Shown: piece by piece, positions 1 through 37,220 of the stretch
Position numbering within the stretch: position 1 is the stretch's first letter
Layout: each line of letters begins with the position of its first letter
The notes under the pieces: generated by a model
The model's database searches: none
What the model was told of the DNA's origin: nothing
The model's input: the letters and a program-made list of their open reading frames with translations, nothing else
Assembly (NCBI GenBank): GCA_947644575.1
Contig: CANRZX010000002.1
Coordinates: forward strand, 1 to 37,220
From: an uncultured Clostridia bacterium
GTDB taxonomy: Bacteria; Bacillota; Clostridia; Oscillospirales; Ruminococcaceae
Direction of reading: 5' to 3'
DNA length: 37,220 nucleotides
Position numbers and translations under genes: made by a program

Positions 1-1
1 C

Positions 2-784
2 GCCGAGGCGGCCAGCCTCGCGGCGGCCAGCGCGGCAGGCGTCTCCACCGGCACGCCGCAGCCGCACGCGGGCATCGGCCCCGCTTTGGCTGAAAACACG
101 GCCTACACGCCGCCTTCGGCCGCTCTGCTGGCGCTGCCCGAATCCGGGCGCGTGGATATGCGCTACTTCGACGACGCGCTGTTTATCGGCGATTCGCTCA
201 CGCGCGGCTTTCAGGAATACGCCAGCGGCATCCCGGGCGCGAAATACGCCGCCTATATCGGCGTCGGGCCGCGCCAGTTCATGGAGGGCCTTGTGCAGAA
301 CCGCGCCGGCGAGCAGGTAGCGGCCATCGACGAGATCCTTGCCGCCGCGCCCAAAAAGGTCTATCTGCTGCTGGGGACAAATTCGATGGCTACGCTGTCG
401 GACGAAGCGTTTTTGAAATATTATGAGGACCTGCTCGATTTTCTGATGCCGCAGCTCCCTTCGGACACCGTCTACTATCTGCAGGCGATCCCGCCCGTGA
501 CGGCGGCGAAAATGGAGTCGGACGAGAATTTTTCCCTTGCGCGCATCCGCGGCCTGAACGAAAGTCTCGCGGGGCTCGCTTATCGAAAAGGGATGTATTT
601 TTTGGACTTGTTCTCGGCGCTCGCGGACGAAACGGGCGCGCTGCGCGCGGACATCGCCTCGGGCGAAATCCATCTGAACGATTCCGGCTACAGCCTGTGG
701 CGGGAATTCCTCATCACGCACACGGCCTACCGGAAGGAGAATCCCTATTTGCCCGGTTCCCCCTATTACGTAACTGCTGGGTGA
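2..784 (+). CDS. SGNH/GDSL hydrolase, copy 1 (5'-truncated by window edge)
   Basis: The frame is open to the left edge; the TTG at 86 offered by the ORF track is internal, because the two paralogs downstream have about 110 more N-terminal residues with a membrane anchor. The visible part is the catalytic SGNH domain: block I FIGDSLTRGF (nucleophile Ser), block III LLGTNSM (Asn) and block V GEIHLNDSGY (His). These domains usually act as esterases or deacetylases on cell-wall or carbohydrate acyl groups; the substrate here is unknown. The residue three before the block V His is Gly, where the downstream copies have the expected Asp (DGLH, DGIH), so the Ser-His-Asp triad looks incomplete. It is the first of three tandem paralogs, 63 bp before the next. 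Confidence 0.85.
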   Translation, partial: AEAASLAAASAAGVSTGTPQPHAGIGPALAENTAYTPPSAALLALPESGRVDMRYFDDALFIGDSLTRGFQEYASGIPGAKYAAYIGVGPRQFMEGLVQNRAGEQVAAIDEILAAAPKKVYLLLGTNSMATLSDEAFLKYYEDLLDFLMPQLPSDTVYYLQAIPPVTAAKMESDENFSLARIRGLNESLAGLAYRKGMYFLDLFSALADETGALRADIASGEIHLNDSGYSLWREFLITHTAYRKENPYLPGSPYYVTAG

Positions 785-847
785 TGCCGGGCGCCCGGCG
801 CGATTTCATCCGCCGCGCGGCATCCGCAGCGTTCAAAGGAGACTATC

Positions 848-1888
848 TTGACAAAGCGCACCAATCGACAATTTCAAAAGAAGCGGCGCGTCCGGACGCT
901 GGCTGTCCATGCCGGGCTGGGCGTGACAATGGCCGCGCTGGCCGCCGGCGTCGGCTATGCCTCGCTACGCATCGTGCAAGGGCAGCCTCTGCTGCCCGCT
1001 TTGCCCTCGCTGAGGGGCTTTCCGCCGTTTTCACAGCCCGCGCAGCCGTCCTCGCTGTCCGGTGTCGAGGCACGGCTGGACGGCGGCTTTTCCGCAGCCG
1101 CCGGAGGGGAGGCCGCGCTGGCCGCGCTGGCCCCGCTTCCCGCCGAAGCGCAAACGCTTTCCGCCGTGTGGAACACCGCCGCCCCGCTCGCGCAGGCCTC
1201 CCCCACCGTCGGCGACACCCGCCTGCTGGCCGTGCCGGAAAACGGGCGCGTGTCCGACGATTATTTCCGCGACGCGCTGTTCATCGGCGATTCCGTCACG
1301 CAGGGCTTTGGCTGGTACGCGGATTACAAGGATTGGATGCGTGTCTGCGCCTATAAGGGCGTCAATCCGCAGCAGATCCTGCAAAACTTAGTGGGACGCC
1401 GGGCGGACGGCGTGACGCAGATCGAAATGTGGGACGACATCAACGTCCAGCAGGATGTGGAGAATATTTACATCCTGCTCGGCGCGAACGCGCTGCTGCA
1501 GCAGTCGGATGAGGCCTTTTTGAAATATTACGGCGATTTGCTGGATAAGCTGCGCGAGCGCTTTCCCGAAACACCCATCTATGTCCAGAGCCTCACGCCG
1601 ACGACGCAGGAATATGGGCAGAAAAAGCCCGCGCTGGCGCGCGACCATCTGCGCGCCGTCAACGAGGCCGTCGCGCGGCTGACGCTCAGCCGAGGGATGT
1701 ATTATGTCGACCTGTGGGAGGCCCTCGCCGACGGGGACGGCTATCTGCGGGCAGACCTGTCCGGAGACGGCCTGCACCTGCTTGACGGCAGCAAGTACCG
1801 CGTGTGGCTGGACTATTTGGCGACGCACACCGTATACAGCGCGCACAACGCGCAGTTCGCGCAGCCGGACGGCGGCGCGTACAGCTAA
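848..1888 (+). CDS. Membrane-anchored SGNH/GDSL hydrolase, copy 2
   Basis: 346 residues from a TTG start chosen because a Shine-Dalgarno AAAGGAGA lies just upstream. The order is a basic N-terminus (KRTNRQFQKKRR), one membrane segment at about residues 19-40, an Ala/Pro-rich linker to about 110, then an SGNH hydrolase domain. Block I is FIGDSVTQGF, block III LLGANALL and block V GDGLHLLDGS, so Ser, Asn, Asp and His are all present. This topology places the catalytic domain outside the cell on a flexible stalk. It shares long identical stretches with copy 3 (QSDEAFLKYYGDLLDKLRER), which points to recent tandem duplication. An extracytoplasmic esterase or O-deacetylase role is inferred; the substrate is unknown. 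Confidence 0.9.
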   Translation: MTKRTNRQFQKKRRVRTLAVHAGLGVTMAALAAGVGYASLRIVQGQPLLPALPSLRGFPPFSQPAQPSSLSGVEARLDGGFSAAAGGEAALAALAPLPAEAQTLSAVWNTAAPLAQASPTVGDTRLLAVPENGRVSDDYFRDALFIGDSVTQGFGWYADYKDWMRVCAYKGVNPQQILQNLVGRRADGVTQIEMWDDINVQQDVENIYILLGANALLQQSDEAFLKYYGDLLDKLRERFPETPIYVQSLTPTTQEYGQKKPALARDHLRAVNEAVARLTLSRGMYYVDLWEALADGDGYLRADLSGDGLHLLDGSKYRVWLDYLATHTVYSAHNAQFAQPDGGAYS

Positions 1889-1933
1889 ACCGGCGCGGAA
1901 AACAATCCGTTCTTACCTAAGGGAGGATGTCCT

Positions 1934-2989
1934 TTGGCAAAAGCAAAAGCGAGGACAAAAACAAAAAAGGCGCGGAGCTACCAATCGCAGCAGCGGCGGC
2001 GGCGCAGCCGGGCCATGCTGACACAGGGGTGCCTCGGCGTGCTGATCGTGGCGCTGCTGTTCGGCATCTCCTACGCGTGCGTGCGCATTGTCCACGGGCA
2101 GCCCGTCCTGCCCGTATCCGCCGCTCCGGTGGGCGCGCCGGACGGAGCCTCCGCGCCGCAAAGCGCGCCCGTGCCGCAGGCGCCGTCTGAGCCGCAGGCT
2201 TCCTCCGCCCCGGACGGCGCGCAGGCGGTGCTTGGCCCCGCACAGCCGCAGGCGCCCGCGCTTCAGGCGTGGAACACCGCCGCTTTGCAGGAGCGCACGC
2301 TGCCCTGCGACCTTTCCGAGAGCGATTCGCGCATGCTCGCTGTGCCGGAAAACGGCCGCCTGAGCAGCGAATATTTTCGAACCGCGATGTTCGTCGGCGA
2401 TTCGCTCTCGCAGGGCTTCGCCCTGTACGAACCGACGCGCGGCGTCGCCACGGTCTGTGCCTATAAAAGCACCAGTCCGAATCAGGTGCTGCAAAACTTT
2501 GTAGGGCAGCGGCCGGACGGCTCGCGCATCGAAATGTGGGACGATATTAAAATCCAGAACCCGAGCAATATTTACGTCCTGTACGGCACAAACGCGCTGA
2601 TCTCGCAGTCGGACGAAGCGTTCTTAAAATATTACGGCGATTTGCTGGATAAGCTGCGCGAGCGCTTTCCCAACGTGCCGATCTATGTGCAGAGCATTAC
2701 GCCCACCACCGCCGCGCAGGGCGCAAAGCAGCCCCCACTGGAAAACGGCCACATCCGCGCTGTCAACGAGGCCATCGCGCGCATGGCCACCGAAAAGGGC
2801 CTGTATTATCTGAACGCGCAGGAAGCGCTGACAGACGCCGACGGCAACCTGCGCGCCGACTACACTGGCACGGTAGACGGCATCCACATGAACCCGACGG
2901 GCTACGCCGCGTGGGCGGATTATCTGCTGACGCATACCGTGTACAGCGCCTACAACGCCCAGTTCGTCACCGCCGGCCCCTACGCGTAA
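1934..2989 (+). CDS. Membrane-anchored SGNH/GDSL hydrolase, copy 3
   Basis: 351 residues. The TTG start is chosen over the out-of-frame ATG at 1927 because AAGGGAGG precedes it at good spacing and the frame gives the same basic N-terminus plus membrane helix (about residues 28-48) as copy 2. A Pro/Ala/Gln-rich linker follows, then the SGNH domain with block I FVGDSLSQGF, block III LYGTNALI and block V DGIHMNPTGY. At the block II position copy 2 has YKGVN but copy 3 has YKSTS, so the oxyanion-hole Gly may be replaced. It is last in the tandem array; the 45-bp gap from copy 2 suggests co-transcription. Probable extracytoplasmic esterase, substrate unknown. Confidence 0.9.
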   Translation: MAKAKARTKTKKARSYQSQQRRRRSRAMLTQGCLGVLIVALLFGISYACVRIVHGQPVLPVSAAPVGAPDGASAPQSAPVPQAPSEPQASSAPDGAQAVLGPAQPQAPALQAWNTAALQERTLPCDLSESDSRMLAVPENGRLSSEYFRTAMFVGDSLSQGFALYEPTRGVATVCAYKSTSPNQVLQNFVGQRPDGSRIEMWDDIKIQNPSNIYVLYGTNALISQSDEAFLKYYGDLLDKLRERFPNVPIYVQSITPTTAAQGAKQPPLENGHIRAVNEAIARMATEKGLYYLNAQEALTDADGNLRADYTGTVDGIHMNPTGYAAWADYLLTHTVYSAYNAQFVTAGPYA

Positions 2990-3083
2990 AGCAAGCGCTG
3001 AATCAAGCGCCGCACACATTTCGGCGGTATATTTTCCTCCTTTTTTATCTGCAAGCCGCCCGTGCGAATATCCGAAATAGCTC

Positions 3084-3112
3084 TTGTTTTTTCCAGCCCC
3101 GTGTGTTATACT
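3084..3112 (+). promoter_or_regulatory. Sigma-A type promoter for rpsO
   Basis: A -35 box TTGTTT and a -10 box TATACT are separated by 17 bp and lie about 115 bp upstream of rpsO. This leaves a leader of about 110 nt, which in other bacteria can host S15 autoregulation; I could not assign a specific S15 site. Confidence 0.7.
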
Positions 3113-3228
3113 ATGAGCGCTGCTTTGCAAAGGCGGCGTTACCCGGACGCGGCGCGCGGCGCATCCCTCGCAGGAATACCGGCACGGCGTTCGAGGCATA
3201 TTTTTGAAACAGAAAGAGGAGTTGCACC

Positions 3229-3486
3229 ATGCAGAACAAGCAAGACATCATCGCATCCTGCCGCCTGAGCGAGAACGACACCGGTTCCCCCGAGGTTCAG
3301 GTCGCCCTGCTCACCGCGCGCATCAACCATCTGAACGAGCACCTGAAGGCCAACAAGAACGATAAGCACAGCTATCGCGGCCTTTTGAAAATGGTCGGCC
3401 GCCGCCGCAATCTGCTGACCTATCTGCAGAAGAAGGACATCGAACGCTATCGTGCCCTGATCGCAAAGCTTGGCCTGCGCAAGTAA
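3229..3486 (+). CDS. rpsO: 30S ribosomal protein S15
   Basis: 85 residues, close to the usual 88-89. S15 binds the central domain of 16S rRNA and is a primary assembly protein of the 30S platform. Family signatures are visible: [28 protein letters not shown], the basic block [12 protein letters not shown] and a C-terminal [12 protein letters not shown]. The ATG follows an AAAGAGGAG Shine-Dalgarno. It has its own promoter and a downstream hairpin, and is followed by pnp as in many bacteria, where rpsO and pnp are partly co-transcribed. Confidence 0.98.
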
Positions 3487-3494
3487 GAAAATCC

Positions 3495-3531
3495 GGAAAG
3501 GCAGGCGGTACAAGGAACCGTCTGCCTTTCC
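3495..3531 (+). terminator. Terminator-like hairpin after rpsO
   Basis: A 15-bp stem (GGAAAGGCAGGCGGT against ACCGTCTGCCTTTCC, one G-U) with a 7-nt loop starts 9 bp after the rpsO stop. No good T-tract follows (gcgtattct), so read-through into pnp or processing is plausible. Confidence 0.6.
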
Positions 3532-3736
3532 GCGTATTCTGTAGGGCTCAAACCGTCCGAAAAACCGCGTCCACTCTGTTTTCAGGCAGCTTCGGGTGCC
3601 GGCCGGGCCTTTTTTCTCCGGCCGCCCGAAACGTCCGCCGCGCCCGCCCGGGCGCGATCATCCGCCGCGGGGTTTTTGTCAAGCTGTCCCGAAGGGCGCG
3701 TCCGCCCGTTTGGGATTGTTTGCCGTCCGCGTGTTG

Positions 3737-3845
3737 TTAGCAATGAATCGAGCGCTTTTTGCCCCAGGCAGGGACGGCGGCATGGCCGCCGGGCCCCGTC
3801 CGACAGCGGCCGCGCCCAAGCGAAAAACGCTGGATTTATTGCTAA
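3737..3845 (+). promoter_or_regulatory. pnp leader: long RNase III-type stem-loop
   Basis: Positions 3737-3762 pair with 3820-3845 over almost their whole length: TTAGCAAT with ATTGCTAA, then AATC with GATT, AGCG with CGCT, TTTTT with AAAAA and GC with GC, broken by one mismatch and two single bulges. A GC-rich hairpin is nested inside (GGACGG at 3772, CCGTCC at 3796). In E. coli and other bacteria the pnp leader folds into a long duplex that RNase III cuts and PNPase then degrades, giving autoregulation. The position here, about 40 nt upstream of the pnp start, fits that model by analogy. The rest of the 398-bp gap from 3487 holds the rpsO hairpin and a CGGCCGG/CCGGCCG inverted repeat near 3600-3625; I see no convincing promoter. 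Confidence 0.6.
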
Positions 3846-3884
3846 AACACCGGCCGCCCCGCCTGTTATCAGGAGGTAAAACAA

Positions 3885-6020
3885 ATGGCATTGGAATTCG
3901 CGTCCAAGCGGGAGACCTTCCCCAAGTACCGTGTGTTTGAGACCGAGCTGGCCGGCCGTCCGTTCAAGGTCGAGACCGGCAAGATGAGCGGCCTGTCCAA
4001 TGGGAGTTGCCTGGTCCGCTACGGCGACACCGTCGTTTTGTGCAACGCCACCATGAGCGAAAAACCCCGCGAGGGTATCGACTTCTTCCCGCTCTCCGTC
4101 GATTTTGAGGAGAAGCTGTATGCCGTGGGCCGCATCCCGGGCAGCTTCATGCGCCGCGAGGGCCGCCCGGGCGAGAAGGCCATTCTGACGAGCCGCGTCG
4201 TCGACCGCCCCATCCGTCCGCTGTTCCCGAAGGATATGCGCAACGACGTCTCCGTTGTCATGACCGTGATGAGCGTCGATCAGGACTGCAGCCCGGAGAT
4301 CGCCGGCATGATCGGCACGTCGATCGCGCTTTCCATCTCCAACATTCCGTGGAAGGGCCCGATCGCGGGCGTGTTCGTCGGCCTTGTGGACGGTGAGATT
4401 GTTGTAAACCCCACCGAGAAGCAGCGCGAGACGAGCGATTTGCAGCTCACCGTCGCCGCCAGCGCCGAAAAGATCGTCATGATCGAGGCGGGCGCGAACG
4501 AGGTGGACGAGGCCACCATGCTCAAGGCCATCCACACGGGCGACGACGAGATCCAGAAAATGATCGCGTTCATCAACGGCATTGTGGCCGAGATCGGCAA
4601 GCCGAAGATCGAGTTCCAGTCGATGGAGCTCAACCACGACCTGCTTGAGGAGGTCAAGCGCGATTACCTCGACGCGTTCAAGGCCGCGATGGACACCGAC
4701 GACAAGACGGTGCGCGACGCCCGCCTGCTGCCCATCCGCAGCGAGTTCGAGGAGAAATACGCCGAGCAGTGGGGCGCGGGCGTGATCGAGGAGATCATGT
4801 ACAAGATGCAGAAGTTCGTCGTACGCCGCTGGCTGCTCGACGAGGGCAAGCGCGTGGACGGGCGCGGCATCAACGAGATCCGCCCGCTGGCCGCCGAGGT
4901 CGGCATTTTGCCGCGCGTACACGGCTCCGGCATGTTCACGCGCGGCCAGACGCAGGTGCTCACGGCGGTGACGCTCTCCGGCCTGCGCGACGCGCAGATC
5001 ATGGACGACCTCTCCACCGAGGCTACCAAGCGCTATATGCACCACTACAACTTCCCGCCGTACTCCGTGGGCGAGGCGCGCGCTCCGCGCAGCCCCGGCC
5101 GCCGCGAGATTGGCCACGGCGCGCTCGCCGAGCGCGCGTTGCTGCCCGTGCTGCCCAGCGTGGAGGAATTCCCCTACGCCATCCGCGGCGTGTCCGAGGT
5201 GCTCAGCTCCAACGGCTCCACCAGCCAGGCGTCCATCTGCGGCTCCACCCTGGCGCTGATGGACGCGGGCGTGCCCATCAAAAAGCCCGTCGCGGGCATT
5301 TCCTGCGGCCTCATCACCGAAGGCGAGCGCTGGATGACGATGCTCGACATCCAGGGCGTGGAGGATTTCCACGGCGATATGGACTTCAAGGTTGGCGGCA
5401 CGCGCGACGGCATCACGGCCATTCAAATGGATATGAAGGTCGACGGCCTGACATATGCCATCATTGAGGAGGCTTTCGACAAGTGCCGCAAGGCCCGCCT
5501 GTATATCCTGAACGAAATCATGGCGCCCGTCATTGCCGAGCCGCGCGCCGAGCTCTCCAAATATGCGCCGAAGATGCTGTCGATGAAGATCGACGTGGAC
5601 AAGATCCGCGACGTCATCGGCAAGGGCGGCAAAGTCATTCAGGAGATCTGTGCGAACTGCAACGCCAAGATCGACATCGAGGAGGACGGCAGCGTCTTTA
5701 TCTCCGCCATCGACATCGAGGACGCGAACCGCGCGATGCACACGATCAAGACGATCGTCGAGGATCCCGAGATCGGTGCCATCTACAAGGGCAAGGTCAC
5801 GCGCCTGATGACGTTCGGCGCGTTCGTCGAGATCGCCCCGGGCAAAGAGGGCCTTGTGCATATCTCCAAGCTTGACACGCGCCGCGTGGAGAAGGTCGAG
5901 GACGTCGTCGCCGTGGGCGACGAGCTGCTGGTTAAAGTCACCGAAATCGACCAGCAGGGCCGCATCAATCTGTCCCGCAAGGACGCGTTGGCGGATCTGG
6001 CCGCAAAGCAGGGCAAATAA
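3885..6020 (+). CDS. pnp: Polyribonucleotide nucleotidyltransferase (PNPase)
   Basis: 711 residues, normal length. PNPase is a trimeric cytoplasmic 3'-5' phosphorolytic exoribonuclease that can also add 3' tails, and is central to mRNA decay. Domains in order: RNase PH 1 (about 15-145, inactive-type), a helical linker, RNase PH 2 (about 310-540) with FTRGQTQVL, SSNGSTSQAS and the metal-binding GDMDFKVGGT, a KH domain with GKGGK near residue 577, and an S1 domain from about 634 with TFGAFVEI and GLVHISKL. The ATG follows a perfect AGGAGGT. Expression is probably controlled by the leader stem-loop. A hairpin terminator follows 12 bp after the stop. Confidence 0.98.
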   Translation: MALEFASKRETFPKYRVFETELAGRPFKVETGKMSGLSNGSCLVRYGDTVVLCNATMSEKPREGIDFFPLSVDFEEKLYAVGRIPGSFMRREGRPGEKAILTSRVVDRPIRPLFPKDMRNDVSVVMTVMSVDQDCSPEIAGMIGTSIALSISNIPWKGPIAGVFVGLVDGEIVVNPTEKQRETSDLQLTVAASAEKIVMIEAGANEVDEATMLKAIHTGDDEIQKMIAFINGIVAEIGKPKIEFQSMELNHDLLEEVKRDYLDAFKAAMDTDDKTVRDARLLPIRSEFEEKYAEQWGAGVIEEIMYKMQKFVVRRWLLDEGKRVDGRGINEIRPLAAEVGILPRVHGSGMFTRGQTQVLTAVTLSGLRDAQIMDDLSTEATKRYMHHYNFPPYSVGEARAPRSPGRREIGHGALAERALLPVLPSVEEFPYAIRGVSEVLSSNGSTSQASICGSTLALMDAGVPIKKPVAGISCGLITEGERWMTMLDIQGVEDFHGDMDFKVGGTRDGITAIQMDMKVDGLTYAIIEEAFDKCRKARLYILNEIMAPVIAEPRAELSKYAPKMLSMKIDVDKIRDVIGKGGKVIQEICANCNAKIDIEEDGSVFISAIDIEDANRAMHTIKTIVEDPEIGAIYKGKVTRLMTFGAFVEIAPGKEGLVHISKLDTRRVEKVEDVVAVGDELLVKVTEIDQQGRINLSRKDALADLAAKQGK

Positions 6021-6032
6021 TCGCATGTTCAT

Positions 6033-6067
6033 GGCGGCACGGCAAAATCGCCGTGCCGCCGTTTCTT
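6033..6067 (+). terminator. Rho-independent terminator after pnp
   Basis: A perfect 11-bp stem GGCGGCACGGC / GCCGTGCCGCC with a 6-nt loop, followed by GTTTCTTT, lies 12 bp after the pnp stop codon. Confidence 0.8.
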
Positions 6068-6117
6068 TGGAAATACAAGCCAGGAAACAACGCTATGAAG
6101 AGAAGGAGGCGTGTACG

Positions 6118-6630
6118 ATGTCTTTGGAAGCGGTGCGCCGCTATTTTGAAGGCTTCGGCATTGACAACCGTATATTGGAGTTTGGCGAATCCAGCGCCAC
6201 CGTGGAGCTGGCCGCGCACGCGCTGGGCTGCGCGCCCGCGCGCATCGCCAAAACGCTCTCGTTCCGCGTGGGCGAGGACTGCGTGCTCATCGTCGCGGCG
6301 GGCGACGCAAAGGTGGACAACGCCCGCTTTAAGGCGCAGTTCCACACCAAGGCAAAAATGCTCACACCGGACGAGGCCGTGGCGCTCGTCGGCCACGCCG
6401 TGGGCGGGGTGTGCCCGTTCGCCGTAAAAGAGGGCGTACAGGTGTATCTGGATGAATCGCTGAAGCGATTTGAGACGGTTTATCCCGCCTGCGGCAGCGC
6501 GAACAGCGCCATCGAGCTGACGCTGCCGGAACTGGAAAAATATTCCCGCTTCGACGCGTGGGTGGACGTCTGCAAGGCATGGCGGCCCGAGGAGACGGCA
6601 GCCGCAAGCGCGGGATCCGCCGCACCTTGA
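6118..6630 (+). CDS. YbaK/EbsC-family aminoacyl-tRNA deacylase
   Basis: 170 residues, the usual single-domain length of this family. Members are trans-acting editing enzymes that hydrolyse mischarged tRNAs such as Cys-tRNA(Pro) or Ala-tRNA(Pro). Visible signatures are the conserved Lys in RIAKTLSF (residue 45), the strand VLIVAAGDAKVD and the GGVCPFAV loop shared with the prolyl-tRNA synthetase editing domain. The C-terminus has the typical SANSAIELTLPEL segment. The ATG at 6118 follows AGAAGGAGGC. Which mischarged tRNA it edits cannot be told from sequence. A short Ala-rich tail extends past the domain. Confidence 0.9.
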   Translation: MSLEAVRRYFEGFGIDNRILEFGESSATVELAAHALGCAPARIAKTLSFRVGEDCVLIVAAGDAKVDNARFKAQFHTKAKMLTPDEAVALVGHAVGGVCPFAVKEGVQVYLDESLKRFETVYPACGSANSAIELTLPELEKYSRFDAWVDVCKAWRPEETAAASAGSAAP

Positions 6631-6637
6631 GCGAAAT

Positions 6638-6722
6638 GCGCGGCTTTTCCGACGAGTCTTTTTTCGCCGCGGCCTGAGCGGAGCGCGCAGTTTCCCGGAT
6701 GAGACTTTTTTTCGCCGCGGCC
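6638..6722 (+). repeat. Imperfect tandem direct repeat (two units)
   Basis: Two about 37-bp units (6638-6674 and 6685-6722) share the pattern GCGC-GTTTTCC-GA-GAGTCTTTTTTCGCCGCGGCC with a few substitutions. They lie just after ybaK, in non-coding DNA. Each has a T-run before CGCCGCGG; function unknown, possibly duplicated 3'-UTR sequence. Confidence 0.5.
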
Positions 6723-6748
6723 CCGGCAGGAGGCCGTTTTGCCGGGGC
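6720..6748 (+). terminator. Terminator-like hairpin downstream of the ybaK-like gene
   Basis: A 9-bp stem GCCCCGGCA / TGCCGGGGC with an 11-nt loop is followed only by cgtttgg. It is the best candidate transcript end for the upstream gene, but the T-tract is poor. Confidence 0.45.
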
Positions 6749-6818
6749 GTTTGGCGGCCCGCGCCGTCCGCGTCCGCGGAAAATTTTGAGGGAAATCTAA
6801 AAAACCTTGAAAAAGCCC

Positions 6819-6847
6819 TTGCAATTTTCGGGCAAATGGTGTATCAT
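6819..6847 (+). promoter_or_regulatory. Promoter aimed at tRNA-Asn (now at the partial copy)
   Basis: TTGCAA and TATCAT are separated by 17 bp. The expected start near 6854 is about 35 bp upstream of the tRNA-Asn 5' fragment, which suggests this was the native tRNA promoter before the insertion that moved the intact gene to 7280. Confidence 0.65.
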
Positions 6848-6887
6848 AAATAAGCGGTTTCCACGGAATGTGGGAAACACGGAATAA

Positions 6888-6914
6888 TCCTCCTTAGCTC
6901 AGTCGGTAGAGCAT
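6888..6914 (+). pseudogene. 5' fragment of tRNA-Asn (acceptor 5' strand and D-arm)
   Basis: These 27 nt are identical to the first 27 nt of the complete tRNA at 7280 (the match is 28 nt counting one upstream A). They cover the 5' acceptor strand TCCTCCT and the D-arm, then stop. The fragment lies directly behind the promoter-like sequence and cannot make a tRNA by itself. It is one arm of a direct repeat bracketing the AT-rich insert. Confidence 0.85.
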
Positions 6915-7278
6915 ATGGCACATAGGTAACCCAAAGACTGAGCATGGAATTTGATAGTGATTGTGCGATTTTTGGATACCACTTGCACTTGAATCCAAAA
7001 TTTCCTATTCTTCCAAAATTTCGCCGCGAATCCATCACTTGTCTGTGATGAATTCGCGGATGCAAATAGAATTTGCATCCGCGACAATCACTGCAAAATC
7101 GCAAATTTGTTTTTTCCCGCTAACGGTTAAGAGAGCGCAACCCATTCAATCCTTAATGGAAAACTAATGGAACACAGCGTTCCTTCCTATTTGAACATTA
7201 GGAGAGAGAAAAGTTCATTAGCTTATCCATCAAGGACAAAAAATCAATCGCCTCCTCACCCCAAGCGGAAAATATATG
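6915..7278. other. AT-rich, highly palindromic non-coding insert between the tRNA direct repeats
   Basis: About 364 bp, clearly more AT-rich than both sides. It holds two adjacent strong hairpins: arms CCGCGAAT-CATCAC / GTGATG-ATTCGCGG (7024-7059, one mismatch) and CGCGGATGCAAAT / ATTTGCATCCGCG (7055-7083, perfect), which share CGCGG. Longer complementary words flank them: AGTGATTGT at 6956 with ACAATCACT at 7084, and GCGATTTT at 6965 with AAAATCGC at 7095. Short ORFs here are antisense to the palindromes and look spurious. No protein-coding gene is supported. It could be a MITE-like repeat, an ncRNA or the remnant of a site-specific island. Confidence 0.6.
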
Positions 7279-7279
7279 A

Positions 7280-7355
7280 TCCTCCTTAGCTCAGTCGGTA
7301 GAGCATGCGGCTGTTAACCGCAGGGTCGTCTGTTCGAGCCAGACAGGGGGAGCCA
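7280..7355 (+). tRNA. tRNA-Asn (anticodon GTT), CCA encoded
   Basis: A full cloverleaf is visible: acceptor TCCTCCT pairs with AGGGGGA (one G-U), D-arm GCTC...GAGC, anticodon stem TGCGG / CCGCA with loop CTGTTAA (anticodon at 7313-7315), T-arm GTCTG-TTCGAGC-CAGAC, discriminator G and encoded CCA. Its own upstream DNA is the palindromic insert rather than an obvious promoter, so it may depend on read-through from 6819 and RNase P processing. Its 3' end borders the ICE, a common integration site. Confidence 0.97.
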
Positions 7356-7356
7356 G

Positions 7357-7397
7357 AAATGTCCGGTCGAAGCAATTTGACCGGACATTTTCCATTT
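7357..7397 (+). terminator. Terminator after tRNA-Asn
   Basis: A perfect 12-bp stem AAATGTCCGGTC / GACCGGACATTT with a 10-nt loop follows the tRNA CCA directly and is followed by a T-rich stretch. The word TCCGGACAT recurs at 7400, just beyond the hairpin. Confidence 0.75.
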
Positions 7398-7442
7398 TAT
7401 CCGGACATTCACACCATATATGGGTTCATAAGTTGATACTCT

Positions 7443-7479
7443 GCCCGGCTGGAACAAAACCAGCCGGGCTATTTTAATT
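7443..7479 (+). terminator. Strong terminator hairpin at the ICE left edge
   Basis: A perfect 10-bp stem GCCCGGCTGG / CCAGCCGGGC with loop AACAAAA is followed by TATTTTAATTT. It could insulate the ICE from chromosomal transcription. Confidence 0.75.
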
Positions 7480-7572
7480 TCAAAGCCCAAAGTACAAGGG
7501 AGAAGTGTACCCTTTTTTAAAAAAAGGAAAGGACAGGATGCTGAGAAAATACCCGGCAATACACTGTTCCCT

Positions 7573-7605
7573 GCGCCCAGCCAACAGGCCGGGCGCTTTT
7601 CTTTT
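7573..7605 (+). terminator. Terminator in the leader of the parM-like operon (possible attenuator)
   Basis: Stem GCGCCC-GCC / GGC-GGGCGC, loop AACA, then TTTTCTTTT. It lies about 160 bp upstream of the ParM-like gene, inside a short reading frame starting ATG at 7538 behind AAAGGAAAGG. A smaller AAGGG/CCCTT hairpin plus T-run lies near 7495-7518. The remaining leader to 7765 is CT-rich with no confident promoter. Confidence 0.6.
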
Positions 7606-7765
7606 GCCCCTTTCCGGGGCTGGCTCTCTTCCCCCTCTCCACACCTCTCCCCTAATACTCTTTACCGGCTGGGAAAGAAGAAGTTTCCCTCCCGGATCAG
7701 CATCTGCAAGCCATCAGCAAGAGATCAACGATCAATCAACAGGCAAAAAGAAAGGATGAGCAAAC

Positions 7766-8431
7766 ATGAACATCGGCATCGACCACGGCTACTACGCCAT
7801 CAAGACAAGGCATTGTTCTTTCCCAGCCGGTATCACGGCCTACTCGCACGAACCCTACACGCTGCAGGACACGCTGGAGTACGAGGGCCGGTTCTACGTC
7901 TGCGGGACAGGCCGTCAGCCGATTTTGCGGGACAAGACCGGGAATGACAACTACTTCCTGCTGACGCTGGCTGCAATCGCAAAGGAAATCAGGCAGCGCG
8001 GAGAAAAGCCGGAGTGTTCGGTGGTGATCGGTGCGGGTCTGCCGCTGACGACCTACGGCCGCGAGAAAAAGCCGTTCCGCAAGTATCTTCTCCGCTCTTC
8101 CCAGCCGGTGTGCTTCAAATTCGAGGGTGAAGCGTACAAGGTAATGATCCGGGATGTGCTTTTGTTTCCGCAGGGGTATTCGGCCAGTGTGATCATCCAG
8201 CAGCAGGGCCGAATCTATACAGAGCGGCTGCTGTCTGCTGCGATGGAGGCGGGATTCGACCTCAAGGCGCTGCCGGTGATCCTGATGGGCGGCGGGGCAG
8301 CAGTGGTAACGCGCAACGTGCGCGAGCAGGATCGCCTGTGTCGGGTGTTGGCACTGACGGACGCCCGTGCCAACGCCGAGGGCTATGAGCGGATCATGGG
8401 CCAGATGTCGGGCGGTGAGAGCCAGAGGTGA
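7766..8431 (+). CDS. ParM/StbA-like actin-fold protein, internally shortened
   Basis: 221 residues, whereas ParM/Alp7A-type partition ATPases are about 320. The N-terminal half is typical: phosphate-1 loop NIGIDHGYYAIKT, ECSVVIGAGLPLTTYG and LFPQGYSA. The C-terminal part has LPVILMGGGAAVV and DARANAEGYERI, matching the adenosine motif and last helix. The expected middle section with the phosphate-2 motif (DIGG-type strand) and about 90 residues is absent; the protein passes straight from QGYSASVI to the late helical region. Filament ATPase activity is therefore doubtful. It is the first gene of a pair: its TGA overlaps the GTG of the next gene. Native relatives segregate plasmids or stabilise ICE circles. 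Confidence 0.8.
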   Translation: MNIGIDHGYYAIKTRHCSFPAGITAYSHEPYTLQDTLEYEGRFYVCGTGRQPILRDKTGNDNYFLLTLAAIAKEIRQRGEKPECSVVIGAGLPLTTYGREKKPFRKYLLRSSQPVCFKFEGEAYKVMIRDVLLFPQGYSASVIIQQQGRIYTERLLSAAMEAGFDLKALPVILMGGGAAVVTRNVREQDRLCRVLALTDARANAEGYERIMGQMSGGESQR

Positions 8432-8742
8432 GCAGAGCACGGTTCACGTTCCGGCCCGGCAGCCAGTTGGACAGCCACCGGAGGGCATGGGCCTATCTGA
8501 TGGCTGTGCCGGACGGCCAGCGCAATGATTTCCTCGTCCGCGCGATCCTGCGGATGCAGGAAGATGCTGTGCTGGAAGAAACACTCCGAAGGATCCTGCG
8601 GGAAGAATTACAGGCCTTTTCTCTCCAGACCGGCCCGCCTCCTGAAGTTGTGGAGCAAAGCACTGTCTCTGAACCCGGCGCAGCCCCGCCCATCCCGCAG
8701 GAGATGATGGCCTTTCTTGACGGTCTGCTGCGGGAGGATTGA
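8428..8742 (+). CDS. ParR-like small partner of the ParM-like protein
   Basis: 104 residues from a GTG that overlaps the upstream stop (GTGA), implying translational coupling. An N-terminal basic segment (SRARFTFRPGSQLDSHRRAWAYL) and the helix NDFLVRAILRMQEDAVLEETLRRILREEL resemble the dimerising DNA-binding part of ParR-type adaptors encoded beside ParM genes in ICEs. A Pro/Glu-rich linker follows, and the C-terminal amphipathic FLDGLLRED could be the ParM-contacting tail. The assignment rests mainly on context and length. Confidence 0.65.
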   Translation: MSRARFTFRPGSQLDSHRRAWAYLMAVPDGQRNDFLVRAILRMQEDAVLEETLRRILREELQAFSLQTGPPPEVVEQSTVSEPGAAPPIPQEMMAFLDGLLRED

Positions 8743-8785
8743 GTCCTTGTTGCTTGTGACAATCTTTGGGCAATGTGTTCGCCGA

Positions 8786-8860
8786 TCTTTGTTGGCTCTT
8801 GTGAATAGCTTTGCGACCGGCTTTCGGGTATCCTTTGACTTGCCGCAAGAGGCAGAAAGG
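8786..8860 (+). promoter_or_regulatory. Conserved leader element, copy A
   Basis: This stretch, just before the acidic-tail gene, matches one before the CAP lipoprotein (12353-12428): ATCTTTGTTGG, TC-TGTGAAT, GGTAT-CTTT and CCGCAAGAGG-AGAAA in the same order with near-equal spacing. No clear sigma-A promoter is visible. A shared operator, alternative promoter or processed leader is possible. Confidence 0.5.
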
Positions 8861-8869
8861 AGCGCGAAA

Positions 8870-9400
8870 GTGATGGAAACCAAAGGCGTAACGTGCAAAA
8901 TCCCGCTGGAGCTGCACAACCGGATCAGCGAAGAAATCCGGGCCAGCGGCAGCACGATGGGCAAATTCATCGAGATGGTGATCAACGCATTCTATGAGGA
9001 AAAAGAGAAAGGGGATCAGGTCATGGGCAAGACGAGGACAATGGCGATTCAAATCAGCGAGGAACTGTTCCAGAAGATCAAGGAGTATTTGGCCGAGTAC
9101 GAGCGGGTGTACCATCGGCGGCTGACGCAGAAGGAGTTCGTGATCGGGCTGGTCGAGCAAGCGCTGGAAGAAGCGCCGGAGGAATCCGATGCGGAAGAAA
9201 CCGGGCCGGAGGAGACCGAAGATGTTGATGATGACAGTGTTGACCCGGAGGATGCTGAGCGCGACGACGAGGATGGCGACGATCCTGAAGAAACCGAGGA
9301 CAGCGACGGGGATGAAGCCGCCCCGGAAGATGCTGATGATACCGATGCGGACGAAACCGATCCTGAGGATGATGAGAACGAGGGCGACCCGGCAGAATAA
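8870..9400 (+). CDS. RHH-like ICE protein with long acidic C-terminal tail
   Basis: About 176 residues from GTG 8870, or 175 from ATG 8873; both sit behind AGAAAGGAG, and the TTG at 8717 in the ORF track is too far upstream. Two similar helical parts are visible: residues about 5-50 (CKIPLELHNRISEEIRASG, KFIEMVINAFYEEK) and about 55-100 (MAIQISEELFQKIKEYL, TQKEFVIGLVEQAL). Each looks like a strand plus two helices, as in ribbon-helix-helix proteins. Residues about 101-175 are dominated by Asp and Glu. Related ICE proteins are often mislabelled 4-oxalocrotonate tautomerase, as I recall. It is a probable DNA- or partner-binding accessory protein; the acidic tail might mimic DNA or bind a basic partner. 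Confidence 0.75.
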   Translation: MMETKGVTCKIPLELHNRISEEIRASGSTMGKFIEMVINAFYEEKEKGDQVMGKTRTMAIQISEELFQKIKEYLAEYERVYHRRLTQKEFVIGLVEQALEEAPEESDAEETGPEETEDVDDDSVDPEDAERDDEDGDDPEETEDSDGDEAAPEDADDTDADETDPEDDENEGDPAE

Positions 9401-9417
9401 CGACTCAATGCAGCAAG

Positions 9418-9456
9418 GCCCGGTGGAGCAAACCAAAAGCTCCGCCGGGCTTTTTT
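9418..9456 (+). terminator. Rho-independent terminator
   Basis: A 12-bp stem GCCCGGTGGAGC / GCTCCGCCGGGC (one G-U) with a 9-nt loop is followed by TTTTTTCG, 18 bp after the acidic-tail gene. Confidence 0.9.
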
Positions 9457-9650
9457 CGTTCTCATGCGGGTAAAAGGGACGGGAGATGGACGGGCCGCAA
9501 AGCCCTACGTCGGTCAGCGGCCCGCATCGCCCCTGTGCGCGGCTGTGCGGCCCTGTGTAGCACGGTTCGGGCGCGGCTGGGGAAACTGCCCGCCGAACAA
9601 AAAACAAGCCGCCACAGAGAAAAAAGAGCATAACAATCAAAGCCGCCTTA

Positions 9651-9697
9651 AGCCCGCCAAAACCCAGCCATCCGTGCAGGAATCTGGCGGGCTTTTT
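9651..9697 (+). terminator. Second hairpin/T-tract in the gap before the methyltransferase
   Basis: Arms AGCCCGCCA and TGGCGGGCT enclose a 25-nt loop and are followed by TTTTG. The stretch between the two terminators (9457-9650) contains only short inverted GC words and no supportable gene; 9698-9786 is presumably the promoter and leader of the Dcm-like gene, without a clear -10/-35 pair. Confidence 0.55.
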
Positions 9698-9786
9698 GTA
9701 TGACGAATAACGCATCACGGAAAGGGGGAATGCCCTTGCTTGTGTTCGCTTGACCCATCAAAACATCCAAAACACAATGAGAGGAA

Positions 9787-10863
9787 GTGGTCAATGACAT
9801 CATTCGATACATCGATATGTTCTCCGGAATCGGCGGATTCCGGGAGGGCCTCACCCGCGCCGGAGGTTTTGCATGCGCCGGACACTGCGAGATCGACTCC
9901 GCCGCCGACCGCAGCTACTGCGCTCTGTTCGGCACGAGCGGAGAATGGTTCTGTGCCGACGCAAGAGAGGCCGACCCCGCCGCCATGCCCCACTTCGATT
10001 TGCTCTGCGGCGGCTTTCCGTGCCAGAGTTTCAGCATTGCTGGACGCCGGGGCGGATTTGGCGACCCAAGGGGCACCCTGTTCTTTGAACTTGCCCGGCT
10101 GGTTAAAGCGCGGCACCCTCAGTATTTGCTCTTTGAGAATGTTCCCGGCCTGCTTAGTCATGACGGCGGGCGGACATTTGCGGCGATCCTCCATACGCTG
10201 GACGGATTGGGGTATGGCGTGGAATGGCAGGTGCTTGACAGCAAGGATTTCGGCGTTCCGCAAGCCCGGCGCAGGGTGTACATTGTCGGATATCTTGACG
10301 GACGATGTGCCGGAAAGATACTTCCTTTCACAGAAACAACAGGAACGTCTCTTGTACAAGTACGCGCCGGAAAGCAGGGCGAGCGGGTTTACTCCCCCAG
10401 AGGGGTAAGCTGCACCTTATCTTCCGGCGCGGGCGGCTTTGCCGGACGCACGGGCCTTTACGACGTGACGGGAATGCCGATCAAAAACGCCACGAAGAAA
10501 GGCTACAAGCTGGCCTACCCCGGCGACAGCATCGAGCTCAGCCACGCGACCACAAACACCCGGCGCGGCAGGGTGGGACATGGGATCGCTCATACGCTGA
10601 CTTCGGGTTGCACGCAGGGAATCCTCTGCCCGGAGGAGAACGGGATGTCACCGTATGGCCGCATCCGCCGCCTGACGCCGCGCGAATGTCTGCGCTTGCA
10701 AGGCTGGCGGGACGCCCAGATCGACAAGGTACTGGCGATTCAGTCGGACAACCAAGCGTACAAGCAGGCGGGCAACGGCGTGACGGTGACCGTGGTAGAG
10801 GCCATCGGGCGCAGAATCGCGGCGGCGGACACTGAACTGCGGGGTGTGCGGGATGGCGCTTGA
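9787..10863 (+). CDS. DNA (cytosine-5) methyltransferase
   Basis: 358 residues. The C5-MTase motifs run in canonical order: I DMFSGIGGFREGL, IV GGFPCQSFSIAG with the catalytic Cys, VI ENVPGLL, VIII QARRRVYIVG, IX RLTPRECLRLQGW and X GNGVTVTVVEAIG. No restriction endonuclease is adjacent, so this is an orphan enzyme that probably protects the element from host restriction or marks it. The start is uncertain: GTG 9787 has almost no spacing to GAGAGGAA, while homologs typically begin (M)IRYIDMF, which would place an ATC codon (9796) at the initiator position. It overlaps the next gene by 11 bp. Confidence 0.93.
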   Translation: MVNDIIRYIDMFSGIGGFREGLTRAGGFACAGHCEIDSAADRSYCALFGTSGEWFCADAREADPAAMPHFDLLCGGFPCQSFSIAGRRGGFGDPRGTLFFELARLVKARHPQYLLFENVPGLLSHDGGRTFAAILHTLDGLGYGVEWQVLDSKDFGVPQARRRVYIVGYLDGRCAGKILPFTETTGTSLVQVRAGKQGERVYSPRGVSCTLSSGAGGFAGRTGLYDVTGMPIKNATKKGYKLAYPGDSIELSHATTNTRRGRVGHGIAHTLTSGCTQGILCPEENGMSPYGRIRRLTPRECLRLQGWRDAQIDKVLAIQSDNQAYKQAGNGVTVTVVEAIGRRIAAADTELRGVRDGA

Positions 10864-11821
10864 CCTCAAGGATCAGTATTTTGGTTGTGAGATAGAGATG
10901 ACCGGCCTGACGCGCGGACAGGCGGCACAGGCTGTCGCGGAGCTGTTCGGGACGTCCGCACGGCAAACGGGCGAATCTCAAACCTATGATCCGTGGGAAG
11001 TGAAAGACCGGGACGGCAAGATATGGCGGTTTGTGTCTGACGGCAGCATCCGTGCCACGCACAAGGTGGGAAATGAGCAGATTGCCATCAACGACAGGCG
11101 TTACAAGGTCGAGATGAATTCTCCGAAGCTCGAATACAGCGAGATGGGCAAGCTGCAGGAGGTCGTCCGCGCACTGCGCCATGCGGGAGCGGTGGTCAAC
11201 ACAAGCTGCGGGATGCACGTCCATGTGGACGCCTCCAAGCATACGGCGCAGAGCCTCAAGAACGCGCTCTCGATCATGTACTCCAAAGAGGACATTCTGT
11301 TCAAGGCGCTGAAGGTCAACCCAAACCGCGTGCAGCGTTGGTGCAAAAAGGTCAAGGAGGAAAAATTGGAGCGCATCCGTAAGCTGCCGTCCGGTGCAGA
11401 TATGCGGCAAATGCGGGATTTGTGGTATTCGGATACGGATGACGAGCCATCCTACCACTACAATGAGACACGCTACTATGCCCTGAACCTCCACTCAGTG
11501 TTCTATCGCGGAACGCTGGAATGGCGGTGTTTCGAGAGTACGCTCCATGCGGGCAAGGTGCGGGCGAACATCACACTGGCGCTGGCGATCTCAGCACAGG
11601 CGATCAACCAGAGCCGGACGGTCATGCGCCGGACGGAAATCACGGAAAACCCGGCATTTACGTTCCGCACCTTTCTCCTGCGGCTTGGCCTGATCGGACC
11701 GGAGTACAAAAACGTGCGCGAGCATCTGCTGGAGAATCTGCCGGGCGACCGGGCGTGGCGGTATGACAAAAGCCAATATCCTTGTCTGAATTCAGCCAAT
11801 CGACAGGAAGAAACGAGGTGA
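10853..11821 (+). CDS. Amidoligase (glutamine-synthetase-like COOH-NH2 ligase)
   Basis: 322 residues from ATG 10853, preferred to GTG 10844. It overlaps the methyltransferase end and ends with a GTGA overlap into the next gene. Motifs fit the Amidoligase_2 family: FGCEIEMTGLTR (paired Glu ligands near the N-terminus), NTSCGMHVHVDAS (His cluster) and YRGTLEWRCFESTLHAGKV (C-terminal Arg/Glu part of the active site). These enzymes are predicted to form amide or isopeptide bonds using ATP. The substrate is unknown. Coupling to a gamma-glutamylcyclotransferase-like gene suggests a ligation/release pair acting on a gamma-glutamyl-type peptide or protein tag. Confidence 0.85.
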   Translation: MALDLKDQYFGCEIEMTGLTRGQAAQAVAELFGTSARQTGESQTYDPWEVKDRDGKIWRFVSDGSIRATHKVGNEQIAINDRRYKVEMNSPKLEYSEMGKLQEVVRALRHAGAVVNTSCGMHVHVDASKHTAQSLKNALSIMYSKEDILFKALKVNPNRVQRWCKKVKEEKLERIRKLPSGADMRQMRDLWYSDTDDEPSYHYNETRYYALNLHSVFYRGTLEWRCFESTLHAGKVRANITLALAISAQAINQSRTVMRRTEITENPAFTFRTFLLRLGLIGPEYKNVREHLLENLPGDRAWRYDKSQYPCLNSANRQEETR

Positions 11822-12312
11822 GAAGCATAGAATATTTTGCATATGGATCGAACATGAATCTTGACCAGATGGCCTACCGCTGTCCGGACGCCGAGGTGGT
11901 CGGAACCGTCCGGCTGGAGGGATACCGCCTCAGCTTTGCGGGCGGCAGCGGCGTTGCGACGATCCTGCCCGAAACCGGCAGCCATGTGGACGGCGTGCTG
12001 TGGGAGATCAGCGAAGCGGACGAGAGGCAGCTGGATGTCTATGAGGGATTTCCCCGTCTGTACGGCAAAGAAACCGTCACCGTCAGGGACGAGGCCGGGC
12101 GGGAGCATTCCGTCATGGCGTACACCATGAACGCGCCGTATCGGGATCAGCGGGCGATGCCCAGCATTCCCTATTTGTATGGGATCGTGGAGGGCTGTAC
12201 GCAGAACGGCATGGATACGGATCATGTCTTTGATGCGTTGAAACTCACGGAAAAAGAAGTGATGAGGCAGCAGGAATGCGGTGGTAAGCGCTGCAAAGGG
12301 CCGGAGCGGTAA
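11818..12312 (+). CDS. Gamma-glutamylcyclotransferase-like (AIG2/GGCT) protein
   Basis: 164 residues from GTG 11818, which overlaps the amidoligase stop and has AGGAAG 7 nt upstream; the TTG 11782 of the ORF track adds residues outside the fold. The fold signature FAYGSNMN opens the protein, followed by FAGGSGVATI and DVYEGFPRLYG, where the Glu of YEG is the catalytic acid in this family. GGCT enzymes release 5-oxoproline from gamma-glutamyl amines. Coupled to the amidoligase, it may reverse or trim the bond that enzyme makes. The tail after about residue 125 is poorly conserved. Confidence 0.88.
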   Translation: MRSIEYFAYGSNMNLDQMAYRCPDAEVVGTVRLEGYRLSFAGGSGVATILPETGSHVDGVLWEISEADERQLDVYEGFPRLYGKETVTVRDEAGREHSVMAYTMNAPYRDQRAMPSIPYLYGIVEGCTQNGMDTDHVFDALKLTEKEVMRQQECGGKRCKGPER

Positions 12313-12352
12313 ACAGTCGGGGATTGTTGGTTTTGGCTGCTTTCAGGGGTGC

Positions 12353-12428
12353 ATCTTTGTTGGATCGTGTGAATGGATGTTTTGGCACTGTCACGGTATG
12401 CTTTGCTTACCCCGCAAGAGGGAGAAAA
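12353..12428 (+). promoter_or_regulatory. Conserved leader element, copy B
   Basis: Second copy of the element at 8786-8860, about 3.6 kb away and again just upstream of a Shine-Dalgarno and start codon. Shared words are ATCTTTGTTGG, TGTGAAT, GGTAT-CTTT and CCGCAAGAGG-AGAAA. The coding regions downstream are unrelated, so the similarity is non-coding and probably regulatory. Confidence 0.5.
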
Positions 12429-12446
12429 TGAAAAGGAGCATGAACC

Positions 12447-13310
12447 ATGACAATGAGAAAAACAAACCGCCTGACCCGATCTGCCGCGCTGGTACTCGCC
12501 GCCCTCGCGCTGGCGGGATGTGCGCACACACAGCTGCCCGCGGCTGAAACGGAGGACGCGCCGCCCGCGATTGCGGCGCAGAAGCCGGAAACCATTCCCC
12601 TCAAGAAAGCCTTAAACGCCGCACCGGAAGAACCGGCTGAGGAAGAAGCAGAGCCGGAGAGCGCGGGCCAGACGGAGCAGGACGAAACGCCGCCCAAAGA
12701 GGATGAGCCTGAGCAGACGGCAGCGTCAACGGCCCCGGCAGAGCAAACGCCCATACAGAATCCCGATCCGGCTCCGGAGAGTGACTCTGCTCCTGCGCCC
12801 ACGCCGGAGCCTGAACCGCAGCCCACGCCGGAACCCGCGCCGGAATCCGTACCCGCACCCGCACCAGAGCCCGCGGCAGAACCCGAACCGGCTCCCGCTC
12901 CGGCCTACGGCGCGATTCCGTTCGACCTCGCGGCGGGGACAGGCAGATGGTGGAGCATCGATTCCAGCGACAGCGCATACTGGGCGATGGCCGAACAGAT
13001 CAACGCGGTGCGCGCGGCGGGCGGCCTGCCCGCGCTGGCAATGGACGGAAATCTGTCCGCCATCGCGAGCAGCCGGTGCGAATCCTTCGTCGCGGGCGGG
13101 CCGTTCGACCACAGCGGCATGGTGACAACGAGCGAAATCTGCGCGGCGGGGCCGCTCGGCTCGGCCAGCGCCGCGTGCGCCGCATGGCAGGCGAGCGAGA
13201 CGCACTATGCCAACATCATGCGCACGGACATCACGAGCATGGGCGTCGGGTGCTGGTTCTGCGACGAGGGCGGCAACCGGTACACCTACTGGACGGTGAC
13301 GTTCGGATAA
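12447..13310 (+). CDS. CAP/SCP-superfamily lipoprotein with Pro/Glu-rich stalk
   Basis: 287 residues; ATG 12447 lies 8 nt after AAAAGGAG. A lipobox LALAGC ends a basic/hydrophobic signal, so Cys24-25 is the likely lipidation site. Residues about 30-155 are a low-complexity Glu/Pro/Ala stalk (PxPEPEP repeats). The C-terminal about 125 residues form a CAP domain: MAEQINAVRAAGGLPAL, LSAIASSRCESF, FDHSGM, HYANIMRTDITSMGVG and YTYWTVTFG. The His and Glu of the CAP cavity are partly recognisable (FDHSG, ETHYANI). It is exposed on the cell surface next to the adhesin/sortase pair. CAP proteins have varied functions, so none is assigned. Confidence 0.85.
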   Translation: MTMRKTNRLTRSAALVLAALALAGCAHTQLPAAETEDAPPAIAAQKPETIPLKKALNAAPEEPAEEEAEPESAGQTEQDETPPKEDEPEQTAASTAPAEQTPIQNPDPAPESDSAPAPTPEPEPQPTPEPAPESVPAPAPEPAAEPEPAPAPAYGAIPFDLAAGTGRWWSIDSSDSAYWAMAEQINAVRAAGGLPALAMDGNLSAIASSRCESFVAGGPFDHSGMVTTSEICAAGPLGSASAACAAWQASETHYANIMRTDITSMGVGCWFCDEGGNRYTYWTVTFG

Positions 13311-13328
13311 GACATACAATCAACGCAA

Positions 13329-13361
13329 GGGGGCTGCCCAAACGGGCGGCCCCCTATTTTG
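13329..13361 (+). terminator. Terminator between CAP lipoprotein and adhesin
   Basis: Stem GGGGGC-GCCC / GGGC-GCCCCC with loop AAAC and one internal mismatch, followed by TATTTTG. It lies directly before the GGAGGT of the adhesin gene, so it could also modulate entry into that gene. Confidence 0.75.
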
Positions 13362-13376
13362 TTTGGAGGTAAGGCA

Positions 13377-16300
13377 TTGAAGAAAACGAAAACAAGCCGA
13401 CGGATTCTCTCGGCGCTTTTAGCTGTGCTGTTGTGTTTTTCCTGTGTGGGAAGCCCGGCAGCATTCGCGGCGGGAGCGGACGGAGAAATCCCAGAATCAG
13501 TGGAATTTTTGGACGAAAATTCCACGAATGTGGAATCCGGCGCGGAGGACGCGCAAAACGCGGACGAAGAAAAACAGGAAAATCCGCGCGGTGACAGCGT
13601 TTCCGCCGATATGCCGCAGGGGGAACAGCCTGCCGAAAGTGTTCGGGAAGAGGGGGATAACCCCGGTAAAAGTGAAGTAGAGGCCAATTTAAGCGAAGCA
13701 GCGCAGGCATTTGTGGACGCTGTGTCCGCACTCGACCGCGACGCAATCCTGTCCACGGCCAATGCGTGGGGGCTGGCGCACCATGCATGGATACAGAATC
13801 AAGACGATCCCGATTTGACCGCCGCGTTGGATGTGGCCGTGGCAGCGTCCGACGAGGCTGCCGCCGCGCTCTATGCCGCCGAGGATCTGTTCTATGCAAT
13901 ACCCGAGGACGAACAGGAAACCGAAGCGGTGCAGGCGGCATATCTGTCCTTAATGTCAATTATCGCCGCCATGCACCTTGCAATGGATAATCCGACCGCG
14001 CCCACGGAGCCGACAGATCCCGGCACGGAGGGCGGCGACGAACCGCCCGCGGCGGATGAGATCGCCAACATCCTATATGGCGATTTGCCCGATGCGCCGA
14101 CCGGCAGCTATCTCGGCAGCTATGGCCTGCCCGTTGCGACGGGGAAAACGAAAATCGGTATCAGCGAGTGGACAGAAAACCTTTTGTCCGATACCGTGTA
14201 TCGCTTGGACATGGAGACGCTGAACAGCGACAGTCTTGCCGTTACTGTCCCCATGCAGACGGGCGAAAGCTATGCGATTGTTCCCATTTTAATGCAGGTG
14301 GAATACCCGGCCAACGGCAGCTCGTCCACGGTGATTTTGCCGGAGGGCGTAACGCTGCTCAGTCAGGACGGCAGCGGCAGGGACGCCGGCGCGGAGGAAA
14401 CGACGCGCATCCTCAATCAGACGTACCGCGAATCGTCTGCCGCCGTGTCTGGATTTTTTGTCCGGGCCTCGGAGGATTTTACGGTGCGGTTCATCTACTC
14501 CGCGTCTGACAGCACGACACTGGAAAAGAACCTCACTGTCCACATCGACAAGGACAATGCGCAGGACGTCACCCTCTATGGTTTGCCGACCGGCAGCAGC
14601 ACCTACGCCGAGCGGCCTACGCCCGCCGTCACGACCGGCAAGGTCACGCAAGTTCAAAAGGTAAATGGTACGTGGCTCGTGTGGTTCAATGGCATCGAGG
14701 CATATTGCTGCGATCACGGAAAATGGGCGGCTCCGGCGAATTGTCCGACTTACACCTACTCGCACACCTCCATTGTCGCGGGTTCGCAGTACACCCCCGG
14801 CGACCATTACAAAAATCAGGTCGAGATCTGGGGCGGCCTTGGGCAGCTTTCCCTCGACCTTGCACGTGGAGATGCAGCGCTGTTCTCGATAGATGACGCT
14901 AATACGTTCTATGACGATGTGCAGCGCTGGATCATGGAACACTATCCCGACAGCGTAGCGGCACAGGCATACCGGAACGCCGTCGATTCCCTGACGAACG
15001 GCGCAGTTCCCTACGCCACCGCGTCAGACTATTACTGCTACGTCTATGCCCCGCCCGCGGGCCTCGATTGGCAGCGCATCTCCGTCATCGGCCCGGAGGT
15101 GCCGAGTTTGTTTTACGCCAGTTGGGAGGCCGAACCGCAGACCGCCAATGGCGAGTTTGACTTTTCATTTACCGTGCAGGCCGACAAACAGCAGCTTGTG
15201 ACACAGGAGAAAGTGGACGGCGCGGTGATCGAGATCGAGCCGGTTATCACCTCCGGCACAATCAGCGGCGGGAACTGGTCGATCAGCCCCGCGGGGCGGC
15301 AGATCATCACGACAAGCGGCCACACAATAGACAACAGCTACCATGCCAATGGCGGTGACGGCACGGCAAGCTGGAGCCTGCACTACGCCGTGGAAAAAAC
15401 TTCGACGACCGTTTTGAGCGGAAACGCGGGGCCGTATCGCTCGCAGGCGGAGGCGGACGCGGCGGCGGAGAGCGCAAAGGCCGCGGCCATTGTCCAGCTC
15501 AAAGAAGAAGCGCAGAGAATGGTGGATGACGCTATCAGCAGCGCAAAAGAGGAGCTTGCGAGCCTGCAGTTTGAGTACATCGAAACCGGCGTGCCGCATG
15601 GGTTTGAACTCTATGCCGGTCCTTTCGGCAGCGAGCAGACGATCAGCGTCCCGGCCAATGTCAGCAAGGACTATATCATGCGTAACGATGAATGGTCTTT
15701 GCAGATCAAAATTGACAAGCGCGACAGCGAAACCGGCGAGCGCATCCGCGGCGCGGCGTCCTTTACTGTGTTTGAGTGGGATACCACGCTGCAGCGGTAC
15801 ATCCCCTATGGCGGGTACAACCAGTATGCCGTGGAGCGTCAGAGCGACGGCACCTATGCCGTTATCAACCACAGCAGTTATGCGGCCGCCGACCCTGCGC
15901 ACGGTACGATGTACTACACCCAGCGCAACGAGGGCAAATTCATCATCGTGGAAACGAACACGCCCTCCGGTTACTACGGAGACTGGACGGATGTTTCGTA
16001 CCCCGGCGCGGCCGGTTCGCCCAAAGGCAAGCGCGCGTACTTCGTCGAGATTAGCAAAGCCAACGACGGCAGCGTGATCTGGCTGGACAATGCGGCCTAC
16101 AATGCCGACATTGGTATTACCGACAACGGCGGCACGCTGCTCGATACCGGCGCGGGCGTTGTGACAGTAACGATCAGCGACAATCCTCTGCCCGGCAGCA
16201 AGACCTACATCACGGACAAGAGCGGGATCGCCGCCAATGAGGACGGGCGCACGGTGCTGCCGGTCGAGGATCAGTTTCTCAACGACCGCGTGCTGGGCGA

Positions 16301-19300
16301 GATTATCCTCTCAAAAGTAGACCTTGATGCCATGCGGTACCTCGCGGCAGGCAGCAACGGCAATTCCACGCTGGAGGGCGCGGTGTATGACCTCTACGCC
16401 GCCGAGGACATCCGCCACCCGGACGGCGTGACGGGCATCGTGGATTACAGTAAGATTGTGGAGGCGAGCGGCACACCGCTCTGGCACACGACCGTGCTGA
16501 CAAACGGTGGATGGGACAACAGCTATCTGCCTGTACTGCAAAAAGATCACCTTGTGGCAAGCGCAGCTATCAAGGACGGGAAACTGGCGTTTGCCAATCT
16601 CTATCTCGGCAAGTATTATCTGGTCGAGCGGGCAACCGGCCTTGTCCTGCCGCTGGATGGGAGCGGGCAGATTGTTCTGGCAGCAAGCTATCCCATTCTG
16701 AACAGGCAGCTCCAGCCGACCGGCAACACACGTCCGCTTGCACGAAATGGCGCGGGCGAATACACCGACTATGTGTACCGCAACCGCTATTCCGCCGTGG
16801 CCGAGGGCCGGGCATTGGATGGCACCCGCACCTTTGATGGCTATTATCTTTCGTTTGCCACCGGCTACCTCTGCGATGAGGTCAACCACTATGTCACACT
16901 CCATTACGGCAGCGAATCCGGCCTTGTGATTCGGCAGACCGTGCAGAGCGAGGACGAGGTGCTGAAATCCGGCTTTTCGATCAACAAGGTGGTCAGCACC
17001 ACCGGCCAGCCGGGGCCTGCCGTCAAGCTGGACGGCGCGGGCTTTACGGTCTATCGCGCGTCAGACTTGAGCAAAGAGGCGCTGTTCCAGAAAAATCCCG
17101 ATGGGACGTATCAGGTGCAGAGCATCCTCGACGCCTATCGTGCGGACAGCTATGATCAGGACACGCCCAAGTACGATTTTTCGAGCGAGACACAGGCCAT
17201 TGCCACCATGTATGAGGGCAGTCAGGCGGCAGTGGACGGCTACAACCGCAGCCTGACCTCCACCGCAGACAACGCAAACGGCAGCGGCACAGGCTGGGTG
17301 GCCACGGACAGGCCGAACGAGTACAAACTCAGCGAGATTTTCACCAACGATGAGGGCATCTTGCGTGTGGACGGTCTTGCCTACGGGCAATATTTAGTGG
17401 TCGAGACAACCGTGCCGCGCGACGTGTTTCAAGCCGCGCCCTTTGTGGTCACCATCGATGCCAGAGCCCCGCAGAGCGTGTTCTGTATGCCGCAGGGCAG
17501 CGTCACCATGCCGAGCGGCAGCTACATGACGTTTAATATTTTAGACGAAGAACTTGAGGGATATTTGCAGCTCATCAAGGTGGATGCCGAAACCGGCAAG
17601 GCCGTGATGTTGGCACACACGTCGTTCTCTATTTTCAGTATTTTGGAGGACGGCAGCCTTGAAATCATCAAGATGAACGATCCAGCCAGCGGCAATGCCA
17701 CCGCCAAAACCAGTGTGTTCTATACGGATGCAGACGGCCTGATGAAAACGCCCGAAAAGCTGCCGTTGGGCCGCTACCGCGTAGTCGAGGTACAGGGGCC
17801 GGAGGGCTTTTTCAACGATGAAGCCTACCATGTGGATTTTGAAATTACCTCCGAACGCATCTATGAGGTGATCGGGTCGAGCGCCGACAGCATGGATGAC
17901 TATATCGCCACGGAGCGGTATGTCAACCGCGAGACGCTGGGCCGGCTCACGATTCGTAAGCTGGGCGAGGTGCTGACCGGTTTTGAGAACGGCCGCTTTA
18001 TCTATGAGACAGAACCGCTGGCCGGGGCAGTCTACGAGATTCGGGCGCACGGCGACGTCTATACGGGTGATCACCAGACCGACGCAAACGGCAATCGAAC
18101 CCTCTGGTATGCGGACGGCGATCTTGTGGCGACGGTGACAACCGGCGACGCTGGGCAAATTGACGAGGTTGACTTTGCGCCGACGCGCACGCAGGCGACC
18201 TATGATTTCCTTTCCGTTACCCATACCGGCGCAAAGGGCGAGGTGACGATCACCCTCCCGCTGGGCAGCTATGATGTGCGCGAGGTGCAGGCCCCCTACG
18301 GCTACACACTGAGCGGCGACAGCTACACCGTGACCTTTGGCTGGGACAACCAGACGAATGATTTGGTGCTGGCGAAAACCATCGTGAGCCATGCGGACGG
18401 CAAGGACAAGGAAACCGTGTACAGGATCATCAATGTCAAGGACGCTTCGGACAAGCAGATTGGCGGCCAGAAGCTCGTATTTGAAAACGACCGCGTTTTG
18501 CCCGTGATCGAAAAAGGGCGTGTCGGCGTCGGCCTCTACAAGCTGGATCGAGATTCGGTGGGATTCACCGATGACCGGCCGTTTAAGGATGGGCTGAAAA
18601 CAGACGCCAGCCTCCTTGCAGGCGGCAGCAACAAGGCAAAGATCCCTGCGGGCGCGGTTCCGGTCGAGGCCGCGGTCTATGAACTGTATACCGCCGATGA
18701 AATCTACAGTGCGGACGGCAAGCTGCTGGCTGAAGCCGACACATTGCTCGGCACGGTCACCACAGGCAAGGATGGCCTCGCGGCGTTCGGCATCGACGTC
18801 CCGATCCGCGGCGAGCAGTATGGTGTCAGTAATGCGCACAATGCCATCACCAACAGCGGCAAATACTACCTGCTCGAAAAGTCTGCCCCGGAGGGCTATC
18901 TCATCGAGCAGAGCTGCATCCCCGTAGAGTTCACTTACGAGGGGCAAACAATCGCTTGGCAGATCGTGGACTGCCTGCACACAGATAAGGCTACTGAGGT
19001 CGAGATCGACAAGCGTGGCTTTGCGGACGGCGACATCGCCGACAGCTTTGCCCTGCCCGGCGCAACGCTGACGGTAACCGACTGGCGCGGCAAGGTGGTA
19101 GATGAGTGGACGAGCGGTGATACCGTACACATCATCCGTGGGCTGGCGCTGGATCACGATTTTGCCGGGCACGACGACCTCGGCCATATCTACACGCTGA
19201 CCGAGATACGCCCCGCAGACGGCTACACGACCGCGCGCTCCATCCGGTTCAAGCTGGTGCAGGCACGGGATGAAAAAGGCGGGTATCTCCAGAAAACGGA

Positions 19301-20450
19301 AGTGTGGGTATTGGAAGAAACGCCGAGAGTGGACATCATTTCCGGCAGCATCATTTCCCCCGCCGCGTTTGCGGACGATGAACCGCAGACTGGCATCCTT
19401 GCCAGCATCAAAGGAGCGGTGCTCTCCTTTGTGAACAAGCTGACCGGCACGGCGGATGAAAATTCTGTCGCGGCCGAAACCGTCCAGCAGGCCGACGTAA
19501 TTGCCGACTGGCAGATCGCGGGCGGCACGCTGATTGTTTCCTTTACCAAAGAAGCCACGGACGCCGCTATCGCAAAATGTCTGCGCGAGAGCGACTTTGC
19601 CGCATACGAGTTCAGCCATGTATTCCTTGAAAACGGCACTGCGCCCAGCTTCTTTGCAGACAAACAGGTGCAGGATAAACCGGAAAATACCGAGATTACC
19701 TACACCGCCGAATGGACGCTCTGCGAAACCGTTACGATGCTGGACGCGCTGACGGTGATCCGCATTTGCAAGACCGACATCACGACGCACGAGGAAATTG
19801 TAGGCGCTGCTTTGCAGATCACAGGCAAGGACGGCAAGACCATCGAAGAATGGATTTCCACAGAGGAACCGCATCTGATCGAGGGCAAGCTGATTGCAGG
19901 CGAAACCTATATCCTGACCGAAACCCTTGCTCCGACTGCACAGGGCTATGTTCCTGCCACATCTATCGAATTTGTTGTCGAGGATGACGGCAAGGTACAG
20001 ACGGTTTTCATGCAGGATGACTACACGAAACTGAGCATCAGAAAAACCGATATTGCCACCGGCGAAGAACTCCCCGGCGCGTCGCTCCAGATCATGGATG
20101 AGGACGGCAAGATTGTGGCGGAATGGGTTTCGACCGATACGCCGCACAGCATCGAGCGCCTCCCGGTTGGCAAGTATACGCTCACCGAGACAAGCGCCCC
20201 TGCCGGATATTTAGTGGCCGAAAGTATCACCTTTGAGGTGGCCGCAACCGGCGAGATCCAGCGCGTGGTGATGCAGGACGAGCGCGTCCCCGCCCCACCC
20301 GAAACGCCTGTTCCCCAGCAGCCGACTCCGCCCGTCCCCAAGACAGGTGACATCCCGTGGCTGCCCGCCATGCTGGGCGGCATCGCGGCTGCGGCACTGC
20401 TTGGGCTTGCTGTGTGGCGGCATCGTGACAAACGCCGTGGGGATCGCTGA
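13377..20450 (+). CDS. Giant CnaB-repeat surface adhesin with VPKTG sorting signal
   Basis: 2357 residues from TTG 13377 (GGAGGT 7 nt upstream). A signal peptide (KKTKTSRRILSALLAVLL to AFAAG, about 1-32) is followed by an acidic Glu/Asn-rich spacer and a helical segment (about 105-205). A possible thioester-type domain has YCCDHGKW near 443 and VQRWIMEH near 514, then a coiled coil (about 690-735). About nine prealbumin-like CnaB units begin near 772, 972, 1198, 1395, 1522, 1719, 1874, 2126 and 2219, with Lys-containing first strands (IKIDKRDSETG, LSIRKTDIATGEELPGA) and E-boxes (LTETSAPAGY), as expected for isopeptide-locked stalks. It ends with VPKTGD, a hydrophobic helix and a basic tail. 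The coupled sortase next door is the likely anchoring enzyme. Host attachment or mating-pair contact is inferred. Confidence 0.92.
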   Translation: MKKTKTSRRILSALLAVLLCFSCVGSPAAFAAGADGEIPESVEFLDENSTNVESGAEDAQNADEEKQENPRGDSVSADMPQGEQPAESVREEGDNPGKSEVEANLSEAAQAFVDAVSALDRDAILSTANAWGLAHHAWIQNQDDPDLTAALDVAVAASDEAAAALYAAEDLFYAIPEDEQETEAVQAAYLSLMSIIAAMHLAMDNPTAPTEPTDPGTEGGDEPPAADEIANILYGDLPDAPTGSYLGSYGLPVATGKTKIGISEWTENLLSDTVYRLDMETLNSDSLAVTVPMQTGESYAIVPILMQVEYPANGSSSTVILPEGVTLLSQDGSGRDAGAEETTRILNQTYRESSAAVSGFFVRASEDFTVRFIYSASDSTTLEKNLTVHIDKDNAQDVTLYGLPTGSSTYAERPTPAVTTGKVTQVQKVNGTWLVWFNGIEAYCCDHGKWAAPANCPTYTYSHTSIVAGSQYTPGDHYKNQVEIWGGLGQLSLDLARGDAALFSIDDANTFYDDVQRWIMEHYPDSVAAQAYRNAVDSLTNGAVPYATASDYYCYVYAPPAGLDWQRISVIGPEVPSLFYASWEAEPQTANGEFDFSFTVQADKQQLVTQEKVDGAVIEIEPVITSGTISGGNWSISPAGRQIITTSGHTIDNSYHANGGDGTASWSLHYAVEKTSTTVLSGNAGPYRSQAEADAAAESAKAAAIVQLKEEAQRMVDDAISSAKEELASLQFEYIETGVPHGFELYAGPFGSEQTISVPANVSKDYIMRNDEWSLQIKIDKRDSETGERIRGAASFTVFEWDTTLQRYIPYGGYNQYAVERQSDGTYAVINHSSYAAADPAHGTMYYTQRNEGKFIIVETNTPSGYYGDWTDVSYPGAAGSPKGKRAYFVEISKANDGSVIWLDNAAYNADIGITDNGGTLLDTGAGVVTVTISDNPLPGSKTYITDKSGIAANEDGRTVLPVEDQFLNDRVLGEIILSKVDLDAMRYLAAGSNGNSTLEGAVYDLYAAEDIRHPDGVTGIVDYSKIVEASGTPLWHTTVLTNGGWDNSYLPVLQKDHLVASAAIKDGKLAFANLYLGKYYLVERATGLVLPLDGSGQIVLAASYPILNRQLQPTGNTRPLARNGAGEYTDYVYRNRYSAVAEGRALDGTRTFDGYYLSFATGYLCDEVNHYVTLHYGSESGLVIRQTVQSEDEVLKSGFSINKVVSTTGQPGPAVKLDGAGFTVYRASDLSKEALFQKNPDGTYQVQSILDAYRADSYDQDTPKYDFSSETQAIATMYEGSQAAVDGYNRSLTSTADNANGSGTGWVATDRPNEYKLSEIFTNDEGILRVDGLAYGQYLVVETTVPRDVFQAAPFVVTIDARAPQSVFCMPQGSVTMPSGSYMTFNILDEELEGYLQLIKVDAETGKAVMLAHTSFSIFSILEDGSLEIIKMNDPASGNATAKTSVFYTDADGLMKTPEKLPLGRYRVVEVQGPEGFFNDEAYHVDFEITSERIYEVIGSSADSMDDYIATERYVNRETLGRLTIRKLGEVLTGFENGRFIYETEPLAGAVYEIRAHGDVYTGDHQTDANGNRTLWYADGDLVATVTTGDAGQIDEVDFAPTRTQATYDFLSVTHTGAKGEVTITLPLGSYDVREVQAPYGYTLSGDSYTVTFGWDNQTNDLVLAKTIVSHADGKDKETVYRIINVKDASDKQIGGQKLVFENDRVLPVIEKGRVGVGLYKLDRDSVGFTDDRPFKDGLKTDASLLAGGSNKAKIPAGAVPVEAAVYELYTADEIYSADGKLLAEADTLLGTVTTGKDGLAAFGIDVPIRGEQYGVSNAHNAITNSGKYYLLEKSAPEGYLIEQSCIPVEFTYEGQTIAWQIVDCLHTDKATEVEIDKRGFADGDIADSFALPGATLTVTDWRGKVVDEWTSGDTVHIIRGLALDHDFAGHDDLGHIYTLTEIRPADGYTTARSIRFKLVQARDEKGGYLQKTEVWVLEETPRVDIISGSIISPAAFADDEPQTGILASIKGAVLSFVNKLTGTADENSVAAETVQQADVIADWQIAGGTLIVSFTKEATDAAIAKCLRESDFAAYEFSHVFLENGTAPSFFADKQVQDKPENTEITYTAEWTLCETVTMLDALTVIRICKTDITTHEEIVGAALQITGKDGKTIEEWISTEEPHLIEGKLIAGETYILTETLAPTAQGYVPATSIEFVVEDDGKVQTVFMQDDYTKLSIRKTDIATGEELPGASLQIMDEDGKIVAEWVSTDTPHSIERLPVGKYTLTETSAPAGYLVAESITFEVAATGEIQRVVMQDERVPAPPETPVPQQPTPPVPKTGDIPWLPAMLGGIAAAALLGLAVWRHRDKRRGDR

Positions 20451-21280
20451 TGCGGGCATTCGGCAAAGGCTTTCTCATCGGCACTGTCTGCGTTTGCGTG
20501 CTGGCTCTTGTTTTGCTGTGCGTTCTTCGACCGAAACTCACCACCCATGAAGCGGACGTTTTGAAAACAGCATACACACAGCCCGGCCCCGGAGCGAACA
20601 GCCCCGGGGCCGATTCTTTACCGGCTGAGAAAGAGGACGCACCAGCGCTCGATTTCGCCGCGCTCCGGGCAGACTATCCGGACATCTGCGCATGGCTCAC
20701 AATCCCCGGCACACTGGTGGACTATCCCGTCCTGCAAAGCAGCCCGGAAAGCTCTGAATACTACCTCCGGCGAAACTACAAGGGCGAATACCGCATGGCG
20801 GGCAGCTTGTTCTTTCAGGCCGATTGCTCGCCGGGAAGCCGGTGCCTGATCGTTTACGGCCACAACATGGCCGACGGTACCATGTTCGGATGCTTGACAA
20901 AATATCTTGATGCTGCCTATTGCGGCGAACATGAGCAAATCACATTGCAGACGATGGATGGTGTCCGGCAATACACGGTTGCGGCGGTGCTGGAAACCGA
21001 CATCAGCCGCGTGCCCTTCAACCGCACCATGTTTGAGAATGACGCTGGCTTTTTGGATCAAGCGCAGAGTTTGCTTGATGCCTCCACTGTAAAAACCGGC
21101 GTCCCCATCACCGCCGACAGCCACCTGCTGGTGTTGGTGACGTGTTCGTACTCATGGCCGGATGCAAGAGTCGTTGTCGTTGCGGTGGAGAAAGGAACGT
21201 ATATCCAAAAAACAACTACCCAATTTCGCAAATGTCATGGAGTCGTCATCCAGAAAAGGAGGGAAAATTTTCCGCAATGA
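20450..21280 (+). CDS. Class B sortase
   Basis: 276 residues. The start overlaps the adhesin stop (TGATG), implying coupled translation. An N-terminal membrane anchor (about 8-27) and a linker precede the sortase fold: AWLTIPGTLVDYPVLQS, the catalytic His in VYGHNMADGTMFG, the catalytic Cys in LVLVTCSYSW and the catalytic Arg in DARVVVVA. The long YYLRRNYKGEY segment and the order of motifs fit class B. It should cleave the VPKTG signal of the adjacent adhesin and attach it to peptidoglycan; the motif resembles the (S/P)PxTG sites used by class B sortases of clostridia. Confidence 0.93.
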   Translation: MRAFGKGFLIGTVCVCVLALVLLCVLRPKLTTHEADVLKTAYTQPGPGANSPGADSLPAEKEDAPALDFAALRADYPDICAWLTIPGTLVDYPVLQSSPESSEYYLRRNYKGEYRMAGSLFFQADCSPGSRCLIVYGHNMADGTMFGCLTKYLDAAYCGEHEQITLQTMDGVRQYTVAAVLETDISRVPFNRTMFENDAGFLDQAQSLLDASTVKTGVPITADSHLLVLVTCSYSWPDARVVVVAVEKGTYIQKTTTQFRKCHGVVIQKRRENFPQ

Positions 21281-21512
21281 ACTGATCGAAGAACTGGCAA
21301 AAAGCCAGCAGACCTACGCGGATAATCTGCGCCGCCAGCCCGAACGCAAGTGGGCGGCGCTGGGGCAGATGTGTTCATACCGTGGCAAGGATCGGTACCC
21401 GCTCAAAACATGGAGCGAGGCTGTGTCTTTTCTGCTGGGCTGTCCCATCCGTTTCGAGAGCTACGAGCAGATCGAGGACAGCCTCAAACCGTTTCAGCTG
21501 ACTGTGAGGTGA
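21237..21512 (+). CDS. Small conserved ICE protein, unknown function
   Basis: 91 residues if read from ATG 21237, which has no Shine-Dalgarno. A strong AAGGAGGG at 21256-21263 instead points to a start near 21267, where the frame has ATT (protein then begins IFRNELIEELAKSQQTYAD, 81 residues). The body is basic and tryptophan-rich: RRQPERKWAALGQMCSYRG, RYPLKTWSEAVSFLLG, EQIEDSLKPF. It overlaps the sortase end and abuts the DUF3846 gene, so it belongs to the same transcript. I do not recognise a family with confidence; no membrane segment or catalytic motif is visible. Confidence 0.65.
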   Translation: MESSSRKGGKIFRNELIEELAKSQQTYADNLRRQPERKWAALGQMCSYRGKDRYPLKTWSEAVSFLLGCPIRFESYEQIEDSLKPFQLTVR

Positions 21513-21517
21513 TGTGC

Positions 21518-22222
21518 TTGAAAGAGAAACTGAAAGTCGTCATGGTGGAACCGGGCCGGTACGCCCGGATCACGGAACTTGAGGATACGCTGAAGGCAAA
21601 GCAAAAGGCGGTCGGCGGCCTCATTACCTGCGCGTACCCGTGGGAGGAAAGGGTGTGTATTGTTGCCAACGACGAGGGGCTCATCAACGGGATGCCGCTC
21701 AACCGGTATGTGGAGGATTACCAGCCCATCTCCGGGCCGTTCTTTGTCTGCGGCATTGCGGAGGATGACTTTTGCAGCCTGACGGACGAACAGGCCGAGC
21801 GGTATCGGAAAATGTTCGAGAAGCCGGAACTGTTCCTGCGTTACAGAGACGGGGTTACCCGCGTTCAGCACGATGATCCGCACTTGCCCGGCGCGCCGCA
21901 GGAAGTGGCCGAGCGGATCAAACAGCGCGGAGGGCTGCCTGATCTGTGCTTTGCAGCGGCGCCCAGCACCGGAACGGTGGTCATGCTGCGGTATGGCGAA
22001 GCCGGGTTTTACCCCATCCCGCTGCAGCCCGGTTACAAAACCGGGGCAGAGTGCGCTGATGCGCTCAATGAAAGATTGGGCGTATCCAAGGCGCAGGCAT
22101 CCGCCATGCTGTTCGGCTCGCTCTGCGGGTGGGATACACCCGGCGCAGACCCTGTGCGTTATGGCGCAGACGGCAAGCCGATCCCGCCTAATCATCCCAA
22201 AAAACAACAGGAGGAACGATAA
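21518..22222 (+). CDS. DUF3846-domain protein
   Basis: 234 residues from TTG 21518, chosen because GAGGTGAT at 21505-21512 sits 5 nt upstream; ATG 21512 overlaps the Shine-Dalgarno. The N-terminal domain fits DUF3846: KVVMVEPGRYARI, AVGGLITCAYPWEE, VCIVANDEGLINGMPLNR and GPFFVCGI. A second part (about 120-234) carries VVMLRYGEAGFYPI, ADALNERLGVSKAQASAMLFGSLCGWDTPG and a Pro/Lys-rich end; the SKAQASAMLFGS motif resembles a common ICE C-terminal extension. The biochemical role is unknown. It is 2 bp from metK. Confidence 0.8.
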   Translation: MKEKLKVVMVEPGRYARITELEDTLKAKQKAVGGLITCAYPWEERVCIVANDEGLINGMPLNRYVEDYQPISGPFFVCGIAEDDFCSLTDEQAERYRKMFEKPELFLRYRDGVTRVQHDDPHLPGAPQEVAERIKQRGGLPDLCFAAAPSTGTVVMLRYGEAGFYPIPLQPGYKTGAECADALNERLGVSKAQASAMLFGSLCGWDTPGADPVRYGADGKPIPPNHPKKQQEER

Positions 22223-22224
22223 CC

Positions 22225-23391
22225 ATGCAACTGTTTTACACCGCCGAATCTGTGACGGAGGGGCATCCCGACAAGCTGTGCGATCGGATCGCGGACAGTG
22301 TGCTGGATGCGTGTCTTGCACATGACGCGCTGGCGCGCGTGGCCTGCGAGGTGCTGGCAACGTGCGGGCATATCGTCGTGGCCGGAGAGATCAGCACCGT
22401 CGCCCGGCCGGACATCCCCGGCATTGTGCGGAGCGTGCTTTCCCGCGTGGGATACGATCCCGCGCGATTTGCCATCCATGATCTGACCCACTGGCAAAGC
22501 CCGGACATCGCGGCGGGGGTCGATCATCCGCTGGAACAGCGCGACGGTTTGGTCGCCGAAGGCAGCGCCCACCAACTCGGCGCGGGGGATCAGGGCGTCA
22601 TGGTCGGCTACGCTACCGACGAGACGCCGGAGTTTTTGCCCCTGCCGGTCGTGCTGGCCCACCGGCTGACAAGAACGCTGGACGTCGTGCGCAAGAGCGG
22701 CGAAGTATTCGGTCTGGAGTCGGACGGCAAGGCGCAGGTCACCGTAGAATACGCAGAGAACGGCCGCCCGCTGCGGCTGGACAGCGTGGTGGTGTCGACC
22801 CAGCACAGCCCGCGGCTCGACCGGGACGCTGTCTGTCGGATCGTTACCGACTGGGTGCTGGTTCCTGCTTTGAAAGACCTGCCGCCGGATCAGGATACGC
22901 TTGTCCTCATTAACCCGTCCGGGCGGTTTGTGTATGGCGGGCCGGAGGCCGACACGGGCCTGACCGGGCGCAAGCTCATGGTGGACAGCTACGGCGTGTT
23001 CGCGCCGCACGGCGGCGGGGCGTTCAGCGGCAAGGATGCGAGCAAGGTGGATCGCTCTGGGGCGTACATGGCGCGGTACATTGCGAAAAACCTCGTGGCG
23101 GCGCGTCTTGCGCACCGCTGTCAGGTGACGCTGGCCTATGCCATCGGCAAAGCCGAGCCGGTCATGGTGGAAGTCGATACCTTTGGCACCGGCACGGCCT
23201 GCGCGGACGACTGCCTTGCTGAAGCGGTACGGCAGGTGTTCCAGCTGACACCCGCCGCCATCTATGTGGTGCTCGGCCTATATGCCCCGCGCTTTGCGCA
23301 GACGGCGGTATATGGGCATTTCGGGCGCAGGGAATTTCCGTGGGAGCGCACCGACAAGATCAAAGCGCTGCTGGACGCAGTGGCGGAATGA
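22225..23391 (+). CDS. metK: S-adenosylmethionine synthetase (ICE-borne)
   Basis: 388 residues, full length. MetK makes SAM from methionine and ATP in the cytoplasm. Motifs: FTAESVTEGHPDKLCDRIAD (ATP/methionine site), GAGDQGVMVGYATDET (signature 1), FVYGGPEADTGLTGRKLMVD, then APHGGGAFSGKDASKVDRSG (P-loop-like signature 2). All key His/Asp/Lys positions I can check are present, so it should be active. The ATG follows AGGAGGAACGAT. Its place in a tight ICE operon, between two orphan DNA methyltransferases about 12 kb and 2.5 kb away, suggests it secures SAM for methylating incoming element DNA. Confidence 0.97.
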   Translation: MQLFYTAESVTEGHPDKLCDRIADSVLDACLAHDALARVACEVLATCGHIVVAGEISTVARPDIPGIVRSVLSRVGYDPARFAIHDLTHWQSPDIAAGVDHPLEQRDGLVAEGSAHQLGAGDQGVMVGYATDETPEFLPLPVVLAHRLTRTLDVVRKSGEVFGLESDGKAQVTVEYAENGRPLRLDSVVVSTQHSPRLDRDAVCRIVTDWVLVPALKDLPPDQDTLVLINPSGRFVYGGPEADTGLTGRKLMVDSYGVFAPHGGGAFSGKDASKVDRSGAYMARYIAKNLVAARLAHRCQVTLAYAIGKAEPVMVEVDTFGTGTACADDCLAEAVRQVFQLTPAAIYVVLGLYAPRFAQTAVYGHFGRREFPWERTDKIKALLDAVAE

Positions 23392-23404
23392 GAGGTGTTT
23401 GCAA

Positions 23405-24382
23405 ATGCCCGGTGTGACAAGGGAGCAGATCGACGCGGCGAAACGGATGACGGCGCTGGAGTTCCTGCAGCGGTACCGGCCCGAGGAATTGGAGAGAGCA
23501 GGCAGCCCCGGAGAATTTCAGCTCAAGAGCCACGACAGCTTCAAGATCAACGGGGAAAGCAGCGTCTGGCACTGGAAAAGCCGGGATATCGGCGGGAAGA
23601 GCGCCCTCGATTATCTTGTGTATGTCGAGGGCGTCCGCTTCGTCGATGCGGTCGAGCGGCTGTGTTCGGAAAGTCCGTCTTTCCAGCCGGTATCACTTCT
23701 GTATGCGCGGGAAAAGAAGGACTTCGTCCTGCCGCCCGCCGCGCCGGACAATGCAAGGGTATTCACGTATCTGCAGGGGCGCGGGGTCAGTAAGGAGGTG
23801 ATCGCGGCGTGTGTGCGGCAGGGCATCCTCTATGAGAGCGAGCCGTACCACAATGCGGTGTTCGTCGGCAAAGATGAAACCGGCAAGGCCCGGTATGCTT
23901 TTCTGCGCGGCACATACCCCAAGGGCAAGCCTTTCCGCATGGAGCAGGCCGGGAGCGACAAGCGGTATAGCTTTTGTGCCCGGTCAGCCGGTGAAAGCCA
24001 GAAGCTGGCTGTCTATGAAGCTGCCATCGATCTGCTGGCCCACTGGACGCTGGAGGGGCCGCAGGACAAACACCGGCTGTCGCTTGGCGGCATTTATGCG
24101 CCGATAGAGGGGGTCGTTTCACGGGATGGCAAACTACCGCCCGCGCTGGACGCATTCCTTGCCCGCCACCCGGAAATCCGCGAGATCGAGGTCTGCACCG
24201 ACAACGACCACGCGGGGCGATGGGCGGCAGAGCATATCCAAAAGGCGTACAGGGACAGATACCGTGTTTCTCTCAATCTGCCCCCTGTCGAGGGGCTGGA
24301 TTGGGCGGATGTAGCGCAGAAACAGATGCAAAAATACTGGAATGAGAGAGCCGTTCGGCAGCGGGCGGCCCTTGCCCGATAA
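23405..24382 (+). CDS. DUF3991/Toprim primase-like protein
   Basis: 325 residues from ATG 23405 (GAGAGGTG upstream); the ORF-track start inside metK is too early. The N-terminal part (about 10-75: TALEFLQRYRPEEL, FKINGESSVWHWKSRDIGG, SALDYLVYVEG) resembles the primase-type zinc-finger region without the zinc-binding Cys/His. DUF3991 covers about 105-190 (FTYLQGRGVSKEVIAACVRQGILYE). A Toprim fold follows with AVYEAAIDLLA (catalytic Glu) and EIEVCTDNDHAGRWAA (DxD metal site). It probably acts in ICE DNA replication or processing, perhaps priming the single strand after transfer; activity is inferred only. Confidence 0.85.
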   Translation: MPGVTREQIDAAKRMTALEFLQRYRPEELERAGSPGEFQLKSHDSFKINGESSVWHWKSRDIGGKSALDYLVYVEGVRFVDAVERLCSESPSFQPVSLLYAREKKDFVLPPAAPDNARVFTYLQGRGVSKEVIAACVRQGILYESEPYHNAVFVGKDETGKARYAFLRGTYPKGKPFRMEQAGSDKRYSFCARSAGESQKLAVYEAAIDLLAHWTLEGPQDKHRLSLGGIYAPIEGVVSRDGKLPPALDAFLARHPEIREIEVCTDNDHAGRWAAEHIQKAYRDRYRVSLNLPPVEGLDWADVAQKQMQKYWNERAVRQRAALAR

Positions 24383-24396
24383 TATGGAGGTGAAAA

Positions 24397-25158
24397 ATGC
24401 AGGAAACAACATGGAAATGCTACTCGCCCCTGCGGGCGGACTTTTTCCCGCAGGATGTGTATGACGATCCGTATCTCATGGATCGGAAAGGGCCGATGGA
24501 ACTGGACGGGGGAAGCCTTGTCGAATACGCTGAATCGATTCGTGCCGCCGCCCAAAAGGAAAATGAGGATACCGGGGATTTGGCGCAGTACATCTGCGGC
24601 GACAGGGCCGCTGTGCTGAACGGGAAGGTACTAAGTATTCTGCCGTCCGTAGAGATCGTGGACGACGAATTGATGGGCTGCGCCACTGTAAAGCTGCGCG
24701 AGCTGCTAAACGGCCCGCAAACCGCCGCGCTCAGGGAATACCTGACCGGCCAGTATTCGGACGGCTGGGGCGAGGGGTTTGAACAGCGCGAGATCGAGGT
24801 GAGCGACGGAGCGCTGTTCATCCGTTTTTGGAACAGCGATCGGTTTGGCATCAAGATCGACCGGCATTCGAATGAAGCGCCGCAGCAGGAGCAGAAGCCC
24901 GCCGCATCTGCGCGCCCGAAGATGAACCTTGTGGGCGAGGATGGGAACATCTACGCCATTCTCGGCAGGGCGTCCAAACTTCTGCGCCGCGTGGGGCAGG
25001 AAGATCGCGCAAAAGAGATGACAGAACGTGTGACGGCCTCACACAGCTATCATGACGCACTGTTCATCGTGAGCGAGTATGTGGAGACAGAGCTGTCCGC
25101 ACCGGGTCAGCAAAGGCAGGCCAAGACGGAAAAACAGAAAGGCGGCGATGCACGATGA
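24397..25158 (+). CDS. Conserved ICE protein, unknown function
   Basis: 253 residues; ATG follows a good GGAGGTGA. The N-terminal half is acidic with FFPQDVYDDPYLMDRKGPMEL, YAESIRAAAQKENED and a region around KLRELLNGPQTAALREYLTGQYSDGWGEGFEQREI. After a Gln/Pro/Ala linker, the C-terminal about 75 residues form a compact helical domain (MNLVGEDGNIYAILGRAS, LLRRVGQEDRAKEMTERV, SYHDALFIVSEYVE) that I know recurs in ICE-encoded proteins. No enzyme motif is visible. It ends with an ATGA overlap into the beta-helix-like gene, so the two are co-translated. Confidence 0.7.
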   Translation: MQETTWKCYSPLRADFFPQDVYDDPYLMDRKGPMELDGGSLVEYAESIRAAAQKENEDTGDLAQYICGDRAAVLNGKVLSILPSVEIVDDELMGCATVKLRELLNGPQTAALREYLTGQYSDGWGEGFEQREIEVSDGALFIRFWNSDRFGIKIDRHSNEAPQQEQKPAASARPKMNLVGEDGNIYAILGRASKLLRRVGQEDRAKEMTERVTASHSYHDALFIVSEYVETELSAPGQQRQAKTEKQKGGDAR

Positions 25159-25775
25159 GCAACAAAGGCACAAACCTGAAGTATGAGATCACGAAGATCA
25201 GCCACCCGAAGTATCCGTGGCTGCACCGCATCCGTGCTCTGCGGGACGTGGGCAGGGATGTACATGCAGGAGATTGGGGCGGGTACGTTCAGACTGCTGA
25301 TAATCTCTCGCAGGAGGGCAGCTGCTGGCTTTTTGGGGATGCCATTGCCTGTGAAGGTGCTCTGGTCAGTCAGGATGCGCGGATGTCGGATCAGACGGTG
25401 CTCCGCGGCAGCGCGCTGGTATCGGGTACGGCGCAGGTCAGCGGCAATGCTGTGGTGGAGGATCAGGCAATCGTCATGGCCGGTACAGTTGGCGGCGACT
25501 GTTTCATCAGCGGCAATGCCGTCCTTGCAGGCAACCGGCAAACCGATGAAGCGCCGAGCGTTACCGGGCAGGCTGCGGTCTATGGCAAGGTCTATGGGGC
25601 TGTACTGGTCAGCGGGAATTCGGTGATTTTGCCCGGCATGCAGATCGATATGCCGACGCTGGATGTGCTGGAGATCAGGGACGGCCAGACGATGCTCCAT
25701 CGCATCAGGGGCAAAGGGCGAAATATTTCGACGCCCACAGCGAAAAAGGCAAGGAACGGCGGCCCGGAGCGCTGA
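25155..25775 (+). CDS. YdcK-like left-handed beta-helix (hexapeptide) protein
   Basis: 206 residues, start overlapping the upstream stop (ATGA). The N-terminal PKYPWLHRIRALRDVG and GDWGGYVQTADNLSQEG are followed by about 100 residues of short repeated turns: ALVSQDARMSDQTVL, GSALVSGTAQVSGNAVV, DQAIVMAGTVGGDCFIS, GNAVLAG. A residue pattern of small/hydrophobic every six positions predicts a left-handed parallel beta-helix, as in YdcK-like proteins. The tail is basic (TAKKARNGG). It may act as a scaffold or binding protein; no acyltransferase catalytic His is evident. Its place next to the DNA methyltransferase is typical of ICE small-gene clusters. Confidence 0.7.
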   Translation: MSNKGTNLKYEITKISHPKYPWLHRIRALRDVGRDVHAGDWGGYVQTADNLSQEGSCWLFGDAIACEGALVSQDARMSDQTVLRGSALVSGTAQVSGNAVVEDQAIVMAGTVGGDCFISGNAVLAGNRQTDEAPSVTGQAAVYGKVYGAVLVSGNSVILPGMQIDMPTLDVLEIRDGQTMLHRIRGKGRNISTPTAKKARNGGPER

Positions 25776-25812
25776 CCGCGCAACAATACGCAATTCAAAC
25801 AGGAAAGGGAGG

Positions 25813-26607
25813 ATGCCACTGAACAATACTACGGAAAACAATACAATTCTGAAACCCGACTTTGTACTGCCCGAGCACAGCGGCGGCGCTGGCTGGACAA
25901 TGCTGCATGGGGACACCATCCAGATCGTGCAGCATTTTGTGCCGGGTGCGTTTGACGCCGTGATCACCGATCCGCCGTATGCATCGGGCGGTGCGACGGC
26001 CAGTGAAAAGAACCGCACGACGAACGAGAAGTACAGCAGCATGGACAAGGATAAGGCGCTGCCCGACTTTGACGGCGACCAGAAAGACCAGCGGAGCTGG
26101 ACGCGCTGGATGGCGGGCTGGCTCGCGGATGTGCGGCGCGCCTGCAAGCCCGGCGCACCGGTCGTGCTGTTCATCGACTGGCGGCAGCTGCCGAGCATCA
26201 CGGACGCGCTGCAGTGGGCGGGCTGGATCTGGCGCGGCATCGCCGTATGGGACAAACTGACGTGCCGCCCGCAGAAGGGCCGCTACCGCCAGCAGGCAGA
26301 ATTCATTGTCTGGGGCTCGAACGGGCCGATGCCGATCAGCCGCAAGGTGGGCTGTCTGCCGGGCGTCTTCCGCCAGACGAATCCGATGAACCGCATCCAT
26401 GTCACGGAAAAACCGCTGCAGGTCATGCGGGACGTGGTGAAGATCTGCGAGCCGGGCGGGCGCATCCTCGATCCCTTTGCGGGAGCGGGCACGACCGTGC
26501 TTGCGGGTGTTCTGGAAGGGTACGAGGCTGTGGGCATCGAGGTCACCGACGCCTACTATCAGCGCAGCGTGGAACGCATCCGCAGGGAGCTGGAAGAACA
26601 GCAATAA
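25813..26607 (+). CDS. Site-specific DNA methyltransferase (DPPY type)
   Basis: 264 residues from ATG 25813; an alternative CTG at 25819 has better spacing to AAAGGGAGG. Motif IV AVITDPPYASGG comes before motif I LDPFAGAGTTVLAG, the permuted order of beta-class amino-methyltransferases; DPPY suggests N6-adenine (N4-cytosine not excluded). The region RRACKPGAPVVLFIDWRQLP and the MNRIHVTEKPLQVM loop are typical. No restriction partner is next to it. Likely role: protection or epigenetic marking of ICE DNA. It closes this operon; a hairpin follows. Confidence 0.92.
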   Translation: MPLNNTTENNTILKPDFVLPEHSGGAGWTMLHGDTIQIVQHFVPGAFDAVITDPPYASGGATASEKNRTTNEKYSSMDKDKALPDFDGDQKDQRSWTRWMAGWLADVRRACKPGAPVVLFIDWRQLPSITDALQWAGWIWRGIAVWDKLTCRPQKGRYRQQAEFIVWGSNGPMPISRKVGCLPGVFRQTNPMNRIHVTEKPLQVMRDVVKICEPGGRILDPFAGAGTTVLAGVLEGYEAVGIEVTDAYYQRSVERIRRELEEQQ

Positions 26608-26630
26608 CCAATCAAGCGCAGCGTGTAGAA

Positions 26631-26660
26631 ACATCGCCCGGCCAAAAGACCGGGCGATGT
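26631..26660. terminator. Bidirectional terminator between convergent genes
   Basis: A perfect 11-bp stem ACATCGCCCGG / CCGGGCGATGT with an 8-nt loop lies between the ends of the methyltransferase (+) and the MBL gene (-). The T-rich side is better on the minus strand (TTTCT). Confidence 0.7.
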
Positions 26661-26687
26661 GTTCTGTAAGAGCTGTGTTGCTTTGTG

Positions 26688-27662
26688 CTATTTTGCTTTT
26701 CGCTTTTCTTTCAGCATGGTTTTTACCGCCATGATCCATGCCAGACGGGGACGATGGTCCACGAAATCGCTCAAATCCACCTTTTTCAGCAGCTCCTGCT
26801 CGGTGATCGTATCGGTATAGGACTGCTCGAAGCGATCTATGAGCGCACGGAAATAGCTGCGCTGGCTTTCAGCTCTGACGGGATCGTAAACCTCTCCGTG
26901 GCCGGGGACGATGAATGCGGGCTGTAGCTCGTCCAAAATGTAGTCCAGCACTTTCAGCCACCGACGCGCCGCATCCAAATTCATCGGCAGGCTGCAGTCC
27001 GCAAAAATGTCCCCCGCGAACAACACCTTTTCTTTGGGGAGCCAAATGACTGTATCGGAACTGGAATGCACCGCACCGACCGGGATCACCTCCACGGAAG
27101 TGCCGCCGCAATCCAGCACGGTTTTGCCATCGATCCACTCGGTGGGTGGGGTAGGAATCACACCGGTCAGGTCGAAATCATGTTCTGTCTGCTTCACCAC
27201 CATCTGAAACGGTTTGCCCTCCGGGATAAAGCCCTTAAACTGTCCTCCCATCAAGCGGCTCAACAGGTTCTGTACGAAGCGTGAGCCGTGCAGCAGTTTG
27301 AATACAGGTACTTTGTTTTTGTCGCCAGCGCAGTCCTTGCTCATATCGCGATGGCCTATGATCCGCGCGCCCGTGAACACTTGATTGCCCCAATAGTGAT
27401 CCCAATGACCGTGGGTGTTCACAACGGTCTGCGGGGCATGGCCCAGTTTCTCCTCGCTGAATGCCAGCAATTCCTTTGCGTGCGGCAGATCGAAGCAAGT
27501 GTCGCAGACAAGCCCGCCGCCGCGCAGGACGAGTCCGGCGTTGGAAAAGTTATCCATCAGCCCCGCGTCAGTGATATCCAGACCCTCGGCAGGGGCGATG
27601 GCAGCGTAGACGTTTTCCGCCAATTCCACAAAGTGAAAACGTGTTGTTTTGATCTCGTTCAT
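26688..27662 (-). CDS. Metallo-beta-lactamase-fold hydrolase (cargo, opposite orientation)
   Basis: 324 residues from ATG 27662, which has GGGGGGAG 7 nt upstream; the TTG at 27668 is less likely. The MBL metal motif NTHGHWDHYWGN is at about 84-89, with further ligands in GAVHSSSDTVIWL, LFAGDIFADC and IVPGHGEVYDP. The fold is that of glyoxalase II/quinoprotein-type hydrolases; the substrate cannot be assigned and nothing specifically indicates beta-lactam cleavage. It is the only clearly minus-strand gene in the ICE portion, with its own promoter and lower GC, so it looks like a separately acquired cargo gene. The three dyad repeats lie next to its promoter. Confidence 0.9.
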   Translation of the reverse strand: MNEIKTTRFHFVELAENVYAAIAPAEGLDITDAGLMDNFSNAGLVLRGGGLVCDTCFDLPHAKELLAFSEEKLGHAPQTVVNTHGHWDHYWGNQVFTGARIIGHRDMSKDCAGDKNKVPVFKLLHGSRFVQNLLSRLMGGQFKGFIPEGKPFQMVVKQTEHDFDLTGVIPTPPTEWIDGKTVLDCGGTSVEVIPVGAVHSSSDTVIWLPKEKVLFAGDIFADCSLPMNLDAARRWLKVLDYILDELQPAFIVPGHGEVYDPVRAESQRSYFRALIDRFEQSYTDTITEQELLKKVDLSDFVDHRPRLAWIMAVKTMLKEKRKAK

Positions 27663-27729
27663 CGCCAAGCTCCCCCCAGCTGTTCATCTTCGTGCTGTTT
27701 TCAACATGATTCAGATGATTTCTATTGTA

Positions 27730-27758
27730 ATGATACCATACACCGAATTTGAACGCAA
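27730..27758 (-). promoter_or_regulatory. Promoter of the MBL-fold gene
   Basis: On the minus strand TTGCGT (27758-27753) and TATCAT (27735-27730) are separated by 17 bp. The first dyad repeat begins 2 bp upstream of the -35 box, a good place for an operator or activator site. Confidence 0.6.
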
Positions 27759-27759
27759 G

Positions 27760-27911
27760 TTGGACGCCCAATTGGGCGTCCACTTTTCCGTCTCAGCCGG
27801 TATTGACGTCGTGTTGTCCCAATGTGGGCGTCCTATAGGGCGTCCACTTTCCTAATGCAATCGGTCTAAAGATCGATCAATACAAAGGTGGGCGTCCAAT
27901 AGGGCGTCCAC
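27760..27911. repeat. Three 24-bp dyads at exact 64-bp spacing
   Basis: 24-bp elements at 27760-27783, 27824-27847 and 27888-27911, period exactly 64 bp. The first is a perfect palindrome (GGACGCCC-AATT-GGGCGTCC); the second and third are GTGGGCGTCC-TATA/AATA-GGGCGTCCAC, which pair fully if G-U is allowed. The 44-bp stretches between them have equal length and match at about half their positions when aligned by eye, so the whole is a decayed 64-bp tandem repeat. It lies between the divergent MBL promoter and the next plus-strand gene and may be a phased binding array. Confidence 0.8.
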
Positions 27912-27945
27912 CTCGATTTATGAAAAGAGAAAGGAAGAAAAAACA

Positions 27946-28287
27946 ATGGAAAAAGCCTTTGCGTATGTCTGCGCCAGTGAGAAAACCTCGGTCCGCCAGC
28001 TCAAACGGTACTGCCGCGCGGTATTCGATCTCGGCTATGTGCCGATCTGCCCGCGCCTTGGGGATGGGCAGTATCTTGATTTCGACATCCCGGACGAAAA
28101 GAAAGCGTACCACGAGATTGCCCGGCAGAAACTGGCCCGCTGCCGGATGGTGGTGGTGTGCGGGCGCGAGATCACCAGCACGATGTTAGCCGAGATCGGC
28201 ATTGCCGAAAAGCGCCATCTTGTCTGCACCACGCTCGGCGGCCTCGCTTCGATCCGCAATGCCGAAGCCGCCCCGGTGCTGCATTGA
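27946..28287 (+). CDS. DUF7768/DUF4406-like protein
   Basis: 113 residues; the ATG follows AGAAAGGAAG. The sequence fits a small Rossmann-like fold related to nucleoside 2-deoxyribosyltransferases: AFAYVCASEKTS, LKRYCRAVFDLGYVPICPRLG, DEKKAYHEIARQKLARCRMVVVCG and TSTMLAEIGIAEK. The CDE/G-type motif at the end of the third strand is RCRMVVVCGREIT. Such proteins are frequent in ICEs and phages; their substrate is unknown. It begins just after the 64-bp dyad array, which may regulate it. Confidence 0.65.
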   Translation: MEKAFAYVCASEKTSVRQLKRYCRAVFDLGYVPICPRLGDGQYLDFDIPDEKKAYHEIARQKLARCRMVVVCGREITSTMLAEIGIAEKRHLVCTTLGGLASIRNAEAAPVLH

Positions 28288-28418
28288 CCCAATGCGAGGC
28301 AGAGCAGCCGGTGAACGGTTTTGCAAGCATCGCGTCTGGATATCCAGACGCACCAACCGGGGAGAACCCCAAACCCCCGCTGCAGATTTTCATCGAATCC
28401 GAAAGAGGTGAACAGAAA

Positions 28419-29228
28419 TTGGATGAGAAGCAATATGGTGCGTTCGCGCGGAACGCCCTGACTTTAGACCAGCTTCGACATGGCAGGAATATCAGCTATG
28501 TGCCGGGCTCGTTTGTTGTGGAAAAGGTGATTGTGTTGAGCGAGGATGGCTTCGCAGCACTGGCAGGCGATCTCTCGGCAGAATATGTGTTTTTAGAGGA
28601 AAACCGTGATCTCATGTCTGCCGATCCGGGCGGCCGGTTCAACTGCGTGCTGGCGCGGACAGAAACGGGAAAGGAGGGCATCCTGTTTGCGCTGCAGGGC
28701 AGCGAGCTCTATACCGCATATGCCAAAGATGTCCATGCGATCCGAGTCGATCCCGCCACTCCCGTAGAGCAAATCCCGCAAAGCAGCCTCCCGCGCATCC
28801 AGACGAGCGCGGTCTTTTACCATAAGCCGCGCGGGGTAGAGGACATTACGGGAATCGACTATGTGCGCAATATCGCGGAGCGCAAGGCGGCGTTTGTCAT
28901 TGAAACGGTGGTTGTTCTGTCAGACGAAAAGTTTGCTGACTTTATGCGCAGCGGTTTGCTCCAAGACAAACTTTTTCTTTTTGACAATCTGGATAAGATG
29001 TGGTTCGACCCCGCCGAACGGGTATGGCACTGCCTGCTCGTGAAAGGAGAAACCAGCCGGGACGGAATCCTCGTCGAAGCCGAGGGCTACTCCTATGCGC
29101 GGTATGCGGCCTATGTCCGGGACTGCGCGCGGCTGCGTTTGCGGGAGGTTCCGGTTCAGTATGAGTATCCGGCGCGGCCGCCGCGTGAAAAGATGCCTCG
29201 GCGCCGCAGCCGGGGCGGGGAGCGATAA
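28419..29228 (+). CDS. Internally duplicated ICE protein, unknown function
   Basis: 269 residues from TTG 28419 (AAAGAGGTG 8 nt upstream); the longer ORF-track start runs through the previous gene and is rejected. Two homologous halves are clear: FVVEKVIVLSEDGFAALAG with YVFLEENRDLM, GGRFNCVLARTETGKEGILF and LYTAYAKDV (about 31-106); and FVIETVVVLSDEKFADFMRS with LFLFDNLDKMW, ERVWHCLLVKGETSRDGILV and YARYAAYV (about 158-232). The tail is basic (PPREKMPRRRSRGG). No catalytic motif is visible. It precedes MobC by 12 bp, so a relaxosome-accessory role is possible but unproven. The 131 bp before its start hold only an inverted TCTGGATATCCAGA word. Confidence 0.75.
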   Translation: MDEKQYGAFARNALTLDQLRHGRNISYVPGSFVVEKVIVLSEDGFAALAGDLSAEYVFLEENRDLMSADPGGRFNCVLARTETGKEGILFALQGSELYTAYAKDVHAIRVDPATPVEQIPQSSLPRIQTSAVFYHKPRGVEDITGIDYVRNIAERKAAFVIETVVVLSDEKFADFMRSGLLQDKLFLFDNLDKMWFDPAERVWHCLLVKGETSRDGILVEAEGYSYARYAAYVRDCARLRLREVPVQYEYPARPPREKMPRRRSRGGER

Positions 29229-29240
29229 GGGGGGATCACC

Positions 29241-29549
29241 ATGCGCAAACGCAGCCACATCGTACCGCTGCATCTGAATGCAAAGGAACTGAAACGGCTC
29301 AATGATCTTGCCGAACGGAGCGGCTGGACGCGGGAGGAATTCCTGCGTTCGCTCATCATGGGCGCACAGCTCCGGGCCAAGCCCTGCCCGCATCACGCCG
29401 ACCTCATGCGCAAGGTGGCGGGCCTTTGCAACAATGCAAACCAGCTCGCCCACACCGCCAACAGCACCGGGCAGGCAAGCCAGCAGAGCGTGGACGAGAT
29501 GCTCCGCATCGCGAGCGCTGTCATGGAGGAAGTGAGGGAGCGTTGGTAG
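29241..29549 (+). CDS. mobC: MobC-like relaxosome accessory protein
   Basis: 102 residues; the ATG follows AAGGGGGGA. The N-terminal RSHIVPLHLNAKELKRLNDLAERSGWTREEFLRSLI is a ribbon-helix-helix-type start typical of MobC, and the second half NNANQLAHTANSTGQ has the helical MobC signature (N-N-L-NQ-A). It should bind oriT and help the relaxase nick. Its stop touches the relaxase start (TAGATG), so the two are coupled. The oriT itself is probably nearby upstream, but I could not identify it. Confidence 0.87.
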   Translation: MRKRSHIVPLHLNAKELKRLNDLAERSGWTREEFLRSLIMGAQLRAKPCPHHADLMRKVAGLCNNANQLAHTANSTGQASQQSVDEMLRIASAVMEEVRERW

Positions 29550-30872
29550 ATGGCGTATACGTCCGTTATCCCCGTCCACCGCCTCGACAACAGCGTGGCG
29601 TATGTGCTGGATAAAGCAAAAACCTCCCGTGCTCAAAATGCCGGTTCGCTGCAGGAGGCGGTGGACTATGCGCTCAACCGGGACAAGACGGAGCGTGATT
29701 TGTTTGAAACGGGCCTCGGCTGTGCAACGCAATCGGCGTTTGTAGATATGCGCAAGGTGAAAGAAGTCTGGCACAAGCTGGATGGGGTGCAGGGGTTTCA
29801 TTTAGTGCAGAGTTTTGCGCCGGGCGAGGTTACACCGGAACTCGCGCATCAGATCGGCTTGGAGCTTGCGGACAGGCTGCTCGGCGGGAAATATCAGGCA
29901 GTGATTGGCACCCACCTCAATACGGGATGCATCCATAACCACATCGTTTGGAATTCGGTGGCGATGGATAACGGGATGAAATACCACAGCAGCAAAAAGA
30001 CGTATGTGCTGGAGGTGCGCGGGATCTCGGATGAGCTGTGCCGGAAATACGGTTTGTCGGTCATTCAGACGGAGCGGTCGGAACAGGTGGCAAAGCCGTA
30101 CATTCTGTGGCAGGCACAAAAGCGCGGGGAGGACTGGAAAGCCCCGATCCGGCAGGATGTGGATGCGGCCATCGCGGGCGCGTTCACATGGCGGCAGTTT
30201 CTGGCGGCGCTGGAGCGCAAGGGTTATACGCTGCACTTTGAGCGCAGAGATCCGTCCCTCACCCCGCCCGGAAAGGAATGGCGCGTTCGGTTCAAGACGC
30301 TCGGCCCACGGTACACGCCCGAAAGTATCCAGCGGCGCATCCTCGAACCAAAGGCGATCCCACCGGCTGGAACGAAACCCGTCCGGCGCGCCAAGCTGCG
30401 TGCAGGGGGAAAGCCGCTGTTTGGCCGCTCCAGCCTGCGCGCCCTCTACTATGTGTACCTCTACCGCATGGGTGTGCTGCCGCGCAAGCCGTCCTACATG
30501 GGCTACGAGGTGCGGCAGGACATCCGCAGGCTGGACAGGCGCATCGAGCAGATGACGTTCCTGACAAAGCATGGCATCGACGACCGGGGCCAGCTTGCCG
30601 CGCTGCAGGCACAGGCGGAGAGCGAGATCGCGGCGCTGACAAAAGAGCGCAAAAAGCTTTATCGCACCGCGCCACAGGGGGAGCGCATCGAGCAGATCAA
30701 CGCGCGGCTCAAAACGCTGCGCCGCACGGTCAAGCTCTGCAAAGACATCACCGTGCAGTCGGAGGAAATGGAGCGACGGATGCGGGAGGATCGGCAGACA
30801 GCGCAGCGACTGAAAGAGGAACAGGCCCGCCCTGTTCCGGGCAGAAAAAAGAGAGACAGGGAGTTGATGTAA
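29550..30872 (+). CDS. Relaxase (MobA/VirD2-like, MOBP-type)
   Basis: 440 residues, starting at the end of mobC. The nicking domain is N-terminal: a possible catalytic Tyr in the first 25 residues (VAYVLDKAKTS) and the three-His metal motif region GTHLNTGCIHNHIVWNSV. YHSSKKTYVLEVRGISDELC and YGLSVIQTE are familiar from ICE relaxases. The C-terminal half is basic and coiled-coil (IEQMTFLTKHGIDD, ERIEQINARLKTLRRTV), likely contacting the coupling protein or relaxosome. It cleaves oriT and pilots the strand into the recipient. Confidence 0.93.
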   Translation: MAYTSVIPVHRLDNSVAYVLDKAKTSRAQNAGSLQEAVDYALNRDKTERDLFETGLGCATQSAFVDMRKVKEVWHKLDGVQGFHLVQSFAPGEVTPELAHQIGLELADRLLGGKYQAVIGTHLNTGCIHNHIVWNSVAMDNGMKYHSSKKTYVLEVRGISDELCRKYGLSVIQTERSEQVAKPYILWQAQKRGEDWKAPIRQDVDAAIAGAFTWRQFLAALERKGYTLHFERRDPSLTPPGKEWRVRFKTLGPRYTPESIQRRILEPKAIPPAGTKPVRRAKLRAGGKPLFGRSSLRALYYVYLYRMGVLPRKPSYMGYEVRQDIRRLDRRIEQMTFLTKHGIDDRGQLAALQAQAESEIAALTKERKKLYRTAPQGERIEQINARLKTLRRTVKLCKDITVQSEEMERRMREDRQTAQRLKEEQARPVPGRKKRDRELM

Positions 30873-30873
30873 C

Positions 30874-31131
30874 ATCGAAACATATCCGAGCAGAGATCAG
30901 GTGGAGCGCATCCGAAATCAGTACCCGGTCGGTACGCGCATCCGCCTGCACAGCATGGCCGATCCCGACGCGGTGCCGTCCGGCATGACCGGGACGGTCA
31001 AGTATGTGGATGATATGGGCCAGATCGGGATGCAATGGGATAACGGGCGCAGCCTTGCGCTGATCCCGGGCGTGGATTCGTTTTCCCGCATCGATGCGCC
31101 GCAGCGCGCGAAAGGCGGTGACGCGCGATGA
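30874..31131 (+). CDS. DUF4314 protein (probable non-AUG start)
   Basis: 76 residues from GTG 30901 in the ORF track, but the frame stays open upstream and reads ETYPSRDQVERIRNQYP, the usual N-terminus of this family as I remember it. A start at ATC 30874, 10 nt after GGGAG and 1 nt after the relaxase stop, would give about 85 residues. The domain core is YPVGTRIRLHSMADP, GMTGTVKYVDDMGQIGMQWDNG and LIPGVDSF, a small beta-barrel. The function is unknown; it is consistently found between relaxase and PcfB-like genes. Its stop overlaps the next ATG. Confidence 0.75.
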   Translation: METYPSRDQVERIRNQYPVGTRIRLHSMADPDAVPSGMTGTVKYVDDMGQIGMQWDNGRSLALIPGVDSFSRIDAPQRAKGGDAR

Positions 31132-31925
31132 GCTATACGAGTGAACCCGCGGATCAGATCGTCCGGTACTCGCTGGAGGGGACGGAGGTTGCGCTTAAGT
31201 TGACCGGCGCGGCCGCAAAGAATTTTGCCATCTTCGCGTATACGGTCCTCAAGGACCAGAAAAAGACGCGCGGCAAAACGAACTTGGTGCGGATGCTGAA
31301 AGAGGGCAAGCCGCTCAAGTTTTTCACGATCCCGGAGGACAGGATGCGGGAGTTTGCACAGGAGGCCAGACGCCACGGCCTGTTGTTTGTCCCGATGCGG
31401 GACAGGCACCGTCCGGGCGTGATTGAAATCGCGGTGTTTGCGCAGGATGCGGCGAAGGTCAACCGGATCATGGATCGGCTGTGCCTCGACTTTGTCAGGG
31501 CGGCCGCGGGCGAGGCTGTGCCGGAACCGACGCCTGAAAAAGCCGTGGATGCGCTGCCCGCGCCGCCCATGCAGACCGAGACGGTCGAGACGCCGGACGG
31601 CAAGGTGGAGTTTGTGGTCGGAGGCTTCGAGGATGATTTTGGCCTTGCCGGAGAGGACGCCGGAAATTTTACCAAAGGCCCGGTGGACGATCCTTCGGCT
31701 GGCCCGCAGGGAAACCTGAGTCCGTCCGAGTCTTCCTCGCCCAGCAGAAGCTCTTCGCCAGCGCCGTCCGCAGGGGGACGTGACGAGCGCCCGTCCGTGC
31801 GCGCTGAGCTCGATGAGATTCGGCGCGGGCAGGCGGCAGACGCAAAGCGTAAAACACAAGAACGCGCAAGGCCCGCGCGTCAGCAGACGAGAACGCGAAC
31901 CAAGAAAAAATCGAAAGGAAGATGA
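31128..31925 (+). CDS. PcfB-like (DUF3801) conjugation protein
   Basis: 265 residues; ATGA overlap with the upstream gene. The PcfB-like domain covers about 1-125: LKLTGAAAKNFAIFAYTVLKDQKKTRGKTNLVRML, FFTIPEDRMREFAQEARRHGLLFVPM and IEIAVFAQDAAKVNRIMDRL. The rest is a disordered Pro/Ser-rich then strongly basic tail (TRTRTKKKSKGR). PcfB of pCF10 links the relaxosome to the VirD4-type coupling protein; the same role is inferred here. The next gene starts just after the stop. Confidence 0.83.
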   Translation: MSYTSEPADQIVRYSLEGTEVALKLTGAAAKNFAIFAYTVLKDQKKTRGKTNLVRMLKEGKPLKFFTIPEDRMREFAQEARRHGLLFVPMRDRHRPGVIEIAVFAQDAAKVNRIMDRLCLDFVRAAAGEAVPEPTPEKAVDALPAPPMQTETVETPDGKVEFVVGGFEDDFGLAGEDAGNFTKGPVDDPSAGPQGNLSPSESSSPSRSSSPAPSAGGRDERPSVRAELDEIRRGQAADAKRKTQERARPARQQTRTRTKKKSKGR

Positions 31926-31930
31926 CGCGA

Positions 31931-32896
31931 ATGGATTTATCCAATTTGATCGGTAAGGCCGTCGAGCAGCCGCAGGCCGAGGCTGCGGCACTGCAGCTCT
32001 CAAAAGAGGAATACGCTGCATTGAAAAAGGCCGAGCGTGAAGATGTATGGGCGCGGGTAGACGCCACCGCTGATGCTGTGTTCAAGGACGGTGCGTCCAT
32101 GCAGGCGTTTCTCGATTTTGTGGCCACATGCACCCCGCAGAGCACACGCAATCTGCTCATCCTCTACGAGCAGGACCCGGAGATTCACCATCCGCGCACG
32201 TTCGACAAATGGAAAAAGGCGGGGCGCTCGGTCATCAGCGGAGAGACAGGCTATACCTTTTTCGCGGAGCAGACCTACACCCGCGAGGACGGCACTCCCG
32301 CGGCCGGCTACACGCTGACCAAGGCGTTTGACATCTCGCAGACGCGTGGGCCGCAGCCTATGGTGGATACCGTCCGTGCGCCGGAGGAACTGCTGGCCGC
32401 GCTCATTGAGCAAAGCCCTGTCCGGCTGCAGCTCTCCGACCAGCTGCCCGACCGCGTGCAGGCGCAGTATGTGCCGGTTCAGCGCACGATTTTTGTGCGC
32501 AACAACATGGATGCGGCGACGGCCTTCTGCGCCATTGCACGTGAACAGGCCCATGCCAGCTTTGATGCGGTGGGCCGGGGCTATACCCGACAGGCGTTTG
32601 CGGCAAAAGGCTATTGCGCGGCCTACGTCGCAGCCAAGAAGTTCGGGATCGATACCTCGGCATTCCGGTTTGACAAGGTGTGCGAACTCGGCACGGAGCT
32701 GGACGCACAGGGCACGCGCGCTTTCCTCAGCGATGTGAAAGCTGCCGCGTATACGGTCAGCCGCGGCGTCCGCAGGGCTTTCCGCGAGATGGAGCAGCAG
32801 CTCCAGCCGGACGAGTTTTCGGTCGAGGCGCAGCCCGCGCCCAGTAAGCCCGCGAAAACAAAGGCGGAGAAAAGCAAGGACAATGAGAGCCGCTGA
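31931..32896 (+). CDS. ArdC/zincin-like ICE protein with degenerate HExxH
   Basis: 321 residues from ATG 31931 (AAAGGAAG 9 nt upstream); ATG 31922 overlaps the Shine-Dalgarno. Residues about 50-125 resemble the ArdC N-terminal ssDNA-binding domain: STRNLLILYEQDPE, FDKWKKAGRSVISGETGYTFF and AFDISQTRG. Residues about 180-270 correspond to a zincin-like peptidase domain, but the expected HExxH reads AREQAH and the downstream Glu is not evident in AAKGYCAAYVAAKKFGID, so metal catalysis is unlikely. The C-terminus is basic and disordered. It may protect transferred single-stranded DNA (antirestriction); this is inference. Confidence 0.75.
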   Translation: MDLSNLIGKAVEQPQAEAAALQLSKEEYAALKKAEREDVWARVDATADAVFKDGASMQAFLDFVATCTPQSTRNLLILYEQDPEIHHPRTFDKWKKAGRSVISGETGYTFFAEQTYTREDGTPAAGYTLTKAFDISQTRGPQPMVDTVRAPEELLAALIEQSPVRLQLSDQLPDRVQAQYVPVQRTIFVRNNMDAATAFCAIAREQAHASFDAVGRGYTRQAFAAKGYCAAYVAAKKFGIDTSAFRFDKVCELGTELDAQGTRAFLSDVKAAAYTVSRGVRRAFREMEQQLQPDEFSVEAQPAPSKPAKTKAEKSKDNESR

Positions 32897-32907
32897 GAGT
32901 TTTCAGT

Positions 32908-32935
32908 TTGTTTTCAATTTCCAGATAGCTATATC
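32908..32935 (+). promoter_or_regulatory. Weak candidate promoter
   Basis: TTGTTT and TATATC with 16-bp spacing lie in an AT-rich gap just after the ArdC-like gene and about 70 bp before the next ORF. The -10 match is poor. Confidence 0.35.
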
Positions 32936-33001
32936 GCAGCCTTTGTGATAGGGTTGACTCAAGAGAAAACGGGCTCAAAAACCGAAACGGAGGGATACGA
33001 C

Positions 33002-33271
33002 ATGGAGAAAGAGCGGCTGTTCAAGATGACGGAAACCGAGCAGTGTGTGCTGGTGGCGGCGCTGAAAAGCAATGGCGGCACGCTGGCCAGCCGCGCGGCG
33101 AACGCGCCGAAGCGCAGGCTCTATTTGGACGGCGAGGAATACCGGCAGGCACTGCACGGCCTCAACCAGCTGCGCACAGACTACATGGCGGCGGGCCACT
33201 ATAGCGACGGCATCGATGCGGTCATGCTCAAACTCATGAAAACGAAATACCGCCGCGCGCCTGCGCGGTGA
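33002..33271 (+). CDS. Small conserved ICE protein, unknown function
   Basis: 89 residues from ATG 33002 (CGGAGGGA upstream); the ORF-track start at 32945 lacks a Shine-Dalgarno. Predicted mostly helical and basic: KMTETEQCVLVAALKSNGGTLASRA, YLDGEEYRQALHGLNQLRTDYMAAG, GIDAVMLKLMKTKYRR. No domain is recognised. It is bounded by an AT-rich gap and a strong terminator, so it may form its own transcription unit within the transfer region. Confidence 0.7.
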   Translation: MEKERLFKMTETEQCVLVAALKSNGGTLASRAANAPKRRLYLDGEEYRQALHGLNQLRTDYMAAGHYSDGIDAVMLKLMKTKYRRAPAR

Positions 33272-33298
33272 ACGCCTGAAACTTTATCTGTAATATGC

Positions 33299-33338
33299 GC
33301 CCCCATTTCCCAGCCGGGAAGTGGGGGCTTTATATTTT
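33299..33338 (+). terminator. Rho-independent terminator
   Basis: A 13-bp stem GCCCCCATTTCCC / GGGAAGTGGGGGC (one G-U), a 4-nt loop AGCC and a TTTATATTTTA tail. Confidence 0.92.
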
Positions 33339-33352
33339 ATGAGGAGGGGTCT

Positions 33353-34152
33353 TTGAGAAAAGAGTAAGGTATATTGCATCCCTGTCTGGCGGTAAGGACT
33401 CGACCGCGATGGTGCTGCGCCTACTGGAAGAAAAACGGCCGCTGGATGAGATCATCTTTTGTGACACAGGTATGGAATTCCCGCAGATGTATGAGCACAT
33501 CGATCGGCTGGAACGGTACATCGGCAGACCAATCACCCGGCTGAAAGCGCCCGATCCGTTTGAGTACCACTTTTACGAGTACACTCCGCAGCGCAAAAAC
33601 CCTGCCTTAATCGGCAAGCGCGGCCGCAGCTGGCCCGGCCCGATGAACCGATGGTGTACCGGAGTACTGAAAACAAGGGTCATTGACCGTTATCTGAAAG
33701 GCCGATATGGACAGGATGAACTCGTCCGATACATTGGGTTCGCCGCAGACGAGCCAAAGCGCCTCAAAGATAAACAGTATCCCCTTGTCGAATGGGGTAT
33801 GACCGAAGCCGACTGCCTGCGATACTGCCGGGAGCGCGGATTCGATTGGGGCGGCTTGTATGACATTTTCAAGCGGGTATCCTGCTGGTGCTGCCCGCTG
33901 CAATCACTGGAAGAACTGCGCAAGCTGCGCCGCCATTTTCCAAACCTGTGGGAGAAGCTGCAGTACATGGATGCACACACATGGCGGCAGTACCGCAAAG
34001 ACTACTCAGTGCGTCAGCTTGAACAGCGTTTCCAACTGGAAGAAGAACGGATCAGGAACGGCTTGCCAATCACTGGCAGGCCGTTTTATACCGCCCTGCA
34101 TAGGAGGCTCGATCCCCAAAACAATGTGACGAAAGGTAGTGACAGCAGATAA
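33353..34152 (+). CDS. PAPS-reductase-family PP-loop protein with start-proximal frameshift
   Basis: About 266 residues. The ORF-track start (33409) would lose the PP-loop motif IASLSGGKDSTAM, so the real start lies upstream. GAGGAGGGG (33341-33349) points to TTG 33353, but that frame hits TAA after MRKE; shifting back one base on the AAAA run at 33358-33361 gives MRKRVRYIASLSGGKDS, the expected N-terminus. A 1-nt deletion or -1 slippage is implied. Other motifs: FCDTGMEFPQMYEHIDRLE, NRWCTGVLKTRVID and VSCWCCPLQS (possible metal or FeS cysteines). The family adenylates or thiolates substrates (sulfate reduction, DNA or tRNA sulfur chemistry); the ICE role is unknown. Its TAA overlaps the predicted start of the coupling protein. 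Confidence 0.8.
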
Positions 34153-35969
34153 ACCGCAAACAAAACCCGTGGTGGGCATGGCTACTGCCTCTGCCGCTTG
34201 TCTGGTGGGCGGCGCTGTGCTTTGCCGCCAGCTGGCGGCCGGGGGAAAGCATCCTGTACCAGATGGAAAGGATCACGGCGGCACTTGGCCAGCCCTCTGC
34301 CGTCCGCTGGACGCCGGAGGCACCCCGTGCGCTGCTCGGCTTTACCCTTGCCTATGGCGTGGCGGTGGCCGCATTCGTATCCAACGCAAAAAACACCCGC
34401 CGCGGCGAAGAACACGGCTCGGCCAAATGGGGCGACGTGTTCGCTATTTCCAAAAAGTATCGCGACCGCAAACACCCCGGTCAGAACCTCATTCTGACGC
34501 AGCACTTCCAGATCAGCATGGACGGCCATAAGCACCAGCATAACACCCATGTCCTCGTGATCGGCGGCTCCGGCGCGGGAAAAAGCCGCAGTTACGCTAT
34601 CCCCAACGTGCTCACCTGCGGAGATTGCTCCATGCTCGTCTGCGATCCGAAGGCCGAGATCCTGCGCAAGACCGGCGCGGCGCTCGAAAACCACGGCTTC
34701 GAGGTGCGTGTGTTCGATCTGATCGACCCGGACAGCTCCTTTTGCTACAACCCCCTCGCCTATGTCCGAGACGACAAGGACGTCCTGCGTTTGATCGAAA
34801 CGCTCATCCAGTCCACCACCCCGCCCGGCAGCCAGACAAGCGACCCTTTCTGGCAGAAATCCGAGACGGCGCTGCTGCAGGCGCTTGTTCTGTACCTCAT
34901 GCACTACGCTCCGCTCGAGGAACAGAACTTCGGAACCGTTATGGAGATGCTGGCGGCTGCTGAAGTCAAAGAGGAAGATGAGGAGTTTGAGTCCCCGCTC
35001 GACATCCTGTTTGCGCGGCTCGAGATGCGCGACCCGGAGAGCATTGCCCTCAAGCAGTACCGCATCTTCAAGATGGGCGCGGCCAAGACGGTCAAGAGCA
35101 TCCTCATCAGCGTGGGCGTCCGGCTGGCGGCGTTCAACCTGCCACAGATCGCACGCCTCACCTGTGTGGATGAACTGCACCTCGAGGAAATGGGAGAGAA
35201 GAAAATTGCTCTTTTTTGCTGCATCCCGGACAGCGACCGGTCGCTCAACTATCTCGTCGGGATGCTGATCGGGCAGCTCATCCAGACCCTCTACTTTGTG
35301 GCGGATCGCAAGTACAAAGGCCGCCTGCCGGTTCCCGTGCATCTGCTGATCGACGAGGCTCCGAACATCGCTCTGCCGACTGACAGCTACCTGCCGTGGC
35401 TCGCCACGATGCGCAGCCGCAACATTTTCACAAGCTACATCGCGCAGAACATGGCGCAGCTCAAAGGGCAATTCAAGGATCAGTGGGAATCGCTGGTGGG
35501 CCTGTGTGATGAGTTTCTTTACATCGGCGGCAATGAGAAAGAGACCCACAGGTATGTCTCGGAACTCATGGGCAAGGAGACGCTGGACACCAACACCTAT
35601 GGCAGAACCCGCGGCAGGAGCGGCAGTTACAGTACCAACGACCAGCAGGCCGGGCGCGAATTGCTCACGCCCGACGAGGTGCGGATGCTTGGCCCGCGCA
35701 AAGCAATTCTATTTGTGCGCGGCGAGCGGCCGATGCTCGACAACAAGTACGACCTCATGCGCCACCCGCATATCCGCGAGACCGAGGACGGCGGCGCGCC
35801 GCCCTACGACTACACCGCCGCGCGGCAGGCTAAAGGCGACCTCGCCGGTACGCCGGAGGATTACGAGCTGCTCAATATGGACGATTTTCTGTCAGATGCG
35901 TCCCGGTCGGGCGCATTGAATCTTTCCGTTCATAGGAACGGGAATCAAACAATGGGAGGTACAGATTGA
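34149..35969 (+). CDS. VirD4/TraG-type conjugative coupling protein
   Basis: The T4CP ATPase. The first ATG (34263) leaves out an in-frame membrane segment encoded upstream (NPWWAWLLPLPLVWWAALCF), so the true start is near 34149, where the frame has ATA overlapping the previous TAA; this gives about 606 residues. After two N-terminal membrane segments (the second LLGFTLAYGVAVAAF) come RRGEEHGSAKWG, Walker A VIGGSGAGKSRSYAIPN, SMLVCDPKAEILR, Walker B HLLIDEAPNI and a later FTSYIAQNMAQLKGQF. It hands the relaxase-bound strand to the secretion channel. Its stop overlaps the next TTG. Confidence 0.93.
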   Translation: MNRKQNPWWAWLLPLPLVWWAALCFAASWRPGESILYQMERITAALGQPSAVRWTPEAPRALLGFTLAYGVAVAAFVSNAKNTRRGEEHGSAKWGDVFAISKKYRDRKHPGQNLILTQHFQISMDGHKHQHNTHVLVIGGSGAGKSRSYAIPNVLTCGDCSMLVCDPKAEILRKTGAALENHGFEVRVFDLIDPDSSFCYNPLAYVRDDKDVLRLIETLIQSTTPPGSQTSDPFWQKSETALLQALVLYLMHYAPLEEQNFGTVMEMLAAAEVKEEDEEFESPLDILFARLEMRDPESIALKQYRIFKMGAAKTVKSILISVGVRLAAFNLPQIARLTCVDELHLEEMGEKKIALFCCIPDSDRSLNYLVGMLIGQLIQTLYFVADRKYKGRLPVPVHLLIDEAPNIALPTDSYLPWLATMRSRNIFTSYIAQNMAQLKGQFKDQWESLVGLCDEFLYIGGNEKETHRYVSELMGKETLDTNTYGRTRGRSGSYSTNDQQAGRELLTPDEVRMLGPRKAILFVRGERPMLDNKYDLMRHPHIRETEDGGAPPYDYTAARQAKGDLAGTPEDYELLNMDDFLSDASRSGALNLSVHRNGNQTMGGTD

Positions 35970-36373
35970 AACAGAAGAAAAACTGTCATGCAAAAACAGA
36001 CACGAAGCGGAAAGCGGCGGCTCCGCATAGCCCCGCAGAAATGCCCACGCCGATGCGCCGCAGAGCGGATGCGGTCAGGCGTGCCTACTGGACACTGTCC
36101 TTCTCGCTGGTGCTTGCGTTCCTGTTGGCAGTCCCGGCCTTTGCCGCCGACAGCGACCCGCTCGCCGTGATCAATAACCTGTCCGCATTCATCTTTTCGT
36201 TGATCCGCGCGGTCGGCATGATCCTGCTCGGCTGGGGGATCGTGCAGGTGGGCCTGTCGTTCCAGAGTCACGACCCCAGCCAGCGCTCGCAGGGCTTTCT
36301 CACGCTGGCGGGCGGCCTTGTCGTGACGTTTGCGAAAGAGATCCTCGAACTGATCACCGGCACAGCAGTATGA
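35966..36373 (+). CDS. Small VirB2/Maff2-like membrane protein
   Basis: 135 residues from TTG 35966 (GGGAGG upstream), overlapping the coupling protein stop. A long basic N-terminus (MKQKKNCHAKTDTKRK to MRRRADAVRRA) is followed by a signal-like hydrophobic segment ending VPAFAADSD, then two membrane helices (LSAFIFSLIRAVGMILLGWG and LTLAGGLVVTFAKEILELI) split by a polar SHDPSQRSQG loop. That topology fits the pilin-like/Maff2 small proteins encoded between VirD4 and VirB6-type genes in these ICEs. It is a probable mating-channel component. Confidence 0.7.
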   Translation: MKQKKNCHAKTDTKRKAAAPHSPAEMPTPMRRRADAVRRAYWTLSFSLVLAFLLAVPAFAADSDPLAVINNLSAFIFSLIRAVGMILLGWGIVQVGLSFQSHDPSQRSQGFLTLAGGLVVTFAKEILELITGTAV

Positions 36374-36403
36374 GATCGGTACTGAGAAAAGAGGTGATGG
36401 CCT

Positions 36404-37220
36404 GTGGGCGACAACGGATGGATCATTGATAACCTGAACGCGGCGCTCGGCACATGGAACGCAAAGCTTGCCGAGCTCTGGCAGCTTCTGACGCAAAGCC
36501 CGCAGGACTTCAAGGGCGGCGAGATCTGGCAGGCGGTGCTCGGTATCCACGGCGCGCTCAAGGGGATCGGGCTCGGCCTGCTGGTGCTGTTCTTTGCGGT
36601 TGGCGTGGTGAAAACCTGCGGCAGCCTTGCCGAGACGCGCCGCCCGGAGCGGGCGCTCGCGCTGTTCGTGCGGTTCGTGCTGGCAAAAGCCGCCGTGCAG
36701 TATGGCCTCGACCTCATGCTGGCGGTGTTCGAGATCGCGCAGGGCATCGTGTCCAGCGTCATGGCAGCGTCCGGCGCGGGCGGGCTGTCCGGCGCGGCGC
36801 TGCCGCAGGAGATCATCGACAAGGTGGCGCAGGTGGGCTTCTGGCAGAGCATCCCACTCTGGGCGGTCACGCTGCTGGGCGGGCTGTTCATCACCGTGCT
36901 GTCATTTGTCATGATCCTGACGGTCTATGGCCGGATGTTTCGGCTTTACATTTTTGCCGCCATTGCCCCGATCCCGCTGGCTGCCTTTGCCGGACAGCCC
37001 AGCGCGAACCTCGGGCGAAGCTTTCTCAAAAGCTATGCGGGCGTATGCTTGGAGGGCGCGGTGATTGCGCTGGCCTGCGTGATCTTCTCGGTGATGGCCA
37101 GCGCGCCGCCCGCCATCGACACCACCGTCTCGGCGGTGACCGCCGTGTGGGGATATGTCGCAGAGCTCAGTGCGTCCGTAAGTACGGGCAAAAGGCCTGT
37201 ACGCGGGTTTATGTGGAATT
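36404..37220 (+). CDS. VirB6/TrbL-like conjugation channel protein (cut by window edge)
   Basis: Not in the ORF track because it has no stop in the window. GTG 36404 has GAGGTGAT 5 nt upstream, and the frame stays open for 272 codons. It starts GDNGWIIDNLNAALGTWNAKL, followed by about five hydrophobic helices (LGLLVLFFAVGVVKT, LMLAVFEIAQGIVSSVM, LGGLFITVLSFVMILTVYG, FRLYIFAAIAPIPLAAFAG, VIALACVIFSVMAS) as in VirB6/TrbL inner-membrane channel proteins of ICEs. The FAGQPSANLGRSFLKSYAG segment is typical. The last readable residues (after VWGYVAEL) turn polar and do not look like the family; a group II intron may begin at 37170. Confidence 0.82.
   Translation, partial: MGDNGWIIDNLNAALGTWNAKLAELWQLLTQSPQDFKGGEIWQAVLGIHGALKGIGLGLLVLFFAVGVVKTCGSLAETRRPERALALFVRFVLAKAAVQYGLDLMLAVFEIAQGIVSSVMAASGAGGLSGAALPQEIIDKVAQVGFWQSIPLWAVTLLGGLFITVLSFVMILTVYGRMFRLYIFAAIAPIPLAAFAGQPSANLGRSFLKSYAGVCLEGAVIALACVIFSVMASAPPAIDTTVSAVTAVWGYVAELSASVSTGKRPVRGFMWN
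37170..37220 (+). mobile_element. Candidate 5' end of a group II intron
   Basis: The sequence starting GTGCGTCC followed by GTAAGTACGGGCAAAAGG resembles the GUGYG 5' end and first helix of bacterial group II introns, and the VirB6-like reading frame loses family character at the same point. Only 51 nt are visible and no ORF or domain V can be checked. Confidence 0.35.

Follow-up and report, generated by a model that had tools for sequence, protein, structure and literature searches.

Islands that insert into tRNA genes are classically moved by tyrosine integrases, and their crossover lies at the anticodon loop, the T loop or the junction of the T and acceptor stems (PMC4383910). According to a 2015 survey, serine integrases were not known to target tRNA genes (PMC4383910). 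No case of a serine integrase at a tRNA gene appears in the available parts of four other papers (PMC8637289, PMC10654092, PMC12884075, PMC12424338), and tRNA is never mentioned in Durrant 2022 (PMC10083194); most subscription papers and all preprints lay outside this scope, and priority is not assured. Here, we describe a tRNA-Asn locus in a 37,220-nucleotide stretch of DNA (the window) from an uncultured Clostridia bacterium. Sequence comparison indicates that the locus is very probably the left end of an integrative conjugative element (ICE) that a large serine recombinase (LSR) directs into the D-arm of tRNA-Asn genes and that carries a replacement tRNA-Asn.

The locus is marked by an exact 28-nt direct repeat (6887-6914 and 7279-7306, spacing 392; 33 of 36 positions over an extended stretch). 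Such a repeat far exceeds chance expectation in 37 kb, and it is mostly the 5′ half common to two tRNA-Asn genes. Upstream of the first copy lies the sole sigma-70-like promoter match between 6600 and 7800 (TTGCAA-17-TATCAT, 6819-6847, plus strand), which we take to be the host tRNA-Asn promoter and the probable driver of the carried tRNA. The second copy opens into one complete tRNA-Asn(GUU) (7280-7355, plus strand; Rfam 62 bits). On the same strand follow a hairpin (7356-7391) that resembles the hairpin after the host 3′ half and a second, GC-rich, terminator-like hairpin with T-rich sequence behind it (7443-7469). An earlier note on this DNA had given these positions for the repeat and the promoter as well as for the partial and the whole tRNA, and had described the insert between the repeats as geneless and AT-rich. 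This description stands: no ORF of at least 90 aa occurs between the repeat copies, and the GC content there is 40%, against 63% in the left flank and 59% in the right. Among known structured RNAs (Rfam), the tRNA alone scored above the cut-off in the insert. The rest of that insert, between the left attachment site (attL, defined below) and the carried tRNA, is an untranslated, AT-rich spacer (6933-7279, plus strand) of unusual length (370 nt, counted from the core), and no other copy of it was found. It contains a perfect 14-bp inverted repeat at 7054-7084 (TCGCGGATGCAAAT) inside a weaker 16-bp pair (6949-6964/7084-7099).

When the same genome was searched with positions 6780-7440, the only strong match besides the locus itself was to another contig (C4), which holds the 3′ part of a tRNA-Asn. 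This 3′ part begins GGTAGAGCATGCGG and is 85% alike over about 130 bp, downstream hairpin included. An LSR of 536 aa (P0001; C4:29854-31461, minus strand) adjoins it and marks the right end of the element, outside the window, with attR at ~C4:29750. As LSRs we counted single proteins of ~500-600 aa with catalytic resolvase and recombinase domains (and a zinc ribbon), and P0001 belongs to this class by its Resolvase (4e-18) and Recombinase (6.5e-10) domains, with a zinc ribbon just under the cut-off (21.9 bits).

The sequence before the C4 3′ half, GGGTATACAATGTGCTATATGGT, and the left arm of the element, AGCATATGGCACATAGGTAACCC (6910-6932, plus strand, directly after the 5′ half in the window), form an inverted match at 17 of 23 positions, symmetric about a common AG. 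Symmetry this good was found in 1 of 200,000 random pairs drawn from the element. The attP of the window element is an imperfect inverted repeat around a short core, as LSR elements require, and its arms about AG have the anatomy expected of an LSR attP. In three other genomes (G473, G688, G439) the arms match at 19-20 of 23 positions about AG; the arms in G525 and Gemmiger gave no symmetric match in this simple symmetry test. From the symmetry here and in these three genomes, we infer a crossover at the dinucleotide AG at 6908-6909 (plus strand; D-arm, tRNA positions A21-G22), and therefore only 22 nt of the left repeat copy (6888-6909, plus strand) are host tRNA, a scar of the disrupted gene that the joining test below also supports. 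The earlier note had read the first 27 nt of tRNA-Asn in this copy. The fragment is real, and its last part is not host tRNA: the identity beyond the crossover, up to 6914, is coincidental, with AGCAT present in both copies.

When the 5′ half in the window was joined in silico to the 3′ half on C4, ARAGORN recognized a complete tRNA-Asn, with promoter and hairpin, while either junction alone gave no tRNA. Halves joined in two other genomes (G007 and G208) also gave complete tRNAs. Because the joined flanks rebuild one tRNA-Asn and neither junction does so alone, the tRNA at 7280 lies inside the element and replaces the destroyed gene. Both junctions are thus located, with 6888-6932 in the window as the putative attL and C4 around 29750 as the putative attR of one element. 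They lie on two different contigs of a fragmented assembly, and the proposed linkage is based on the logic of the junctions.

Everything to the right of 6909 in the window is element: the spacer, the carried tRNA-Asn with its hairpins, and the conjugation genes. The body (7766-37220, plus strand, to the contig end) encodes an actin-like protein, a C5 methylase, an S-adenosylmethionine synthetase, a pilin-like protein and sortase, MobC/NikA, a relaxase (4.4e-37), a VirD4-like coupling protein of the CD1115 family (1.8e-137) and a TrbC-like pilin. A conjugative gene set is present, with relaxase, coupling protein and a type IV secretion gene (the TrbC-like pilin, which scores below the Pfam cut-off), and by this gene content the LSR element would also be an ICE. 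The conjugative element is at least 33 kb long. The site-specific integration at the tRNA-Asn 5′ half proposed in the earlier note is retained, and its size of 364 bp is not, as this segment is only the left tip of the element. The cargo includes a 2363-aa ORF (13359-20450) with the appearance of a large pilin-like surface protein, followed by the sortase (20450-21280). No tRNA 5′ half lies near or upstream of relatives of the actin-like protein; we therefore assigned the carried tRNA to the integration module and rejected its membership of the ICE backbone.

The intact tRNA is not a fresh copy of the broken gene, because their T-stems differ by two compensatory pair changes (GTTGG/CCAAC in the host 3′ half on C4, GTCTG/CAGAC in the intact copy). 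The repeat is made of two different tRNA-Asn genes, and not of a duplication produced by the insertion. This contradicts the proposal that duplication of the 5′ end had restored the tRNA, as the intact tRNA travels inside the element; function is nevertheless kept by a second complete copy, and the geometry is opposite to the usual 3′-end restoration, both as the earlier note had it. The 3′ flank of the carried tRNA-Asn resembles that of the broken gene in the same genome (in G000 and in G007), and given this likeness gene conversion or a local origin of the carried tRNA is possible. A single intact tRNA-Asn core was found in this genome, as in each of G001, G004, G005, G008 and G009. tRNA-Asn therefore appears to be single-copy, although a second copy could lie in the part missing from an assembly of 95% completeness. 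Without the gene, the cell would presumably die.

The same arrangement occurs on a single contig of G007, a member of the same genus with the same chromosomal neighbour gene. The promoter, the tRNA-Asn 5′ half and a related arm come first; a complete tRNA-Asn lies 102 nt further along, and ~10.4 kb of cargo separates it from a decayed 3′ half (attR). By appearance, the cargo of this element (L041, G007:C33, 2400-13000) comprises NACHT-like NTPases, KAP-like NTPases with QatA/PifA hits, and WYL-type proteins, and its ORF list contains no recombinase or LSR; it is possibly a non-autonomous, defence-carrying relative moved by the LSR of another element. G002 holds a third version of the tRNA-Asn arrangement. 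An uninterrupted tRNA-Asn with a close promoter was found in five genomes (G001, G004, G005, G008 and G009), and the uninterrupted gene of Subdoligranulum variabile is preceded by a promoter region resembling that of the window.

Relatives of the LSR (38-47% identical) are present in 27 of 394 genomes of the order, this genome included, and also in other orders of the class. Most are located at tRNA genes in one of two layouts, with the LSR either beside the 3′ half, as here, or beside a carried intact tRNA that is preceded by scars. For 30 of the 103 intact tRNAs in the fetched loci, one to three 5′-half copies lie within 600 nt upstream, a proportion that is not a genome-wide rate because the loci were fetched for their LSRs or tRNAs. 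A reversed-sequence control gave 0 such copies. The scar-preceded tRNAs are essentially only Ala and Asn: 10 of 12 for Ala(cgc), 8 of 13 for Ala(ggc) and 10 of 21 for Asn, plus a single Phe case that may reflect a neighbouring tRNA. The LSRs concerned form a clade of their own, apart from the remaining LSRs of the genus, and group according to the tRNA that they target (12 label changes versus 29.5 when shuffled), and distant LSRs have hardly any such tRNA fragments. The earlier note had held that the same arrangement at many tRNAs without empty sites would argue against its reading. Only half of this pattern is seen: many Ala and Asn tRNAs do show the arrangement, but one and the same site is filled in G174 and unfilled in G329, and there are also the uninterrupted tRNA-Asn genes. 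Neither the LSR nor the attL sequence was found in viral contigs, and a plasmid search matched the tRNA-Asn only. On pRUMAL02 of Ruminococcus albus 7 (L179, ~106.2-107.9 kb), an LSR is followed by a tRNA-Asn 3′ half whose 5′ half is nowhere on the plasmid, apparently a translocated element end. An uncultured Firmicutes contig carries two 5′-half-like tRNA fragments downstream of an LSR (L037, 4587-4760).

Successive integrations can be followed at a tRNA-Ala. In G329, an element X is uninterrupted (left arm, spacer, complete tRNA-Ala, hairpin and LSR-side flank). In G174, the tRNA-Ala of X is split by an element Y, whose arms match each other at 17 of 23 positions, and the two halves lie ~59 kb apart on one contig. 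Rejoined, they match G329 at 237 of 240 positions and give a complete tRNA-Ala in ARAGORN. This comparison shows that the tRNA belongs to the element and is the target of the next one, and that scars record successive integrations. A Y-like scar lies upstream of X in G329, and the order of arrival was therefore reversed there. G208 contains three scars together with three 3′ halves, and LSRs lie between them. On G174:C3 (86.4-90.7 kb, L124), scar arrays of tRNA-Ala(cgc) and tRNA-Ala(ggc) diverge ~4 kb apart, with three 5′ halves each. Two tRNA-Asn 3′ halves lie 187 bp apart beside an LSR in G439 (C1, 55112 and 55299; L140), the second with a decayed T-stem, and are possibly stacked attR scars.

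In 19 of 26 arrays, the 100 nt that precede the oldest scar contain a sigma-70 promoter (p<=0.02 against shuffles), several with perfect consensus, and none of the 26 has a promoter at this threshold in its spacer. Seven arrays (L064, L078, L081, L195, L153, L158, L166) lack a significant promoter upstream of the scars. Within the spacer of the window, the best internal promoter score was no better than shuffles. Most simply, this would mean that the carried tRNA lacks a promoter and that transcription from the promoter of the victim gene reaches it across the scar; such read-through would also explain its place just inside that end. The earlier note had expected expression through the insert from the original promoter, which is probable, and had named a separate promoter within the insert as the contrary case; spacer promoters do not rise above chance. 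In four tRNA-Ala elements (L081, L043, L058, L078) the carried tRNA is enclosed by perfect inverted repeats of 10-17 nt that could form a processing stalk. A processing stem around all carried tRNAs was rejected, as it was found in only 4 of 26.

The att sites, the symmetry of their arms, the restored gene, the carried tRNA, the stacking and the promoter position are all features of the sequence, and they suggest the following mechanism. The LSR, if active, would join attP (GGGTATACAATGTGCTATATGGT-AG-AGCATATGGCACATAGGTAACCC) to the tRNA gene at the AG in the D-loop/D-stem, cutting the gene into its promoter and 5′ half (attL, window 6819-6909) and its 3′ half (attR, contig C4). The element carries, immediately inside its left end, a complete tRNA-Asn that has terminator-like hairpins and lacks a clear promoter. 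Once the element is integrated, transcription from the old promoter would run through scar and spacer into the carried tRNA, and normal 5′ and 3′ processing would release it. As the carried tRNA has the same D-arm, it would be a new landing site; with repeated use, 5′-half scars would build up in arrays upstream, and 3′ halves would remain between the stacked elements. From these features we infer that the LSR recombines DNA, that transcription reads through, that the transcript is processed and that the gene is essential.

Three other explanations were weighed. The reading of the earlier note, in which a tiny 364-bp site-specific insertion duplicated the tRNA 5′ end and restored the tRNA, would make the conjugative genes on the right a separate element. 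It would fit the repeat pair and its spacing, and the spacers elsewhere, mostly 40-200 nt, do resemble small inserts. We consider it very unlikely, because the missing 3′ half sits beside an LSR on another contig and is paired to the left half by arm symmetry, because intact copy and broken gene differ in the T-stem, and because, on single contigs of G007 and G208/G174, many kb with cargo genes separate the 3′ half from this locus's counterpart of the 5′ half. A 364-bp mobile insert was also rejected on its distribution, since the other copies that the earlier note had suggested looking for are absent from 394 genomes of the order.

The position of the 3′ half, at the far end of the element and not next to the 5′ half, also weighs against an ordinary tandem duplication of tRNA-Asn, with one copy decayed to a 5′ fragment and the element nearby by chance. 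Tandem tRNA copies are common, and the carried and the broken gene of the same genome have a downstream hairpin in common. Yet the breakpoint falls at the same AG in unrelated genomes and is followed by LSR-type inverted arms, and the pattern, found almost exclusively at Ala and Asn tRNAs, follows a single LSR clade, which together make such a duplication extremely improbable. Finally, the left 5′ half may be seen as a functional regulatory RNA or decoy (a tRNA half) kept by selection, and not as a scar. In many genomes a strong promoter stands upstream of it, so these fragments would be transcribed. Their number varies from zero to three, however, and the sequence past the cut changes with each element arm; integration fully explains why the 5′ half exists. 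We judge selection for such an RNA to be a highly improbable origin, and a secondary role may exist.

Integration of an LSR-moved element that carries its own tRNA would add serine integrases to the mobile elements that target tRNA genes. It would also be a new answer to the breaking of an essential gene, namely a whole promoterless replacement combined with the victim's promoter. It is quite possible, if somewhat short of probable, that this lineage of LSR elements makes the host dependent on it: by destroying an essential single-copy tRNA gene and supplying a promoterless replacement, it would turn any loss other than precise excision into the death of the cell. Each replacement, possibly different in sequence, would be a self-renewing landing pad and would put a foreign tRNA in the place of the host's. 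The mechanism predicts a kind of addiction to the element. It would also explain the arrays of tRNA 5′ halves near tRNA genes, as a readable log of successive integrations, and would make available a family of LSRs in many gut Clostridia whose target sites are short and conserved.

The element can be compared with three described groups. It shares the relaxase, MobC/NikA, the CD1115-family VirD4 and the TrbC-like pilin with clostridial conjugative elements that carry this VirD4 family; it differs from them in its integration module, a tRNA-D-arm LSR with a carried tRNA, and relatives of its actin-like backbone protein occur elsewhere without this module. Like the tRNA islands and ICEs with tyrosine integrases in the Islander set (PMC4383910), it inserts site-specifically into a tRNA gene whose function is preserved by element sequence, a displaced tRNA fragment marks one end, and tandem stacking is possible. 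In contrast to that set, it brings a whole tRNA inside its end instead of a partial copy in attP, and leaves both halves of the old gene. Two tested features show that it is not a classical tRNA island: the recombinase at its end is an LSR, with the crossover at the AG of the D-arm and not at the anticodon loop, the T loop or the T/acceptor junction, and neither junction is a tRNA, the intact gene being 370 nt inside. With LSR elements of the phiC31 and TP901-1 type it shares the domain order of the recombinase, the inverted-repeat attP, the short core and simple attL and attR sites, whereas its target is a tRNA gene that is apparently single-copy in the genus.
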